Both the position numbers and the translations under genes were made by a program. Shown in pieces: positions 1 through 64,000 of a DNA stretch of 64,000 bases. Source of the DNA: Bacteriovorax sp. BAL6_X (GTDB lineage Bacteria > Bdellovibrionota > Bacteriovoracia > Bacteriovoracales > Bacteriovoracaceae); NCBI RefSeq assembly GCF_000443995.1, contig NZ_AUMC01000006.1, positions 496,001 through 560,000 of the forward strand, given 5' to 3'. The notes beneath the pieces are model-generated. The model had not been told where the DNA came from. It did not search any database and saw only the letters and a program-made list of their open reading frames with translations. Position 1 is the first letter of the stretch. The number at the start of each line of letters is the position of its first letter.

Positions 1-1405
1 CTAAATCTAGCTCATAAATATCTTTTTGATAAATAAGCACTGGTTCATCATATTTCTTTTGTTCAGGTGCTGAAATCATAGATTCAAGTCGGTCTTGTAT
101 GATTTTAGATTCCATTTTTTGATCTTTTCGAATTACATCAGTTGTAAAATTATTCCATAGTTTTGATTGCATATGTAGCCAGCAACTAATGATATTCTTA
201 TTGAGGCATGACTTATCACTAAGCTGAATCCATTTTTGATCATTATTTAATAATTTTAAGTAGGTGCTAAGAATCGCGGCCTCATATGGAAGACGCTTAT
301 TATAGCGTATATCAAGATTGTTCATTAGGTAAACGGCTTCTTTAAACTTGCCTTCTTTGATAAGAATATTAATTCTTAATAGTTCTTTTTCACGAGAAAG
401 TGATTCTGATAGTGGAATTTTTGAAAGCGCAATTCGTGCATTCTTAAAATTTCCACTAAGCCATGCTGTTGCCAGTATGAGCTTATTATTAACTATTGAC
501 TCAGGCTTTTGAATTAAATTTGATATATAGTGTGAATAGGCCGTTTTGATATCATCTTTATGTATCTCCATATGCCCTTTAATTTTATTAGTATTTGTAT
601 TATCAATCGATTGGGCAAGCTTTAAAGCTTGATCGTATTTACCATCATTATAAAGATTAACAGCAACCAGTGTTCTAAGCATTGGATCTGCATAGAAATC
701 AACTGGTATTGTTCCATAGTATTTTAAAACTCTTTTGTGTTCTTTAAAAAAGATACCGTATCGAAGGACTGTTTTTATAATATCTAGATTATTGCTTGCC
801 ATTAGGTCTCTGATTTTTGTTGATTTAACATGGCCTTTAAGGCGTTTTTCTAAGACTAGATCTAACCAAGTATTGTCCTGATAAGGATTCTTATTGTGGA
901 TTCTTGTAATACAATTTCTAAAGATTTCTTCAATCTTCTCATTCATTTCTTTTGGCATGGAAAGAGCACTTACCATTCTCGTTGTACAGTTTTGATAAAA
1001 CCAAGAAGCGTTATCCTGCAAGGATGCCAGTGTCTCACGTGTCTCTTTTGCCCGTGCATCGGAAAAGTATGCAAGTACCAGAAAGCGGTTAATTAGAAGT
1101 TGTTTCTTATAACTATTTGTTTTGGCCGAAAGTTTTTCAAGAACAAGTATGGCATCATTTGAATGGCCATCGATTAAAAGTGATTTAGCAACTCTTAATT
1201 GGTCAAGAAAGTCCTTGCGATCATCTAGTTGAAGGCCTTCATTAAAGTATGCCGCCTCTATTTCGTGATAGATATTATAGGGTGGGTCAAGTTCACGCTT
1301 TGCCTGTCTTGAAATAATATGTGCATTGGATTGCGCACGAATGACTTCACTTAATAGCGATAAGCTTATAAGAATGAGAATGGCCTTAAGTGAAATTAGT
1401 TTCAT
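1..1405 (-). CDS. Exported helical-repeat (TPR-like) protein, C-terminus off the edge
   Basis: The frame is open from an ATG at 1405 down to base 1, about 468 codons, with no stop, so the gene is cut by the window edge. The N-terminus (MKLISLKAILILISLSLLSE) looks like a signal peptide. The mature part is rich in Leu, Lys, Asn and Ala with regularly spaced helical segments, for example an L-A-T-A-W-L-S-G-N-F-K-N-A-R stretch and an I-K-E-G-K-F-K-E-A stretch. Such repeats resemble TPR or Sel1 scaffolds. No catalytic motif is visible. It is transcribed divergently from the next gene with about 80 bp between the two starts. Its exact role is unknown; a periplasmic protein-protein scaffold is an inference. 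Confidence 0.7.
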   Translation of the reverse strand, partial: MKLISLKAILILISLSLLSEVIRAQSNAHIISRQAKRELDPPYNIYHEIEAAYFNEGLQLDDRKDFLDQLRVAKSLLIDGHSNDAILVLEKLSAKTNSYKKQLLINRFLVLAYFSDARAKETRETLASLQDNASWFYQNCTTRMVSALSMPKEMNEKIEEIFRNCITRIHNKNPYQDNTWLDLVLEKRLKGHVKSTKIRDLMASNNLDIIKTVLRYGIFFKEHKRVLKYYGTIPVDFYADPMLRTLVAVNLYNDGKYDQALKLAQSIDNTNTNKIKGHMEIHKDDIKTAYSHYISNLIQKPESIVNNKLILATAWLSGNFKNARIALSKIPLSESLSREKELLRINILIKEGKFKEAVYLMNNLDIRYNKRLPYEAAILSTYLKLLNNDQKWIQLSDKSCLNKNIISCWLHMQSKLWNNFTTDVIRKDQKMESKIIQDRLESMISAPEQKKYDEPVLIYQKDIYELDL

Positions 1406-1485
1406 ATATAAATTCTTTTAAATTTCCCATTAAACCTTTCGGGAATAATTCCGATAACTTAAGGGAAAGTTTAAATGGATTTTAC

Positions 1486-3186
1486 ATGGATGTTTTTGCA
1501 AAATTCTTAAAGTATGTACGTTTGTTATTCTGCCCGATGTTGGCGGTTATATCGCTACAGGTACTATCTGCGGATTCTCTTGTTCTTAATAAGCAAGGGG
1601 ATATGATATTTGATAATCTAGGTAAATCAATTGAGCAATCACGTGTTAAAAACTCTAAAGAAAATTTTGATCTTTTAAATAATTACCGAAAATTCTATCT
1701 TGAAGATGAGAAACTTGATTATTTCTGTCGAGAAAATAGTGCAAAACTGTACTTTAATAATGGACTAGAAAGAGACGAGTTTTATCGTACAATTATGGCC
1801 ACTCTTCAATATAAAATGATGAATTATTCGATGCACGCCATCGCAACCTACGCCAAGAAGCTACAGTTTGATGGTGAGCAATATGACAATCTTGTTAACT
1901 CTCTGGTTTCAAAATGTTCACAAAATATTACATTGATGGGACATCGCCTAATTAGGTACCATTTTCAAAATTATTTCAAAGAGCAAGGAGAGATCTTTCT
2001 CCCAATTGACCAAAGAAAGAACCTTTACACAGATAAGTTAAATAAACTACAAAGTGAAAATGAAATTCTAGTTAATGAGTTATATTACACAACAGGTATC
2101 TTCGCGTATGCCTGCTCTTGGGGTGGCCAAGTTAAATACCCAAGACAGCTTGCAAATTTCTTATCTTCATCTGCTGTCATGAGCTACATCATTCGCGAAC
2201 TAAGTGGCCTTGATACTTATGCATTTAAAGACAAACTCTCTGATAAGAAAGGCGCCCTCTGCCGTAACCAAATTTGTCGGCCAAAAAGTATCTCTAAGAT
2301 TGAGCAAGATATTATTCGTCCAGTTGGTTCAGCTAATTTAAATTTCGATTATAAGCTGGCCTATTGTGAAAAATTTCGTTATTCGGCTCCTAAGTACTCC
2401 AGTGAGGTTGATAGCGAGTTTGTTAAAGCGCTTGATGAGTTTAAAGATGAGAAACCTCGCCTTATTGGCCAATTCTTGGCCCTTGTTACACGAGTACCAG
2501 ACTTTAATGTTTGGACACATGATTCAAAAACGATCAAAGATTATATCTCACTATCAAATGATGGCCTATGGGATTTTTGGGCACTTGATTATCTTAAAAC
2601 AAATTCTAAAAAACTTTCATACGAAGAAGCTCTTGTTATGCAAATTGATAAAGAGGTAAATAATTACTTTGTTTACCGCAAAAGCTTTCCAGAAATAAAT
2701 TTCAATGTTTTACATGGTGAATTTGATAAGGCAAGTGATGTAACAAATATGATTAATCTTCATTTCGATATCAATATTCCACGTACAGATATTAAGTGGA
2801 TTTATGAGCAATACAAAATCGCTCATGTTGGAAATGATGACAAGAAAGTCGAACAATTAAAAAAACGTCTAAGTCTCTACATTGAAAATGATTATCAAGA
2901 GATAAAAAGTACCCTCATGCAATTTTCTGTGAATGCAGATCTAACTCAAGTTATGACTGATGAACTAATTAGACAATTCGACATGATTGATCATATTGAG
3001 CTTCCAAAAGAAGCTAAAGCAAAACTATTAAAGATTGGTGTTAATATTCGTATTGCTCCATTTGCACTTGTTGCAATACGAAATAAAAGGATTGTTACAG
3101 ACTTTTCAACAAGGGACTTAAATGAAATTAAGTCTTTAGAAACCCTAAATAATATCGATTCTATGGCCGTCGAAGCCAAAAAATGA
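1486..3186 (+). CDS. Secreted protein of unknown function
   Basis: The reading frame encodes about 566 residues from the ATG at 1486. An upstream in-frame ATG at 1390 would overlap the divergent gene and put 32 polar residues before the hydrophobic segment, so 1486 is preferred. No clear Shine-Dalgarno separates the choices. The first about 30 residues (MDVFAKFLKYVRLLFCPMLA onward) form a likely signal peptide ending near VLSA. The mature protein is charged and helical, with scattered cysteines (CREN, SKC, ACSWGG, LCRNQIC, YCEK) that could form periplasmic disulfides. I recognise no family. It ends 12 bp before the sigma-factor gene and may be co-transcribed with it. Confidence 0.7.
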   Translation: MDVFAKFLKYVRLLFCPMLAVISLQVLSADSLVLNKQGDMIFDNLGKSIEQSRVKNSKENFDLLNNYRKFYLEDEKLDYFCRENSAKLYFNNGLERDEFYRTIMATLQYKMMNYSMHAIATYAKKLQFDGEQYDNLVNSLVSKCSQNITLMGHRLIRYHFQNYFKEQGEIFLPIDQRKNLYTDKLNKLQSENEILVNELYYTTGIFAYACSWGGQVKYPRQLANFLSSSAVMSYIIRELSGLDTYAFKDKLSDKKGALCRNQICRPKSISKIEQDIIRPVGSANLNFDYKLAYCEKFRYSAPKYSSEVDSEFVKALDEFKDEKPRLIGQFLALVTRVPDFNVWTHDSKTIKDYISLSNDGLWDFWALDYLKTNSKKLSYEEALVMQIDKEVNNYFVYRKSFPEINFNVLHGEFDKASDVTNMINLHFDINIPRTDIKWIYEQYKIAHVGNDDKKVEQLKKRLSLYIENDYQEIKSTLMQFSVNADLTQVMTDELIRQFDMIDHIELPKEAKAKLLKIGVNIRIAPFALVAIRNKRIVTDFSTRDLNEIKSLETLNNIDSMAVEAKK

Positions 3187-3198
3187 TAAATAGGCTTA

Positions 3199-4248
3199 AT
3201 GGCAAAAGTTAATAACAATAATAAAAGTAAAGATAGAGTAAAGTACGATGTCGAGGTTCTTCCATCGGTTGAAGAATCTGCTCTTATTGAAACTCCTCAT
3301 TCAATAAATGATGATGAAGATGAGTATGTTGATATCGTCACTAAAAAGCTAACAATTGAGGAAGAAGTTCAGTTGATTCAAGAGACCTTACCGGCCCTCG
3401 CCTCAAACCTGCCAGTTCCTTCTAAGCTCGACAATAAGCTCAATCAATACCTAAAAGATATCTCTCGCTACGAACTTCTTTCACCTGAGCAGGAAAAGTT
3501 ACTCGTTAAGCAATTTCGTGAATCTGGGGATATCGAATTAGCAAAGAAGCTTGTTGTCTCAAATCTGCGTCTGGTTGTTAAGATTGCCATGGAGTATCGC
3601 AGTGCTCATTCCAATGTGATGGACCTTATCCAAGAGGGGAATATTGGATTAATGAAGGCCGTCTCGCTCTTTGAGCCAGATAAAGGGGCCAAACTTTCAT
3701 ATTACGCTTCTTGGTGGATTAAGTCTTATATTTTGAAGTTCATTCTCGATAATTTTAAGTTAGTAAAGCTAGGCTCAACTAATGAACAGAAGAAGCTTTT
3801 TTATAACCTCATGCGTGAAAAAGAGCGGCTTGAGGCCCAAGGTATCAAGCCAGACCACAAGACAATTGCTCAAAACCTCGATGTGAGTGAAAAGGCCGTG
3901 GCATTGATGGATATGCGCTTAGGTGAAGGGGGATCGGAAGTCAGTATCGATACTCCAGTTGGTGAGTCATCATCAACAATGGGGGACCTTTTGCCTGACT
4001 CTGGTGACTTTGCTGAGGATATTGAGTTTCAGCAGTCCTTGAAATTATTACAAGACAATCTGGACCAATTCATTCAAGGCCTAAAGCCCAGAGATCAAGA
4101 AATCTTTCGCGAAAGACTTCTAAATGACGCTCCACGCTCTCTTCAGTCCATAGCCGATGATTATGGGGTCTCTAGAGAGCGAATTCGCCAAATTGAGGCC
4201 CGATTGCTTGAGAATTTAAAGGTTTACATGAGTGAAATTATAAGATAA
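3199..4248 (+). CDS. rpoH: RNA polymerase sigma factor, RpoH (sigma-32) type
   Basis: Sigma-70-family protein of 349 residues. Region 2 is clear at about residues 115-180, with DLIQEGNIGLMKAV and a YASWWIKSYI segment. It is followed by the RpoH-like stretch NFKLVKLGSTNEQKKLFYNL, which corresponds to [20 protein letters not shown] of E. coli RpoH. A region 4 helix-turn-helix (SIADDYGVSRERIRQIEARL) closes the protein. It therefore most likely directs transcription of heat-shock-type genes. It is about 65 residues longer than E. coli RpoH because of an acidic N-terminal extension (residues 1-80). The start is 12 bp after the preceding stop with only a weak ribosome-binding site. Other alternative sigma groups are possible but fit less well. 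Confidence 0.9.
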   Translation: MAKVNNNNKSKDRVKYDVEVLPSVEESALIETPHSINDDEDEYVDIVTKKLTIEEEVQLIQETLPALASNLPVPSKLDNKLNQYLKDISRYELLSPEQEKLLVKQFRESGDIELAKKLVVSNLRLVVKIAMEYRSAHSNVMDLIQEGNIGLMKAVSLFEPDKGAKLSYYASWWIKSYILKFILDNFKLVKLGSTNEQKKLFYNLMREKERLEAQGIKPDHKTIAQNLDVSEKAVALMDMRLGEGGSEVSIDTPVGESSSTMGDLLPDSGDFAEDIEFQQSLKLLQDNLDQFIQGLKPRDQEIFRERLLNDAPRSLQSIADDYGVSRERIRQIEARLLENLKVYMSEIIR

Positions 4249-4328
4249 TATGCTCAAAATTATAGCGCCCCTCACTTGGCCTGGAAAATAACTTCCTTGC
4301 TCGGTTTTGGGTAAGTATGGAGAAAATT

Positions 4329-4607
4329 ATGATTACAAAAGCAGAAACTGCAAACATCGTTGCTGAATTTGGTAAAGAATTTGGTGCAGGTGAAAAAGAC
4401 AGCGGAAGTGCAGCGGTTCAAGTTGCTATTCTTACAACAAGAATTAACAACCTAAAAGCTCACTTTGGTTCACACATCCACGATTACTCATCTAACCGTG
4501 GTCTTCTTAAGATGATTGGACGTCGTCGTCGTCTTCTTAAGTATGTAGCTACTAACAGCGAAGAAAGCTACAAAGCACTTATTAAGAAACTTGGTCTAAG
4601 AAAGTAA
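4329..4607 (+). CDS. rpsO: 30S ribosomal protein S15
   Basis: The 92-residue product is a canonical S15, with a DSGSAAVQVAILTTRI segment, the SNRGLLKMIGRRRRLLKY signature and a KKLGLRK end. S15 binds 16S rRNA at a three-way junction and helps assemble the small-subunit platform. The ATG at 4329 is chosen over an in-frame ATG at 4317 because a GGAG sits about 6 bases upstream of 4329 and the protein then begins MITKAE as expected. It lies before pnp, a gene order conserved in many bacteria, but a hairpin terminator separates the two. Confidence 0.97.
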   Translation: MITKAETANIVAEFGKEFGAGEKDSGSAAVQVAILTTRINNLKAHFGSHIHDYSSNRGLLKMIGRRRRLLKYVATNSEESYKALIKKLGLRK

Positions 4608-4621
4608 GCCAAATAAAAAGA

Positions 4622-4649
4622 AAGGAAGCTTTATGCTTCCTTTTTTTTA
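4622..4649 (+). terminator. Rho-independent terminator after rpsO
   Basis: AAGGAAGC at 4622-4629 pairs with GCTTCCTT at 4635-4642 around a five-base loop, and an uninterrupted T-run follows from 4641. It lies 15 bp after the rpsO stop. Some read-through into pnp is plausible, as in other rpsO-pnp loci. Confidence 0.9.
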
Positions 4650-4849
4650 TTTATAAAGTTAAAATTAAGTAACGAATTTTTTGGATAAGTAGACAAGGAC
4701 AGTCTAGGGATTTAAGGGATATTAAAATTTAAGAACTCACAAGCCGAATAAAGTTTTTAAGTTTTCATATTCTTTGGATTTCTCAAGATCATCCTCAATT
4801 CTTAAAGAAAAAATTCTAAATACATTTAAAAATATAAAATGGAGTTTTT

Positions 4850-7108
4850 ATGTTAAACAACAAACGTGAGTTTACTTACAACTTCGGTGGTAAAGATATT
4901 ACTATCGAAACTGGCCGTATGGCCAAGCAAGCAGATGCATCAGTTATCGTAACTTGTGGTGGTACACAAGTTCTTGTTACTGCAACTTCTGCAACTCAAG
5001 TAAAAGATGGGCAAGACTTTTTCCCACTTCTAGTAGAGTACACTGAGAAATTTTATTCAGCAGGGAAGTTCCTTGGTGGATTCCTTAAAAGAGAAGGTCG
5101 TCCTTCAGTAGGTGAGACCCTTAACGCTCGTCTAATTGATAGACCATTAAGGCCACTATTTCCAGAAGGATATATGTTTGACACTGTAATTTCTTGTACA
5201 GTTATCTCTTACTCACCTGAAGGTGACCCGGAGGTTCTTGCAGCAATCGGTGCTTCTGCGGCCCTTACTATTTCTGATATTCCATTTGCAGGGCCAATCG
5301 GTACTTGTAAAGTTGGCCGTATTGACGGTGAATTTGTTATCAACCCAGATCAAGATAAGTGGGAAGAATCAGATATGGAAATCGTTGTTGCTGCAAGTGA
5401 CAATGCAATTCTTATGGTTGAAGGGGAAGCGAAGGTTGCTCCTGAACAAGATGTACTTGATGCAATCTTCTACGGTCAAAAAGAGATCGAAGGATTTGTT
5501 TCATTCCTTAAAGATGTTCAAAAAGAAGTTGGTAGAGAAAAACGTGAATTCGTATCTGCTGCTGCTAATAAAACAATGCTTGAGAAAATCAGAGCTGACT
5601 TCACTGCAACAGCACGTGAAGCTCTTAAGATTACTGACAAGCTTCTTAGACAAAAAGCTGTTAAAGCTATCGAAACTCAAGTTAAAGAAGCAATGGCAGC
5701 TGATCCGGCGGCCTTTGGTCTTACTGAAGACGATGCATTTGGAAAAGAAGCATACAAAGGTGTTGATGAGCTAATGTATGAAATGCTACGTGGTGATATT
5801 CTTGATGAAGACAAGCGTATTGCTGGACGTGGACTTGCTGAAGTTCGTACTATTGAAACTGAAACAGATATTCTAAAAGTACCACACGGATCATCACTAT
5901 TTACTCGTGGTGAAACACAAGTTATGGCCGCTGTTACTCTTGGTGGTAGCAAAGGTGCTCAAATGAGTGACCGTATTATCGGTACAAAAGAAGACCAATT
6001 CTATCTACACTATAACTTCCCTCCATTCTCTGTAGGTGAGGCACGTGGTGTACGTGGTGTTGGACGTCGTGAACAAGGTCACGGTAACCTAGCTGAGCGT
6101 GCTCTTAAAGCAGTTATGCCAACAGACTTCCCATATACAACTCGTCTTGTATGTGAGGTTCTAGAGTCTAACGGTTCTTCTTCAATGGGTTCTGTATGTT
6201 CAGGTTCAATGGCCCTTATGGATGCTGGTGTTCCTCTAACTGCACCAGTTGCAGGGATTGCGATGGGTCTAGTAACTGATGGTGAAAGATTCAAAATCCT
6301 TACAGATATCCTTGGTGATGAAGATCACCTAGGTGATATGGACTTTAAAGTTGCTGGTACAACTGAAGGTATCACAGCAATTCAAATGGATATTAAGATT
6401 ACTGGTCTTACTAAAGAAATCGTTGAAAGTGCAATGGCACAAGCAAGAGAAGGGCGTCTGCACATCCTTGAAGAGATGGCAAAGACAATTTCTGTTGAAA
6501 GAAAAACTCTTAAAGACGGTGTTCCTGTAATGAAAACTATGCAGATCAAGCAAGATCAAATCGGTGGTCTTATTGGTCCTGGTGGAAAGAATATTAAGAA
6601 GCTTCAAGAGGATTTCGATCTTACTATCGAAATTGAGGAAGATGGAACAACTAAATTCATCTCAACTAACCAAGAGATGATTGATGAGTGTATGTCACTA
6701 GTTGCTCTACAAATGAATGGACCTGAAGTTGGAAAAGTATATGAAGCTAAAGTTGCTTCTCTTAAAGACTATGGTGCATTTGTTGATATCGCTGCAGGTG
6801 TTGGTGGACTTGTTCACATTTCTGAAATTGCTGAAGATAGAATCACTGATGCTGCTGACTACTTAGACGAAGGTCAAGAAGTAAAGATTAAGGTTCTTGA
6901 AATCGATAAAATGGGACGTGCTAAGCTTTCAATCAAAGCAGTTGAAGCTCTTAAGAGAAAAGACGGAAAGACTGAAGCTGAAGCACAAAAAGATGCTCCA
7001 AAGCGTGAGCCACGTGAGTCAAGAGATGGTGACAGAGGTGATCGTAGGCCAAGAGGTGATAGAAAGCCTCGCGCAGACAGAAAGCCACGTGGTGACAAAA
7101 AAGATTAA
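4850..7108 (+). CDS. pnp: Polynucleotide phosphorylase (PNPase)
   Basis: PNPase degrades RNA 3'-5' using phosphate and is a core exoribonuclease. The 752-residue protein has two RNase PH domains, with FLKREGRPS near residue 80 and the catalytic-half motif GTKEDQFYLHYNFPPFSVGE near residue 380. A KH domain follows at about 560-620 (GLIGPGGKNIKKL), then an S1 domain at about 627-695 (VASLKDYGAFVDI). It is about 40 residues longer than the E. coli enzyme (711). The extra part is a C-terminal tail of basic/acidic repeats (RDGDRGDRRPRGDRKPR), probably an extra RNA- or partner-binding tail. A TGGAG ribosome-binding site precedes the ATG. dut follows after 17 bp. Confidence 0.97.
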   Translation: MLNNKREFTYNFGGKDITIETGRMAKQADASVIVTCGGTQVLVTATSATQVKDGQDFFPLLVEYTEKFYSAGKFLGGFLKREGRPSVGETLNARLIDRPLRPLFPEGYMFDTVISCTVISYSPEGDPEVLAAIGASAALTISDIPFAGPIGTCKVGRIDGEFVINPDQDKWEESDMEIVVAASDNAILMVEGEAKVAPEQDVLDAIFYGQKEIEGFVSFLKDVQKEVGREKREFVSAAANKTMLEKIRADFTATAREALKITDKLLRQKAVKAIETQVKEAMAADPAAFGLTEDDAFGKEAYKGVDELMYEMLRGDILDEDKRIAGRGLAEVRTIETETDILKVPHGSSLFTRGETQVMAAVTLGGSKGAQMSDRIIGTKEDQFYLHYNFPPFSVGEARGVRGVGRREQGHGNLAERALKAVMPTDFPYTTRLVCEVLESNGSSSMGSVCSGSMALMDAGVPLTAPVAGIAMGLVTDGERFKILTDILGDEDHLGDMDFKVAGTTEGITAIQMDIKITGLTKEIVESAMAQAREGRLHILEEMAKTISVERKTLKDGVPVMKTMQIKQDQIGGLIGPGGKNIKKLQEDFDLTIEIEEDGTTKFISTNQEMIDECMSLVALQMNGPEVGKVYEAKVASLKDYGAFVDIAAGVGGLVHISEIAEDRITDAADYLDEGQEVKIKVLEIDKMGRAKLSIKAVEALKRKDGKTEAEAQKDAPKREPRESRDGDRGDRRPRGDRKPRADRKPRGDKKD

Positions 7109-7125
7109 TAGGCAGAATAAGACTT

Positions 7126-7593
7126 ATGATCGATAGAGTAGTTGATTTAAAAGTTAAGAAGCTAGAGCATTACGACTCTAGCTTCGATCTTCCACAATAT
7201 GAAACAACTGGAGCTGCGGGAGCAGATCTTCGTGCTCATCTTGAGAACAAAGATGGCCTTGTCATCGCTCCAGGTGCTCGTGTTCTTGTTCCAACTGGTT
7301 TAAGCTTTGAGATCCCTCATGGGTATGAAGTTCAAATCAGACCTCGTTCGGGACTTTCGTTTAAAACAGACCTTCTTGTTGTTAACTCGCCTGGGACAAT
7401 CGATTGCGATTATCGCGGCGAAGTTAAAATCATCCTTGGAAATTTTGGTAAAGAAGACTTCATTATTAAGCATGGTGAGCGTGTTGCTCAGATGGTTATG
7501 GCACCAGTTTGGCAGGCCAGAATCTCGGCCGTGGATGAATTGACTGATACTGAAAGAGGGGCCGGAGGTTTCGGTTCAACAGGAACAAAGTAA
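7126..7593 (+). CDS. dut: dUTP diphosphatase (dUTPase)
   Basis: Trimeric dUTPase that hydrolyses dUTP to dUMP and PPi, keeping uracil out of DNA and supplying dUMP to ThyA. All five family motifs are present in 155 residues: AGADLRA (31-37), RPRSGLS (72-78), GTIDCDYRGEV (90-100), GERVAQMV (117-124) and the P-loop-like RGAGGFGSTG near the C-terminus. It starts 17 bp after pnp with a poor ribosome-binding site, which suggests translation as part of a pnp-dut message. The window also carries thyA, folA and nrdAB. Confidence 0.97.
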   Translation: MIDRVVDLKVKKLEHYDSSFDLPQYETTGAAGADLRAHLENKDGLVIAPGARVLVPTGLSFEIPHGYEVQIRPRSGLSFKTDLLVVNSPGTIDCDYRGEVKIILGNFGKEDFIIKHGERVAQMVMAPVWQARISAVDELTDTERGAGGFGSTGTK

Positions 7594-7620
7594 CAAAATA
7601 ATAAAATAAGGATTATTACG

Positions 7621-7905
7621 ATGAGTTTAAAGGTGAACTATAATCAGGCTTCAAATCAAGAAGAGGCCTATAATCTTGGTAAGCAGGCCGTTACACCTGA
7701 GTATGTGGCAAAATTCAATGTAAAAGCTGATGTTATAACAGATGATGGTAATTTTTCCATGCAAGCTAAAGGAAAAGGCTTTGAATTGAAGCTAAAGTTT
7801 GAAGATTCTTACTGTCTAGTTGATCTTGACCTATCTTTTATGCTAAAGCCTCTTAAAGGAAAAATTTTAGAAACCATTGAGAATAAGATCAAGAAGACCG
7901 TTTAA
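7621..7905 (+). CDS. Polyhydroxyalkanoic acid system family protein (PHA_gran_rgn-like)
   Basis: A 94-residue protein whose C-terminal half matches the pattern of the PHA_gran_rgn family. An alternating hydrophobic strand (FELKLKFEDSYCLVDLDLSF) is followed by MLKPLKGKILETIENKIKK. Members are small, soluble and often found with PHA or lipid genes, but their biochemical role is poorly known. An AAGGA ribosome-binding site lies 9 bases before the ATG. No PHA genes are nearby, so a granule role is not supported by context. The family call rests on the LKPLKGKI region. Confidence 0.6.
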   Translation: MSLKVNYNQASNQEEAYNLGKQAVTPEYVAKFNVKADVITDDGNFSMQAKGKGFELKLKFEDSYCLVDLDLSFMLKPLKGKILETIENKIKKTV

Positions 7906-7945
7906 TCGAGTTATTCGTTCTCAATAAAATTAATGAAGGCTTAAA

Positions 7946-8518
7946 ATGTTCAAAGTTAATCTTACTCCATCAAATGAGACCATTTACGTTGATGATGAGA
8001 TGTCTCTACTAGAGCATCTAAAGAAGAATGGAGTTTATGTTAACTCTAGTTGTGGAGGACACGGTACATGTACAGATTGTATTGTGAGAATCACTGCTGG
8101 AGGAGATAACCTAAATGAGCCGACGGAAGTTGAGCAAAAACTTTTAGGAAATGTATTTCACATCACTAAAGAGCGTATGTCTTGCCAGACAATCGTTAAT
8201 GGTGAAGTTACTGTGGATATGTCTGGGCACACAAAAGCAGGTGTTGAGGCCAAGCGTGAAGCTAAGAATAAGAAAGTTGTTAATGAAAAGCTTTCAAAGC
8301 TTAAGCAGTCTGGAAACTTCAAAGTAAGAAAGAAAGACGAAGTTGAAAAGGTTATGACTGAGCGCCAAGCAAAGTGGGAAGAAAAGAACTCTAAGAAAGA
8401 GGAATGGAAGAACCACTGGGAGCGTGAAGGACGTGACAGTTCAAAAGAAAAGCGCCTAGGTGGTGGACGCCGCCCTAAAACAATTCGTCAAAACTATAAA
8501 GAAGACGACAAAGAATAA
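7946..8518 (+). CDS. 2Fe-2S ferredoxin with long charged C-terminal tail
   Basis: Residues 1-95 form a plant-type ferredoxin fold with cluster ligands Cys36, Cys42, Cys45 (CGGHGTCTDC) and Cys80 (MSC). This is the C-x5-C-x2-C...C pattern of adrenodoxin/plant-like [2Fe-2S] proteins. The remaining about 95 residues are a highly charged Lys/Glu-rich helical tail ending in a basic GGGRRPKTIRQ segment, unusual for ferredoxins. The tail could bind nucleic acid or a partner enzyme (inference). It is the last gene of the + strand run and converges on the next gene with 22 bp between stops. Confidence 0.85.
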   Translation: MFKVNLTPSNETIYVDDEMSLLEHLKKNGVYVNSSCGGHGTCTDCIVRITAGGDNLNEPTEVEQKLLGNVFHITKERMSCQTIVNGEVTVDMSGHTKAGVEAKREAKNKKVVNEKLSKLKQSGNFKVRKKDEVEKVMTERQAKWEEKNSKKEEWKNHWEREGRDSSKEKRLGGGRRPKTIRQNYKEDDKE

Positions 8519-8540
8519 AAACCAATCAAAAATTGTTAAA

Positions 8541-9128
8541 TTAAAACTCAGATAGCAAGGCCTGAATCTTTTTCAGGTCCGCTTTTCTATTTGAACGATC
8601 CACAAAAATATACTTTCCACTATCAAGCTTAGCAAAAAGTTGAAAGTAGCCCTTGTTTTCAAATCCACGCATTGTCGGATCTTGCTTCATCTTTGCCACA
8701 TTTGGAGAGTCCATGAAGTGGTCGATTGAGAAAGCATCCTTTGCTTCAAGCTTATAAGTCTTTTTATAAACTGGTATGAAGAAAATTCTGTGCTTTAGAA
8801 TAAGCTTATCACCTTGCTTTGTTATGAATTTCTCATACATATAGAAACTAAGTGTAATAAATGGAATTAGAAATAGTGTGGCCGCAACAGCAATAACGAG
8901 TGCCTGGTTGATACTATCTCCAGTGTTATATAGCTTAATCATCGGTCCCTTAACGCCAATAAACATAGCAATGACGACTGTTGCAGCTGCTAGAAGGTAG
9001 CCCCAAAAAACCATCGGCAGTCCGTAGGTCTTAAGAGTTAATCCCTCTTCGTTGATAGTGATACGATCTTTTTCTTCTTTTGATACTGGAAATATAAACA
9101 TTAGGCCCATGTGGCGTATTTTAGTCAC
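8541..9128 (-). CDS. Two-TM membrane protein of unknown function
   Basis: A 195-residue protein with two predicted membrane helices (about residues 39-60 and 74-97) followed by a soluble about 95-residue domain containing basic and aromatic strands, arranged like bacterial PH-type membrane domains. The frame opens with a GTG at 9128; an in-frame ATG at 9110 is the alternative, and neither has a strong ribosome-binding site. It follows the GlsB-like gene by 49 bp on the same strand. No recognised motif is present, so the function is unknown. Confidence 0.65.
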   Translation of the reverse strand: MTKIRHMGLMFIFPVSKEEKDRITINEEGLTLKTYGLPMVFWGYLLAAATVVIAMFIGVKGPMIKLYNTGDSINQALVIAVAATLFLIPFITLSFYMYEKFITKQGDKLILKHRIFFIPVYKKTYKLEAKDAFSIDHFMDSPNVAKMKQDPTMRGFENKGYFQLFAKLDSGKYIFVDRSNRKADLKKIQALLSEF

Positions 9129-9177
9129 AGCTCTACGATTAGTCTACCAGATAATTAGCAGATATTACGCAATATCT

Positions 9178-9429
9178 TCACAACTTCTGCAAGAGCTGAA
9201 GAGTCGCTAAAAAGACGATTGCACCAATGGTGGAGATAACGATACTTCCTATAAGGCCGTAACTTGCAAAGCCTACCAGGTGGAATGTGAAGCTTCCTAC
9301 GAAGGAGCCCATAATACCCACAATGATATTACCCACAAGGCCAAAGGTTTCTCCGCGGTAGAGACTTCCTGCTAACCAGCCAGAAATGGCACCAATAAAT
9401 AAAATAATGATAAATTGTTCGATGGCCAC
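9178..9429 (-). CDS. GlsB/YeaQ/YmgE-family stress membrane protein
   Basis: An 83-residue, almost wholly hydrophobic protein with three membrane helices and the Gly-rich signature of the transglycosylase-associated family (ISGWLAGSLYRG, GNIIVGIMGSFVGSF, IGAIVFL). Members are inner-membrane proteins induced by envelope or general stress; no enzymatic activity is established. The start is GTG at 9429 with a perfect AGGAGG seven bases upstream. That ribosome-binding site and two bases of the start codon lie inside a 17-bp hairpin (9428-9470), so translation is probably controlled by RNA structure. Confidence 0.88.
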   Translation of the reverse strand: MAIEQFIIILFIGAISGWLAGSLYRGETFGLVGNIIVGIMGSFVGSFTFHLVGFASYGLIGSIVISTIGAIVFLATLQLLQKL

Positions 9430-9470
9430 GATACACCTCCTAAATTAATTCATTTTAGGAGATGTATCGT
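9428..9470 (-). promoter_or_regulatory. 17-bp leader hairpin sequestering the SD and start of the GlsB-like gene
   Basis: On the minus-strand transcript the 3' arm UUUAGGAGGUGUAUCGU (9444-9428) contains the AGGAGG ribosome-binding site and the first two bases of the GUG start. The 5' arm (9470-9454) pairs with it over all 17 positions, with a single G-U wobble. The loop (9453-9445) reads AUGAAUUAA, itself a start-Asn-stop triplet series. No U-run follows, so it is not a terminator. Its position implies translational control: a thermometer, a protein- or sRNA-opened switch, or protection from leaky expression. Confidence 0.8.
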
Positions 9471-9529
9471 ATTGATTGTTAGTTAAGATAACTTAAATAA
9501 GTAAAACTTTTAAGCTCTAAGTACTGGGC

Positions 9530-10699
9530 CTAAAGCCAAGTGCTTAGTGAGAAGTTAATTGCGTATCCGTTCGTTTCGTCCGCATTACCATCTGTTGATG
9601 TATTTGTTTCTTCTCTGTATTGGCGCTCTACAAGGAAACCACCATTAAGTTGTACTTTTCTTGATAATTTGTATTGTGCACCGATATCTAGCTTATAGAT
9701 TGTTGTTCGACTTACATTACCGTCGTTGTATCTCGACTGACCGAAACCTGTGGTTGGGTCAGCAGAGTAATCGTCTTTATCGTGAGCTAGGTCGTAAACA
9801 AATGAGTACTCAGCATTAATCCCTGCGGCCCACTTGTCATCGATCTTATAAAGGAAACCAACTTGAGCGTTATATGTTTCTTGCTTAAGAGTTGCATAGC
9901 GATCATTTGGATGTTTTGAGAAGTAACCAAATAGTCCTTCAGTCCAAAATGCCCAGCTATTATTCTCATATTGGTAGGCAAGTGAGTATCCATGATCTGC
10001 TTCTGGGTCAATATCACGCCAGTAAGTGAAAGCACCTACGATGATCTCGTGATTTTGAGTAGGGTTGTAACGTCCCTTATAAGCAAAACCTCTTTGGAAG
10101 TTCGTATTGAAAGTTCTTTCAGTGTCATATTGTAGTTCAGATGTCGGATCTCCACCAAGGTATGGAATCGACTGATTATCTCTGTCACGTCTTACTTGTT
10201 GGTTTGAACCAAAGAAAGTCACATCGTGAGTTTGACCTTGTCTCCAACCACCGTAACGAAGAGTAAGAAGATACTTTCTTTTGAAGTATCCAGCTCTCAT
10301 TCCTGAGTATGTTTGAGTAAGATATCCACCGTCCATTAGATTTCTTTCAGTGATACCAAAGTGCATTGTATAGAAAGGAACTTTTCCCTTACCACCAGTA
10401 AGCTTCCAATTATTGTTGAAACGATAAGTAAGGAGGGCCTCCTCCATCAGGTCAACAGTTGTCCCTGCTTCTTCAGTTGCATCAATATCAAGTTTGAATT
10501 TTGCGCTCCACTGCTCGTGGTTGAAATAAACTTTAATATCAGCAGTTCCGTAACCCATTTCAGCACGAGTGCTGTTGCCACCGATCTTCTCCAGTGTCAT
10601 CAGGTCTAATACCATGAAGGCACGAACATTAAAGTCGTAGGCTTGGGCCGTAATACTACTAAGTAGTAAAAGTGAAATTAGTAGGGATCTTTTAAACAT
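9530..10699 (-). CDS. Outer-membrane beta-barrel porin-like protein
   Basis: The first 20 residues (MFKRSLLISLLLLSSITAQA) are a signal peptide. The mature about 369 residues show alternating amphipathic strands typical of a barrel (KVYFNHEQWSAKFKLDID, LLTLRYGGWRQG, YKLDIGAQYKLSRKVQLNGG). It ends with an aromatic-hydrophobic pair (STWL), as in outer-membrane proteins recognised by BamA. The specific porin family is not recognised; a general or substrate-selective porin is likely. The gene has its own leader hairpin over the ribosome-binding site (10707-10753) and precedes the GlsB-like gene on the same strand. Confidence 0.85.
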   Translation of the reverse strand: MFKRSLLISLLLLSSITAQAYDFNVRAFMVLDLMTLEKIGGNSTRAEMGYGTADIKVYFNHEQWSAKFKLDIDATEEAGTTVDLMEEALLTYRFNNNWKLTGGKGKVPFYTMHFGITERNLMDGGYLTQTYSGMRAGYFKRKYLLTLRYGGWRQGQTHDVTFFGSNQQVRRDRDNQSIPYLGGDPTSELQYDTERTFNTNFQRGFAYKGRYNPTQNHEIIVGAFTYWRDIDPEADHGYSLAYQYENNSWAFWTEGLFGYFSKHPNDRYATLKQETYNAQVGFLYKIDDKWAAGINAEYSFVYDLAHDKDDYSADPTTGFGQSRYNDGNVSRTTIYKLDIGAQYKLSRKVQLNGGFLVERQYREETNTSTDGNADETNGYAINFSLSTWL

Positions 10700-10706
10700 T
10701 GTCTAC

Positions 10707-10753
10707 TCTCTCTTATCAAATAGGCTTATAAATTGGCGAATTAATAAGAGAGA
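10707..10753 (-). promoter_or_regulatory. Leader hairpin over the porin ribosome-binding site
   Basis: ATAAGAGAGA, the purine-rich ribosome-binding region just upstream of the porin ATG (minus strand, 10716-10707), can pair over 10 bp with TCTCTCTTAT at 10753-10744; the loop is 27 bases. The 5' arm overlaps the block GATACATCTC, which is also present at the 5' arm of the GlsB-like leader hairpin. Pairing would hide the SD. A TTTACA box lies upstream on the same strand and could be a -35 element. Confidence 0.55.
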
Positions 10754-10838
10754 TGTATCAATTAAGTGACAAAGTGTAAAAACAGAATTGTGTTAAGTAT
10801 GAATTACTTACAATATAAATTTGTCTTTAATAGCTTTT

Positions 10839-11009
10839 TTAAAGCTGATTACAGTCTTCGTAATTCTCGTAATATTGTTCGTGGTCAGGAACAGATGTTT
10901 CCTTACAATCTTTTCGCTCTGAAGCGACATCGCGAGTTGTGCTTGAAGAACATGACGTGCTAAATAAAACTAGTGTAGATAGGGTAAGTAGAGAGATAAA
11001 TTTTTTCAT
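10839..11009 (-). CDS. Small lipoprotein, 56 residues
   Basis: A short frame starting with ATG at 11009, preceded by an AAGGAG site 6 bases away. The protein begins MKKFISLLTLSTLVLFSTSC, a classical lipoprotein signal with the lipidated Cys at position 20. The mature part is only 36 residues, Ser/Thr-rich then acidic (EQYYENYEDCNQL), with two further Cys. It sits downstream of another tiny lipoprotein gene on the same strand, but a terminator hairpin lies between them. No family is recognised. Confidence 0.7.
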   Translation of the reverse strand: MKKFISLLTLSTLVLFSTSCSSSTTRDVASERKDCKETSVPDHEQYYENYEDCNQL

Positions 11010-11052
11010 GAAAAACTCCTTTTCCTGCCAGTATTATAACTCGAATTGGGGT

Positions 11053-11081
11053 AAAAAAAAGGCCTGCAAAATGTGCAGGCC
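11053..11081 (-). terminator. Rho-independent terminator of the Lys/Cys-rich lipoprotein gene
   Basis: GGCCTGCA at 11061-11068 pairs with TGCAGGCC at 11074-11081. The eight A residues at 11053-11060 become a U-run after the stem on the minus-strand transcript. It lies about 40 bp downstream of the small lipoprotein gene ending at 11123. Confidence 0.85.
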
Positions 11082-11122
11082 CTCTATTACATGATCGATA
11101 GAATCGATTACTAAGATTTAAC

Positions 11123-11320
11123 TTATGATTTCTTATGAGCTTTTTTGCTCTTGCGATCACATGACTTTCCATCGCATTTTTTAGATTCTTTGCAATCTTT
11201 TTTCTTTTTAGCGCAACAGCTCTTTTGCGCACGATCACAAGACTTACCAGACTTATCTGATTGAAATGATGAGCAAGAACCCATAATTAGTAGCGCTGTT
11301 AGACCTAGTACTTTAAACAT
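11123..11320 (-). CDS. Lys/Cys-rich small lipoprotein
   Basis: A 65-residue product with a lipoprotein signal (MFKVLGLTALLIMGSC, lipid Cys at 16). The 49-residue mature part is dominated by Lys, Ser and Cys, with repeated CD and SC units (GKSCDRAQKSCCAKKKKDC, GKSCDRKSKKAHKKS). The unit KSCDR occurs twice. Such a composition suggests a metal- or polyanion-binding surface peptide, but no family is recognised. An AGGAG ribosome-binding site precedes the ATG and a strong terminator follows, so it is a monocistronic, real gene. Confidence 0.75.
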   Translation of the reverse strand: MFKVLGLTALLIMGSCSSFQSDKSGKSCDRAQKSCCAKKKKDCKESKKCDGKSCDRKSKKAHKKS

Positions 11321-11361
11321 AACTTCTCCTTAATATTTGTTAAAATTCTTCAACACAGGGA

Positions 11362-12330
11362 TTAAAGAGGCCTTGCTATTAGCAAACTCTTTTCAGGTTG
11401 AAATTCTTTAAATAATTTTAACCCATTTTGGTAGAAATTGAAGGTCGAAAGGCCTGCGGAATTATTTTCTAAAGCGGCCAAATGAATAACAAAGTTAAAT
11501 AATTGAGGGCACTCAAGTCCACTTGTCACAATAATCTGCCAATTCCTCTTGTCGCGTCTTAGCTGGAAGAATTCAAAAACGCTGATATTAACGCCAAATT
11601 TAAGTATTATATGATTAACTTCCTCTGGAATATTCTTTCTAAACTGAAACTCAAAACTCTCATCAAGCGCTAGGGCAATGCGATCACTCCATAGGCTCTG
11701 GGCCCATAGTCCGAGATCACTAAATGGTTCTTCAATATACTCTATAGCATCGATTGTCTTAGGTTCAAGATTGTAAAGGATGCTTTCCAAAACTGAACTA
11801 TCAAGACTACGGTTTCCATCAAGGCGTAGTTTAACACCTTTTGCTGCCAATGAATTTAGGTCTGCAATTACATCATGAGTATTGGAGTTCGTTGAAATTT
11901 TATATTTTAAAATATCATGAGAATTGAATTTTAAGTCTAGACCTTTTTGGAATAGTAAATTAATACTCACGCTATTGGCCTGATTAAAATAATCATTGTG
12001 ACCATTTACCTTTCGGTAGTACTTAATAAGAGCATACTCAAAGGCCAAGATAACATTATTTGGAATATCCTTCTCATTAATTAGAGGAGCTTCAAATAAG
12101 GCGCCGTTAGTAAAATCTTTGAGGGGATAGTCGATTTCATACTCGTGTTCGAGTTCTTGATTTTCATAGAAGAAGGCAAATTGAGTGATATAGGAAGTAA
12201 AGACTTCTCCTTCAATGTAGACTTCTACTTCAAAATAATCAATCTTCTTATATTCTTTAGCACGGGCCTTAAGTGCTAAGCGCATATTATGAACTTCTTT
12301 GTATATAGGTCTAAGGACTAACTTAGCCAC
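11362..12330 (-). CDS. menC: o-Succinylbenzoate synthase
   Basis: Enolase-superfamily enzyme dehydrating SHCHC to o-succinylbenzoate in menaquinone synthesis. The barrel residues are in place: the KxK pair Lys142/Lys144 (ILKYKIST), metal ligands Asp171 (RLDGN), Glu200 (YIEEP) and Asp223 (ALDES), and the second-side Lys244 (IILKFG). The substrate-loop-like VTSGLE follows. Overall similarity to textbook MenC is low, but the residues and the men context agree. GTG start at 12330 overlaps the end of menA by 13 bp; an internal ATG at 12285 is the alternative. It is the last gene of the men operon. Confidence 0.88.
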   Translation of the reverse strand: MAKLVLRPIYKEVHNMRLALKARAKEYKKIDYFEVEVYIEGEVFTSYITQFAFFYENQELEHEYEIDYPLKDFTNGALFEAPLINEKDIPNNVILAFEYALIKYYRKVNGHNDYFNQANSVSINLLFQKGLDLKFNSHDILKYKISTNSNTHDVIADLNSLAAKGVKLRLDGNRSLDSSVLESILYNLEPKTIDAIEYIEEPFSDLGLWAQSLWSDRIALALDESFEFQFRKNIPEEVNHIILKFGVNISVFEFFQLRRDKRNWQIIVTSGLECPQLFNFVIHLAALENNSAGLSTFNFYQNGLKLFKEFQPEKSLLIARPL

Positions 12331-13229
12331 ATGGCCCCACTATAAATAAGAGTTGAAATGAAAAGATATTTGCCTGTACGAGCAAGACTTTCATTATAGG
12401 CCGGCGATGGCCCATTCTTAATAGGATACGTCCATGTTTTTAAAAATACTAAAGTTAAAATGAAAAGAATTATATCCACGGCCACGGCCTGGCCACTACT
12501 AAGAATAAGGATAGAATGTCCACATAGGATAACAAAAGCAATGGCAACAAAGATTAAAGGCAGCCAGCTTGAGGTTTTCTTCATAATCATTTTATTAAGT
12601 AAAATCCCAAGTGTTAGCTTGCCTGCGGCCTTATCACTTTCGATATCTCGAGCATTATTAATGGCCATAATGGCCGCACTTAGTAGGCCCGGATAGAGGC
12701 TAAGAAGGATAATTGAATCATTAATTGTGCCCACCTGAAGATAGTAAGCTCCACATACTGCAATATTGCCAAAGAATACAAGAGCTAGAAGCTCTCCAAG
12801 TCCGTAGTGAGATAGTGGGAAAGGGCCACCTGTGTAGGCGTAAGCACCAATGATTGAAGCAAGGCCAACAATAATAATTGGTAGTCCTCCAACATTCATG
12901 AGAAAGATTCCAAGTAAGAAGGCCATGGCCAATGTAGCGATGAAAAATTTCTTTACTGTCTGTGGACTTACAAGTCCTGTGCTTGTGACACGCTCTGGGC
13001 CTAAGCGCTCTTGTGTATCAACACCTGTTTGGGTGTCGTAGTAATCATTAATTAGATTAGAAGAGATTTGTAAAAGGAGAGTACAAAGCAGTGTTATCGT
13101 AAATACGATCCAACTAATATTACCTTGGTCAAAATATGCGGCCGCAGTGGCCATGATAACCGGAGAGGCCCCGGCCGGTAATGTCTTGGGCCTTGCTGCA
13201 GTTATAAATCCTTTTACAAGTTGACTCAT
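12318..13229 (-). CDS. menA: 1,4-Dihydroxy-2-naphthoate polyprenyltransferase
   Basis: UbiA-superfamily integral membrane prenyltransferase that attaches the polyprenyl tail to DHNA, giving demethylmenaquinone. The two Asp-rich motifs are present: NLINDYYDTQTGVD near residue 62 and NNARDIESDKAAGK near residue 195. Eight or nine hydrophobic helices span the 303 residues. It overlaps menC downstream and starts 4 bp after menD upstream, so translation is likely coupled. The prenyl donor probably comes from the divergent polyprenyl synthase at 17133. Confidence 0.95.
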   Translation of the reverse strand: MSQLVKGFITAARPKTLPAGASPVIMATAAAYFDQGNISWIVFTITLLCTLLLQISSNLINDYYDTQTGVDTQERLGPERVTSTGLVSPQTVKKFFIATLAMAFLLGIFLMNVGGLPIIIVGLASIIGAYAYTGGPFPLSHYGLGELLALVFFGNIAVCGAYYLQVGTINDSIILLSLYPGLLSAAIMAINNARDIESDKAAGKLTLGILLNKMIMKKTSSWLPLIFVAIAFVILCGHSILILSSGQAVAVDIILFILTLVFLKTWTYPIKNGPSPAYNESLARTGKYLFISTLIYSGAMWLS

Positions 13230-13233
13230 TATT

Positions 13234-14955
13234 TTACCTTTTTACTGTTTTTAATTTTTTAAAGAGAGCCAAGTTTGACTCGTTATTAGTGATGGCCTCA
13301 ATGATATTAACACCCTTACTACTTAAGGCCCCCGCCACAAGTTTATTAAAGTCATTCTTTGTTTCACAACATTGATAAGTGAGACCATCAAATGCTTTGA
13401 TAATACGATCAAAACGGTCTTTGTGTGGTGTTGTCAGAAGAGGAAGAAATTCTTTTTCCTTTGATATTGGAAGAAGATTAAAAATATCACCTTGGAAATT
13501 ATTGATAATAATAACGGTTAGGTTTTTTCCGGCATTGGCCGCTTCTTCAAGCATGTAAAGGGAATTTAAGTCGTGTTTAAAAGAGATGTCACCAAGTACA
13601 AGAAGTTTTGGCTTATTATTCTCATCACTAAGTCCAACAAGAGTTGCAACAAAACCTTCGATACCACTTACACCGCGATTACTAAAAACATTAACATTTG
13701 ATCTATAGCTGCTAGAAACAAAATTATCAAAACTGCGAACTATAGTTGAATTACCGACAAGTAGGTCGTAATTATCGTCAATATTTTCAATGATATTCTT
13801 AGAAATAAAAGGCTGAGTTAGCTCTTCTTCTTCAATGATGGCCCTTTTCTTCTCGACAAAGTCGTGCCACATCACAGGTGGTGCTTGGTTTAATTCAAGC
13901 TTCACAAGTCCATTTAGAAATGAGAGTGGGTCACAAATAATTTTATGTGTATTTGAGAAACCAGGGTCATGATCAAAATCTACATTTGTCACGTGGATAA
14001 GTTCACAATTATTTCTTTCTAAGTAATTATAGTAGTGCTTAGAAACTAAACGGCCACCAATATGAATGATGATATCTGGCGGATTCTGCTCATAGACATC
14101 TAAGACTTCTGGATGATCAAAATTAGGTGTTAAGTAGTCTTCTAGGCAAAACTGATATTTTAGGCCACTTGTTAGATCAAGATACTTTGGGACTTTGATT
14201 TTCATCAGAGCGTCTTGATAGTGTTCAAGATCTTTCTTCCCATCAAGCTTACCAATAACAAGTAGAATATTCTTTGCTTCAACAAGTTTTTGTCCTAGCT
14301 CAAACTCCATTTGATAAGTTTGATAAGCGCTTGAGATAACCTTTGCTCCATTTGCATTGAAGCTCTCTAATGCCTTTTCTAAATAATCCTTAGAAATTGA
14401 CTTTGAAGTGGAGTCCAGAGGCTCTCTAAGAGGTAGGTTAATATGCACCGGTCTTTTATTGATCTTTGCCCTTCCAATGGCCGTTGAAATCAAAGTTCTA
14501 AGTCTTGTGGCACTTAATGCTTCATTTGGTGCTTCAAGGCTTAGATTATAGCAAGTGTGATCAGCGATTACACTAAGTTGGTCAATGGTCTGATTCGAGT
14601 CCGTTTTTACTAACTCACTTGGCCTATCGGCCGTAAGTATAATGAGTGGAAGCCCCGATTTATTTGCTTCAATAATGGCCGGGGCGAAATTTGCCATGGC
14701 CGTACCTGAAGTACAAGTAAGTAGTGGGATTGAGTCCGAAACTTTTGAGCGCCCTAGGGCCCTATAGCTTAGTGCTCTTTCATCGAAGTATGAGAATGTG
14801 TCAACTAACTCATGGTAGTGAGCTGCTGCAAGAACTGGAGCATTTCGCATGCCTGGTGCTGTATAAAATTGTGTGATTGAGTTCTTCGCTAACTCATCAA
14901 CAATAATAGATGCCCAAAGTCTTGAAAGATTTTCTGTTAGTGGAAATTTGTCCAT
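13234..14955 (-). CDS. menD: SEPHCHC synthase (MenD)
   Basis: Thiamine-diphosphate enzyme joining 2-oxoglutarate and isochorismate in the first committed menaquinone step. The 573-residue protein has the three-domain ThDP layout. It shows the MenD hallmarks TAPGMRNAP near residue 33, LTADRPSELVKTDSNQTIDQ near residue 108 and NRGVSGIEGF near residue 425, plus a ThDP-binding GDISFKHDLN segment. Its start lies 19 bp inside the 3' end of menF, typical of coupled expression. Confidence 0.96.
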   Translation of the reverse strand: MDKFPLTENLSRLWASIIVDELAKNSITQFYTAPGMRNAPVLAAAHYHELVDTFSYFDERALSYRALGRSKVSDSIPLLTCTSGTAMANFAPAIIEANKSGLPLIILTADRPSELVKTDSNQTIDQLSVIADHTCYNLSLEAPNEALSATRLRTLISTAIGRAKINKRPVHINLPLREPLDSTSKSISKDYLEKALESFNANGAKVISSAYQTYQMEFELGQKLVEAKNILLVIGKLDGKKDLEHYQDALMKIKVPKYLDLTSGLKYQFCLEDYLTPNFDHPEVLDVYEQNPPDIIIHIGGRLVSKHYYNYLERNNCELIHVTNVDFDHDPGFSNTHKIICDPLSFLNGLVKLELNQAPPVMWHDFVEKKRAIIEEEELTQPFISKNIIENIDDNYDLLVGNSTIVRSFDNFVSSSYRSNVNVFSNRGVSGIEGFVATLVGLSDENNKPKLLVLGDISFKHDLNSLYMLEEAANAGKNLTVIIINNFQGDIFNLLPISKEKEFLPLLTTPHKDRFDRIIKAFDGLTYQCCETKNDFNKLVAGALSSKGVNIIEAITNNESNLALFKKLKTVKR

Positions 14956-16310
14956 GATTTGGCCTTGATAACTTCAGTGAAGTTCTTCATTTTATTTGTG
15001 GTTTCGTTCCACTCTTTTTCGGCCGAAGAATCTTTGACAATTCCACAGCCTGCGTAGATATGAAGGTCTGTTTTATCCACAAGGGCACATCTTAGTCCTA
15101 CCGCAAATTCAGTTTTGTCTTTGGAGAAATAACCAATTGGAGCAGCGTAGAGTCCTCTTGAGTTTGTTTCAAGTTCACTAATGAGCTCAATCGCTAATGG
15201 CTTTGGAAGCCCTGCTACCGCTGGAGTTGGATGCAGGTAAGTGATTAGATCACTACGTTTTGCATTTTCATTTAAGACGCCCTCATACTTAGTATGAATA
15301 TGCTGAATATACTTAAGCTTTAAGATTTGCTCTTTCTTTGTGATTTCAATATCACTTGCAAGATTAGCAAGAGTGTCTTCAATATAGCTAGAGACATGTC
15401 TATGTTCTTCTAGTTCTTTTGTATTTGTTAGAAGTGTTTGCTCAAGAGCATCGTCCTCTTGTTTATTTGCACCTCTTTTTGTCGTCCCCGCAAGACTATC
15501 AATAAAGATTTTTCTACCATCAAGTTTAAATAGAGTCTCAGGTGTGACGCTATAGAAGCACTGGTGAGGAGAAAATTGAAATAAGATATTGTAGCTATTA
15601 TGACTATTATTTTCTTTTAAGGTCTTAAATTGTCCATAAGAAGAAATTGGATTCTTAAAAGAAACCTTAAGCTTTCTTGAAAGGACAATTTTTGAAATCT
15701 GAGAACGATTTATCTTAGAAACAGCGGCCTTCACAATTTTGTTCCATTGGTTCTTACTCGTTTCAGAAATACTCTTTGTAATATGGTTATAATCTGTAAG
15801 AGTATGCTTTGGATTTGGATCTAGGGTGATCGCTAGCTCGTGTAAAACTTGTTTCTTGTTTTGCTCATCTGCAAAGAATGAGTTTGGTAGAATTACATTG
15901 ATATCGACTCCTTGAGGAGTTGATTCAATTAAAACCTTTGGTATAAAGTACGAGCAGTCTTCAAGGCCGTGCCATTCGAGGGAGTCTGCTTCTGCTTTAA
16001 AGCGCTGTGCTCCACAGATTTTTAAGAATTCATGTGACTCAATAAGGCGTTCAATGTCTTCATAGTGATAAAGAGAGTTGAAGTCACGCCATGAACCAAG
16101 GGCCAAGATTTCCGTGTCCTTGTCCTTGTTTAAAAAGTAAAACTTCTTAAAAGTTTGAAAGTGATCAATAATAGATGAAATATTATTAAAGCCAGCTTCA
16201 AACTTATAGAGGCTATACTCACTGCCTTTGATTAAATCTTCACTTGAGCAATCAAGCTTAATCAAGGCATTGATGATATCAATTTGAAGGTTATTAGCAG
16301 ATAATCGCAA
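14937..16310 (-). CDS. menF: Isochorismate synthase
   Basis: Chorismate-binding enzyme converting chorismate to isochorismate. C-terminal signatures are clear: HPTPAVAGLP, RGLYAAPIGYF, FAVGLRCALV and GCGIVKDSSAEKEWNET. Length is 457 residues. The frame opens with TTG at 16310 directly after the menG TAA (TAATTG), and a GGAGAG site lies 8 bases upstream inside menG, which supports this unusual start. An anthranilate or salicylate synthase is unlikely given the neighbouring menD. Confidence 0.93.
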   Translation of the reverse strand: MRLSANNLQIDIINALIKLDCSSEDLIKGSEYSLYKFEAGFNNISSIIDHFQTFKKFYFLNKDKDTEILALGSWRDFNSLYHYEDIERLIESHEFLKICGAQRFKAEADSLEWHGLEDCSYFIPKVLIESTPQGVDINVILPNSFFADEQNKKQVLHELAITLDPNPKHTLTDYNHITKSISETSKNQWNKIVKAAVSKINRSQISKIVLSRKLKVSFKNPISSYGQFKTLKENNSHNSYNILFQFSPHQCFYSVTPETLFKLDGRKIFIDSLAGTTKRGANKQEDDALEQTLLTNTKELEEHRHVSSYIEDTLANLASDIEITKKEQILKLKYIQHIHTKYEGVLNENAKRSDLITYLHPTPAVAGLPKPLAIELISELETNSRGLYAAPIGYFSKDKTEFAVGLRCALVDKTDLHIYAGCGIVKDSSAEKEWNETTNKMKNFTEVIKAKSWTNFH

Positions 16311-17024
16311 TTACTTCTCTCCAATGTAAAGAGTGGCAATTCCAAATGTTAGAGTAATAAATCTGACATTCTTAAACCCTGCCTTAGTCATTTCGTCCGC
16401 AAATTCCTGTCCATATGGAAAGTCTTCTACAGTTTGATTCAGATATGTGTAGGCATCTTTATGCTTTGAAATTAAATTTCCAACAAATGGTAGTAAGTAT
16501 CTGAAGTAGAAGAAGTAAATTCCACGAAAGATAAAATTCTTTGGAATTGAAAACTCAAGAACAAAGCTTCTTCCACCTGGACGTATAACTCTGTACATAT
16601 TCTGTAGAGATTTTTTGAAATCAGGGAAGTTTCTAATACCGAAGCTTACACTTGTGACATCAAATGTTTCATCGGCCGCAGGAATTTCTACTCCATCACC
16701 AATTTGCATTTTTGCTTTATGATCTAGCTTCTTTGCGACGATTTTCTTCTTTCCAATTTCAATCATACCTTTCGATAGATCAATTCCTGTAACACTCTCG
16801 ACATTTTTTGCGCGGGCAAGTGCAATTGTAAGATCCCCCGTTCCACAGGCAAGGTCTAGGCATTGTAGTTTTTCTCTCTTTGGAAGGTTGGCAATAACCA
16901 CCTTGCGCCAGTAAATATCAATACCAAATGAAAGGATGTGATTTAGTAAATCGTATGTACCAGCGATCTTATCAAAGATCTCAAATGACTTCGTTTTTCT
17001 TGTAGCAAGTTCTTTATTGCTCAT
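16311..17024 (-). CDS. menG: Demethylmenaquinone methyltransferase (UbiE/MenG)
   Basis: SAM-dependent C-methyltransferase performing the last menaquinone step. UbiE-family motifs are plain in 237 residues: FDKIAGTYDLLNHILSFGID at the N-terminus, the SAM loop CLDLACGTGD, VTGIDLSKGM, and the family signature FDVTSVSFGIRNFPD followed by RVIRPGGR. It is the first gene of a minus-strand operon menG-menF-menD-menA-menC. With no ubiquinone genes nearby it probably serves menaquinone only. AAGGA precedes the ATG by about 11 bases. Confidence 0.95.
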   Translation of the reverse strand: MSNKELATRKTKSFEIFDKIAGTYDLLNHILSFGIDIYWRKVVIANLPKREKLQCLDLACGTGDLTIALARAKNVESVTGIDLSKGMIEIGKKKIVAKKLDHKAKMQIGDGVEIPAADETFDVTSVSFGIRNFPDFKKSLQNMYRVIRPGGRSFVLEFSIPKNFIFRGIYFFYFRYLLPFVGNLISKHKDAYTYLNQTVEDFPYGQEFADEMTKAGFKNVRFITLTFGIATLYIGEK

Positions 17025-17132
17025 ATTTAATCAGTCCTTCTGCAGTGCAGTGCTTATCAATAGTATTTGCGTTATATTAATCATTTACGGCCCCTTTCGA
17101 CAAGTGGTATTACTATTAAAACGGAAAAAACT

Positions 17133-18113
17133 ATGAACGAATTTTTTGAAAGCATCCCTCCACAAATTTTAGAGAAAGCGGTCAATATTGACCTTGATAT
17201 TAAGTCTGAAAACTGCCTTAAATCCATTAAGGAAGTTCTCGCTAAAACTGTTTTATCTGGTGGAAAACGCCTGCGCCCAATGCTGACATTTTTAATGGCA
17301 GATTTTTTTAATGCGCGTGAGAAAGAGGATGTGACGATTTGTGCTCGTGCGATTGAAATGGTCCACGCTGCTTCACTTGCTCACGATGATGTTATCGATG
17401 GTGCAACGCAAAGGCGTGGAAATCCTTCAATTAATGTTGAGGCATCAAATAAGAAGGCCGTGCTTGCTGGAGACTACCTTCTGGCAGACGTTATCTTAAG
17501 TCTCTCAAAAATTGGTTCAATTAAAGTTCTACAAAGTATGTCTCAAGTTATTCAAGACCTTGCCATTGGAGAATGGGTTCAGTCTGATGCTCTTGAGTCT
17601 CGTAAATATTCAAAAGAAGTTATTGAAAATATCGCCTTCCACAAAACTGCTTCTGTGATGGGGTGGTGCTGTTGGTCTGGGGCCTACCTTGGTGTTGAAG
17701 ATGAAGAGTTGGCAGCTAAGGCCGCACGCTTTGGACACTTAATTGGTATTGCTTTCCAGATGATCGATGACACTCTTGATTTTAGTGATGGAGAGAGCTT
17801 GAAAGATGCTCATCTCGATCTTGAGCAAAACTTAGTTAACTCTGTTGTCTATGACTATCTTGCGGCCAATCCTCTTAAGATGGAAGCCTATCAGAAAGGT
17901 GGCGAGCTAAAGGATATCGTTAATCTCGATGAGATCGCTGGAAGTGTTTTCAATATCAAAAATGAGGCAAAGGCACTAATTGATGAGGCCCGCGATATCC
18001 TTCATGAAATCCGCACTGAATTAATTGCACGTGGATTCAATGAAGAGCGCTTAGCTGAAACGATCAGGCCTCTTGAGCTTATTGGTGGGTTTATTCTAAA
18101 TCGCCAAGTTTAA
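17133..18113 (+). CDS. Polyprenyl (heptaprenyl/octaprenyl) diphosphate synthase
   Basis: Trans-isoprenyl diphosphate synthase of 326 residues that elongates farnesyl diphosphate with IPP. Substrate-binding motifs are visible: SGGKRLRPML, first Asp-rich motif HDDVID followed by RRGNPS, an AGDYLLADV segment, and second Asp-rich motif QMIDDTLDF. The long-chain type is inferred from the residues before the first motif (AASLAHDD, small side chains). ATG 17133 is preferred over an upstream TTG at 17067. It is divergent from menG with about 108 bp between starts, which points to menaquinone side-chain synthesis. Confidence 0.9.
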   Translation: MNEFFESIPPQILEKAVNIDLDIKSENCLKSIKEVLAKTVLSGGKRLRPMLTFLMADFFNAREKEDVTICARAIEMVHAASLAHDDVIDGATQRRGNPSINVEASNKKAVLAGDYLLADVILSLSKIGSIKVLQSMSQVIQDLAIGEWVQSDALESRKYSKEVIENIAFHKTASVMGWCCWSGAYLGVEDEELAAKAARFGHLIGIAFQMIDDTLDFSDGESLKDAHLDLEQNLVNSVVYDYLAANPLKMEAYQKGGELKDIVNLDEIAGSVFNIKNEAKALIDEARDILHEIRTELIARGFNEERLAETIRPLELIGGFILNRQV

Positions 18114-18203
18114 GATACCTAGCTTTCTAAAGTTTGAACATTATTTTAATACTTAGTTGTGGAGCGTGATATTCTCCCTGAAATTACTTGCGAGGAGATA
18201 AAT

Positions 18204-18464
18204 ATGAAGAGAGCACTTCTTGCTATAGTATTATCAGTTTCACTTTTTCCTTCAGCGCAGGCCGAACTAAGGGAATATCCATATGAATTTGATTACACTA
18301 CACTAGGTTCTGAATATCACTTTAGTAATGCCGATTCGACATATGAGGCAGCTAAACTACTTGGCCCATTTTTAAAGTCTAAACGTTGCCCAAATAGGGA
18401 AGTGATCACTTGCTTTCTTAAGCTCAATGGCATCGTCGTCAATACAAGTCACACGCTTATCTAA
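18204..18464 (+). CDS. Small secreted protein overlapping a convergent gene
   Basis: An ATG at 18204 with an ideal GAGGAG ribosome-binding site begins an 86-residue product with a signal peptide (MKRALLAIVLSVSLFPSAQA). The mature part starts ELREYPYEFDYTTLGSEYHF. The last 31 codons run antisense through the 3' end of the nuclease-like gene at 18372-19523, an overlap of 93 bp. Such a long convergent overlap is unusual here and suggests this gene lost its original 3' end in a rearrangement. No family is recognised. Confidence 0.6.
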   Translation: MKRALLAIVLSVSLFPSAQAELREYPYEFDYTTLGSEYHFSNADSTYEAAKLLGPFLKSKRCPNREVITCFLKLNGIVVNTSHTLI

Positions 18465-19523
18465 TCCTTTAACCATATACTTTGGTAGCTCACTTGGTGG
18501 CGTACAAAAGACATTGCCCTTATTAACAAGAGTCTCTGGGTTATAGATTCCAGCATCCATAAGCTTTAGGCCTCTGTAAGCAATATAATCTAGTGTTAGT
18601 GGATTACGATTGGCGGCAAAAGTTTGGCGCTCATTTGTTGGCCCTGGATTTTTGAGCCAAGGACTTAGGTGATTAAATAATCTTCTAAGAACAACAGAGC
18701 CAGGATTATTCATATAAATTGAAGTGTTGAAATCACCCATGATGATCACTCGATCTTCTTTATGAATTGGTTTTAAGTGAGCATACTTCTTTGGCAGCTT
18801 CACATTGAAATTTGTTGCACCAGTTACATACCACTCAAGAAAACGAAGTTGGTCACGGTTTCTTTCATAATTTGGCGTCTGACGATTACCAAAGTGATAA
18901 CTTGGAACTGTGTGAAGAAGAATAAGATGAACTTCTTTATCTGCGACCTCAATGACGAGGTGAGTGAAGCTCTTATCAAAAAGTTGCATCTCTTTTGGAA
19001 GCTTCTTTCCGGCGCCATCTCGAAACTTTGAAAAGTCAGCGGCGGGATTAAACTCCTTCCACTGAAGATCCTTTACGATGATCTCTTCTTTGATTGGATG
19101 CTTAGAAGCGAAACCTGTTGAGTACTGACCAGGAAAAAGTCCGTAATTTACTTGGTCGGCATTCTTACGATCTTTAGAGTACTTTCCATTTACTTTCTTT
19201 GCTTTATTCCCAGTGTTTGCCTGAGTGAAGCTAAAGGCAAACTCACTTGTATCTTCTTTTAATTGACCTAAGAGCTTTTCGAGATTCTTTCCATTAGGAA
19301 GATCGTATTGAATTTCATTTACGCTAATAGAGTCAAAATCAAGTTTCTCTAGAATATTCTTAACACTTGTAAGTTGATCATTTTTCTTACTTAGCTTCGC
19401 TGTATCAAGTTCCTTAATATTCCAATGAACGAGATGAATTTCATCATCTCGTCTATCATTAGAGGCACAAGAAACACCTATTAAAATAAAAAGTGTTATT
19501 AAAAGAAGATTTGTCGTTTTCAT
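18372..19523 (-). CDS. Exported endonuclease/exonuclease/phosphatase-family lipoprotein
   Basis: An EEP-fold hydrolase of 383 residues. Motifs in order: HWNIKELD (N-terminal strand), SVNEIQYD (metal Glu), HLILLHTVPS, MGDFNTSI (catalytic DxN), LDYIAYRG and the terminal SDHFPIW. Substrates of this fold are DNA, RNA or phospho-lipids; the specific one cannot be told. The first 19 residues are a lipoprotein-type signal ending GVSC, so it acts outside the cytoplasm. The ATG overlaps the pepP stop as TAATG, so it is translationally coupled. For a predator it would suit degradation of prey nucleic acid (inference). Confidence 0.85.
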   Translation of the reverse strand: MKTTNLLLITLFILIGVSCASNDRRDDEIHLVHWNIKELDTAKLSKKNDQLTSVKNILEKLDFDSISVNEIQYDLPNGKNLEKLLGQLKEDTSEFAFSFTQANTGNKAKKVNGKYSKDRKNADQVNYGLFPGQYSTGFASKHPIKEEIIVKDLQWKEFNPAADFSKFRDGAGKKLPKEMQLFDKSFTHLVIEVADKEVHLILLHTVPSYHFGNRQTPNYERNRDQLRFLEWYVTGATNFNVKLPKKYAHLKPIHKEDRVIIMGDFNTSIYMNNPGSVVLRRLFNHLSPWLKNPGPTNERQTFAANRNPLTLDYIAYRGLKLMDAGIYNPETLVNKGNVFCTPPSELPKYMVKGLDKRVTCIDDDAIELKKASDHFPIWATFRL

Positions 19524-20857
19524 TACAGTAGGAATTCCTTTACGTCTTTTGCACAAGCTTCTTCAACTTCTTCAACTGTTTTTGGAATCATGTGAGATAG
19601 GTTCTCGTATCCATCATCAGTGATAAGAATATTATCTTCGATACGAATTCCAATTCCTTTTAATTCTTCTGGAATATTTGAGAATTCATTATTGAAGTAA
19701 AGTCCTGGCTCAATCGTAAAGATACAACCTTTTGTGAAAGTCATTGGATCTTTTGTCCCTTCAATTAAGTATGGGTTTTGATCGTGAACATCAAGACCTA
19801 GCCAGTGACCTGTTCCGTGAGGGAAGTACTTTCTGTGATTTGCTTGTTCAATATTTGAACTAACACTTCCTTCAAGAACCTTAAGGTCAATTAGACCTTG
19901 AGTTAGGATTTCACTAACTTTATTATGAAGCATTGTTGCGTTATTACCCGGTTTTGATAATTCAATGGCCGCAAGTTGTGATTCAAGAACGATATTATAA
20001 ACTTCCTTTTGAATCCCTGTGTACTTTCCACTAACTGGGAAAGTTCTTGTGATATCTGTTGCATAACCATTTAGCTCACTTCCTGCATCGATAAGAAGAA
20101 GGTCTCCATCATTTAGAACTTCATCGTTTTTGATATAGTGTAAGCAATTTGCGTTATTTCCACCTGCGATAATATTATCGTATGCACTTCCTTGACTAGG
20201 CCCTTTCATAAAAAGGTAAGTCATAAGTGCATTTACTTCTTGTTCTGTCGCTCCTGGGCGAGCAAGTGCCATGGCCGCACGGTGAGCACGATCTGTAACG
20301 ATCATTGCTTCTCTCATTGTGGCGATTTCTGTTTCATCTTTAATAAAACGCATCTTTTCGATTAAGTGGCCGACATTTTTAAATGTATCTGGTGGAAGCT
20401 CTTGTTGCGCTCTTTTCTTGTGAAATAAAGAACTAGCAATTCTTCTTGCCTTATCCGCAATATCAGTGCGCTCACTTAGGTGAACGTATAGATTCTTATG
20501 GCCAGGAAGAAGCTCTTCTAGTTTCTTATCAAGCTCTTCAATCGAGTGGCCTTCATCAGTGCCCAGAAGTTCACTTGCTTTTATTGGCCCAAGTCTTTTT
20601 CCTGCCCACATTTCTGCAATTTCATCTTTTGGGCGAACAAAGATAATCTGTTTTTCAACACCATTTTTTTTCGAAAGGATAAGAGCACTATCGGCTTCAT
20701 TTAAACCTGTTAAATAACGAAAATTTGAGTTTTGACGAAATGGGAACTCAGTGTCATTGCTCTTATGAGCGTATGTAGCGGAAGCAATAATTGCAATTCC
20801 GTCATCCATCATTTCTAGTAGCTTTTTACGGCGGTTTATATAGACATTATTTGTCAT
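19523..20857 (-). CDS. pepP: Xaa-Pro aminopeptidase P
   Basis: M24 metallopeptidase removing N-terminal residues before proline. The N-terminal aminopeptidase-P domain (about 1-170) has the FRQNSNFRYLTG signature. The pita-bread domain carries five metal ligands: Asp (LIDAGSEL), Asp (ATDITRTFP), His (FPHGTGHWLG), Glu (TIEPGLYF) and Glu (GIRIEDN). 444 residues, normal length. ATG 20857 with GAGG upstream is preferred over GTG 20869. It heads a two-gene unit with the EEP lipoprotein. Confidence 0.95.
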   Translation of the reverse strand: MTNNVYINRRKKLLEMMDDGIAIIASATYAHKSNDTEFPFRQNSNFRYLTGLNEADSALILSKKNGVEKQIIFVRPKDEIAEMWAGKRLGPIKASELLGTDEGHSIEELDKKLEELLPGHKNLYVHLSERTDIADKARRIASSLFHKKRAQQELPPDTFKNVGHLIEKMRFIKDETEIATMREAMIVTDRAHRAAMALARPGATEQEVNALMTYLFMKGPSQGSAYDNIIAGGNNANCLHYIKNDEVLNDGDLLLIDAGSELNGYATDITRTFPVSGKYTGIQKEVYNIVLESQLAAIELSKPGNNATMLHNKVSEILTQGLIDLKVLEGSVSSNIEQANHRKYFPHGTGHWLGLDVHDQNPYLIEGTKDPMTFTKGCIFTIEPGLYFNNEFSNIPEELKGIGIRIEDNILITDDGYENLSHMIPKTVEEVEEACAKDVKEFLL

Positions 20858-20913
20858 TGAATACCTCACTTTATATGAAGTTATCCTATCAAAATATGCC
20901 CAAAACGCAAAGA

Positions 20914-20972
20914 GGGCGCCCTGGAAAAGGCGCCCCCTTCATACAACCAAAATCTAATGGAGTATTAGATTT
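20914..20972 (-). terminator. Two tandem hairpins downstream of the triple-repeat protein gene
   Basis: AAATCTAAT at 20950-20958 pairs with ATTAGATTT at 20964-20972, and GGGCGCC at 20914-20920 pairs with GGCGCCC at 20929-20935. On the minus strand the GC-rich hairpin is followed by CTCTTTGCGTTTT, a T-rich tail. Together they probably terminate the gene ending at 20990 before pepP starts. Confidence 0.65.
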
Positions 20973-20989
20973 ATTGAAAAACATTTAGA

Positions 20990-21649
20990 TTAGTATCTTC
21001 TTATGCAAGTGTCACGACGGTGGCTATACCTTGCATCCATTGCGCAATCACTTGTTGCTTTTTGACATGCACGACTTTCTGCTTCATATGCTGTGCTCGC
21101 TGTTGCACTTGAAGTGTATGTTTGAACAACACGGCCTGAGATTGTTCCATTTGTGATTCTATCAATAGTGCAAAATCTTGTTACAGTTGGGTTTGGTCTT
21201 GGTGGCCTAGAGCCTCCACGAACCTTTTCACAAGAGAACTTCCATGGATTTTGCTTTGTGTATCTTGCATCAAAACACTTATCATCTGCTTTTCGACAAG
21301 CTTTGTACTCGTCATTAGCTTGAGCCGTAAATGTATTAACAATTCTTCCATTTTGTGTGTTAACTAGATTAAATGAACATACTTCTTTTCTTTGGTATGG
21401 TGGTGGTACAGGCCTTCTTGAAGTAACTGTACATGTTGCACGAGCTACAACGCGGTCATATGACCTTCTATCCTGTTCGCGTGTACATTGCCTGATCGCT
21501 TGGCGACAAGCAGCTTCAAAGTTGTAATCATACGATGAGAATTTATCAATTGAGCGTCCATTTCTGGCAACCATATCAACATGACAAGTCTCGGCCATGG
21601 CCATTGCAGATGTAACTATTAAAGCAGCAGCAACTAAAATTTTTTTCAT
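20990..21649 (-). CDS. Secreted protein with three Cys-rich repeats
   Basis: A signal peptide (MKKILVAAALIVTSAMAMAE) precedes three imperfect repeats, at about residues 20-75, 90-142 and 157-217. Each begins with C-x-hydrophobic, then an NGR-type turn (RNGRSID, QNGRIVN, ISGRVVQ), an aromatic strand, and an A-C-[RQ]-[QK]-A-x3-C helix, closing with a final Cys. Each unit therefore carries four Cys, and the units are separated by Pro-rich linkers (RRPVPPPY, GSRPPRPNP). The mature protein is very basic. The family is unrecognised; the architecture suggests a secreted binding protein made of one disulfide-stabilised module repeated three times. Confidence 0.8.
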   Translation of the reverse strand: MKKILVAAALIVTSAMAMAETCHVDMVARNGRSIDKFSSYDYNFEAACRQAIRQCTREQDRRSYDRVVARATCTVTSRRPVPPPYQRKEVCSFNLVNTQNGRIVNTFTAQANDEYKACRKADDKCFDARYTKQNPWKFSCEKVRGGSRPPRPNPTVTRFCTIDRITNGTISGRVVQTYTSSATASTAYEAESRACQKATSDCAMDARYSHRRDTCIRRY

Positions 21650-21912
21650 AAATAAAACCCCTCTCGTTTCTTTTATTTTGTTAAGTTAGTTTTATGTACA
21701 AAGAATAAAAGTGACAATTTCAATAATTTAGTGAGACAGAATATAGGCCGAATGTAAGAAATTCTAAGACTTTTCACAAAAAATGACATTTAAAATTGAT
21801 ATATTTTACAAAAATACATTGGTTTTGGGCCCCTAATGTCACTATTTTGCCGATTATGATCAATATTTAAAATTTATTCACACTTGTTTTTTGTCCCGCC
21901 GATCACTTCTCT

Positions 21913-22425
21913 ATGGAAATGAGCTTCTTTGATCGAGTCAAAATTCACGCCTTAAGCAATGAGTATGTAAACTTAAAAACTGTGGGCCAACAAGTCTACT
22001 GCAATGATCAGTTAATTTGTAGTCCAACGGATTGGGACCGAAAACTTTTGCGCCATTCCTATGCTCTTTATGGGGTCATCAAAAGGGAAGTGATGAAAAT
22101 TCGCTTTCACTTGGCCGGTGATGTAATTTTAGAATCAAAAATGATTAAAGGAAATTCGCAAAGTGTTTCTGATTATAAGACGATCATGAACGAAATGCTG
22201 GAGCTTGAATCCCAAGCACGTAAGAGTGGCCTAGAGATAATTAAGGCCGAGATTGGCCACACTCATTTAAGCCCATGTTATATCGATAGAAATAAGTTTA
22301 AACTGTGCTTATTGTCTAAGAGTGATCTTGAGGTTGCGCGACGTTTGAAACAATTTAGGGATTATCCCATTGAAATAAAGGCCATCGCAAAGGATGGCCT
22401 AGTATTTAAAAAAATCTTTAAGTAA
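21913..22425 (+). CDS. Unknown cytoplasmic protein with a JAMM-like signature
   Basis: A 170-residue protein without signal peptide or membrane helix. Residues 112-138 read AEIGHTH...LLSKSD, i.e. His116-x-His118 followed by Ser135-x-x-Asp138. This resembles the H-x-H...S-x-x-D zinc signature of JAMM/MPN metalloproteases, although the spacing (16 residues) is longer than the usual 7. The expected upstream Glu could be Glu59 or Glu74. The call is tentative. An in-frame ATG at 21919 is an alternative start. It converges on lysS with a 7-bp gap. Confidence 0.6.
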   Translation: MEMSFFDRVKIHALSNEYVNLKTVGQQVYCNDQLICSPTDWDRKLLRHSYALYGVIKREVMKIRFHLAGDVILESKMIKGNSQSVSDYKTIMNEMLELESQARKSGLEIIKAEIGHTHLSPCYIDRNKFKLCLLSKSDLEVARRLKQFRDYPIEIKAIAKDGLVFKKIFK

Positions 22426-22432
22426 GTATTGA

Positions 22433-24010
22433 TTACTTTAAAAGTTTAATCACACGCTCTTTACCAATTGTACGGATAAATCCTGCAAGCTTTGGTCCTT
22501 TTTCACGTGAAATTAGTTTTTGATAAATTGGTGCAAAAATATCTGCAGGCTTAAGTTCTAGCTCGTGCATAATTTCATACATCTTATCATTGAACTCTTT
22601 ATCATCTGCAATTGAGTCCCACTCAGACTCACAAAGAGCAACTAACTTATCAAGGTATGTGCGAACATTTTGCTCAAGAGGCATATCAACAGCTTCCTTA
22701 TTGATAGCAAATTTAAATTCTTCTGGAGCATTTTCTTGTAACCAATAAAGAGCACAAGCACTTCTTTCTCTAAAGCGTCTTTCGTCTCTATTATTTTTTA
22801 TTTGATCAGCATAGAACACGCGAGCAGCTTCAATGTCACCATCATTAATTTGAAGAACATTACAAAGATGTCTAAATGATGGTTGGAATGGACATTCAGC
22901 TGGATGATCTCCAATTTGAGAAAGTTCAATTACCCTTTTTGCCATCGCAACTTTCTTTTCGTTTCCTTGCTCAAGCCCATAGGCCAGACGTTCTTGACGA
23001 TCGTAATCTTCATAAGTTTTAAGAACATCAAGGTCAAATGAAATTGCAAAGTCCACATTTGTTTTATATGAGGCAAAAATCCATCGAACCATTTCAGGTT
23101 CATATATTTTAAGGATATCATTTACTGTAACAAGATTACCTTTCGAAGAGCTCATTTTTCCACCAAGCCCTTTTATCGAAACAAAATCATATTGAAGGTA
23201 GATAGGTGCTTCCCAATCAAAGATTTTTACAATGTCTTTTGCTGTTGAAAAAGAGCCACCTTGAGAAGAGTGATCCTTTCCACCTGGTTCAAAATCAACT
23301 TTTTCAAATGCCCATCGCATTGGCCAATCAACACGCCATGGAAGCTTTGCAAGACTTGTCGTATTAATATCGATTTCACCTTCATAGTCATGTTCATTAT
23401 GCTTGTAACGTAACTTGCTTTCTCCGTCCCATGAAAGAATTGTCGTTTTATCGGTTTTATACTTTTCGCAGTAAACAGATACTGGATAGTAGTCATCACC
23501 GTATGGTTCTTTTCTGTATTGGTTTAGGATATCACGAATCTCAAATCTCTTATTAAGAGCAAGCTTAATCTGTTCCTTGTAATCACCGGCGCGATACTTC
23601 TTTGCCTGATAGATCGGCTCAACGTCTACACCAACTTTTCTAAGTTGTTCTTCGAAGTTGTGCTCGTGGTGAGCAGCATAGCTATCATGTTCTCCAAATG
23701 GGTCTGGCGTATCAACAATTGGTTGAAATAGGTACTGAGCTAATTCCTCTTGTTTAGGAAGGTTTGCTGGAATCTTTCTAAACGTGTCGTAATCATCCCA
23801 AGAAAAGATAAAGCGAACATTCTTGCCTCGAGCACGTAGTCCACGTGCTACTAAGTCTGTTGTTATTACCTCTCTAAAGTTTCCAAAGTGAACAACACCG
23901 GATGGTGTAATTCCGCTGGCGACAACGTAGTCGTTTTTGTCACCATGTTGGCGGATAATGCGATCTGCCGTCATATCGGCCCAGTGAACAAGATTTAATT
24001 TTTGTGTCAT
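22433..24010 (-). CDS. lysS: Lysyl-tRNA synthetase, class I (archaeal type)
   Basis: Class I LysRS with a Rossmann core: the HIGH-equivalent HFGN (41-44) inside GITPSGVVHFGNFREVIT, and the KMSKS-equivalent KMSSSKG near residue 285. The C-terminal alpha-helical anticodon-binding region completes 525 residues, the normal length. It charges tRNA-Lys but is unrelated to the class II LysRS of most bacteria. Class I is standard in archaea and occurs in alphaproteobacteria, spirochaetes and some other lineages. Only this LysRS is visible in the window. Confidence 0.96.
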   Translation of the reverse strand: MTQKLNLVHWADMTADRIIRQHGDKNDYVVASGITPSGVVHFGNFREVITTDLVARGLRARGKNVRFIFSWDDYDTFRKIPANLPKQEELAQYLFQPIVDTPDPFGEHDSYAAHHEHNFEEQLRKVGVDVEPIYQAKKYRAGDYKEQIKLALNKRFEIRDILNQYRKEPYGDDYYPVSVYCEKYKTDKTTILSWDGESKLRYKHNEHDYEGEIDINTTSLAKLPWRVDWPMRWAFEKVDFEPGGKDHSSQGGSFSTAKDIVKIFDWEAPIYLQYDFVSIKGLGGKMSSSKGNLVTVNDILKIYEPEMVRWIFASYKTNVDFAISFDLDVLKTYEDYDRQERLAYGLEQGNEKKVAMAKRVIELSQIGDHPAECPFQPSFRHLCNVLQINDGDIEAARVFYADQIKNNRDERRFRERSACALYWLQENAPEEFKFAINKEAVDMPLEQNVRTYLDKLVALCESEWDSIADDKEFNDKMYEIMHELELKPADIFAPIYQKLISREKGPKLAGFIRTIGKERVIKLLK

Positions 24011-24125
24011 ATGATACCTACTTCTTTAACTATATAAATCTAAATTGCTCTCACTATAACAAAATAATTTCACGTAGTTAAGATTTTTAATGATATTTTG
24101 GTCACTTTTATGCTAGATTTTAACT

Positions 24126-24341
24126 ATGTTTGCAGCATTAATTAAGGCCGCCATTTTCTATTTTATCTTTATTCAGATAAGAAAACTTCTACGAAATTCT
24201 GGGGTGCTTTCTGGTTCAAAGCCTTCGGCCCAAAGAAAGCATCACGATGTCCATTCTACTTATAGTCAACAAGATGAACAGCAATCAGTAAATTCAAACG
24301 ATAAAGACATAATCGAAGCAGATTACAGGGTTATTGATTAG
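24126..24341 (+). CDS. Small single-TM membrane protein
   Basis: A 71-residue protein with one N-terminal membrane helix (about residues 3-18, AALIKAAIFYFIFIQI), a basic stretch (RKLLRNSG), then a polar linker and an acidic end with KDIIEADYRVID. The terminal I-I-E-A-D-Y/F motif recurs in small bacterial membrane-anchored hypothetical proteins. It is divergent from lysS with 115 bp between starts. The function is unknown. Confidence 0.6.
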   Translation: MFAALIKAAIFYFIFIQIRKLLRNSGVLSGSKPSAQRKHHDVHSTYSQQDEQQSVNSNDKDIIEADYRVID

Positions 24342-24421
24342 TCTGTTGTAAGAAATTATCAGAACTCAACTTCTTTTTATTCGTTAGAATAGTAACATGT
24401 TTATTTCTATTGGAGCTTTTC

Positions 24422-25132
24422 ATGCTTAAAAAAATCAGAATAGGTTTACTGTGGCCTATCATAATTGCTCTTACTTTTTCTTCTTGTGATGATTATGGTG
24501 AAGGTGAAGATAGTGATCGTGGTATTATTCGCGCTGGCCAGGCCTTAGAGATTAAAAATACGCTATTATCTGATGTTAGCTTAACTCGACTAACTAAAAT
24601 GTGTGAAGGCCTAGAAGAGCATCATGATAATATTTTAAGAAGTCGCTTCTCGGAAGATTTTATCTTTTCTCGACGCCAAAAAGTTTATGGTGATCCAACA
24701 ATAAGAGATATTTCTAATATAGGTGTCTATATTGAAGTTCCTAACGATTATCAATCGACCCCAGTCTTTAAGGGAACAAGAGGAGTCGTTAAGAATTTTA
24801 TCACTCAAATTCCTACTGAAAACAATCTCTACATGGAATCTTTGTGTGACTATACATTAAACAATGTTGGGCCAGCTCCAAAGGTTCAAGAATTAGTTGG
24901 TTCTCGTTACTATGTCTACAATGTTGTCTCTGATGATCGCTTCGATGTTGGAATCTATACTAAGCATAATGATTCAAAGTACTATTTATATCGATCATAC
25001 CAATATCGCTTTGATATTAATAAGGCCTCTCGCTATTACGGCATGGCCATCGAGCAGAGTGAGATCTTTATTAGTGACCACTCCGGTAAAGATTATAAAT
25101 TAATCTTTCAAAAATTTCTTAGAGCTGATTAA
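24422..25132 (+). CDS. Lipoprotein of unknown function (paralogue at 51054)
   Basis: 236 residues from ATG 24422, which has TGGAG six bases upstream; an in-frame TTG at 24410 lies within that ribosome-binding site and is rejected. The signal ends FSSC (lipid Cys22) and the mature protein begins DDYGEGED. The layout matches the lipoprotein at 51054-51767: SSC followed by an acidic/Gly YG[EG]G segment, an early Cys-containing helix, and later strand-rich segments around a second Cys (ESLCDYTLNN here, QQFCHAFFNN there). The two are probably distant paralogues. No enzymatic motif is seen. Confidence 0.75.
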   Translation: MLKKIRIGLLWPIIIALTFSSCDDYGEGEDSDRGIIRAGQALEIKNTLLSDVSLTRLTKMCEGLEEHHDNILRSRFSEDFIFSRRQKVYGDPTIRDISNIGVYIEVPNDYQSTPVFKGTRGVVKNFITQIPTENNLYMESLCDYTLNNVGPAPKVQELVGSRYYVYNVVSDDRFDVGIYTKHNDSKYYLYRSYQYRFDINKASRYYGMAIEQSEIFISDHSGKDYKLIFQKFLRAD

Positions 25133-25133
25133 A

Positions 25134-25167
25134 TAAAAAAGACCGAGTTTACCTCGGTCTTTTTTTT
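25134..25167. terminator. Bidirectional terminator
   Basis: GACCGAG at 25141-25147 pairs with CTCGGTC at 25153-25159, flanked by an A-rich run on the left and eight T on the right, so it serves both the lipoprotein gene (+) and the convergent gene at 25190 (minus). Confidence 0.92.
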
Positions 25168-25189
25168 CATATTCATTGGGGGGAGGGGG

Positions 25190-25522
25190 TTATCTCATCT
25201 CGATTAGATCTTGATGGATATATTCAATTTCTTCTTCTAATGCTTTTAAGTAGTCTGGTGAAATTTCATTTGCGTAATCATTTAAATGTGTAAGCTCATT
25301 GGCCATATCATTTAACTCTAGAGCATATTCTTGATCTGCAATATCTTTAATATTTGCATATTCCAAAATGGCCACGTTAAGCCTTTTAGTCATCTCTTTT
25401 AGCCTTTGGTTCTGCTTTAGCATTTGAGAGATATCATTAATTGATCTCTCATCATCTCCACTTAATGGGATTGCTGCAAGCGCCTGAGTTGAAATGAATA
25501 GTGCAAGAAGTAGTGCTTTCAT
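25190..25522 (-). CDS. Small secreted helical protein
   Basis: 110 residues: an N-terminal signal peptide (MKALLLALFISTQALA) then an acidic, almost wholly alpha-helical mature domain with heptad-like Leu/Ile spacing (SINDISQMLKQNQRLKEM, YLKALEEEIEYIHQDL), suggesting a short coiled coil in the periplasm. No family is recognised. It shares the bidirectional terminator at 25134-25167 with the convergent lipoprotein gene. Confidence 0.7.
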   Translation of the reverse strand: MKALLLALFISTQALAAIPLSGDDERSINDISQMLKQNQRLKEMTKRLNVAILEYANIKDIADQEYALELNDMANELTHLNDYANEISPDYLKALEEEIEYIHQDLIEMR

Positions 25523-25669
25523 ATTTTGATTTTAGCACTTTCAATAATGACATTCTTTAATTGATGTAAGGCTTACAAGGGTGTATTGGTGATAGACAGT
25601 TTTTCTAGTTTCGCAGATTCCTGTAAGTGTTTTTCACATCTTAACAGGAAATCTGCTTAGTTTTAAAGC

Positions 25670-25879
25670 TTATAGCCCTAGGCGAGCATTCACTTCTTTT
25701 TCGTCTGCTTGACCAGCTTCAATTGAATTTTTAATGACCATTAGGGCCTGTTGACTTAGAAATCTCTTATCTGCTGTTGCTACAGAAAGATCGATATGTT
25801 TTTGCTTATCAATTGTTGAATACTTCACAAGTGGTTTTACGATTTCAATCGCTTCATCAAGCGTTGGTAATTTACTCAC
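25670..25879 (-). CDS. Small cytoplasmic protein of unknown function
   Basis: A 69-residue protein without export signal. It starts with GTG at 25879 behind AAAGGAG at good spacing, which decides the start. The sequence is helical and balanced in charge (LPTLDEAIEIVKPLVKYS, QQALMVIKNSIEAGQADE). No family is recognised. It stands alone on the minus strand, about 150 bp from its neighbours on either side. Confidence 0.6.
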   Translation of the reverse strand: MSKLPTLDEAIEIVKPLVKYSTIDKQKHIDLSVATADKRFLSQQALMVIKNSIEAGQADEKEVNARLGL

Positions 25880-26045
25880 TTTTTACTCCTTTTAAATCTT
25901 TAATAGAAATAAGAATACACGATTTTGATAGGCCCGAAAATAAAAAAAGGTGACAAGATCAATAAAGTTTCTATAAAATTTACTGGAAGACAATAAACAC
26001 ACATAGAAATTTTGAAAGAGTAAAACTAAAACAAAGGATTGTTTA

Positions 26046-27569
26046 ATGATTAAAATCGCAATGTCACGAGCGATGATGGGATTTATTTTTTCTATTATCG
26101 GAATAAGTACTTATGCTCAGAATTATGGCCAAACGGAAATGGACCTACAAGAGCGAATTAACAATTTCTTTGGCATTATTAACGGAAAGTACTATCCATT
26201 TTTATTCTGGGAAATTCCATTTATCAAAATGCCCCTAATATTATTTGTGATGGTTCTCGGTGGACTCTTTTTTACGATTCGTATGGGCTTTATTAATGTT
26301 CGTCTATTTAAACACGCTATAGATGTTATTCGAGGTAAATATGATAATCCGGAAGATGAGGGTGATATTAGTCACTTTCAGGCACTAACTTCGGCACTTT
26401 CTGCTACCGTTGGGCTTGGAAATATTGCTGGTGTGGCCTTAGCTATTGGTAAGGGTGGACCAGGGGTTGTTCTTTGGCTATGGATTATCGCATTCTTTGG
26501 AATGTCGATGAAATTTGCATCATCAACATTTGGTCAAATGTTTAAGCAGAAAACTTCTAATGGTGACATGCTGGGGGGACCAATGGTTTATCTCACTCAG
26601 ATGTTTAAAATGACAAAAGTTGCTTGGATTGGAAAGTATCTTGGAATCTTTTATGCAATTATGACTATTGGTGCCTCATTTGGTGGAGGGAATCTTTTCC
26701 AAGCAAATCAAACCTTTAAGATTATCGCCGATCAACATCCTGACTCATCCCCTTGGGTTGTTGGGATTGTTCTTGCGTTTTTGGCCGGGATTGTTTTAGT
26801 AGGTGGTATTAAGAAAATTGGTAATGTGACTTCAAAATTAGTACCGATAATGTGTGCTTTCTATGTATTTACATGTCTTGCAATTATTTTTTCTAATTAT
26901 CAAAATATTCCACAGATGTTTTCATTAATTTTTAGAGAGGCCATGACACCTGATGCGGCCTTTGGTGGTGCCTTTGCAGTAATGCTCGTTGGTATTCAAA
27001 GAGCATCATTCTCAAATGAAGCCGGGCTAGGCTCTGCGGCCATTGCTCACTCGGCCGCTAAAACAAGTGAGCCTGTTAGAGAAGGTGTTGTTGCAATGAT
27101 AGGTCCAGTTATTGATACACATATTGTTTGTACGATTACTGCTCTTACTCTTCTTATAACTGGTGCTTATGAAAACCCTGATGTTGCTGGCAAGGGTGTT
27201 GAGATGACAGCTTATGCTTTTTCAACACTGGGGGATTGGGCCCCGTATTGTCTACTGATGGCAATTTGTGTCTTTGCGTACTCAACTGTTATTTCTTGGT
27301 CTTATTATGGCGAAAGAGCAACTTTATTTCTATTTGAAAAATCAATTGGATTTAAAAGTGTAAAGATGTACCGTCTTTGTTATGTCTTCATTATTATTAT
27401 AGGGCCAGTTCTTAAGATTGGTCATGTTCTAGACTTTGCAGACTTAATGCTACTTTCAATTGCTTTCCCTAATATTATTGGGATGATTTGTTTTTCTAAT
27501 CTACTTAAAGCAAAAGTGAATGACTATTTAGCACGTTTTAATTCAGGACAAATGAAAACTTATAACTAG
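26046..27569 (+). CDS. Alanine/glycine:cation symporter (AGCS family)
   Basis: Sodium-coupled amino-acid importer in the inner membrane. The 507-residue protein has about ten membrane helices and the AGCS hallmark HFQALTSALSATVGLGNIAG near residue 112, plus the downstream ASFSNEAGLGSAAIAHSAAK motif near residue 318. The N-terminal hydrophobic stretch ending YAQ may be a leader helix. AAGGA lies about 9 bases before the ATG. Alanine or glycine is the usual substrate; the exact one cannot be told from sequence. Confidence 0.93.
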   Translation: MIKIAMSRAMMGFIFSIIGISTYAQNYGQTEMDLQERINNFFGIINGKYYPFLFWEIPFIKMPLILFVMVLGGLFFTIRMGFINVRLFKHAIDVIRGKYDNPEDEGDISHFQALTSALSATVGLGNIAGVALAIGKGGPGVVLWLWIIAFFGMSMKFASSTFGQMFKQKTSNGDMLGGPMVYLTQMFKMTKVAWIGKYLGIFYAIMTIGASFGGGNLFQANQTFKIIADQHPDSSPWVVGIVLAFLAGIVLVGGIKKIGNVTSKLVPIMCAFYVFTCLAIIFSNYQNIPQMFSLIFREAMTPDAAFGGAFAVMLVGIQRASFSNEAGLGSAAIAHSAAKTSEPVREGVVAMIGPVIDTHIVCTITALTLLITGAYENPDVAGKGVEMTAYAFSTLGDWAPYCLLMAICVFAYSTVISWSYYGERATLFLFEKSIGFKSVKMYRLCYVFIIIIGPVLKIGHVLDFADLMLLSIAFPNIIGMICFSNLLKAKVNDYLARFNSGQMKTYN

Positions 27570-27573
27570 AAAT

Positions 27574-27610
27574 AAAAAGGCCCGACTATTATATTTGTGT
27601 CGGGCCTTTG
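27574..27610. terminator. Bidirectional terminator
   Basis: AAAGGCCCGAC at 27576-27586 pairs with GTCGGGCCTTT at 27599-27609. Flanking A- and T-rich bases let it act for both the symporter gene and the convergent NamZ-like gene whose stop is at 27613. Confidence 0.88.
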
Positions 27611-27612
27611 TT

Positions 27613-28797
27613 TTACTTGTATATTTTAATTGATTCGATTTCTTTAAGGTATTGAGCATGGCCTTTTATCTCAAATTCTCGTAGTTCATTCATACTTCCT
27701 AGACGCTCGACCCAGTCTCTTACAAATTCACTTCCATTAATAAGATCAATTGCAAGTTTGCCGAATGCGTACTCATAGTCCTTTGCGTCCCATTCGAACT
27801 TACCACCTAAGGCACGTTTAAATTCTCGACAAAGGTATTGAGAGACTTGCCAGGAATTAAACTCTTTCTCATTTGTGACGTGAATATGAACACCTCCGCA
27901 AGCACTTCCTGCATGCTTATTGAAGGTTGGCATGAAGTTAACTGGACGTAAAATGAAGCTTCCATTATCAATCTCATTAAGCGTTTCTTTTAAAGAATCA
28001 ACAAATGAGTAGGCTTCAATTGATGGATGTCCTACAACTTCAAGAGAGCGAGTTGTTCCTCGGCCCTCACTTAAATTAGTTCCTTCATAAAGAACAGTTC
28101 CACAAAATGTTAGAGACCCCTCAGGTGTAGGAAGATTTGGTGATGGATTAACCCAAGAAAGCTGAGTATCTTTCCATTGCATTGATCTACTTAGGCCTTG
28201 AACTTCAATTACTTCAAGTTCAACATCTATTCCTAACTGCTTCTTTGCAAATTTTGCGTATTCTCCCATAGAAAGACCGTGGCGCTGAGGAATTTCAAGT
28301 GCACCAACAAATGACTTAAATTCAGTCTCTAGAATATTTCCTTCAATCTTATCTAAGCCTACTGGATTTGGTCGATCGAGTATAACAACTTTTATACCTT
28401 CTTTTGCACACTCTTCTAAAAGATAAGTAACCGTTGTGATGTATGTATAGACACGAGTTCCAACATCTTGAAGATCAACAACAAAAGTATCGATACCCGC
28501 AAGCATTTCTTTAGTAGGCTTTCTTGTTTCACTATATAGTGAGTAAACAGGAACTTTAAAGAATGGGTGAGTGTAGTGTTGTGTCTCTACCATATTGTCT
28601 TGCACATCACTTACAAAGCCATGTTGTGGCCCAAATAATTTCTTGAATCGATCTCCAAAAATTTCCTTGAATATAATGGGGGCAACTTTGAATTTCGAAT
28701 CAATACTCGCACTGTGACATAGTAGTGCGATATTTCCTGTTATTTTATTTTGTAAAGTTGCGTCATCTCTAAGACGCTCTAGTCCAATTTTTATCAT
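27613..28797 (-). CDS. namZ: DUF1343 / NamZ-type exo-beta-N-acetylmuramidase
   Basis: Full-length (394 residues) DUF1343 protein. Conserved segments are FGPQHGF near residue 55, DVGTRVYTYITT near residue 110, ILDRPNPVG near residue 140, WVNPSPNLPT and YEGTNLSEGRGTTRSLEVVG. Bacillus subtilis NamZ of this family releases terminal MurNAc from peptidoglycan fragments. Here no signal peptide is seen: the protein starts MIKIGLERLRDD, so it should act on imported muropeptides in the cytoplasm or leave by another route. Cell-wall recycling or prey-wall use is an inference. Confidence 0.9.
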   Translation of the reverse strand: MIKIGLERLRDDATLQNKITGNIALLCHSASIDSKFKVAPIIFKEIFGDRFKKLFGPQHGFVSDVQDNMVETQHYTHPFFKVPVYSLYSETRKPTKEMLAGIDTFVVDLQDVGTRVYTYITTVTYLLEECAKEGIKVVILDRPNPVGLDKIEGNILETEFKSFVGALEIPQRHGLSMGEYAKFAKKQLGIDVELEVIEVQGLSRSMQWKDTQLSWVNPSPNLPTPEGSLTFCGTVLYEGTNLSEGRGTTRSLEVVGHPSIEAYSFVDSLKETLNEIDNGSFILRPVNFMPTFNKHAGSACGGVHIHVTNEKEFNSWQVSQYLCREFKRALGGKFEWDAKDYEYAFGKLAIDLINGSEFVRDWVERLGSMNELREFEIKGHAQYLKEIESIKIYK

Positions 28798-28873
28798 AAT
28801 ATATTTCCTTATTTGTCATATTTTATGGGCCTTTTTGACGAGTTGCAAGCTATTAAAATTGTACTTCATTCTG

Positions 28874-28879
28874 TATAAT
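28874..28879 (+). promoter_or_regulatory. Putative -10 box upstream of thyA
   Basis: A consensus TATAAT lies 53 bp before the thyA ATG. No good -35 stands at 17 bp (TATTAA is there), so the assignment is weak. Confidence 0.35.
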
Positions 28880-28931
28880 TAACTTTAGACAAAACACACA
28901 AAATTTCGCACAAACCTAGGGAGACACACGG

Positions 28932-29729
28932 ATGAGACAATACTTAGATCTAATGAAACACGTGCTAGAAAATGGTCAGAAAAAAGAAGACCGTACTGGT
29001 ACAGGGACTATTTCAGTTTTTGGTTACCAAGCTCGCTATAACTTAGAAGAAGGTTTTCCATTAGTGACAACTAAGAAGTGTCACCTTCGTTCAATTATTC
29101 ATGAACTCCTTTGGTTTCTAAAGGGTGATACAAATATTGCATACCTCAAAGAAAATAAAGTTCGTATTTGGGATGAGTGGGCGGATGAAAATGGCGACCT
29201 TGGCCCTGTCTATGGATATCAGTGGCGTCACTGGAAAACTCCAAATGGTGAAGAGGTCGATCAGGTTGCAAACTTAGTTAAGGGCCTAAAAGAAAACCCT
29301 TTCTCTCGTCGTCATATTTTAACGGCGTGGAACCCTGCCGATGTTGATAATATGGCCTTACCACCATGTCATTCGTTTATTCAATTCTATGTTTCTCCTG
29401 ATATGAAATTGTCTTGTCAGCTTTATCAAAGATCTGCAGATATCTTCTTAGGTGTACCATTTAATATTGCTTCTTACGCACTAATGACTATGATGCTTGC
29501 TCAAGTTTGTGACTTAAAGCTAGGTGATTTTGTCCATACAATGGGAGATGCTCACCTTTATTTAAATCATATTGAACAAGCACAACTTCAACTGACTCGT
29601 GAACCACATGCACTTCCTACAATGAAGATCAATCCTGACGTTAAGTCGATATTTGATTTTAAATATGAAGACTTCACTTTAGAGAATTATGAGGCCCATC
29701 CACATATTAAAGGTGAGGTATCAGTTTGA
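28932..29729 (+). CDS. thyA: Thymidylate synthase
   Basis: Folate-dependent conversion of dUMP to dTMP. The 265-residue product is standard ThyA, with the catalytic Cys146 in [11 protein letters not shown], Arg-rich phosphate binding (SRRHIL), [18 protein letters not shown] and [15 protein letters not shown] precedes the ATG. The stop overlaps the folA TTG start (TTGA), so the dihydrofolate made by ThyA and its reductase are produced from one message. Confidence 0.97.
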
Positions 29730-30214
29730 TTCTCTCTTTGATCGTTGGAATAGGGAAAAATCGCGAAATAGGTAAGGGCAACGATTTGCTTTGGCATATT
29801 AGCGAGGATCTTAAAAATTTCAAAAAAATAACTAGTGGCAAGCCGATTATCATGGGGCGAAAGACTTTTGATTCAATCGGCAGGCCTCTGCCAAAGAGAC
29901 GAAATATCATCATTTCCCGCGACCCTTCACTTAATATTGAAGGTTGTGAAGTCTTTACTGATCCCGATGCTGTTTTAAATGAACTTAAACAGGCCGGGGT
30001 TGAAGAGGCCGTTGTTATTGGTGGATCGTTTATCTATGAATACTATCTTCCAAAAGTTGATCGCATCTACTTAACTGAAGTCGAGTTTGAAGGTGATGCC
30101 GATGTGTTCTTTCCTAAATTTGATCGAAGTGAATTTAGTGTGAGTGATGAGGCGTACTTTGAAGAAACAGAGAATTCCCCAGCTTGGAAATTCTCTGTCT
30201 TAAATCGATTATAA
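29726..30214 (+). CDS. folA: Dihydrofolate reductase
   Basis: NADPH-dependent reduction of dihydrofolate, regenerating the cofactor used by ThyA. The 162-residue protein has the family order [20 protein letters not shown], catalytic acid Asp28 (SEDLKNFK), [28 protein letters not shown] and [13 protein letters not shown]. The start is TTG at 29726, overlapping the thyA TGA by four bases, with GAGG about 8 bases upstream. It converges on the next gene with a single base between stops. Confidence 0.96.
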
Positions 30215-30215
30215 T

Positions 30216-31835
30216 CTACTTAATTAAAGTGCTATCTTTCATAAGTTGAGCAAAGTTTTCATTGAGATTCTTTGCTACTTCTTTTCCGTCGTGAATAAGA
30301 AGAATAGTCGTAAACGATTTCTCATCTCCTACTTTTTCACCAACATTGTCAGGTGAAATAGTATAGCGACCGGCCGCTTTAGCAACAGGCCACTCCATAT
30401 CATCAAATGTTACGTAGGCAAGCTCCGAGCAAACGATTCTTTCATCTGTTTCAACATCGAAGTTAAAGTCATATACTTTACCTACTTGCTTAAAGGCATT
30501 TATCAGATAGTCTTGTTTTTGTTCGCGAGTAAGCTCTTTCTGGTAGCGAACTGCTGCAAGATCATCAATATCCATAAAGTGATGTAGGGTGTTGTATTGA
30601 ACGCCAGGCCTTAGGGCCTCAATAATTCTCTTTCCTTTATTTTCAATCTCATCATGGAATGGCACTACTTCAGGGTGATCCCAGATTCCTAGCTCTTGTA
30701 GCTGCGACTTATTTCCCGTCCAAATAGCAACGTGCCCCCAGTGGCCAGGTATAAATTTATCAGTAAGCCTAAATGGAGTCTTTTCTAGTAAGACATCAAG
30801 AGGTTCAAGTTGTGATTCAAGCTCCTGAATTCTTTCGGGTGTTGGATCATAAAGTTTTCCACGTCTTGTTTGAACAAGTCCGGCAGTATTTCCAAAACCT
30901 TTAGAGACAATGTGGGTAGCATTATTCTTACCTTCTTTGAAATAGTCTCCAATATAGCGCCAGATCATTGAAAGCTTTCGACCAAGTATGCCCTTTTTAA
31001 ATTCTTTATTCACCTTTTCAAAACTCTGCGATGATTGAATAAGTGAATCAAGGTAGTAGTTTGCTCTATCTGGTACAACTTTATTATCATAGTCAAATTT
31101 TAGTAGCTTCTGATAGATCTCTAGGCCTCGTTCAATACGATTATAATTATCGTATTTATTGTAACTAAATGTAATTTTTGCGAGTTGGTTTTTTAATTCT
31201 GCATTATCGTAGTTGATAAGGTGTCGAATTTTTTTCATTTCTTGAATTTGAGATAGAACAATCATGTAGTTATCGTACATTACAAGAGATGTGGCGATGG
31301 CCATTTTCATATCATAGATTAATGCTTTACCAAGTTCATCGGTAGGATTAATCGTAATTTCTTTATACTTTTGCCAACGAAAGTTTTCGTTAGCACTTCT
31401 TTTTTGGGCGTGACTTCTTCTTACTTTTTTCTTCTTGTTTAAAACTTCTGAAGGACGATCCTTAACAATGTAAATTTCATTATACTTGTCGACAACCCAT
31501 TTTACTTCTTCAATTTTTGGCCATACGGAGTCTCTAAAACGCTTATAGGTCTCAGTTCCTTCTTCATGCATTGTTGTGATCTGATTACTTCTAAGAACTT
31601 TTTGTTCTTGAATATCGATGATGAAATCGATGGCCTTGTGTCTCCACACAAGAATTTCTTCAATTCTATTTTGATAATTCTCTAGCTCTTCATGATCATA
31701 GTAGGTTTCAATTTCCGGTCCATAGAGGCTAACAGAGGAGATCTTTCTATTATTGATATTTGCATAGTCTTTACTACAGCTTGTAACAAAGATACTTGTT
31801 GCCATAATAGCAACAATGGCGCTTTTTCTTATCAC
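30216..31835 (-). CDS. Lipoprotein with YiiX-type permuted papain-like amidase domain
   Basis: A 539-residue protein with a canonical lipoprotein signal (IFVTSC, lipid Cys20). The first about 330 residues are helical and charged. The C-terminal domain has the permuted NlpC/P60 order, with His first (GHWGHVAIWTG near residue 370) and the Cys later (IVCSELAYV near residue 468) after a KVYDFNFD segment, as in YiiX/YaeF proteins. These are thiol hydrolases of peptide or acyl-amide bonds. An envelope role, perhaps on peptidoglycan or lipids, is inferred. The long N-terminal region is unexplained. Confidence 0.82.
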   Translation of the reverse strand: MIRKSAIVAIMATSIFVTSCSKDYANINNRKISSVSLYGPEIETYYDHEELENYQNRIEEILVWRHKAIDFIIDIQEQKVLRSNQITTMHEEGTETYKRFRDSVWPKIEEVKWVVDKYNEIYIVKDRPSEVLNKKKKVRRSHAQKRSANENFRWQKYKEITINPTDELGKALIYDMKMAIATSLVMYDNYMIVLSQIQEMKKIRHLINYDNAELKNQLAKITFSYNKYDNYNRIERGLEIYQKLLKFDYDNKVVPDRANYYLDSLIQSSQSFEKVNKEFKKGILGRKLSMIWRYIGDYFKEGKNNATHIVSKGFGNTAGLVQTRRGKLYDPTPERIQELESQLEPLDVLLEKTPFRLTDKFIPGHWGHVAIWTGNKSQLQELGIWDHPEVVPFHDEIENKGKRIIEALRPGVQYNTLHHFMDIDDLAAVRYQKELTREQKQDYLINAFKQVGKVYDFNFDVETDERIVCSELAYVTFDDMEWPVAKAAGRYTISPDNVGEKVGDEKSFTTILLIHDGKEVAKNLNENFAQLMKDSTLIK

Positions 31836-31930
31836 AATAACTCCCTCGTACTCTTAGATATTAAATATTTATCGGCTTATAGAGGAGAGAAATTTAGTCA
31901 GTTATTTTAGAACTCCGTTATTTCGGTAGT

Positions 31931-32506
31931 TTATAGAATTTTTTTACCAAATCCTTCTAAGATTTTTGAAAGAGAGATTAGTGGTAGGCCTATAATCGAT
32001 GAGTGATCCGGGCACTCAATAGTGTCAAAAAGAGCGATACCTAGTGTCTCTAATTTATAAGCACCACAGCTCCATAAAGGCTCATCTATATCAATATAGC
32101 GCTTGATTTGATCATCAGTAAGACGCTTCATTGTCATTTTTGAAACAACGGTTTCGATAACTTGTTTATCTCTTGTGATAACAGCAATACTTGTAATTAA
32201 CTCGTGAGTTTGACCTTGAAGGCGTTTGAGGTGATTAAATGCATTCTGAGGTGTTTCTGGCTTGTTAAAGATTTCTCCATTAAAGTTTAGCACTTGGTCA
32301 CCACCAATAATAATTGCATCTTGATTTGTTTTAAGAACCTCTTGCGCCTTTTGCAGCGAGAGTTCTCGTGAGACCTCAAATGGAGTAAGGCCTTGAGTTT
32401 TTATGGCCTCTTCATCAATATTAGGAGAAATACTTGTAAACTCTAGGCCCAATTGTTTTAGTTGTGCCTGGCGAAATTGTGATGAACTTCCTAAGATTAA
32501 TTGCAT
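31931..32506 (-). CDS. yceF: Maf-family nucleotide pyrophosphatase, YceF type
   Basis: House-cleaning hydrolase of non-canonical nucleotides (m7GTP for YceF-type). 191 residues with the N-terminal LGSSSQFRQAQL loop, catalytic GGDQVL near residue 69, and SIIGLPLISL near the end. The YceF-like region is DIDEPLWSCGAYKLETLG, corresponding to the GAFKSEG segment of YceF rather than the Maf dTTPase signature. A substrate assignment to m7GTP is therefore an inference. Confidence 0.88.
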   Translation of the reverse strand: MQLILGSSSQFRQAQLKQLGLEFTSISPNIDEEAIKTQGLTPFEVSRELSLQKAQEVLKTNQDAIIIGGDQVLNFNGEIFNKPETPQNAFNHLKRLQGQTHELITSIAVITRDKQVIETVVSKMTMKRLTDDQIKRYIDIDEPLWSCGAYKLETLGIALFDTIECPDHSSIIGLPLISLSKILEGFGKKIL

Positions 32507-32599
32507 TTTTTACTCCAATAACGATTTTATCTAACTTAGCAAATCTATCACGCTTGGGCCATTCATGTTATAATTACTCAAACTTTATTGAGGTATTGT

Positions 32600-33454
32600 A
32601 TGTCTGATAATAATGAAAAAAATAAGATTAAACCTAGTGAATTTCCATATCTTCATGGCTTTGATAAGGCCGAACAAGATCGTCTACGTGCCCAGGCCCG
32701 TTTTGCAGAACAAACTGTATATAAGGATGTGAATCTTTCAAGAATAAAAGAATTGATAGAGATTGGTAGTGGTGTTGGTGCTCAAACTGAAATTCTTCTT
32801 AGAAGGTTTCCTGATATGCATATTACTTGTGTTGATAGAAGCGAGCATCAATTGGCTTCAGCGCAAGAATTTCTTGGGAATACCCTAAATGGTGCATTTA
32901 AAGATCGTTTTGAGCTTCACCAAATGGATGCAACAAACTTAACTTTTGATTCGAGAAAATTTGATGGCGCATTTTTGTGTTGGATTTTAGAGCATGTTCC
33001 TGAGCCTGCAAAAGTTCTTTCTGAAGCAAGGCGAGTACTAAGGCCAGGGGGTCGCATTTATATTACGGAAGTTATGAACTCTAGTTTCTTACTAGATCCA
33101 TATTCACCTAATACTTGGAAATACTGGCAGGCCTTTAATGATTACCAATATGATATGGGTGGAGATCCATTTATTGGAGCTAAACTTGGAAACCTGCTAA
33201 TGCAACAAGGTTTTAGAAATATTAAGGTGGAGTCTAAAACATGGCACCTTGATAACCGACGTCCTGATAAGAGAAAAGAATTTATCGATTACTGGTGTGA
33301 GCTTCTTCTTTCTGCAGCTCCTCAGCTTGTAAAAGAAGGCCGAGTGGATCAAGAGACTGTTGATGAAATGAGAGTTGAGCTTAAGAAAGTATCAAATGAT
33401 CCAAACGCTGTTTTCTACTATAGTTTTGTTCAGGCCAGCGCTAACGCCAACTAA
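32600..33454 (+). CDS. Class I SAM-dependent methyltransferase
   Basis: 284 residues from ATG 32600, which has GAGG eight bases upstream; a TTG at 32588 is rejected. The SAM-binding motifs are LIEIGSGVGAQTEILL, ITCVDRSEHQLASA and AFLCWILEHVPEPAKVLSEA, with RVLRPGGRIYITEV for motif III. The substrate is unknown; the fold resembles small-molecule methyltransferases. It stands alone between minus-strand genes. Confidence 0.88.
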   Translation: MSDNNEKNKIKPSEFPYLHGFDKAEQDRLRAQARFAEQTVYKDVNLSRIKELIEIGSGVGAQTEILLRRFPDMHITCVDRSEHQLASAQEFLGNTLNGAFKDRFELHQMDATNLTFDSRKFDGAFLCWILEHVPEPAKVLSEARRVLRPGGRIYITEVMNSSFLLDPYSPNTWKYWQAFNDYQYDMGGDPFIGAKLGNLLMQQGFRNIKVESKTWHLDNRRPDKRKEFIDYWCELLLSAAPQLVKEGRVDQETVDEMRVELKKVSNDPNAVFYYSFVQASANAN

Positions 33455-33466
33455 TTCATTATTTTA

Positions 33467-33492
33467 TGGCCCGTCTATTCTGTAGACGGCCA
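33467..33492. terminator. Hairpin between convergent genes
   Basis: ATGGC(C)CGTCTA at 33466-33477 pairs with TAGACGGCCAT at 33483-33493 with one bulged base. No U-run follows on either strand, so terminator function is uncertain. Confidence 0.4.
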
Positions 33493-33555
33493 TCTCTACA
33501 ATTAAAGAATGCTTGGACTTAGAGGGAGTAAAATCTGAGCATTTGAAGCTTCTTG

Positions 33556-34206
33556 CTAGTTGGCCCAAATAAAGCGTTTAATTTTCCTAATCCCTTCTTC
33601 TTGGAATCTCTGCATTGCTTTAGAACTAGATTCATTAATCAGTTTAAGTGACGGGCCGTGATCTTTTGTTTCTTTCTTATGAATCGCATAAGGTGGGCCA
33701 AAGTCACGTGAACCATCATGGTCCATTGTTATTAGTAGAGTCTTTGTTTCTTCTTGGATTAATCTCTTTATTGTAGGGTAGTACTTTTGCTCTCTCATAC
33801 ACTTTGGAAGGGCGACATTTGAAGCACGGTCATAGAGATAGTCAATTCTTCCTAAGTCTTTAATCTTAAAAAAGTCTTTATTATGAATTTCGATCTGGCC
33901 ATCTTTTGAAGTATAGACACTATCAACTAAATCAAATTCAATTTCATTTTCTTTAAAAAACTGTTCTACAGGCTCTTTTACAACTTCAACGCCAATAACT
34001 TTTGCGCCCTTATTTGCAAGATAGAGCATATCAAGGGACTTTCCACATAGGGGAATTAGAGCGATTTTACCGTTAAGATCGAGATCTTTAAAGTAGTCAA
34101 TCATGGCCTGGTTATATTCACTTTGATGGAATCCTGTGAAACCTTTGTCCCAACCTTCTTGCCAAAACTTGGCGTTATCTTGTTTTTGATTTGTTTCAAT
34201 TTTCAT
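33556..34206 (-). CDS. tpm: Thiopurine S-methyltransferase family protein
   Basis: 216 residues matching bacterial TPMT: NAKFWQEGWDKGFTGFHQ at the N-terminus, PLCGKSLDMLYLANKG for SAM motif I, VIGVEVVKEPVEQFF, and YDRASNVALP. In other bacteria the family methylates thiopurines, selenium or tellurium compounds; the natural substrate here is unknown. It lies downstream of nrdA on the same strand but beyond a hairpin. Confidence 0.9.
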   Translation of the reverse strand: MKIETNQKQDNAKFWQEGWDKGFTGFHQSEYNQAMIDYFKDLDLNGKIALIPLCGKSLDMLYLANKGAKVIGVEVVKEPVEQFFKENEIEFDLVDSVYTSKDGQIEIHNKDFFKIKDLGRIDYLYDRASNVALPKCMREQKYYPTIKRLIQEETKTLLITMDHDGSRDFGPPYAIHKKETKDHGPSLKLINESSSKAMQRFQEEGIRKIKRFIWAN

Positions 34207-34226
34207 AGTGATGCTCTAAATGTAGT

Positions 34227-34256
34227 GAGGGGCCAAATCCCTTGGCCCCTCTTTCT
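34227..34256 (-). terminator. Hairpin after nrdA
   Basis: GAGGGGCCAA at 34227-34236 pairs with TTGGCCCCTC at 34242-34251. The stem is strong. The T-rich side lies to the right (+ strand), so on the minus strand it lacks a U-run and may terminate nrdA only weakly. Confidence 0.55.
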
Positions 34257-34306
34257 AGCACTTCGATTCAACCGGAGTTGGATCAAATTTAATTTTATTG
34301 TAACTT

Positions 34307-36676
34307 CTAGCTTCCACACATTTGGCAATCTTCTGGGTTGTCGATAGAACAAATCATTGCTGCCGCTTCTTGCTCAAGTTGTTCTGGAGTCTTCTTACCT
34401 TCGTTCTTTACTGTGAACTGAACAGCGTTAACTGCAGCACGTGAACGTAGGTAGTACATACCAGTCTTAAGTCCTTTCTTCCATGCATAGAAGTGCATTG
34501 AAGAAAGTTTCCCGAAGTTAGGGTTTTCTAGGTGGATATTAAGTGACTGACCTTGGTCAATATAAGGCCCACGTCCAGCAGACATATCAATAACTGCTTT
34601 CTGCTTAACTTCCCAAACTGTTTTGTATAGAGCTTTTAAGTCTTCCGGGATTCTTTCAATTGATTGAATTGAACCATTATTAGCGATGATTTCATTTCTT
34701 AAAGTATCATCCCATAGTCCACGATCAATTAGGTCACGTACTAAGAACTTGTTAACGACTGCAAATTCACCAGAAAGAACACGTCTAACGTAGATATTTG
34801 AAGTGATTGGCTCAAAACACTCATTATTTCCTAGAATTTGAGAAGTTGATGCTGTTGGCATTGGAGCAACTAGTAGTGAGTTTCTTACACCATGTTTTGC
34901 TACCTCTGCTTTTAGCGCATCCCAGTCCCAACGTCCTGAGTGAGCTGAGTGTCCCCACATGTCAAACTGGAATTGTCCTTGTGACATTGGAGAGCCTTCG
35001 TAAGTTGAGTAAGGACCGTCAACCTTTGCAGTATCTTTTGAAGCTGTAACAGCTGCAAAGTAGATTGTTTCAAAGATATCGTTATTAAGCTTAAGTGCCT
35101 CTTCTGACTCAAATGGTAGTCTCATCATGAAGAAAGTATCTTGAAGACCTTGTACACCTAGGCCAATTGGACGGTGTCTCATATTAGAGTTCTTCGCTTC
35201 AATAACAGGGTAGTAGTTTACATCAATAACTCTGTTAAGGTTCTTAGTCATACGATAAACAACTTCATATAAGTGCTTATGGTCGTATGTTACATTACCT
35301 TCTTTGTCTGTCTTAACAAATTTGTTAAGAGCAACTGAAGCAAGGTTACAAACAGCAACTTCATCAGGTGCAGTGTACTCAAGAATTTCTGTACAAAGGT
35401 TTGAAGACTTGATTGTACCTAGATTCTTTTGATTTGATTTTTCGTTAGCTGCATCTTTGTAAAGCATGTACGGAGAACCAGTTTCTGTTTGTGATTCAAG
35501 TACTGCAAACCATAGGTCTTGGGCACGGATTGTCTTCTTCGCTTTTCCTTCTGCTTCATAGCGAGTGTAAAGAGCTTCAAATTCTGCACCATAACAATCA
35601 GCTAGGCCTGGACACTCGTGTGGGCAAAATAGAGACCACTGTCCATCTTCCTCAACACGCTTCATGAATAAATCAGGTGTCCAAAGAGCGTAGAAAAGGT
35701 CACGAGCTCTTTGCTCATCCTTACCAGTATTCTTCTTCATTTCTAAGAATTCGAAGATATCTGCATGCCATGGCTCAAGATATACTGCGAATGAACCCTT
35801 ACGCTTTCCACCACCTTGATCAACGTAGCGAGCTGTATCATTGAAAACTTTAAGCATTGGAACGATACCGTTTGATGTACCATTTGTTCCTTTGATGAAA
35901 GAACCTTTTGCACGGATATTGTGAATTGATAGTCCAATACCACCAGCTGACTGAGAAATTAGAGCAGTTTGCTTAAGCGTATCGTAGATCCCATCAATTG
36001 AATCATCTTTCATTGTAAGTAGGAAACAAGAAGACATTTGTGGCTTATTTGTTCCAGAGTTAAATAGAGTAGGAGTAGCGTGAGTGAAATACTTCTGACT
36101 CATTAGATTGTAAGTTTCAATTGCTGCTTCCATATCATTCATATGCATACCAACTGAAACTCTTAATAGCATCTGTCCTGGTCTTTCAACAATTTTTCCT
36201 TCCATTCTAAGAAGGTAAGACTTTTCTAGAGTTTTAAATCCAAAATAGTCGTAGTTGAAGTCACGCTTATCAACAATTGTTTTATCTAGTAATTCAGCGT
36301 TGGCCACTACTGTTTCATATAGTTCTTTTGAAACAAGAGGAGCATGTTCTCCAGTTGCCACGTTAACGTAGTTATACATTTCCTTAACGTTCTCTGAGAA
36401 ACAGCCTTTTGTTTCTTTGTGAAGATTTGAAACTGCAATACGACCTGCAAGAACATTGTAGTCAGGGTGCTTTGTTGCAAGATATGCAGCTGTTTCAGCA
36501 GCAAGTCCATCTAGTTCCGTAGTTGTAATACCGTCGTAGATTCCCTCAATTACTTTTTGTGTGATAAGTGTTGGATCAACATTACCTTCTAGTCCAAAGG
36601 CAAGTGTGTTGATTCTATCTGTAATTTTATCAAATTTAATTGGCTCTCTCTCGCCACTTCTTGTCTGTACGTACAT
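34307..36676 (-). CDS. nrdA: Ribonucleotide reductase class Ia, large subunit
   Basis: Catalytic subunit reducing NDPs to dNDPs. 789 residues with an N-terminal ATP-cone (about 1-90), the active-site cysteines ([24 protein letters not shown]), the radical-transfer tyrosine pair (MYYLRS) and a C-terminal redox pair (DCQMCGS). From NLCTEI onward it resembles the eukaryotic R1 sequence closely, including the terminal E/D-C-x-M-C-G-S, so it belongs to the eukaryote-like subgroup of class Ia. It follows nrdB by 3 bp; GGAG precedes the ATG. Confidence 0.96.
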
Positions 36677-36679
36677 TTC

Positions 36680-37651
36680 TTAAAACTCCGCGTCTAATGT
36701 GAATGTATTTTCTGACTTCTCAGAAAGGATACCTGGTCTTTGGTATTCAGAAACTCTCTTCTCGAAGAAATTTGTTTTACCTTCTAGAGAAATTAGCTCC
36801 ATCCAATCAAATGGGTTCACTGAACCGTAGTGAGCTTCAAGACCAAATTGTTGCATCCAAAAGTCAGCAACAAATTCAATGTATTGCTTCATAAGATCAG
36901 CGTTCATACCAATTAAAGAAACAGGAATTGCATCAGTGATGAATTCTTTTTCAATTTCAACTGCTTCAGTAAGGATCTCTTTAATCATCTCCTTGCTACA
37001 TTGTTCTTCTTTATCAAGAAGTGAATGTAGAAGTACTGCAAATTCACAGTGTAGACCTTCGTCGCGAGAAATGAATTCGTTCGAAGTACATAGACCTGGC
37101 ATTAGGCCTCTTTTCTTAAGCCAGAAAATTGCACAAAATGAACCAGAGAAGAAGATTCCTTCGATGGCAGCAAAGGCAACAAGTCTTTCAGCAAAAGTAT
37201 TTTTTGAGTATAGCCACTTCATTGCCCAGTCAGCTTTCTTTTTAACTGGTTCAAAGTGATCTACTGCGTGGAAAAGACGATCTTTTTCTTTAGCGTCTTT
37301 TACATATGTATCAATTAATAGAGAGTAAGTTTCTGAGTGGATATTTTCCATAGCAATTTGGAATCCGTAGAAACATCTAGCTTCTGGGTTTTGCACGTCA
37401 TTGTAAAAACGTACTGCTAGGTTTTCATTAACAATCCCATCACTTGCAGCAAAAAATGCAAGAACGTGAGTAATGAAGTGTCTCTCATTGTCATTTAACT
37501 TTTCCCAGTCTGTAATATCTTGGGCCAAGTCGATTTCTTCAGCAGTCCAGAAAACTGCCATGTGTCTTTTGTACATTTCCCAAATTGAATTATACTCGAT
37601 TGGGAAAAGGACGAATCTATCGTCATTTTGTGCTAGAATTGGTGAAGTCAC
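36680..37651 (-). CDS. nrdB: Ribonucleotide reductase class Ia, radical subunit
   Basis: Diiron-tyrosyl radical subunit that activates NrdA. Iron ligands can be placed: Asp41 (EEIDLAQD), Glu102 and His105 (AMENIHSE), Glu in [10 protein letters not shown], and Glu/His in EGLHCEFA. The radical Tyr109 is present ([10 protein letters not shown]), so this is a tyrosyl-radical type and not an Mn/Fe tyrosine-less type. Like nrdA it is eukaryote-like. GTG start at 37651 with a full AAGGAGG. It is first in the nrdB-nrdA operon. Confidence 0.96.
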
Positions 37652-38091
37652 AAGTTCCTCCTTAACTTTTGCAATAGCGTGTGTGTGCTAAATACATGCA
37701 ACTTAAAATCAGTTAAAAAAATATTAAATCTCTTAAATGTTTTTTAATAAGATTGTGTCGTGTTGTTCTTATTCAGTGTATGACTCGTAACTTTTTATTT
37801 CAATACACAAGTCTCCATAGATTTTTCTTTTTTTTGAAGGGCCGCTAATTTTTATACTTGATCAGCCTGATGTGTCTTTCTAGACCCATTAAACAAGGGG
37901 TTTAGGCACTTTTTCAAGAATTATTTTAAGAAAAAAAATACAGTCTTAAAAATTCTGTCATCTAATTTTTAGTGTTAAGAGAAGAGTATGATGCGATGTG
38001 CTTATACCATATGTTGTGGCCGTAATTTTTTTGACACTACTATATCTTGATAAAATATACGAACGATGAGATGCGTTGTTTATATCCTAGA
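37652..38091 (-). promoter_or_regulatory. 440-bp intergenic region upstream of nrdB with NrdR-like sites
   Basis: No gene is seen. On the minus strand CCACAACATATGGTAT (38019-38004) matches the NrdR box consensus (acaCwAtATaTwGtgt) at 12 of 16 positions, including all core bases. About 30 bp further upstream, TCAAGATATAGTAGTGT (38050-38034) matches 13 of 16 if one extra base is allowed. A third, half-site-like ATTGTGT lies at 37752-37758. These may form a repressor region for nrdBA, but they lie about 350 bp from the start codon. The rest is AT-rich, without strong hairpins. Confidence 0.4.
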
Positions 38092-39048
38092 CTATTCCCA
38101 ATTTAATTTTAGTGTAGGAGACTCTTTAATTTTATTTCTTCTTTTATCATACTCACCTGTAGTTTTTACTGAAGCGTGGCCTACTTCGATGGCTATTGTA
38201 TAGATATCAACACCAATTTCTAGCAGCTCGCCTATAAATGTCGCCCTCGCTGAGTGAGGTGTAATTTTGAAACCAATACCAGCTTTGTGAGCGTATTTGT
38301 CTAGCAATTCGTTTATTGTTCTTGGATTTAGTGGTTTATTTAAATTTGTAGGATCACTTGGGTTTCTTGTTGGTTGAAAGAGCCAATCATTATCTCCAGT
38401 CTCTCTTTTATTTTCATTCATCCATTCAATATATTCATCGAGAGCTTTAATAGCGATAGGGTTTAAGACTTTCTTTCCTAGCTTGCCACCTTTGGCACGG
38501 TATTGAAGGATCTTATTATTACCTTGCTCCTGATAGTCTTTAAATCGTAAATTTAAGATTTCACTCTTTCTAAGCCCTGTTGTAAAAAACGTTGTAAAGA
38601 GGGCAAGGTGAAGGTGTTTACTCTTTTGATTCTGCCCCATGTGGTAAAAAAGTTCTAAGACTTGTTGTTTATTTAATGCATTTGTAGGGGATTTAACTTC
38701 ACTTCGTGGCCTTCTTACACTTGCAACAGGGTTCGCCTTTAAGAGGTTCTTTTCAACTAGATATTTAAAGAATGCACTTAGGCTTGCAAGTTTACGATTG
38801 ATTGTTTTTGGAGTTGAAGGGTTTTGATTGTGGCCACCAAACTCAGAGAGGTAATTTCTATATTTAATGACATGAATGCGTTCAATTGAATCGAAAGTTG
38901 TTAGTTTATAATAGTCACTGATCCAAGACAGAAATTGATTAATATCATTTAGATAGGATTTTCTTGTATGAGACGAAGTGAAGTTTTCAAAAAACTCCTC
39001 ATCGAGAATAAAATTGTGACCAACATCTTCTTGCTTTAAATCGAACAT
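38092..39048 (-). CDS. Tyrosine recombinase, XerC/XerD-like
   Basis: 318 residues with an N-terminal SAM-like core-binding domain (about 15-110) and a complete catalytic set: Arg160 (TGLRKSEIL), Lys186 or Lys189 (KGGKLGKK), His265-x-x-Arg268 (TPHSARATF), His291 (VGHASVKTT) and Tyr300 (GEYDKRR). Size and lack of extra domains fit Xer recombinases that resolve chromosome dimers, rather than phage integrases. No tRNA, excisionase or obvious att repeat is adjacent. No Shine-Dalgarno precedes the ATG. Confidence 0.87.
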   Translation of the reverse strand: MFDLKQEDVGHNFILDEEFFENFTSSHTRKSYLNDINQFLSWISDYYKLTTFDSIERIHVIKYRNYLSEFGGHNQNPSTPKTINRKLASLSAFFKYLVEKNLLKANPVASVRRPRSEVKSPTNALNKQQVLELFYHMGQNQKSKHLHLALFTTFFTTGLRKSEILNLRFKDYQEQGNNKILQYRAKGGKLGKKVLNPIAIKALDEYIEWMNENKRETGDNDWLFQPTRNPSDPTNLNKPLNPRTINELLDKYAHKAGIGFKITPHSARATFIGELLEIGVDIYTIAIEVGHASVKTTGEYDKRRNKIKESPTLKLNWE

Positions 39049-39090
39049 AGAACAATTTTAACAAGGTTTTTATCTGGGGTAAGTTAGGGG

Positions 39091-39119
39091 AAAAAAAAGG
39101 CACATGTTAATGTGCCTTT
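39091..39119 (-). terminator. Terminator of the desaturase gene
   Basis: AAAGGCACAT at 39096-39105 pairs with ATGTGCCTTT at 39110-39119; the A-run at 39091-39098 gives the U-tail on the minus strand. Confidence 0.88.
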
Positions 39120-39139
39120 AACAGGTATATAAGCTTCGT

Positions 39140-40003
39140 TTAGGCCTGAATTCTGGCCTGAATTAACTCAGGTCGTGTCCTCTTGAGATTCCACGTTAAG
39201 CCTACGAAGTTTAATGAACGAATTAACCATTTTGTCGGATCAAAGTGGTACCACTTGATGCCATTTCGATAGTCTGTTTGAAATGTATGGTGAAAGTTGT
39301 GGTATCCCTCACCATATGTAAATAAGGCCATTACCCAGCTATCTCTAGCCGTTTGTCCTTTGTCATAAGGACGTGTTCCAACAACATGGCATAGTGAATT
39401 GATAAAGAATGTACAGTGGTGAACAAAAACGATCCTTGCTACACCTGCAACAAATAAGCCTCCTAGCCAAGAGCCTGCCCATAGGTAACCAATTAGTGCA
39501 GGTAGTGCAAAGCTAAATAGAGCAACAAAACCAAGATAGAATTTATGTTGGAACATTACCATTGGGTCTTTTAATAGATCTTTAGAATATTTATACTCAT
39601 CTTGATCTTCAAGTAGGAGGATCCATCCCATGTGAGCATAGAAGAAGCCTTCATTAATATTGTAAGGGTCTAGATCAGTATCGACCTTGCCGTGGTGAAC
39701 TCTGTGGTCATTACACCACTTAAGTGCTGAGTTTTGTACAGCAGCAGCACCAAAAATAAGAAGAAAAAGTCTTACCGGCCAGCTAGCTTGATACGATCGA
39801 TGCGCAAATAAACGGTGGTATCCGGCCGTAATTCCGAGTCCTGTTGCGATGTAGAAAATTAAAGATAATGCTAAGATTCTCCAATCAAAACCATCAAGTT
39901 TAAGCCATGCAATTGTACCTGCAATAGCAATCAGTGGTGTGATCAACAGAAAGAGGGTGTTTGTTTTATTTAAGTTTTTTAATGAATAAGTCTTTGTGCA
40001 CAT
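39140..40003 (-). CDS. Fatty-acyl (delta-9 type) desaturase
   Basis: Integral membrane diiron desaturase introducing a double bond in acyl chains. The three His boxes are present: HRLFAHRS near residue 63, HRVHHGK near residue 100, and YHNFHHTF near residue 238. About four membrane helices surround them. 287 residues, normal for bacterial acyl-CoA/acyl-lipid desaturases. Membrane-fluidity control, for example in the cold, is the usual role. It is divergent from the GltB-like gene. Confidence 0.93.
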   Translation of the reverse strand: MCTKTYSLKNLNKTNTLFLLITPLIAIAGTIAWLKLDGFDWRILALSLIFYIATGLGITAGYHRLFAHRSYQASWPVRLFLLIFGAAAVQNSALKWCNDHRVHHGKVDTDLDPYNINEGFFYAHMGWILLLEDQDEYKYSKDLLKDPMVMFQHKFYLGFVALFSFALPALIGYLWAGSWLGGLFVAGVARIVFVHHCTFFINSLCHVVGTRPYDKGQTARDSWVMALFTYGEGYHNFHHTFQTDYRNGIKWYHFDPTKWLIRSLNFVGLTWNLKRTRPELIQARIQA

Positions 40004-40077
40004 AGGTGTCTCTCGTGTTTGTGTTTAACTAATCTTAACAATTCACGAGCAATTTCATTGTAAAACAAATGTAAATC

Positions 40078-40107
40078 TTGACGATAAGTAAGTCATAATA
40101 GTTATAA
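40078..40107 (+). promoter_or_regulatory. Putative sigma-70-type promoter for the GltB-like gene
   Basis: TTGACG at 40078-40083, an 18-bp spacer, then TTATAA at 40102-40107, about 45 bp before the ATG at 40154. Confidence 0.4.
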
Positions 40108-40153
40108 AACTGACAAATTGAAATTTAATTTGTTTATTACGAATGAGGTGAAT

Positions 40154-41695
40154 ATGGCCTATATCGGTCGCGGGGTAAGTCCACGTAAGTTATTTTGGTG
40201 GTTTTTCTTTATTTCAAATGCTGCAACAATTTTTGCTGGTATTTTCTTTAATGAATTCTTCTACTACCAATACCTTGTACTTGGGCCGATTTATTTATTA
40301 GGTTTTTACGATCTTATGCAAAGTGAGCACACGTTAAAAAGCAATTATCCTGTTGTTGGACGCTTTCGTTATGTGATGGAAGACTTGCGTCCTAAGATCT
40401 ATCAATACTTCATCGAATCTGATGAAGATGGAACACCAATCCCTCGTACAACTCGTAATGTTATTTATCAAAGAGCAAAACTAGCTCTAAGTACAAAACC
40501 TTTTGGAACACAAAAGGATGTTTATCAAACTGGTTATGAGTGGATTAATCATTCAATGTATCCAAAAGAATTTCATGAAGTGCAAAAAGATCTAAGGGTA
40601 TTAGTTGGAAGTAAACACTGTGATAAAAAATATAATCTTTCAATTTTCAATATTTCTGCAATGAGTTTTGGTGCTCTAAGTTCCCGTGCTGTTGAAGCAT
40701 TAAACTTAGGTGCAAAGTTAAATAACTTCGCTCATAACACTGGGGAAGGTGGAATTAGTGATTATCATGTTAAAGGTGGTGGTGATCTCATTTGGCAGAT
40801 TGGAACAGGTTATTTTGGAGCTCGTACTCGAGAGGGGCGTTTTTGCGATAAGAGCTTTAAAGAGAAGGCCACTCTTGAGCAAGTAAAAATGATTGAGCTA
40901 AAATTATCACAAGGTGCAAAACCTGGACATGGTGGAATACTTCCTGCAAGAAAGAATACCGCTGAAATTGCACGAATTCGTGGTGTGAAAAAAGGAATTG
41001 AAGTCGATTCACCACCATCTCACAAGGAGTTTCGAGATACAACAGAAATGGTTGCCTTTATTCAGCGCTTAAGAGAGTTAAGTGGAGGCAAGCCTGTGGG
41101 GATAAAATTATGCTTTGGGCGAAAAGATGAATTTATTGAAATGGTTGAGACTTTTAAAGATCTTGATAATTACCCGGACTATATAGCGGTCGATGGTGCC
41201 GAAGGTGGTACCGGTGCCGCTCCATTGGAATTCTCAGACTCAATAGGAACACCACTAATTGAAGGTCTAACAACAGTCGTTAATATTTTAGAAGAATATG
41301 GACTAAAAGATGAAATTAAAGTTATTGCTGCTGGAAAGCTTTTTACTGCATTTGATATTGTAAAGGTCGTTGCTTTAGGCGCCGACGCTTGTTATGGAGC
41401 ACGTTCTATGATGCTTGCAATCGGTTGTATCCAGGCCCTCACATGTAACTCTAATAAGTGCCCAGTTGGCATCACGACTCAAAACCCTGATCTAGTTAAA
41501 GGGCTTAATGTTGATCAGAAGGGGAAGCGGGTAGCAAATTTTCATCACGCAACAGTTGAGGCCGTGCGTGAAATTGTTGCAGCTGCGGGCTATGAAAATA
41601 TAAAGGATCTAAAGCGTAAAGATATTTTTAAGCGTGATAGTAATCACGGCGTTCATTCGTATGAAGATATTTATCCTTCGTATAAAGGAATCTAA
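40154..41695 (+). CDS. Membrane-anchored FMN-binding glutamate synthase-family protein
   Basis: 513 residues from ATG 40154 (GAGGTG four bases upstream; an upstream TTG is rejected). Two N-terminal membrane helices (about 15-55) precede a GltB-type synthase barrel. FMN-binding GAEGGTGAAPLEF lies near residue 355 and the 3Fe-4S cysteines near residue 425-440 (CIQALTCNSNKCPVGIT). There is no amidotransferase domain and no GltD neighbour, so it is not a standard glutamate synthase. Stand-alone members of this family have undefined substrates. Confidence 0.88.
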   Translation: MAYIGRGVSPRKLFWWFFFISNAATIFAGIFFNEFFYYQYLVLGPIYLLGFYDLMQSEHTLKSNYPVVGRFRYVMEDLRPKIYQYFIESDEDGTPIPRTTRNVIYQRAKLALSTKPFGTQKDVYQTGYEWINHSMYPKEFHEVQKDLRVLVGSKHCDKKYNLSIFNISAMSFGALSSRAVEALNLGAKLNNFAHNTGEGGISDYHVKGGGDLIWQIGTGYFGARTREGRFCDKSFKEKATLEQVKMIELKLSQGAKPGHGGILPARKNTAEIARIRGVKKGIEVDSPPSHKEFRDTTEMVAFIQRLRELSGGKPVGIKLCFGRKDEFIEMVETFKDLDNYPDYIAVDGAEGGTGAAPLEFSDSIGTPLIEGLTTVVNILEEYGLKDEIKVIAAGKLFTAFDIVKVVALGADACYGARSMMLAIGCIQALTCNSNKCPVGITTQNPDLVKGLNVDQKGKRVANFHHATVEAVREIVAAAGYENIKDLKRKDIFKRDSNHGVHSYEDIYPSYKGI

Positions 41696-41703
41696 TTTGT
41701 TTT

Positions 41704-41735
41704 CCCTGGATATTTTATAGGTCCAGGGGTATTTC
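41704..41735 (+). terminator. Terminator after the GltB-like gene
   Basis: CCCTGGA at 41704-41710 pairs with TCCAGGG at 41722-41728, followed by a T-rich stretch. Confidence 0.55.
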
Positions 41736-41774
41736 CTTATTTACACGTATTTTAACTAGACTTAAGATTCGTTT

Positions 41775-43013
41775 ATGAAATTCTTAATCCATCTTCATCG
41801 CTTAGTTGGGCTTTTTGTGGCCCCATTTTTTGTAATTGCAGCATTAAGTGGCCTATTCTATCTTCTAGCTTCAATTGCAGAGCCTATTATTTATAAAGAT
41901 ATTCTTTTTCATGAAAATACACGGCCGCATCGCCCTTTGTCTGAACAGATAAAAAGTGCGCAGGATATTTCTCAAGATAGCTTCAAACTTAAGTCCGTAC
42001 GTCCCGCACCATCACAGTTTGAAACAACACGAGTTTTATTTGAGTCCAGTGGCATGTATCGACAATATGTTATGCACACTATTTTTATCAATCCCGTAAC
42101 ATTAGAAAATACCGGGGCCATGGGAACATATGGTACAAGTGGTTCTCTTCCGTTAAAGACGTTTACTGATTTTTTACACCGCGATCTACTTTTAAACGAA
42201 TACGGCCGTTGGTATAGCGAAGTTGCGGCAAGCTGGCTTTGGATTGCAGCTCTAGGTGGACTTGCGATTTTTCTATTTCAAAGAAAGAAGAGGAAATATA
42301 AGGGTAGGTTAAAGGCCCACGTTTATATTGGTATAGCAGTATCTTTCTTTCTTGTTTTCCTATCTATCACTGGTCTTACTTGGTCTAAAGGTGCTGGTGG
42401 AGAAATTTCAAAGCTTAGGTCAGCAATGAACTGGAAAACACCTACGCCTAGTCGTAAAATTAATAAAGATTATAGATTGAATAAACCATTAGGTCTTGTA
42501 TTTGAAGAAGTCGCAGATAAAGCTTATGAATACGGCCTCGATTCTAAGAAAATTGAAATCGTAAAACCCTCTTCAAACTCTGCTTGGTTTGTCAGAGAGA
42601 TCGAGAGAGCATTTCCGACAAATGTTGATAGCGTAACAATTCATCCAGTTGGCCTTGATTTAGTTGATCATGCATTTTTTAAAGATTTCAATTTTGTATC
42701 TAAGTTAACACGTTGGGGAATTGATTTACATATGGGGACTTTATTTGGCCTTCCAAACCAACTATTTCTTATTATGGTCATAATTGCGCTAATCTATTTA
42801 ATCATCTCTGGTTATCAATTAAGTTTCTCTAGGTATAAAAAACTTAGAATTCATCTGGGCCTTTTATTTCTTAATTATAATTATGGCGAAAAAGTTATAA
42901 TTTCATTGGCCATTATTTTTATAAGTTGGTGGCTACCTTGGTTTATGCCATTCTTTATCATAATGGGGATACTTGATTATCTTAAGGTTAAATTTATAAC
43001 AGTTGACCAGTAG
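41775..43013 (+). CDS. PepSY-associated membrane protein
   Basis: 412 residues with four membrane helices: at the N-terminus (HRLVGLFVAPFFVIAALSGL), near residues 150-170, near 185-205 with the signature AVSFFLVFLSITGLTWSKG, and a C-terminal pair near 325-400. Periplasmic PepSY-like domains lie between them. The family is common beside iron-siderophore receptors and is suggested to pass electrons or reduce iron at the membrane. No receptor gene is nearby, so the role is open. A hairpin terminator follows at 43128. Confidence 0.85.
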   Translation: MKFLIHLHRLVGLFVAPFFVIAALSGLFYLLASIAEPIIYKDILFHENTRPHRPLSEQIKSAQDISQDSFKLKSVRPAPSQFETTRVLFESSGMYRQYVMHTIFINPVTLENTGAMGTYGTSGSLPLKTFTDFLHRDLLLNEYGRWYSEVAASWLWIAALGGLAIFLFQRKKRKYKGRLKAHVYIGIAVSFFLVFLSITGLTWSKGAGGEISKLRSAMNWKTPTPSRKINKDYRLNKPLGLVFEEVADKAYEYGLDSKKIEIVKPSSNSAWFVREIERAFPTNVDSVTIHPVGLDLVDHAFFKDFNFVSKLTRWGIDLHMGTLFGLPNQLFLIMVIIALIYLIISGYQLSFSRYKKLRIHLGLLFLNYNYGEKVIISLAIIFISWWLPWFMPFFIIMGILDYLKVKFITVDQ

Positions 43014-43056
43014 TATTGATAAGAATCTCTTATAAGTTTAGCCTATGACATAAGCA

Positions 43057-43100
43057 TGGATACGAAAGAGTTTCTTGCGTAAGTATTTTCAATTTTTTTC
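43057..43100 (-). pseudogene. 44-bp decayed fragment of an HNH endonuclease gene
   Basis: Bases 43057-43100 match 45775-45818 inside the HNH gene at 39 of 44 positions and in the same orientation. Read in the same frame they encode E-K-N-stop-K-Y-L-R-K-K-L-F-R-I, against EKNWKYLRKQVFRI (residues 75-88) of the intact protein; the Trp codon has become TGA. Similarity stops on both sides. This is best explained as the remnant of a second, related HNH gene. Confidence 0.7.
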
Positions 43101-43127
43101 TTTAACAATCAATTAAACATAAAAAAC

Positions 43128-43169
43128 AAATACCCCCCCAACTATATTTATAGCTAGGTGGGTATTTTC
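43128..43169 (+). terminator. Terminator after the PepSY gene
   Basis: AAATACCC at 43128-43135 pairs with GGGTATTT at 43160-43167; the interior (ACTATA with TATAG) extends the stem. A T-rich tail (TTCTTTTGTTT) follows. Confidence 0.75.
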
Positions 43170-43241
43170 TTTTGTTTACTTATATTTAAGAGAAAATATA
43201 TTGTCTTCTTTGAATAATTTTTAATAAGAGGAGACATTAAA

Positions 43242-43760
43242 ATGAACTTTAAAATCATTACTGCTTTGCTATTTCTTTCGTCGTCATTTGCTCAAACGAT
43301 AAAAATTCAACAAGGTGATTTGTATCTTGGACAAGAAACAAATAATGGTCATCAAACGGGTGAGGCCTGTTATGTACAAATTGATTCGATTGAAGGCAAT
43401 GAAAAAGGTAAGCATTGCTTTGATATAACTTGGCGTTTTTTATCAAATAGGAAAGATGTCCTTAAGGATTACATTAAAGCGAGCTCACGTATTACAAATT
43501 ATCACCGTCGTGAATATCCACAATTAAAGACATGTGCAGTAAATATTGATGGAACAACAGATGGTGCTGATATTTATAGTGAGGATACGACTCTTCTTTA
43601 CAATCAAGTATTTGTAGGTATGCACAAGCTACGCTCTACTCAATATGATTATATTCTTAGTTTTAATGCACATTCTAAAACTCTTGCTAGTGCAAGTTTT
43701 CATATTCTTAAGTGGCATCGTAAGAATCACATTCGTTGTGTAAATCTTAAGAAGCTATAA
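43242..43760 (+). CDS. Secreted protein of unknown function
   Basis: 172 residues with a signal peptide (MNFKIITALLFLSSSFAQ) and a mature domain of mixed strand content with four Cys (EACYVQ, KHCFDI, KTCAVN, IRCVNL), probably two disulfides. GAGGAG precedes the ATG. Segments such as YILSFNAHSKTLASASFHIL suggest a beta-sandwich. No family is recognised. It is followed by the TIGR02147-like regulator on the same strand, but the regulator lacks an obvious ribosome-binding site. Confidence 0.7.
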   Translation: MNFKIITALLFLSSSFAQTIKIQQGDLYLGQETNNGHQTGEACYVQIDSIEGNEKGKHCFDITWRFLSNRKDVLKDYIKASSRITNYHRREYPQLKTCAVNIDGTTDGADIYSEDTTLLYNQVFVGMHKLRSTQYDYILSFNAHSKTLASASFHILKWHRKNHIRCVNLKKL

Positions 43761-43846
43761 CTTCCTTTTTTTAGAGAGTATCTTTGGATTTTTTCCTTGG
43801 ATGCTCTCTATTTAAGTTCTTCATTTATTTTGTCGATAATAACATT

Positions 43847-44827
43847 ATGTCTTTAAGTAAAAAACTTGATTATGATTTACTTTCTCAACAACTTATTCGT
43901 GCAATCAGAGGGGATAAGAGTCAAGAATGGGTGAATCAGAAGATTGGTGCAAGTTCTAATATTGTCCACCGTTGGGAAAAAGGGCATACTAAGGCTTCAT
44001 GGGAAGACTTTCTATTGTTTTGTGCAATCTTTAATATCGATATCGAGGCCATTCTAATGTCTTATTTGCGCTTTAATGATGAGGCAATAAAAACAGATAA
44101 GCTACTCGAGTATATCTTTAGTAATAAGTCCCTAAGTGATATATCCAATTCTTGTAATATCTCGACTTCTAAATTAAGGCGTTTAAAAAGTGGCGAAACT
44201 GGTCTGTGTTTAAACGACTTTTTACAAATTATTTTTGGGCTCGATGAAATGGAGTCCATGGCACTTGTTTTTGAGCTTTCATCAAATCGTTCAATTGCTG
44301 CCTTAGATCACTATAATCAAATGCGTCTTGCGATCACTAAGCACTATTTTGAAAATCCAAATATTGGCCATGTGTTAGTTTCTTTGGATCTACCAGGCTA
44401 TAAAAAGCTAAGCTTTCATCAAGATTCGTTTATCGCTAAGGCCACGGGCCTTAGTATAAAGGAAGTAAATGAGATCATTGAAATTTGTGAGAAGAATAAT
44501 CTCATTGAGAAAGCTGAAGGGATTTACCAGGCCGGATCAATTAAGTTAAGTGATCGAGGAAGTGCTAAGCAGATGAGTGATGTGCGTCGCTTTTGGTTAA
44601 ATAAAGCAATTTCTAATCTTGAGAATAAGTCAGGTCTTGATGCCTATGGTTCAATGGTCTTTAATACGAGTCAAAGTGCCAGACAAGAGATCATTGCGCT
44701 TTACTTGAGGTTCTTTGAAGATTTTAAAAAAATTGTGACAGAGGATAAAGAAAAGAATAAAGATGTTGTGACTTTGATTCTAAATTTCAATCTATTCAAC
44801 CCTGGTGATGACGATATAAATGAATAG
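43847..44827 (+). CDS. TIGR02147/DUF4423-like transcriptional regulator
   Basis: 326 residues from ATG 43847 (the frame extends upstream to a TTG at 43784, which would add a hydrophobic stretch and is rejected). The N-terminus is a Cro/XRE-like helix-turn-helix (QEWVNQKIGASSNIVHRWEKGHTKASWEDFLLF). A second HTH-like segment follows near residue 85-105 (LSDISNSCNISTSKLRRL). The C-terminal half resembles the DUF4423 region found in Fibrobacter and Bdellovibrio-group regulators. Its target is unknown; the flanking secreted proteins are candidates. Confidence 0.65.
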   Translation: MSLSKKLDYDLLSQQLIRAIRGDKSQEWVNQKIGASSNIVHRWEKGHTKASWEDFLLFCAIFNIDIEAILMSYLRFNDEAIKTDKLLEYIFSNKSLSDISNSCNISTSKLRRLKSGETGLCLNDFLQIIFGLDEMESMALVFELSSNRSIAALDHYNQMRLAITKHYFENPNIGHVLVSLDLPGYKKLSFHQDSFIAKATGLSIKEVNEIIEICEKNNLIEKAEGIYQAGSIKLSDRGSAKQMSDVRRFWLNKAISNLENKSGLDAYGSMVFNTSQSARQEIIALYLRFFEDFKKIVTEDKEKNKDVVTLILNFNLFNPGDDDINE

Positions 44828-44963
44828 AAATATTGTCTTGTGTCGATATTTGTTACTTATTGTTCAAAATCGGGGAGAGTTTTTTAATATTTTGTTGCTG
44901 TGAATATATCCTTATCATTTTAATCTCTATACCTTATCCCTAAAGAAATATTAGGGAGGTATC

Positions 44964-45440
44964 ATGAAAAAAATAATTCTTACTCTACTTTTATCATTCG
45001 TTTTTATGGGAATGAGCTTAAGTACCTATGCGAACTCGACAGCGAGATTTGGATTAGAAATTGAAATGACTAATGTTATGACAAACGAAGTTGTTATCAC
45101 GGCCGAATGTGAAGTAACGCAAGTTCTTGAATGGCGAAATGGTATTAATGTTTTTAACTGTATTGCTAATGATAAAAAAATCTTAATGAAGAATGTTTCA
45201 AATGGCCTGGGCTATGATTATACAAAATCTAGTGCTTTCACTCATTATTTTCTAGATAGCTCAAAAGGTATTGCCGCTCAATTATTTTTAAATCTCGGCC
45301 TTGACTACGAAATTGAAAATGCGGGAACTCTTGAAGTTGTCTATCGTAATGATGGGCCTGAAGTTGTTTCAAATGACACAATTGTCGAAACAAATAGTGA
45401 TGTTCTTCTATTCTCTGTAACAAAGATTGAATACCTATAA
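44964..45440 (+). CDS. Secreted protein of unknown function
   Basis: 158 residues with a signal peptide (MKKIILTLLLSFVFMGMSLS, probable cleavage after TYA). The mature part is beta-rich and has a Cys pair (TAECEV, NCIAND), with acidic stretches near the C-terminus. GGGAGG precedes the ATG. No family is recognised. A bidirectional terminator separates it from the convergent HNH gene. Confidence 0.7.
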   Translation: MKKIILTLLLSFVFMGMSLSTYANSTARFGLEIEMTNVMTNEVVITAECEVTQVLEWRNGINVFNCIANDKKILMKNVSNGLGYDYTKSSAFTHYFLDSSKGIAAQLFLNLGLDYEIENAGTLEVVYRNDGPEVVSNDTIVETNSDVLLFSVTKIEYL

Positions 45441-45442
45441 TT

Positions 45443-45470
45443 AAAAAGGGAGCTGAGGCTCCCTTCTTTC
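45443..45470. terminator. Bidirectional terminator
   Basis: AAGGGAGC at 45446-45453 pairs with GCTCCCTT at 45458-45465 around TGAG; A-rich left flank and CTTTC right flank. It lies between convergent genes. Confidence 0.85.
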
Positions 45471-45476
45471 ATTTGA

Positions 45477-46040
45477 TTATGCTGCTAATTCAAATTGCAT
45501 TTTTTCTTTAGTAAGGTTCGTTAGTTTATCAAAATCATAAGTATACCTTTCTCTTAATAACTTATTCTCTTTAATAGTATTTACTAATGCCATTAAATGG
45601 TGTCCTTTGCGATAGTCGTTTTCTTCTTTATTCGACTTCTCACGATTACAAGTTGGACATAGAACCTGAAGGTTGTCGATCATAAACTCTAAGTGTGGGT
45701 GAATCGATTTAGGTTTAATATGATCAATATGCATATTGTCGTGCTCGATTCCACACTTAAGACACTTCGTGCCTTGGATACGAAAGACTTGCTTGCGTAA
45801 GTACTTCCAATTTTTCTCATTCCCAAATGCCACTTGAGATTTTCTTGTGTGAATAAATTTGGCAATCTCCATCTGCGTTCTAAATTCTGCTTGCTCGGCC
45901 TGCGCTAGACCAAATTTTGGTCTGATAACAAAAACAAATAGCGATAACATCAACGAGAGTGAGCCAATATACCATACTAGTGTCATGGCCAATTCACGAT
46001 AGAAACCAAACGATAATCCATTCATCGCGATTGCATTCAT
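45477..46040 (-). CDS. Membrane-anchored HNH endonuclease
   Basis: 187 residues from ATG 46040, fixed by a GGAGG eight bases upstream; the frame runs on to a GTG at 46112 that sits inside another AAGGAGG and is rejected. One membrane helix at about 18-40 precedes a linker. A complete HNH domain follows: zinc pairs Cys93/Cys96 (CLKC) and Cys128/Cys131 (CPTC), catalytic DH at 106-107 (HIDHIKPKS), Asn123 (DNLQ), and N...K (NREK). HNH nucleases cut double-stranded DNA; membrane tethering is unusual. A sigma-54-type promoter lies upstream. Confidence 0.88.
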   Translation of the reverse strand: MNAIAMNGLSFGFYRELAMTLVWYIGSLSLMLSLFVFVIRPKFGLAQAEQAEFRTQMEIAKFIHTRKSQVAFGNEKNWKYLRKQVFRIQGTKCLKCGIEHDNMHIDHIKPKSIHPHLEFMIDNLQVLCPTCNREKSNKEENDYRKGHHLMALVNTIKENKLLRERYTYDFDKLTNLTKEKMQFELAA

Positions 46041-46390
46041 TGCGTTTTCCTCCGTCAAAATGTCTGTGTAATGTGCGTGTGTTGTGTGTGCCTTGTTTAA
46101 GGACTTCTTCACCTCCTTGGCTATATAAAAGCAAAGGGCGTGCCAAAAAACATAACAATATTAGATGGTTATTATCTAAAAATAAGAATGAACAGGTGAC
46201 ACAAAGTAACTGTCTGATTTGCTCAGGATCAGAGCGGCGCCACAAAAGATTCAAATCTATATTATAAATAATGTTTTAAGTTACAAGTAGTCTAATTAAT
46301 TTGTGTTAGCCTAGCTAAGTGTTTTTTATTGTAGAAAAAAGTTCATCTTTCCGATTGGGGAGATATCTAATTTTATATGGATGGAATGTA
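46041..46390. other. 350-bp divergent intergenic region
   Basis: It separates the HNH gene (minus) from the large secreted gene (+). It holds the sigma-54 promoter (46130-46146), a GT-rich tract at about 46066-46095 in the HNH leader, an AAGGAGG at 46112-46118 that has no well-spaced start codon, and the two inverted repeats noted with the promoter. No strong + strand promoter is recognisable; TTGTGT near 46300 is a weak -35 candidate. No gene is seen. Confidence 0.6.
46130..46146 (-). promoter_or_regulatory. Sigma-54 (-24/-12) promoter for the HNH gene
   Basis: On the minus strand TTGGCACGCCCTTTGCT fits the RpoN consensus YTGGCACG-N4-TTGCW at every defined position, with exactly ten bases between GG and GC. 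Predicted initiation is near 46119, giving an about 80-base leader before the ATG at 46040. Two inverted repeats lie upstream, TTAGAT/ATCTAA (46161-46179) and TCTGAT/ATCAGA (46213-46233); the latter is placed where an activator site could be. Confidence 0.75.
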
Positions 46391-48508
46391 ATGAAGCGTA
46401 AAAAGACACTAGAAATTGCTAGTATCCTATTTTGTAAATTAATACTTGGGACTTTGTTTATATTGCCAATAAAAGTAAGTGCTGACGTCTATCAATGTCG
46501 CGTATTTTATGGAATGAAGTCAGATCAGTTCTTAGTATGTAAAGACAAACAAGTGTTAAAGCTTATACAGAATGGTCGGGCCAAAGATAATATTCTCGAT
46601 TTAAGGAAATTATTAGAAGTTAAGAAAAGCTCTGGAAAGAGCCGTATTAGTAAAGACATATTACAGCGTAGATATAAATCAACCTATTTTGATATTACGA
46701 CAGAAAAGAACTCTATAAGCACAAGTGCTGTTTATAATATTGATCATGAGTTATCAGCTTTCGCCTATGTTCTCTATGCAGTAAAAATGAGAAATACTCG
46801 TGCATTGATAGAGCTCATTGATCATTATGAATCCGATTATTTAAAATATGTTGCACTTCGCTTTTCATTTTTATTATCTGAAGAGGTAGAGATTCTTAAA
46901 TCAATAGGTGAGGATATACTTCTTGAAGCAAGTTTGTATGATGATTACTTCTTTTCAATCATAGAGAATTACCAATACAGTGAAGATGCTTTAGAGCGTT
47001 TTTTAGTGAAACTTGAAGATTTTGCTTCTCATAAGAAGAGTAATCAAAACTATGGAAGTATTGAGAGTAAGTTATTGGATGATCAATTTGTGTTTGAAAA
47101 AGTACAAAAGTTGATTAAGGTTGGCCTACCTGCAAATAGAGTTATGAAAGTAATGACGAATAGTTATAAGTTCAAAGTATCACTAAGCAAGAAGCGATTA
47201 AAGTTCTTATATGATCATGGGTATTCTCTATCTGAAACGTTTGTCTTAAAAAAGAACACTTTAATTTCACCACTGTCATTCTTACTACGAGAATCAAGTC
47301 AAAGCTATCTGGAGGAATATGTTTTCGAATTATCGTCTTATCTTAAAAGTGTCGATAGAGAAACTAGGGATAGTTTCTATAAAGATATTTTAAAGAATGA
47401 AAATATTAAAAATTATGAAAATTTAATGATTAAAAATAATTATTTTTTTAGTGATGGGACTAATATTGTAGACTATGCGTGGAAGAATCGTTTGTATTAC
47501 GCATTTTTCAAACTGCTTGATGGTTTTACTTATTCAAAATCAATTAATCCAAGAGAAGTTTCTAAGGAGGAAATTCGTCCTCTTATTAAGAGTCTTATCA
47601 AAGTAAGCCGGCGTATCGTAAATGATCCAAGGTATTACTCTCTGACAATATTAATAAAGAATGAGTTAGATGAGCTCGAAAATGAATATCGTAAAAATTT
47701 TAAAAAGGTATTTGAGTATAATGAAGTAGAGCTTAGCTACTTGTCTAAAGTTCATGAAGTCGTAGCAAAATATAAGGATATTAGAGGGAATCATTTTCGT
47801 GAAACGATTGAGTTTATCTCAAAGAATAAAAAGAAGATCAAAATTAATAATAAATTAAAATTATCTTATAATGTTGAAGCATTAGACATTGTTTCATCTC
47901 GTGCTCAAAGATATGAATACATCTTAAATAATGTTCAAAAGGATTCTGAAAGTTCATTTAGTTTGATCTGTATGGATGATCGTCTAAGACCTCTTGATGT
48001 GTATGATGCAACTTTAGTGATGGATAAAGAGAGCAAAAATGGAAAAGTTTATTACAAATCTTTAGTGAATCACCTTTCTGCTGAAATATGTACTTATTAT
48101 TATAGGCCATCTGATTTAAATCATATTGAAAGAATTTCGAAAATGAGTTTCTTTGAGAGTGAAAATGATGTTCAACCTAAGAAAGGGAGCTCTGTTCCAA
48201 TATATGAAAAAGGCAAATATTATATTGGTTTTAAAGATTTTGGTGAGGGGAAAGGAGTACTTACAACTAAAATAGATAATGAGTTGTTTAATGTTGTTAC
48301 AATAAATTGTCATTCTTTGGGCCTCGATCGTAGGCATCTCAGGTGTGATCACCGTGTTAGTATTATTAGTTATGGTGATATTAATAATGATGGGATTAAT
48401 GATTACATTCTTAGGTTAACTAATGAAAAAGCAAAATTTTCTAGTTTCTTTAGTACCGTTGTTTTTATTTCAAATAAACGAGGTCACGACAATGTTATGT
48501 TACACTAA
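46391..48508 (+). CDS. Large secreted protein of unknown function, AT-rich
   Basis: 705 residues from ATG 46391 (an upstream in-frame ATG at 46319 would bury the signal peptide). The signal (LFCKLILGTLFILPIKVSA) is followed by DVYQCRVFYGMKSDQ. A long Lys/Leu/Asp-rich helical middle has ankyrin-like spacing (RNTRALIELIDHYESDYLKY, LKFLYDHGYSLSET), and a C-terminal strand domain carries a DINNDGINDYIL loop of the DxNxDGxxD calcium-binding type. Codon use is more AT-rich than its neighbours. It precedes a smaller gene with the same loop by 9 bp. Confidence 0.75.
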   Translation: MKRKKTLEIASILFCKLILGTLFILPIKVSADVYQCRVFYGMKSDQFLVCKDKQVLKLIQNGRAKDNILDLRKLLEVKKSSGKSRISKDILQRRYKSTYFDITTEKNSISTSAVYNIDHELSAFAYVLYAVKMRNTRALIELIDHYESDYLKYVALRFSFLLSEEVEILKSIGEDILLEASLYDDYFFSIIENYQYSEDALERFLVKLEDFASHKKSNQNYGSIESKLLDDQFVFEKVQKLIKVGLPANRVMKVMTNSYKFKVSLSKKRLKFLYDHGYSLSETFVLKKNTLISPLSFLLRESSQSYLEEYVFELSSYLKSVDRETRDSFYKDILKNENIKNYENLMIKNNYFFSDGTNIVDYAWKNRLYYAFFKLLDGFTYSKSINPREVSKEEIRPLIKSLIKVSRRIVNDPRYYSLTILIKNELDELENEYRKNFKKVFEYNEVELSYLSKVHEVVAKYKDIRGNHFRETIEFISKNKKKIKINNKLKLSYNVEALDIVSSRAQRYEYILNNVQKDSESSFSLICMDDRLRPLDVYDATLVMDKESKNGKVYYKSLVNHLSAEICTYYYRPSDLNHIERISKMSFFESENDVQPKKGSSVPIYEKGKYYIGFKDFGEGKGVLTTKIDNELFNVVTINCHSLGLDRRHLRCDHRVSIISYGDINNDGINDYILRLTNEKAKFSSFFSTVVFISNKRGHDNVMLH

Positions 48509-48517
48509 GGTTTTTTA

Positions 48518-49288
48518 ATGAAAAAAAATATCTACAAAATCATACTCTATCTTTCTGCAATATTGTTTGCTGGCTTCTGCTTGTTCCTGTTTAATCCTAT
48601 CACCGGTGGACTAGGTGCGTACGCCTTAATCTCTGAGTTAAGACGTACGCCGGATCTTTTCACTCTTCTAAATGCAGATAAGACAGACTCTCTTTCTGGT
48701 GTTGATATGAACTTAGATGGTATAAGAGATGATGTTTATAGTTTTTCTATGAAAAATATAAAGAATAATAAAGTTCAAAAAGATCTTATGATCACTTATT
48801 TACAATATTATGAGCGTATTTTTTATGTTGAAAAATATTTTGTATCGCAGCTCAAGAGAGAAATTGAAATTTATAGAAATCTTGATTTTTGTATTGGTGA
48901 TCATATTGATTTTGATGATTACGACTTCAGAAAAAAAATGTTTTATCTTTATTTTAATACAGAAAAAAGAAGAGGTTACTATAGAAATATAGTTATTAAG
49001 TATGATGATATATACCCACAGAAGGATTATAGCACTTATGATTTTATTTCCTTTTATGAGCGTTGCTCTTACTTTCAAAATATTGATTTGTTTCCAATTC
49101 AGTTCAAGCTTTATCGAAAGCACTTCAATAATGACATTACTCAGGCCAAGCGTATTTCATTATACTCATACTCGGAGTTGATCGATATGAGAATATCTGC
49201 TCATGAGTTGGAAAGCATCAAAGTCTTTTATAGAGAGCTCGATGCACGCTACAAAGAAGGACAATTTAGTGATATGAGAGGTTGGTAG
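48518..49288 (+). CDS. Exported or membrane-anchored protein with Ca-binding-type loop
   Basis: 256 residues: an N-terminal hydrophobic segment (about 8-28, IILYLSAILFAGFCLFLF) that may stay as an anchor, then DMNLDGIRDDVYSF near residue 69, a DxNxDGxxDD loop. The rest is rich in Tyr, Asp and Lys and is predicted helical. Its sequence is strikingly AT-rich. It lies 9 bp after the large secreted gene, so the two form an operon, and both share the loop. It ends one base from the convergent gene's stop. No family is recognised. Confidence 0.7.
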   Translation: MKKNIYKIILYLSAILFAGFCLFLFNPITGGLGAYALISELRRTPDLFTLLNADKTDSLSGVDMNLDGIRDDVYSFSMKNIKNNKVQKDLMITYLQYYERIFYVEKYFVSQLKREIEIYRNLDFCIGDHIDFDDYDFRKKMFYLYFNTEKRRGYYRNIVIKYDDIYPQKDYSTYDFISFYERCSYFQNIDLFPIQFKLYRKHFNNDITQAKRISLYSYSELIDMRISAHELESIKVFYRELDARYKEGQFSDMRGW

Positions 49289-49289
49289 C

Positions 49290-50234
49290 TTATCTGAAAA
49301 CTGTGGTAAGACTCTTCATCACTTCACTAACACTTGGCAGATCACGAATGGCACCCGATGCCTGGCCCACCTCCAATTCACCTTCCTCTATATCACCATC
49401 AAGCATACCAAGCTTGGCGCGTCCTTTTCCTAGGTGCTCAACTAGCTTTTCAACTGGTGCACATTCGAGTTCGAGTTTAAGTGACTCCATGGCAAATTTA
49501 TTTTTTAAAAGTCTCACTGGTACATATGGTTTCATTTGAAGGCGAGTGTCTCCAGGCCCTGCTTTTAAGATCATCTCTTTATAATTCTGGTGGGCGCTAC
49601 TTTCTTTGGTCATAAGAAAGCGTGTTCCAAGTTGGAGACCGCTTGCTCCAAGGCATAGGCCTGCGGCAATTGTACGTTCATCAAAGATTCCACCTGCTGC
49701 AATGACTGGGATTTTAACTGTATCGCAAACTTGTGGGATAAGACACATTGTTGTGATTTCATCTCTTCCATTGTGACCTCCGGCCTCAAAACCTTCGGCA
49801 ACAATGGCGTCTACACCAGCATCTTCACACTTCTTGGCAAGAGCAGGGCTTGAGGTTACATGAACAACTGTGCATCCTTGGTCTTTTAAAAACTTTGTAT
49901 ATTTCTTAGGTGAGCCTGCTGAAGTAAAGAAGATTTTAATTCCTTCATCTAGGCAGGTTTGGATTTGTTCTTCTGCAAGACGATACAGAAGAGGAACGTT
50001 AACTCCTATATGCTTACCTTCATCTAAAAGTGATTTAGCTTTTCTTAAATGTTGCCTTAAAAGATCCGGCTTCATTGAACCGGCACCAATAAGACCTAGG
50101 CCTCCAGCATTACTTACTGCGGCAGCTAATTTTGAGCCTGAGACCCAAACCATACCACCTTGAATGATAGGGTACTTAATATTAAAGAGCTTACAAATTA
50201 CATTATCTTTTAAATCGAATATATTAAATTTCAT
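49290..50234 (-). CDS. FMN-dependent nitronate monooxygenase / FabK-like enzyme
   Basis: A TIM-barrel flavoprotein of 314 residues with YPIIQGGMVWVS at the N-terminus, VNVPLL, the active-site EGFEAGGHNGRDE near residue 143, PVIAAGGIFD and GLQLGTRFLMTKES. Both nitronate monooxygenases and FabK enoyl-ACP reductases share these motifs; AEGFEAGGHNG fits FabK-like members somewhat better, but the substrate cannot be fixed. It overlaps mnmD by 11 bp and is probably co-translated with it. Confidence 0.85.
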   Translation of the reverse strand: MKFNIFDLKDNVICKLFNIKYPIIQGGMVWVSGSKLAAAVSNAGGLGLIGAGSMKPDLLRQHLRKAKSLLDEGKHIGVNVPLLYRLAEEQIQTCLDEGIKIFFTSAGSPKKYTKFLKDQGCTVVHVTSSPALAKKCEDAGVDAIVAEGFEAGGHNGRDEITTMCLIPQVCDTVKIPVIAAGGIFDERTIAAGLCLGASGLQLGTRFLMTKESSAHQNYKEMILKAGPGDTRLQMKPYVPVRLLKNKFAMESLKLELECAPVEKLVEHLGKGRAKLGMLDGDIEEGELEVGQASGAIRDLPSVSEVMKSLTTVFR

Positions 50235-50976
50235 TTAAATCCTTGTCTGAAAGAGGGGGAGTCTTTGATCGACTGAGCTCTACCTCTAATTTTTCGTCTT
50301 TGTATTGGCCGTCAGTGAAAGCCCGAGTGGCGGTTCGTTTATTGCCAAAACCTTTCATATTGGTAACGTGAAAGTCTGCTTCTAACATGGCCTTTCTTAT
50401 TTTGACCGATGCACTATATGTTGTCATTACTGAATTATTACTACACAAGCTACGCAGATTCCTGAACCATTCTTTAGTCCATAATGAAGGATTTTTAGTA
50501 GGTGAAAAAGCATCTTGATAAATACAGTCCACCTTAATATCTTCTAGGATAAGTTTCTTTATAGTTTCTCTGGCGTCACCAATAAGAATTTCAACTTCAA
50601 AATTATCACTGATGGCAAATTTAATTTTATCATCAGAAATTTCTCCTTTTGAAAAGTTATTCTGATGACAAACCCATTGAGCAAGTTCAGGATCAATTTC
50701 TGTAGAAATAAACTTGATCTTATTTTGACAGTTTTTTGTTTCATTAAAGGTTGCCGTAATTCCTAGGCCTACTCCAAGTCCAATCTCTAAAATAATTATA
50801 GGAGAGTTGTTTGCTCGGGCAAGAACGTCACATCCATAAACATAGTTATGAAGGGTTTCTTCATATGCTCCAGCAATAGAATGACAATTCTCATTAAAGA
50901 GGCCACTGTGAAGTGTGAGATGGCCATCAGCGGTTTCTACCGCTTGGTATTCACCTAATTTTGTTTTGAATTTCAT
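50224..50976 (-). CDS. mnmD: tRNA U34 methyltransferase MnmD (MnmC N-domain type)
   Basis: A stand-alone SAM methyltransferase of the MnmC(m)/DUF752 family that completes the mnm5U modification at tRNA position 34. Signatures are LEIGLGVGLGITATF for SAM binding, TEIDPELAQW, the diagnostic YQDAFSPTKNPSLWTKEWF, TYSASVKIRKAM and a MKGFGNKRTATRA end. 250 residues, with no oxidoreductase domain, so it is the single-domain type. It is the first gene of a two-gene unit with the FabK/NMO-like enzyme. Confidence 0.9.
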   Translation of the reverse strand: MKFKTKLGEYQAVETADGHLTLHSGLFNENCHSIAGAYEETLHNYVYGCDVLARANNSPIIILEIGLGVGLGITATFNETKNCQNKIKFISTEIDPELAQWVCHQNNFSKGEISDDKIKFAISDNFEVEILIGDARETIKKLILEDIKVDCIYQDAFSPTKNPSLWTKEWFRNLRSLCSNNSVMTTYSASVKIRKAMLEADFHVTNMKGFGNKRTATRAFTDGQYKDEKLEVELSRSKTPPLSDKDLNEI

Positions 50977-51053
50977 AGGTAAAATTTAACATTTGAGCTA
51001 TTTCACGGCCATGGAAATTTAAGTTTACTTAAGTGTATCCGACAAGATTATTG

Positions 51054-51767
51054 ATGAATAAGGTTTTAAAATCAAAATTCTTTCATATTTTAATGGCCAT
51101 TACCGCTTCCCTTGTGATGTCTTCATGTGGTGAATACGGTGGTGGTCCTGCACCTCTTTCGAGTGCTCAAATCGGAAGTATTGTTGAAGTTCAACCTTCG
51201 TTAGATGAGCTCTCTCTCTCTAATGCCCGTTCTGCCTGTTCTCGTTTAAGAGCAATGAGAATGAATCTAGCAAGTACTGACGATATCGACACGATTAAAT
51301 TTGAAGTACGTAGTGGCTCTTGTAATGGAAACCCTGATGTTGCGACAACCAGAGCTACAGTAGATGCTGTTTTTAATAATAAAATTACATTATCAGTAAC
51401 GACTCTGTCTCAATATGATATTCCTGGCAAGTTACTAGAGGAAACTGTTAATACGGATGAAGATGGAATTATGCAACAATTTTGTCATGCATTCTTTAAT
51501 AACGCTGATCCTAATCAAGTTTACTCAAACTTCTTAGCTCTAGGAGTTGTATATTCTTTTCCTAATTCAAATACTATAATGAGAAGTGTTGTGACTAAGA
51601 ATACAGCAAATGAAACAATATTATCACAAAAGAAAACTTATATAATTGAAGCAAACTCAGTTGCTACTAGAAATGCTATGATTGAAAAGATCGAATATGA
51701 AACACAATGCTCCAATGGAAATGTGAAGTACGATTACCAAAATATTGAAGAATATTCTCTAAAATAA
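51054..51767 (+). CDS. Lipoprotein of unknown function (paralogue of 24422)
   Basis: 237 residues from ATG 51054, chosen because the signal peptide then starts MNKVLKSK; no clear ribosome-binding site exists. The signal ends VMSSC (lipid Cys25) followed by GEYGGGPA. Cysteines at SACSRL, GSCNG, QFCHAF and TQCSNG are present. The order of the SSC+acidic/Gly start, early helix with Cys, QQFCHAFFNN segment and late strands parallels the lipoprotein at 24422. The function is unknown. Confidence 0.72.
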   Translation: MNKVLKSKFFHILMAITASLVMSSCGEYGGGPAPLSSAQIGSIVEVQPSLDELSLSNARSACSRLRAMRMNLASTDDIDTIKFEVRSGSCNGNPDVATTRATVDAVFNNKITLSVTTLSQYDIPGKLLEETVNTDEDGIMQQFCHAFFNNADPNQVYSNFLALGVVYSFPNSNTIMRSVVTKNTANETILSQKKTYIIEANSVATRNAMIEKIEYETQCSNGNVKYDYQNIEEYSLK

Positions 51768-51789
51768 AAAAGCCTCTTTCGAGGCTTTA
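51765..51789. terminator. Bidirectional terminator
   Basis: AAAGCCTC at 51769-51776 pairs with GAGGCTTT at 51781-51788 around TTTC. The A-run to the left gives a strong U-tail for the acyl-CoA dehydrogenase gene; it also ends the lipoprotein gene. Confidence 0.88.
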
Positions 51790-51792
51790 AAA

Positions 51793-53553
51793 TTATCTAA
51801 TGTCCCAGTCATTATAAATTGCAGTAAGTCTTGGTGTAACAAGTCTCATATAACGTGAAAATAAATCATATCGTGTTTTATCAATAGAGGCATGGTTAGC
51901 AAGTACTCTTAATGTTTCAAGGTAAGAAAGGCCTTGGCAGATTGTTTCTGCGTGAACCATTAGCTTATCGACATTCTCCTCGTTCATCCATGCCTTTGGA
52001 TTAGCAAGATCGGAGAGACTATCTGGCTTAAGACACTTGATGATTAACTTAACAAGGCTCTTTTTGAAAGTGTATTGAGTTGAAGTTAATTCCTTTTGCT
52101 CTTTACTGTCTGCACTTACCCAAGAAAAAGCAGGGTGCTTGATAAAAAGGTTCTTAAAGTATTTGTCAGGATTTTTAGCAATATACTTAATCATATCCTT
52201 AAGTGCCATAAGGGCCTGAATCTGACTTGTTCCTTCATATAGTAGTGGCCCAAATGAATCACGGTGATAGCGACTCATTGGATACTCTTCCATGAAACCA
52301 TAACCTCCAAGTACTTGAATGGCCTTAGTTGATAAGTAAGTATAAGCTTCACATGAATAGTATTTCACAAGTGGAGTACGCTTTCTTGTCCAGATTGAAG
52401 CATTTTTAAACTGTGCTTCCTCTTCGCTAGAAAGTTCACCAGTCATTTTCTTTTTCAAGTCTAACTTTTGAAAAATATCATACGAAGAAATTGTATCAAC
52501 AAGAAGTGCTCTTAGGGCATCTCTTTCTGTTTCAAAATCTTCCAGATTTCTCTTCATTAGTGGAAGCTCTGAAATAGGTTTATCAAATTGCATACGTTCA
52601 TCGGCATATTTTCTTGCATAACCAATACAACCTTCGATTCCACCTAAGGCCTGCATACCAACAGCAATACGCGCCTCATTCATTAGGTGAAGCATATACT
52701 TAAAGCCTTGACCTTCTTCTCCAATTAGACGAGCAATCGAATTTTCATAGACTACTTCACAAGTAAAAGAGCCGTGCATTCCCATTTTATGCTCGTTCTT
52801 TGCAACGATAAAGTTTGGCCCTTCAATGCCTTTTTCATCTTGCTCACAAAGGAATAGTGATAGACCTGGAAGGCCCTCTGGCGCTCCTTTTATACGTGCT
52901 AGAACAAATCCCACTCCGCCACCACCATTTGTGATGAAGATTTTTGATCCATTAAGCTTGTATGTTCCATCTCCAACAGGAGTTGCTGAAGTTTTTATCA
53001 TTCCAAGGTCTGAACCACACCCCGGCTCTGTTAAATTCATTGAACCTGAAAGCTCTCCAGCGATGATTTTTGGAACAATTCTTTGTGCTGTTTCATGATC
53101 ACAAAAACGATGAACCATATCTGCAATCGAACTAAAGAACGCCAGTTGTGTACACTGTGAGTTACAGGCGCGAGATAGCTGCTCTAGTAAAACCATAAGT
53201 GCTACTGCTGGTAGACCCATTCCGCCAAAGTCTGTAGGAAGACTCACGCCAAATGCTCCTAGCTCTGTTGCTTCTTGGTAAAAAGTACTTAGTTCTGGCC
53301 CTGGGATCGTTCGTCCGTCCTTTACTTCACCTGCGCCATTTTGATCAATGGCCTCTGCTCTGTTGTAAACAGCGTCGGCCGCCCAACTCCCTGTTTGAGT
53401 TAGAAGCTCTTCCATAAAGCCTAGGATTTCTTCTTCATTATTAAAGCCATCTTCAGTAGGGAAGTTTGGATAGTACATTGGAATGATTGTTTTCCAATCA
53501 ATCGCGTTTCTAAGCATCCACTTCCATTCACTTTCATCACTAAAATAATTCAT
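51793..53553 (-). CDS. Acyl-CoA dehydrogenase
   Basis: FAD enzyme of 586 residues catalysing alpha-beta dehydrogenation of acyl-CoA in fatty-acid oxidation. Motifs: SLPTDFGGMGLP, the FAD-binding MNLTEPGCGSDLG near residue 175, LNGSKIFITNGG, KMGMHGSFTCEV, ARKYADERMQF, IQVLGGYGFMEEYPM, and the catalytic-base region YEGTSQIQ near residue 440. It is about 200 residues longer than short-chain ACADs, with an N-terminal about 40-residue and a C-terminal about 130-residue addition, as in the long FadE-like/AidB-like classes. Confidence 0.93.
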   Translation of the reverse strand: MNYFSDESEWKWMLRNAIDWKTIIPMYYPNFPTEDGFNNEEEILGFMEELLTQTGSWAADAVYNRAEAIDQNGAGEVKDGRTIPGPELSTFYQEATELGAFGVSLPTDFGGMGLPAVALMVLLEQLSRACNSQCTQLAFFSSIADMVHRFCDHETAQRIVPKIIAGELSGSMNLTEPGCGSDLGMIKTSATPVGDGTYKLNGSKIFITNGGGGVGFVLARIKGAPEGLPGLSLFLCEQDEKGIEGPNFIVAKNEHKMGMHGSFTCEVVYENSIARLIGEEGQGFKYMLHLMNEARIAVGMQALGGIEGCIGYARKYADERMQFDKPISELPLMKRNLEDFETERDALRALLVDTISSYDIFQKLDLKKKMTGELSSEEEAQFKNASIWTRKRTPLVKYYSCEAYTYLSTKAIQVLGGYGFMEEYPMSRYHRDSFGPLLYEGTSQIQALMALKDMIKYIAKNPDKYFKNLFIKHPAFSWVSADSKEQKELTSTQYTFKKSLVKLIIKCLKPDSLSDLANPKAWMNEENVDKLMVHAETICQGLSYLETLRVLANHASIDKTRYDLFSRYMRLVTPRLTAIYNDWDIR

Positions 53554-53613
53554 TTTTTACCTTTCCTTTATTTTAAAATCGAATAAATGCACTAATTATG
53601 ATAAATCAAACCT

Positions 53614-54219
53614 ATGTCAAAGTCACGTCGAGATACAAGAGATTCCCGTTGTCCAAATTGTCGCATCAATACTCATTGGTGCTTTTGTGACGTTTTAAAA
53701 CCGTTTGCTAACCAAACTAAAGTGATTATACCGATGCATTTTACAGAGCGTTGGCTAACGAGTAATACGGCCTATTTCGCAACAAAAGTACTTAAGAATT
53801 GTGAAATTATGGAGCGAGGTAATCTGGAAGCACCTTTTGAGGTTAATAGCTTTAATTTTGAAAAATTTGACTATATCTACCTTTTTCCGACAGATGATTC
53901 ACTCCCTTTAAATGAATATAAGCAGACAGATAAAACGCCTTGTCTCGTTGTTCCTGATGGTTCGTGGTCGAAGGCAAAGAAATTTCACAAGCGTGAAGAT
54001 GTTCTAGCGAAAATGCCAAAGTATCATTTGATCGATGTAGGCCATAGTATTTATGAATTAAGAAAATCTCCAGGGGAAAACTTTCTTTGTACTTATGAGG
54101 CCATAGCCCACGCATTGGCGGTACTTGATGGAGTAGCTGTGAAACATCATATGATTGATATCTTCAAGGTTATTGTTGAGCGCATAAAAAAAAGCCGAAA
54201 GGGTGACTTTCGGCTTTAA
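53614..54219 (+). CDS. DTW-domain tRNA acp3U aminocarboxypropyltransferase
   Basis: 201 residues with an N-terminal zinc-type Cys cluster (CPNCRINTHWCFC) and the DTW-domain core VPDGSWSKAKKF, in which Ser replaces the Thr of the name-giving D-T-W. GENFLCTYEAIAHAL follows. DTW proteins (TapT/YfiP) transfer the 3-amino-3-carboxypropyl group of SAM to uridines of tRNA or rRNA. No Shine-Dalgarno is seen before the ATG. The last ten codons double as a terminator hairpin. Confidence 0.88.
   Translation: MSKSRRDTRDSRCPNCRINTHWCFCDVLKPFANQTKVIIPMHFTERWLTSNTAYFATKVLKNCEIMERGNLEAPFEVNSFNFEKFDYIYLFPTDDSLPLNEYKQTDKTPCLVVPDGSWSKAKKFHKREDVLAKMPKYHLIDVGHSIYELRKSPGENFLCTYEAIAHALAVLDGVAVKHHMIDIFKVIVERIKKSRKGDFRL
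54186..54217. terminator. Terminator embedded in the 3' end of the DTW gene
   Basis: AAAGCCGAAAG at 54191-54201 pairs with CTTTCGGCTTT at 54207-54217. The A-run at 54186-54193 makes a long U-tail on the minus strand, so it chiefly terminates dps; it also encodes the K-K-S-R-K-G-D-F-R-L tail of the DTW protein. Confidence 0.88.
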
Positions 54220-54226
54220 TATTTCT

Positions 54227-54661
54227 TTATTCTAGCATTGCTCTTAATTGCCAATTCTCTTTCTCTAGCCAAGCAACCTTTTCATCTGCATAAGCTACTG
54301 TTGTTGCATCATTTTCATCACCTGCTGTTGACGATAATTCTCTAAAGGCCTCAAGGAAATACTGGTTATCTTTTAAGATTAGCTCTAGTGCCTGAGTGCT
54401 TGTAAAAGAGGACTCGTTAGTTTCTTTAATACGGCTAATTTCAAGCGCATTAGACATAGTTAAAACCGGTTTTTGTCCTAATTGTAATTGTCTTTCTGCT
54501 AAATCATCAAAAACGATGGCAAACTCATTATATAAAGTTTCTGTTAGTGCATGAATTGGTTGAAACATCATCCCTGTTACATTCCAGTGAATATTGTGAA
54601 GTTTCATAAAGTAAACTTGAGCATCTGCTTGAATTAGTTTTAATTGATTAATTGTGTTCAT
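54227..54661 (-). CDS. dps: Dps family DNA-protection/ferritin-like protein
   Basis: 144 residues with the Dps ferroxidase ligands at the right spacing: His25 (NIHWNVTG), His37 (QPIHAL), and Asp52/Glu56 (FDDLAERQ). Dodecameric Dps oxidises iron with peroxide and protects DNA. There is no Lys-rich N-terminal tail, so DNA binding, if any, uses another surface. AAAGGAG precedes the ATG. A strong terminator follows, overlapping the convergent gene. Confidence 0.94.
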   Translation of the reverse strand: MNTINQLKLIQADAQVYFMKLHNIHWNVTGMMFQPIHALTETLYNEFAIVFDDLAERQLQLGQKPVLTMSNALEISRIKETNESSFTSTQALELILKDNQYFLEAFRELSSTAGDENDATTVAYADEKVAWLEKENWQLRAMLE

Positions 54662-54764
54662 ACGTTCTCCTTTATTTTTTTTAAGTATAACAATAATAAT
54701 TATATGAATCCAATAAAGAATCTATGTCAGCTCATAGTAAAAATCTATTGAATATTAAGTCAAA

Positions 54765-55397
54765 TTAGACATATGCATACACTGCATAAAAGTGAGAAGT
54801 TGTCCCTAAAAGAACACAAATGTGCCAGATTGCATGGCCTAGGTAGAGGCTTTCGCGTAAGTAGAATAGAACTCCACTCATGTAGCATGCTCCTCCGATA
54901 ACAATCCACTTAAGACAGTCAAAACTAAGACTTGCAATCATCTCCGTTCTAATGGCAATTACCATCCAACCCATAATGAGACACAGGATAACTGTTAGGA
55001 CTTCTGAGCGATTAAAGGCAAAGACTTTGATCAAGATTCCCAAAAAGGCCAAGGCCCAAATATTGATCATCATCCACATTCCAGTTTCACCCTTAATGGC
55101 AAGCATGAGAAATGGAGTATATGAGCCAGCAATTAAAAGGTAAATTCCAATATGATCCATTTTTCGAAAGATACTTTTTAGTTTTTTATGGGCCGTTCCA
55201 TGATAGAGAGTGGACATTGTATAAAGAAATGTAATGGATAGTCCAAATACGGTGTAGGCGAATGTATGTAATCCAGTTTTGGCCTTTAAGATCATCATAA
55301 TTGTTCCAACAACTCCTAGGATAATTCCAAGAGAGTGGGTTGTTGAGTTGATGATTTCTTCAAATTTAGAATAGAGTTCGCCATTACGTTCATGCAT
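54765..55397 (-). CDS. Hemolysin III / PAQR-family membrane protein
   Basis: 210 residues with seven hydrophobic helices and the conserved PAQR/YqfA metal-site motifs: INSTTHSLG, STLYHGTAHKKLKSIFRKMDH, IGIYLLIAGSYTPF, and the C-terminal HAIWHICVLLGTTSHFYAV. The family is named for a Bacillus cereus haemolysin but mostly affects membrane lipid homeostasis or acts as a putative hydrolase. Haemolytic activity should not be assumed. Confidence 0.92.
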   Translation of the reverse strand: MHERNGELYSKFEEIINSTTHSLGIILGVVGTIMMILKAKTGLHTFAYTVFGLSITFLYTMSTLYHGTAHKKLKSIFRKMDHIGIYLLIAGSYTPFLMLAIKGETGMWMMINIWALAFLGILIKVFAFNRSEVLTVILCLIMGWMVIAIRTEMIASLSFDCLKWIVIGGACYMSGVLFYLRESLYLGHAIWHICVLLGTTSHFYAVYAYV

Positions 55398-55473
55398 GCT
55401 GAAATTATATCAGATGTTAAGAAATTATGTAGATACGGCAAAGTTTCTCTTAACTGGTTTTAGGCCTTAGATG

Positions 55474-56298
55474 TCAATGTGAATGTGAAATTGTCGAATT
55501 TGCAAACCAGCATGGCAAACGCTTCTCAAGGTTCTTTATTGAGATATCGTCACCATTATATTCTAAGAGTGCCCCATTTTTGATGATATCCATACGACAT
55601 TGTAGCGTAGGGTAACTATCTAAAGTTTTATCAACAATAGTAGGGTCAGAGTTTGTGATTTCTGTTTGTTTACTTGTATCTGAACTCATATGTGCAATTG
55701 CCTTTGGAAAGTCTTGGGCAACTTGCATTGTTTCGAAACAAAGTTCTTGGTTAAAGTTATCATTGGAAAATTTATCAAGGCATAGTGAGGCCACAAATGG
55801 ATCTAATTCAATAGGAGAGTCAAAGTAGTTTGGGTTATTGATAACAAATTTCTTATAACAACTTGCTGCTGCAAAGAAGTCTGATTGACCTTCTGTACTC
55901 ATTTGAGAAAAGTGCTTATTTTTCATTCTTGGTGATTTTCCAAGAATGTGACCGATTTCATGGCAGGCGGTAAATGCATAGGCCCTTTTTGTCATATTTG
56001 GCATACGGGCAAAACCACCCCAGAAATTGATATTGTAGTGATCTGTATCTTCATCATACAGTGCCCAAGCACTAAAGTAAGGTGTTTGCCAATCCAGTGT
56101 TTTAACTGAAATCCCACGCTTTTGCTTTACTGCTTCGTTTTGATAGAGTCTAAGTGCTTCCACCACAACAAAGTAAAAGTCTTGCTCCTTAACCTCTGAG
56201 CCTAGATCTTCATGTGCTAAAATCTGATATTCATGAGGATTGCGCTTATTAGCAAAAGAAGTCGTTAAGGTTAATAGCAAGGTGAGCAAGATTTTCAT
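55474..56298 (-). CDS. Secreted HExxH zinc metallopeptidase-like protein
   Basis: 274 residues with a short signal peptide (MKILLTLLLTLTTSFA). The zincin motif is His113-Glu114-Ile-Gly-His117 (ACHEIGHILG). A downstream Glu136 in STEGQSDFFAA with Asp140 gives the ExxxD arrangement of gluzincins. Six Cys in the C-terminal half suggest disulfides. No peptidase family is recognised beyond the motif, so proteolytic activity is inferred. It is divergent from the Gre-like gene. Confidence 0.82.
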   Translation of the reverse strand: MKILLTLLLTLTTSFANKRNPHEYQILAHEDLGSEVKEQDFYFVVVEALRLYQNEAVKQKRGISVKTLDWQTPYFSAWALYDEDTDHYNINFWGGFARMPNMTKRAYAFTACHEIGHILGKSPRMKNKHFSQMSTEGQSDFFAAASCYKKFVINNPNYFDSPIELDPFVASLCLDKFSNDNFNQELCFETMQVAQDFPKAIAHMSSDTSKQTEITNSDPTIVDKTLDSYPTLQCRMDIIKNGALLEYNGDDISIKNLEKRLPCWFANSTISHSH

Positions 56299-56390
56299 AT
56301 GGCCAATTTATAGTACAAAAGGGGATTTTGCGGTATATTGTTGAAAATAATACAATCATTTTTAAAGGTAATTTACCGAAATTATTTACT

Positions 56391-56867
56391 ATGAATAAAG
56401 AAACTATAATTAGTACATTAATCGAAAACTTAGAAACTGAGCTTACGAAGGCAAAGGCCGCTTTTGAGACAACTCGTACCATGTCCCAAGAGCCTGATAT
56501 GGCCCAAGAAGGTAAGTATGACACTCGCGCAATTGAAGCGGGCTACCTTGCTGGAGCACAAAAAAAACGTGTAGATGAATTAGAGATCGATATCAATATG
56601 ATTAAAGAGCTCTCTGAGGAGCTTCCAAATGGTGATAAAATTGCACTTGGATCACTGGTTGAGCTTAAATTCAATGAGCAAACTAGACACTACTTCATTA
56701 CTCCAACTGCCGGTGGGACAATGCTAAATCTTGATGGCACTCCACTTCTTGTTATTTCTGTCTTTTCTCCAATTGGTAATGAGGCCTTAGGTATGGAAGT
56801 CGGCGATATCTTTGATGTAGAGACTGGTGATATTACTCGTGAGTACGAAGTCGTCTCAATTTCTTAA
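56391..56867 (+). CDS. GreA/GreB-like transcription factor
   Basis: 158 residues from ATG 56391. An N-terminal helical hairpin with an acidic tip (SQEPDMAQEGKYDTRAIEAG) is followed by a GreA/GreB C-terminal FKBP-like domain ending VISVFSPIGNEALGMEVGDIF, matching the SP-x-G-x-A-L/I-G-x3-GD signature. Canonical Gre factors rescue backtracked RNA polymerase through tip Asp/Glu residues. The tip sequence here (EGKYDTRAIE) marks a divergent subgroup, so anti-pausing or RNAP-binding activity is inferred. It overlaps the convergent SRAP gene by 4 bp (TTAA). Confidence 0.8.
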   Translation: MNKETIISTLIENLETELTKAKAAFETTRTMSQEPDMAQEGKYDTRAIEAGYLAGAQKKRVDELEIDINMIKELSEELPNGDKIALGSLVELKFNEQTRHYFITPTAGGTMLNLDGTPLLVISVFSPIGNEALGMEVGDIFDVETGDITREYEVVSIS

Positions 56868-57607
56868 TCTCTTACAAAATTGGCCCATTCGTAATCATAG
56901 TGTTCTTGGTACGGATGGGAGAGAATTTCATACACATCCTGTGTCTTGAGTTTTTTTGGATTTAGCCAATCATCTAAATATTCTTCTTTTAAAAAGATAG
57001 GGCAACGATCATGGCCCATAGCTTCTATTTCTTTAGGTGGATCAGTTGTTATAATAGCAAATGATTTAAAGCTTATTTGCTTATCCTTTGACGTCCATTC
57101 ATCCCATAGGCAAGGTGCAAGGATTAGCTTGCCGTCTTCCGGATGAAATTTAATTAGTGCCTTCTTGCCATCTCTTTCAACCCACTCATAGAAAGCATCA
57201 AATGCAATTATTCCATGATTTTTCATAAAGAGAGGTCTCCACGTTTGTCGTTTCTCAAGTGAATCAAGTCTGGCGTTGAAGACATTGAACTTCGTTGGGA
57301 CTTCTTCTTGAGAGCCTTGTGGCCGAATACGGTAGCGCATTGGTGAGATCGTTCTTTCATTGGCATCTTGGGTAACAACATTGGTGAAGTAATTTGGAAA
57401 GATACGGCCATCTTTATCTGCTGTTTTAAAGACATCGCTACTAGGCTTTCTCTTTAAACCAAGGATCTTTTTTAGAACTAGAGGATCGATTGATGCCTCG
57501 AATTCTTGTAATATGCGAAAAGATTCGTAAGCCTTTGTGTTTAAAGGAGTATTAAGCTTTTGTGAAAGCTCTTTTAAATCTGTTTGCGCTTGTATCGAAA
57601 AACACAT
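56864..57607 (-). CDS. yedK: SRAP / HMCES family (YedK) abasic-site protein
   Basis: 247 residues beginning Met-Cys (MCFSIQ). Cys2 is the residue that links covalently to abasic sites in single-stranded DNA. Other family residues are FNARLDSLEKRQTWRPLF (Asn, Arg), FYEW (Glu) and GHDRCPIF (His). It shields abasic sites during replication. It converges on the Gre-like gene. Confidence 0.95.
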   Translation of the reverse strand: MCFSIQAQTDLKELSQKLNTPLNTKAYESFRILQEFEASIDPLVLKKILGLKRKPSSDVFKTADKDGRIFPNYFTNVVTQDANERTISPMRYRIRPQGSQEEVPTKFNVFNARLDSLEKRQTWRPLFMKNHGIIAFDAFYEWVERDGKKALIKFHPEDGKLILAPCLWDEWTSKDKQISFKSFAIITTDPPKEIEAMGHDRCPIFLKEEYLDDWLNPKKLKTQDVYEILSHPYQEHYDYEWANFVRD

Positions 57608-57677
57608 AATAATATCTTAACATATAATTTAATAAAAATTGCATCTTCACTTAGTATGAGCATGTTAGGATAGTTTT

Positions 57678-57953
57678 ATGATTAATAGAAGGTACCGCGT
57701 CGAGGGCGTTGTTCAAGGTGTTTGGTTTCGTAAAAGTACTTATGAGTTTGTTCTTAAGCATACACCAACAATCACTGGTTACGTTAAAAATCTAAAAGAT
57801 GGCAGTGTTGAAGTGTTGGCCAGCGGTGAACTCGATGATATTACTAATTTAGAAGAATTTTTAAAGGTCGGCCCAGAGACGGCCAAGGTCACGAATGTGA
57901 CAATTATTGAAGAGCTACCTGTCTCAAATTTTACAGAATTTCAAATTGGCTAG
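57678..57953 (+). CDS. acyP: Acylphosphatase
   Basis: 91-residue acylphosphatase hydrolysing acyl phosphates. The phosphate-binding Arg is in the VQGVWFRKST loop and the catalytic Asn in GYVKNLKDGSVEV, both conserved. The length is standard. It overlaps the convergent CsoR-type gene by four bases (CTAG), with the two stop codons sharing the palindrome. Confidence 0.95.
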   Translation: MINRRYRVEGVVQGVWFRKSTYEFVLKHTPTITGYVKNLKDGSVEVLASGELDDITNLEEFLKVGPETAKVTNVTIIEELPVSNFTEFQIG

Positions 57954-58252
57954 TCCTTTCTGATAATTGTACAAAGTTGATCTATTTTTTCATCAATTAA
58001 TTTAGTGTCCTGCGATTGAATTGCTTTGGCAACACAACCTCTTAAGTGATTTTCCATTACTGAGCTTTCAAATCCACGAAGGGCGCCACGAATTGTTTTT
58101 GATCGGTGAACGATATTGATACAATACTTACCATCTTCAACTAAGTTAATAAGGGACTCAAGTTGTCCTTGAATTCGTTTTAGACGGTTAAGGTGTGAGC
58201 GGTGATCTGCACCAGGGGTATTGATAAATTTCTCAAGATCGATTTCTTTCAT
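57950..58252 (-). CDS. CsoR/RcnR/FrmR-family regulator
   Basis: 100-residue all-helical DUF156 repressor. The metal/thiol triad Cys44, His69 and Cys73 (KYCINIV, ENHLRGCV) has the spacing of CsoR C36-H61-C65, so copper, persulfide or formaldehyde sensing is possible. RSHLNRLKRIQGQL is the DNA-binding helix 1. No efflux, copper or formaldehyde genes adjoin it, so its target lies elsewhere or is itself. Confidence 0.92.
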   Translation of the reverse strand: MKEIDLEKFINTPGADHRSHLNRLKRIQGQLESLINLVEDGKYCINIVHRSKTIRGALRGFESSVMENHLRGCVAKAIQSQDTKLIDEKIDQLCTIIRKD

Positions 58253-58429
58253 GGGGCCATATTAGCGAAGAGGCCAGAATTCGTCTATATAAACAAGTGA
58301 TAAAAATAGCCTGCAGGGTATATAAAAAAACACTAAGCACTTGAATTTACACTGTCTAAAATATGTCTACGCATGTAATCTATTCATTATTTAGCTTTAC
58401 GCTAAACCTTACATGATAAAACGCTTGAT

Positions 58430-60100
58430 ATGAAATATATCGCAACAGCAAGAATTCTTATTTTATCTCAACTCACATTTATGGCCACTATGGCCGCTCC
58501 ATGCCCTGCAAATAAAATCGTAATCGATGGGAATTGGCAAACGACTTATCAGTGTAAAGACAATAAGCTATCAGCTTCTATTGAGACTTATTTGAAAACA
58601 GGTGCAAAGACAGGAGCAAGTACATATGACGAGCAAGGCAGAGTCCTTACAAATGACTCTTGGAGTACTGACGGTATTTATACGTACCATGCAGAGGTAG
58701 AGTATTTTGAGAATGGTCAACGACAAAAAAGTGTTTTCTTCATTGATGAAAATGGCGTTGTCACAGATAAAGTAAAGGAGAAAACAGTTGTAAAAGGTGA
58801 TCTTGATGACCCCACAATTATAAAAGAATGGGTTATCTCGCAAAGTTCATATAAGCAAATTGGTATTAAACACTATCGTTATAATGACACAAATGAGGAT
58901 GACTTCGATTTCTCTGCGCCAAAACCATATCGAATTGACGTTCTTACTCCTAACGGTGAAGTCTCAAAATTTTATGAGGTCGTTTATAATATGCAAGCAC
59001 CCATGGCAAACCTTGTGTCTGAATTTAAGGCATACACAGCTGATGGTAATCTAATTGGCCATTACAATGAATCAGATACATTCAGTGTTAGTGAGCAACT
59101 TAAAAATTTTAATCTTACAGATAAAGAATACCAACGAAGACTTAGTATTTTTGAGGACAAGTCTCGTGAACCTGTCGTTATTATTGATACTGGTTTTGAT
59201 ATTATGCACCCTTCGTTAACTCATAAATTATATAACTCGCCATTTGATATTGCAGGTGATGGTATTGACAATGATAACAATGGGAGAGTCGATGACTCTT
59301 GGGGCTGGCAAAGACAAGATGACGCTGGTTTAAGTCTTTTAAGAGATGATAATAATATTCGTGAAACTCATTCTCTTGTTCATACTCCATACCCTGTTTC
59401 TCACGGTACTCACGTAGCTGCACTTGCTCTTAAGGATTTGGATAAATATGGACTAGTAGGCTTTGCAGGAGACGTCGCAATTACAGATCATCTTGAAAAA
59501 GCCGCTGAATATATTAAAGAAAAGAAAGTGAAATTTGTTAATATGAGTTTTGCTATTGGCTTTCCTGGGGCACCAATGTCTGCACCTCGTGAGTCTTTTT
59601 ATTATCTTGAAAATACTTTTATTGATAACCCTGAAACGGTCTTTGTAGTGGCCGCGGGAAATGCTCGAGGTAATCTAGACCTCGATTTAAAAGGAAATGA
59701 TAATTATCCGGCAAGTTATGATTATGCCAATATGATCAAGGTTGGGGCCTTAAATACAGCGTCTCTTAAAAAAGATAAGATGGATACTTATAGGCCAGCT
59801 AGTTTTTCAAAATTTGGAAATAAAAAAGTTCAAATCTTCGCTCCAGGGCAAGGTGTTGTATCAGCACAATCAGGTGGTGGTACAATTGCTTTAAACGGAA
59901 CTTCGATGGCCGCTCCATTTGTAACAAATGTATTACTTAAGGGTCACAATCTTAACCCAGAACTATCTCCTTTAGAATTAAAGGATCTTCTACTGGCCAC
60001 GGCATATATCCCAAGAAGTGGAAGACTCCCATGTGAGAGTGGTGGGATTGTAGATCCTGATGCCTTTTACAAGGCCGTACTTAAAACTAAATCTAATTAG
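58430..60100 (+). CDS. Secreted subtilisin-like serine protease
   Basis: 556 residues with signal peptide (ILILSQLTFMATMAA), a prodomain/beta-rich region (about 25-245), then an S8 domain with the full triad Asp253 (IIDTGFD), His325 (SHGTHVAAL) and Ser492 (NGTSMAAP), and the oxyanion Asn in VVAAGNARG. A DGIDNDNNGRVDD insert just after the Asp box is a calcium-type loop. It is probably an extracellular or periplasmic endoprotease, plausibly for prey digestion. No Shine-Dalgarno is evident. It overlaps the convergent gene by 8 bp. Confidence 0.92.
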   Translation: MKYIATARILILSQLTFMATMAAPCPANKIVIDGNWQTTYQCKDNKLSASIETYLKTGAKTGASTYDEQGRVLTNDSWSTDGIYTYHAEVEYFENGQRQKSVFFIDENGVVTDKVKEKTVVKGDLDDPTIIKEWVISQSSYKQIGIKHYRYNDTNEDDFDFSAPKPYRIDVLTPNGEVSKFYEVVYNMQAPMANLVSEFKAYTADGNLIGHYNESDTFSVSEQLKNFNLTDKEYQRRLSIFEDKSREPVVIIDTGFDIMHPSLTHKLYNSPFDIAGDGIDNDNNGRVDDSWGWQRQDDAGLSLLRDDNNIRETHSLVHTPYPVSHGTHVAALALKDLDKYGLVGFAGDVAITDHLEKAAEYIKEKKVKFVNMSFAIGFPGAPMSAPRESFYYLENTFIDNPETVFVVAAGNARGNLDLDLKGNDNYPASYDYANMIKVGALNTASLKKDKMDTYRPASFSKFGNKKVQIFAPGQGVVSAQSGGGTIALNGTSMAAPFVTNVLLKGHNLNPELSPLELKDLLLATAYIPRSGRLPCESGGIVDPDAFYKAVLKTKSN

Positions 60101-62393
60101 AACGGCCCTTTGAAGCTTGTGAGAGCTGGCGCGACAGCTCTCTAATTTCTTCTAAGCTTTGATTTGAATAATCAGTATTCTTAATTGCTTCTTTTATGGC
60201 CTTGGCCTTTGGCTCGATAGACTTTATAAGGCTTCTTCTCTCATTATTCTTTGCCATAACCTCTCTCATAACAATTTTCAACTCACTTGCAATTGAATTC
60301 ATGTCATTAGTTTGCGCTGCTCGATCTGCATTTGCGATAAAGTTACTTAGCACGTTTTTTGATCGTTCTGAGGCCATTGGCACTGAGTACTCGATGTCAC
60401 CATCTCTTAGTATGATAGAATAGTAATTGTTGTTATCTCTGATAATTCTAACAAAGCTATCGTTTCCAATACTTATTCGATATGTTCCTTGTTCAATAAT
60501 TGGTTTACTTATTTGAGAGGGGAGAATTCTCGACATTAAGTTTAGATTTAAAGAGTCATTTTGGACTTTAAAGCCTCTTGAAATATTAATAATCGTGTCG
60601 GCCTTTGCAGAAACTTTCGCAAGGGTAAGACCAATTTGAGGATCTTTTTGTATTTTACGTGTAACACTGTGAATGTCCTGAGCATGATTATATACTTCTT
60701 CCATTGAAAAATAATTTGTATAGGTTCTCCCATCGTGAAGTTTTCCATCTGGTTTAATGTGTTGGACGCGTAGATCGTATGGAGACTCTTTACCTTTTGA
60801 GCGATTATACTCGAATTTCGCATGTCTAAACTCGTGTGGAACAGTGTTGGCATATCCTCCATCTACGAGTTCTCTTAAGTTAGAGAAATTAAATGAAACG
60901 GTCCTTGTTGCACGATTTGAAGATCCCTGTGCAGGCTTTAAGTCATCCGGGTAGAAGATAATCTTTTGTCTAAAGTCGTCATTTCTAAAACGATTTAGTC
61001 TAAGGACTGCAGGATTATTTTGATCAGCTGCAAATCGATTAAATTGTAGTGCCTTTTTCTTTATAACTTCATTTGTTCCTTTTTTTATTGCCTGACTTTC
61101 GATAACACGAACAGAGAATCCTTGATTGTTCAACTCCTTTGCAAGTTTAATGACATTTTCATCAGAAGAATTTATCATAGTCGCCTCAATTGCTGCTGAT
61201 GCTCTATTTTGAGAAAGCTTATTTTTCTCATCAATACGAAGTAAGTTTGCAAAACCAGTACTTGACACAAAAGTGGCATTATCTGATGCAATTAGAGTTT
61301 TATTTCTTTGATACATTTCTTGAGGAGAGATAACGATTTGGCTTCTTCCACTTAGTTTCATATAGGAAAGTAGCTCTTTGGCAGCTAAAGAACTTGAAGA
61401 AGCTAAGTCGCTTTCAGTTAGAAGTATTCTTTTTGACTTCTTTCCATCTATATCGATCATGTGGACACTATGTGGAAGGTCAACTTTATTGACGACTTGT
61501 AGTAATGCATCGATTTGAGCATTCGCAATTTCTGTAACTTGCTCAGGGCTTTCAAAGGCCCTCTTTGCTAAAGAAAGATCAAGTCTTGCTAGAAAACTCG
61601 ACTCCGCAGAGTAAGGACCCTTCGTTGCAACAATATCTTCGTCAATGTCCTTATTCTCATGTATATTCGTTTCTAGCTCATTTTTAGCGAAGTCTTCATT
61701 AGTATAGCGCTTAACACCCTTACCTGATTTCAAAAGAAATTTTGCAACCTTCGCTATAACGATAGTTGGAGGAATCACATAAGAGCCTGCAAATTGACAG
61801 ATTGCTTTTGTTCTAGCGGCAGGTGAGAGGCATGCATAGTTGGCCTGGGTAGAGTAGTATGCATCTTGAAGCATGTTAAATATGATTGTCCCCATCGTAC
61901 TTGAAAAGTGTTTTGCAGCATTTATATAGTGCATAGGACCTAGACCTTCTGTTTCACTAAGTGAACGTGACCATTCCATTGCAAGCATATGCTTCGCACT
62001 TTGAAGTGTGTTTAGAAGTTCTTCGTTCTTTTCCCCACGGTATTCGTCATCAATAATATAATCAACGACAGAACCAATGAATTTCATGAATTCAACGGCC
62101 GAGCCCCAGAGCCCTTTTAGACATGAAATAAAATCAACAGCAATATTGCTTTCAACAATTAGCTTTGGGTCACATCTTCTTTTATCCACTGCCTCGACAT
62201 CATCGCAAATAGATGAGTTGACAACAACTTCACAAAGTTTTTGTGAGTTCGTTTTATCTAATATATCTAGACTTCCAATTTCAATACACTGTGAGTGAGC
62301 AACACTTAAGTCGAGTTCATAGTTGCTCATTGGAACAAATGCATGGGCCGACATGCTTAGTACAACGACAAGAACTGTAGAAAGTCTTCTCAT
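60093..62393 (-). CDS. Large secreted HExxH protein, possible metallopeptidase
   Basis: 766 residues with a signal peptide (LSTVLVVVLSMSAHA). The N-terminal third is Cys-rich (SQCIEI, LCEVVV, ICDDVE, RCDPK, SCLKG, ACLSP, ICQFAG). A hydrophobic patch, CQFAGSYVIPPTIVIAKVAK, lies near residue 200-220. A zincin-type motif HEFRH (His520, Glu521, His524) is followed about 45 residues later by FSMEEVYNH, a possible third ligand. The C-terminus is helical. The domain family is not recognised; a peptidase or a polymorphic-toxin-like enzyme is possible. It overlaps the upstream partner gene as TAATG. Confidence 0.75.
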   Translation of the reverse strand: MRRLSTVLVVVLSMSAHAFVPMSNYELDLSVAHSQCIEIGSLDILDKTNSQKLCEVVVNSSICDDVEAVDKRRCDPKLIVESNIAVDFISCLKGLWGSAVEFMKFIGSVVDYIIDDEYRGEKNEELLNTLQSAKHMLAMEWSRSLSETEGLGPMHYINAAKHFSSTMGTIIFNMLQDAYYSTQANYACLSPAARTKAICQFAGSYVIPPTIVIAKVAKFLLKSGKGVKRYTNEDFAKNELETNIHENKDIDEDIVATKGPYSAESSFLARLDLSLAKRAFESPEQVTEIANAQIDALLQVVNKVDLPHSVHMIDIDGKKSKRILLTESDLASSSSLAAKELLSYMKLSGRSQIVISPQEMYQRNKTLIASDNATFVSSTGFANLLRIDEKNKLSQNRASAAIEATMINSSDENVIKLAKELNNQGFSVRVIESQAIKKGTNEVIKKKALQFNRFAADQNNPAVLRLNRFRNDDFRQKIIFYPDDLKPAQGSSNRATRTVSFNFSNLRELVDGGYANTVPHEFRHAKFEYNRSKGKESPYDLRVQHIKPDGKLHDGRTYTNYFSMEEVYNHAQDIHSVTRKIQKDPQIGLTLAKVSAKADTIINISRGFKVQNDSLNLNLMSRILPSQISKPIIEQGTYRISIGNDSFVRIIRDNNNYYSIILRDGDIEYSVPMASERSKNVLSNFIANADRAAQTNDMNSIASELKIVMREVMAKNNERRSLIKSIEPKAKAIKEAIKNTDYSNQSLEEIRELSRQLSQASKGRSN

Positions 62394-62866
62394 TATCTTT
62401 GCTCCGTTACAAATTGAAATTTTAATTTTAAATCTTTAATGTCTTCTTTAGTAAGTTTTTTTTCTGAGCTTAGCATCGTGATGATAGTGCGATCTTTGTA
62501 GAGACGATGGATTTCTGCAAGATAGATTTTTTTTGCTCTAGAATTTTGATAGCTCCCTAGCTTATAGAGATGGATATAATCTTTCTTTTTTGTGAACTTT
62601 AAGGAGTCAGTTTTAAAATCAGAGAAGTCACTATACTTGAGTATTTTATTTCTTTGATCTAAGTATTTTCTTATTTTTTCTTTAGTGTAATTTTCGATTT
62701 TGTTATTGGAGTTTTTATCTTCTACAGTAAGTCTCTTATGTGATTTTTTCCAAACCTGAATATTGTCAAAACTAATATCGAGGTCCCATGTTAAATTCTG
62801 ATTATTACTAGCGAAAGTAAGATGTCCAAAAAGTAAAACTAATGTCATTAAAATCGTTCTTCTCAT
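62393..62866 (-). CDS. Secreted small partner protein
   Basis: 157 residues with a signal peptide (MRRTILMTLVLLFGHLTFA). The mature part is basic and polar, rich in Lys, Asn and Ser, with strands such as LTWDLDISFDNIQVW and KIYLAEIHRLYKDRTIITML. Its stop overlaps the ATG of the large HExxH gene, so the two are translated together. A chaperone, propeptide or inhibitor for the large protein is a reasonable guess, not shown by sequence. Confidence 0.7.
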   Translation of the reverse strand: MRRTILMTLVLLFGHLTFASNNQNLTWDLDISFDNIQVWKKSHKRLTVEDKNSNNKIENYTKEKIRKYLDQRNKILKYSDFSDFKTDSLKFTKKKDYIHLYKLGSYQNSRAKKIYLAEIHRLYKDRTIITMLSSEKKLTKEDIKDLKLKFQFVTEQR

Positions 62867-62961
62867 ACTATATATTATCGGTTGGTTAATAAAGTGCTTT
62901 ACTAATTTTAGCTACTTTTTCATCCGTAGACAGAGATTTTGGCCCGAGTTATCCTATTGGC

Positions 62962-64000
62962 ATGAGAAAAGTAATATCAAAAATTGATCATTCTCTTAGT
63001 AGTGTTTATGGAACAGTCTCACTGCTTCTTATTTTTGTCATTTATTTAGTCATAGGTGCAATTGTTAATTATTTCTATGGGCCAAAAATCGCGTACACAC
63101 TTGTTTTTAATGGGCCATTCTTTGCTTTTCTTCTTTCAGTAATTTCTCTTTCATTAATTCTTGGTCTTTTAAAAAAACGCCCTTTTCGCAGGAGATTTTT
63201 GGGGGTCTATTTTTTTTATCTCGGTTTAATTATTTTATTAGTCGTTACGACTATCTCTTCTTTTACCAATAAGAAAGGCCGTCTTAATTTAATAAGTGGT
63301 GTTGAAACAGATACTATCGAAATGTATAAGAATCAGGCCCTCATTAGAAATCGACAAACTGGTGAGACCTTATATGTTGATTTAGATTTTTCTATAAGGC
63401 CTCAGGGTTTAAATTTGGATTTTGGACCAGTTTATCTGATTTCATACTTACCGTTTAGTCGAAAGCATCATGCAAAATATGAAAGTCGTGGTGAAAATAG
63501 CGTTAGTATTTTGGGCCAATCGCGATATCTTTCTAACACTAAATCACAAACACTCTATCTTACGACAAATCAGGAAGATTATAGAAGTACGATAGTTGAT
63601 GGAAATTTGGAAATTCTACTCTTTAATCAATTGATGTTGAAGTGTCTTGATAATTTATCGACAGTTAATCCTGATTGCTCTGTTTTTCTTCGTCGAAAAT
63701 CAATCACAGATCTTAAGTCCGAATTATGTGTTAGCAACAAGCACTTAGTTAAGGAAGATGGTTTTTATTCTCTTGGTAACAACTGTCGATTAGATAGAGT
63801 CAAGCTTGAGCTAGTCGGAGAAACTTACAAGTATCGATTATTGGAATTTAAAAGGGATACTGCACTTAAGCTAGAATATCGCTATAGTAGTAACTATCAA
63901 GATAATAACTCTGATATCTTAAAGTATTATGAGAAAGGAAATACCCAAAAGATTTATCAAATGAAGCTTGGTGAAAAGAGGGAGATTATTGATTATGATG
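62962..64000 (+). CDS. Membrane protein resembling ResB (cytochrome c biogenesis), truncated by the edge
   Basis: Open from ATG 62962 to the end of the window, 346 codons without stop. Three membrane helices lie at about 13-35, 45-68 and 80-100 (LLLIFVIYLVIGAIVN; FFAFLLSVISLSLILGLL; FFYLGLIILLVVTTISS). A basic segment and KKGRLNLISGVETDTI follow, recalling the G-x-L-x-L-x-x-G-E turn after the third helix of ResB. A long beta-rich periplasmic domain then follows. ResB members mature c-type cytochromes. The call is tentative because the C-terminal helix and conserved His are outside the window. Confidence 0.5.
   Translation, partial: MRKVISKIDHSLSSVYGTVSLLLIFVIYLVIGAIVNYFYGPKIAYTLVFNGPFFAFLLSVISLSLILGLLKKRPFRRRFLGVYFFYLGLIILLVVTTISSFTNKKGRLNLISGVETDTIEMYKNQALIRNRQTGETLYVDLDFSIRPQGLNLDFGPVYLISYLPFSRKHHAKYESRGENSVSILGQSRYLSNTKSQTLYLTTNQEDYRSTIVDGNLEILLFNQLMLKCLDNLSTVNPDCSVFLRRKSITDLKSELCVSNKHLVKEDGFYSLGNNCRLDRVKLELVGETYKYRLLEFKRDTALKLEYRYSSNYQDNNSDILKYYEKGNTQKIYQMKLGEKREIIDYD

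Follow-up and report, generated by a model that had tools for sequence, protein, structure and literature searches.

We propose that a gene for a membrane-anchored HNH nuclease (TM-HNH) in Bacteriovorax sp. BAL6_X is transcribed from a sigma-54 promoter and, judging from conserved sequence and predicted RNA pairing, is probably silenced at the level of translation by a small RNA (sRNA) of a core DNA-replication regulon. In the proposed scheme, the first layer of control would be the firing of a sigma-54 activator, upon which the HNH gene is transcribed. In the second layer, a trans-encoded sRNA would pair through an exposed GUGUGUGUG segment with a CACACA element of the HNH mRNA and through an exposed UGUCUCUC segment with its Shine-Dalgarno or start-codon region. 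Pairing over the ribosome-binding site would block translation, the position of the pairing being our reason for taking the effect of the sRNA as repression, and synthesis of the HNH protein would require both activation through sigma-54 and a low level of the sRNA. The same sRNA would act on mRNAs of the whole DNA-synthesis set, namely replication, dNTP supply and chromosome segregation, and the HNH protein would be a late-joining member of this regulon. The sRNA is an undescribed core family of the Bacteriovoracaceae, and we regard it as a more important result than the HNH gene itself.

The TM-HNH gene and its sigma-54 promoter

The window, by which we mean the whole 64,000-nucleotide stretch analysed, carries on its minus strand a TM-HNH gene for a 187-aa protein (45477..46040), assigned by Pfam and by its invariant residues. 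The gene most likely starts at the ATG at 46040, which is preceded by GGAGG; the mechanical open reading frame begins at a GTG at 46112, inside the leader of the mRNA. Hydrophobicity places a transmembrane helix at residues 21-39 (45924..45980, minus strand; Kyte-Doolittle 2.27, and 2.2-2.5 across all 8 orthologues) with K/R on its C-terminal side, and the HNH domain occupies residues 93-138 (45627..45764, minus strand; PF01844, 37 bits vs a cut-off of 21.4). The catalytic and zinc residues C93, C96, D106, H107, N123, C128 and C131 are intact and all invariant among the 6 orthologues aligned, and the single helix ahead of a C93/C96-DH-N-C128/C131 core was found with the residue numbering given in the original prediction.

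In nearly all orthologues, the positive charges lie mainly after the transmembrane helix, with few or none at the N-terminus, and this distribution suggests that the HNH domain is most likely on the cytoplasmic side, where it would cut DNA at the membrane. The opposite topology, N-in and C-out, with extracytoplasmic action of the protein on prey DNA or DNA from the environment, would agree with a single N-terminal helix and with the predatory habit of the relatives, but the same charges favour a cytoplasmic C-terminus and make this reading unlikely. Handling of DNA at the inner face, either incoming DNA or DNA recycled during growth, fits better than attack on external prey, and the nuclease may also be inactive or act on RNA. 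A retron/Septu PtuAB or other defence module was considered and rejected; the PADLOC matches span the HNH core region only and come without a partner, and a search of the immediate neighbours of the HNH gene for an ATPase (PtuA) gave no match.

Upstream of the gene lies a sigma-54 (-24/-12) promoter, TTGGCACGCCCTTTGCT (46130..46146, minus strand), which scores 12/12 on TGGCACG-N4-TTGCW, while no other site in the window exceeds 10. Its TGGCACGCCCTTTGCT (46145-46130, minus strand) is the sole zero-mismatch match to TGGCACGNNNTTTGCW in a scan of the whole window, where matches with 3 mismatches occur at chance level; every defined position of the consensus is thus matched, as had been claimed. 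From the position of the promoter, the mRNA is predicted to start near 46119, 79 nt from the ATG. The RpoN that such a promoter presupposes is encoded in the genome (PF04552, E 1.9e-62), and genome-wide, TGGCAYN5TTGC has 25 matches vs 3 for the pattern read backwards, implying that the sigma-54 regulon is real in this genome. A possible activator site, TTGTGTCACCTG (46193..46204, minus strand), is weak; it is a GGTGACA-type motif present in 4/8 orthologues.

Orthologues of the HNH gene occur in 9/129 genomes of the family, the present genome counted. One of them (L167, G092:C14:12629-13090) is diverged, contains an in-frame TAG and is probably a decayed copy. The 8 intact orthologues share 41-47% protein identity with the window protein, and in all 8 the promoter and the N-terminal helix are kept, as is a CACACA element in the leader. 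Homologues without the transmembrane segment and the promoter, which would have spoken against the arrangement, are therefore absent among the intact orthologues, and the promoter and TM-HNH layout is kept in relatives. Taken together, it is strongly supported by sequence conservation that the HNH gene is transcribed from a sigma-54 promoter, and would hence be expressed only when an ATP-driven activator fires. The conditional, sigma-54-dependent expression of a membrane-tethered HNH nuclease put forward in the original prediction is well supported by this conservation, while, of the uses it suggested (incoming DNA, self-DNA or prey DNA), direct cutting of prey DNA outside the cell has become less likely in view of the charges that follow the helix.

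Of the 25 sigma-54 sites matching the consensus (L015-L039), the majority precede short-leader genes, mainly of exported proteins of unknown function. Five of these promoters, of secreted proteins (L015, L017, L026, L035, L037), have in common an upstream TGTCTAA-N-TAGACA-like dyad, which suggests a separate sigma-54 activator regulon. Another strong sigma-54 promoter (L021, G000:C6:168912) stands upstream of a DksA/TraR-like zinc-finger gene, and a gene similar to it in another genome (L198 in G093) has a long CACACACACACA-GGAGAGA leader.

A trans-encoded sRNA complementary to the HNH leader

Among the 25 genomic sigma-54 sites, the one at C6:290552 (minus strand) precedes no obvious gene; it is followed by a short RNA with a GC-rich hairpin and a T run at its end. 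This sRNA gene of ~90 nt (G000:C6:290437-290526, minus strand; loci L022/L120/L135), driven by its own sigma-54 promoter, lies 251 kb from the HNH gene. The RNA starts with GTGTGTGTG, which is complementary to the CA repeat of the HNH leader, and includes CTCCGTCAAAATGTCT, exactly complementary to 16 nt across the HNH ribosome-binding site. Upstream of it is a gene for an 81-aa protein that has no Pfam match and is seemingly kept beside the sRNA in relatives.

A sigma-54 site followed by GTGTGTG was found at one locus in each of six HNH-bearing genomes (6/7 searched), with 0 in the reversed control; it was not found in the seventh (G004), which has no HNH match and is 78% complete. The six sequences picked by this pattern were used to build a covariance model restricted to the transcript, with the promoter left out. 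The conservation of the 5' seed is in part a product of this choice, since the model sequences were selected by GTGTGTG, whereas the conservation of the promoter in further genomes is not. With the model, the sRNA was detected in 100/129 genomes of the family (Bacteriovorax/Halobacteriovorax), nearly always as a single copy, and there was no match among ~240 further genomes of the phylum. Every one of the 30 top-scoring loci has a sigma-54 promoter in which GG and GC never vary, and all 30 contain GUGUGUG, the AAAGGAUUUUUU loop and [AU]UGUCUCUC. The two invariant segments, 5'-GUGUGUGUG and UGUCUCUC, are unpaired, and the stem between them varies in sequence while its pairing is kept, a pattern as expected if the seeds are exposed on a structured scaffold. 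No Rfam family, Qrr included, reaches its gathering threshold for this sRNA, and identity with a known RNA family was rejected because the sub-threshold matches are chance matches only. A PF17209 search for Hfq in the genome gave no match; CsrA is encoded. The sRNA promoters share TGTCAGTCA, which the HNH promoters lack; a common activator is not supported on this ground, and the different upstream motifs imply that the two kinds of promoter probably answer to different activators.

The 5' leader of the HNH mRNA (46041..46119, minus strand), as delimited by the promoter position and the ATG, contains both predicted pairing sites. CACACACAACACACGCAC (46073..46090, minus strand) is the complement of the 5' seed GUGUGUGUG (-17.1 kcal/mol), and AGACATTTTGACGGAG (46050..46065, minus strand), over the ribosome-binding site, is a 16-nt perfect complement of the sRNA CTCCGTCAAAATGTCT (-27.1 kcal/mol, 0/1000 shuffles). 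CACACA-type elements are present in all 8 orthologous leaders, and in 8/8 genomes both seeds are complementary to the leader, one to CACACACA and the other to the ribosome-binding site or start codon. Pairing of each sRNA with its cognate leader beats shuffles in 8/8 genomes (combined p <=0.032; <0.001 in four). The strongest seed-2 pairings are those of the present genome (G000, -27.1 kcal/mol) and of G106 (-25.1 kcal/mol), the latter a long, nearly continuous duplex across the start codon, and in G001, G002, G005, G015 and G106 both the ribosome-binding site and the AUG lie within the seed-2 duplex. In G003 and G059, seed 2 alone is not significant (p 0.34 and 0.15, respectively).

The sigma-54 control could be real and the sRNA match incidental, with CACACA an element common in leaders and GGAGAGA a ribosome-binding site like any other. 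CA-rich leaders also stand ahead of other genes, the CA repeats could serve otherwise, for example as a translation enhancer, and the second seed on its own is weak in two genomes. We nevertheless consider a coincidence quite unlikely, given the 16-nt complementarity in the present genome, the start-codon duplex in G106, the pairing in every one of the eight genomes and the strong bias of the target signature to DNA-synthesis genes described below. The predicted control of the HNH mRNA by the sRNA thus has strong computational support.

Two further features of the leaders were noted. The 5' end of the leader carries an AAGGAGGTGAAG element (46107..46118, minus strand), which has no start codon at Shine-Dalgarno spacing and is AAAGGAGG-like in G001, G003, G015 and G106; it may be a ribosome standby or a CsrA site. 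Four HNH leaders (L004, L005, L003, L165) contain a hairpin, UUUUUAAGGA(U/A)..AAAA, with an AAGGA loop similar to the sRNA's invariant AAAGGAUUUUUU loop, and these hairpins are possible CsrA sites.

Silencing by an sRNA could also mean a dedicated type I toxin-antitoxin pair, with the sRNA as antitoxin to a DNase toxin, the HNH protein, like RalR/RalA or SymE/SymR. The perfect complementarity at the ribosome-binding site, a nuclease-type product with a membrane segment and the presence of the sRNA in every genome with an intact HNH gene would suit such a pair. However, the sRNA is encoded far from the HNH gene, has many other likely targets and occurs in ~90 genomes of the family that have no HNH gene; its distribution is much wider than that of the supposed toxin, which is why we rejected this highly improbable reading.

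A candidate DNA-synthesis regulon

As dnaA could not be located in the present genome (no match to Pfam DnaA_N), the test of the regulon covered 464 kb of the contig to which the window belongs, including the window itself, and 415 genes there were ranked by duplex energy with the sRNA. The HNH leader ranks 1/415, at -44.2 kcal/mol against a mean of -16.8 and an sd of 4.1 kcal/mol. Ranks 2 and 4 belong to thyA and nrdB, both inside the window. The thyA leader, with its ACACACAAAATTTCGCACAAACCTAGGGAGACACACGG region (28898..28931, plus strand), precedes the thymidylate synthase gene (28932..29726, plus strand; PF00303, E 1.7e-129), and the nrdB leader (37652..37690, minus strand), whose GCACACACACG is the best seed-1 match of the 415 genes, precedes the gene for the small chain of ribonucleotide reductase (36683..37651, minus strand; PF00268, E 2.6e-115). 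A fatty acid desaturase gene (39143..40003, minus strand) with a CACAAACACGAGAGACACCT leader ranks 6, and its mRNA is a possible further target; CACGAGAGACACCT stands immediately before its ATG.

The lead of the HNH leader over the other 414 genes might instead mean that this leader acts as a sponge: expressed from sigma-54 as a decoy of high affinity, it would sequester the sRNA and thereby free the replication genes, and the protein would be secondary. The seemingly different activator sites of the two promoters would agree with this. On the other hand, the protein encoded behind the leader is conserved and its catalytic residues are invariant, and so few genomes of the family (9/129) have the leader that we regard a sponge as very unlikely.

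For the family-wide search, a signature was derived from the sRNA seeds alone, CACACA-N(0-30)-GAGAGAC-N(0-12)-ATG. It gave 80 matches vs 7 for the reversed control in the 129 genomes, overlapping matches counted; this strict form has no match in the present genome. Among the 42 gene starts that follow the signature, 30 belong to replication, recombination, dNTP or segregation genes: dnaA (4), dnaE (4), dnaB, recA, mutS and an SbcD-like gene; ribonucleotide reductases (3), thyA (3) and tdk (2); and parB, scpB (3), scpA, Xer-like recombinases (4) and HU. Two more are starts of the HNH gene itself. Representatives of these genes were checked with Pfam and the others were assigned by eye from sequence, and the 30 starts include orthologues of related species, so that they stand for ~14 gene families and not for 30 independent events. 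A binomial figure was also computed, with a 5% background that is a guess, and is to be taken as indicative only. The signature occurs in 34/100 genomes with the sRNA vs 3/29 without a detected sRNA (Fisher p 0.018), and of the genomes in which dnaA was located, about half have a CACACA element ahead of it. The signature, together with a GAGAGACAAGGAGG leader, was also seen in four genomes belonging to a single genus (L234, L235, L236, L237), at the gene of an uncharacterised 114-aa protein (MYLAIAVE...); the one copy scanned has no Pfam match.

These observations lead us to a broader and more tentative idea, which we hold to be somewhat less than an even chance, that in the Bacteriovoracaceae the sRNA works as a global, sigma-54-switched brake on DNA synthesis, high in the non-replicating attack phase, whose release starts replication inside the prey, with the HNH nuclease wired in. 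Under such a brake, dnaA, dnaB, dnaE, nrd, thyA, tdk, parB and scpA/B would be repressed together, and the membrane HNH nuclease would be the strongest sRNA target found in this genome. How predatory bacteria stop chromosome replication while hunting and start it in prey is largely unknown. If the idea is true, a conserved, single-copy sigma-54 sRNA would provide coordinated post-transcriptional control of DNA synthesis, and an orphan TM-HNH nuclease would gain a regulatory context.

Comparison with known systems

The HNH core of the window protein is identical in its C-C/DH/N/C-C residues to that of other PF01844 endonucleases (5h0m; PtuB/retron HNH), from which the protein differs in its N-terminal transmembrane helix, in having no adjacent PtuA seen, and in its sigma-54 and predicted sRNA control. 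The type I systems RalR/RalA and SymE/SymR each have a dedicated antitoxin, whose gene lies at the locus of the toxin. These systems likewise place the mRNA of a nuclease-type protein under an antisense RNA, but the RNA described here is distant, more widespread and, by prediction, multi-target, unlike the locus-bound RalA and SymR. Antitoxins of the sRNA type have been reviewed (PMC4147584).

Among sRNAs that act on dnaA, the nearest precedent is EcpR1 of Sinorhizobium, a trans-encoded RNA that represses dnaA (and gcrA) by base-pairing, is Hfq-independent and is conserved across families (PMC4414408). EcpR1 is alphaproteobacterial, with a GC-rich pairing loop and stringent-response control, whereas the present sRNA has two linear seeds and a sigma-54 promoter. 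To our knowledge, EcpR1 has neither a nuclease nor the full dNTP/replication set among its targets, and we know of no sRNA that covers replisome, dNTP and segregation genes together. For sigma-54-driven transcription, the closest precedent is the Qrr sRNAs of Vibrio, transcribed by sigma-54 and LuxO, an enhancer-binding protein (PMC10162802, PMC2680268). Their targets lie in quorum sensing. The Qrr sRNAs are Hfq-dependent, whereas the PF17209 search found no Hfq in the present genome. Neither EcpR1 nor Qrr joins the targeting of dnaA with sigma-54 transcription, and a literature search for an sRNA with this target set, or for sigma-54 sRNAs of Bacteriovorax/Bdellovibrio, found nothing relevant.

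In Bdellovibrio bacteriovorus, a predatory relative in the same phylum, sRNAs of the attack phase have been described, with homology outside Bdellovibrio unreported, and this phase is non-replicative (PMC3627812). The model of the present sRNA, in turn, has no match outside its own family among the genomes of the phylum searched. A sigma-54 sRNA that represses replication genes would fit the non-replicative attack phase of Bdellovibrio.
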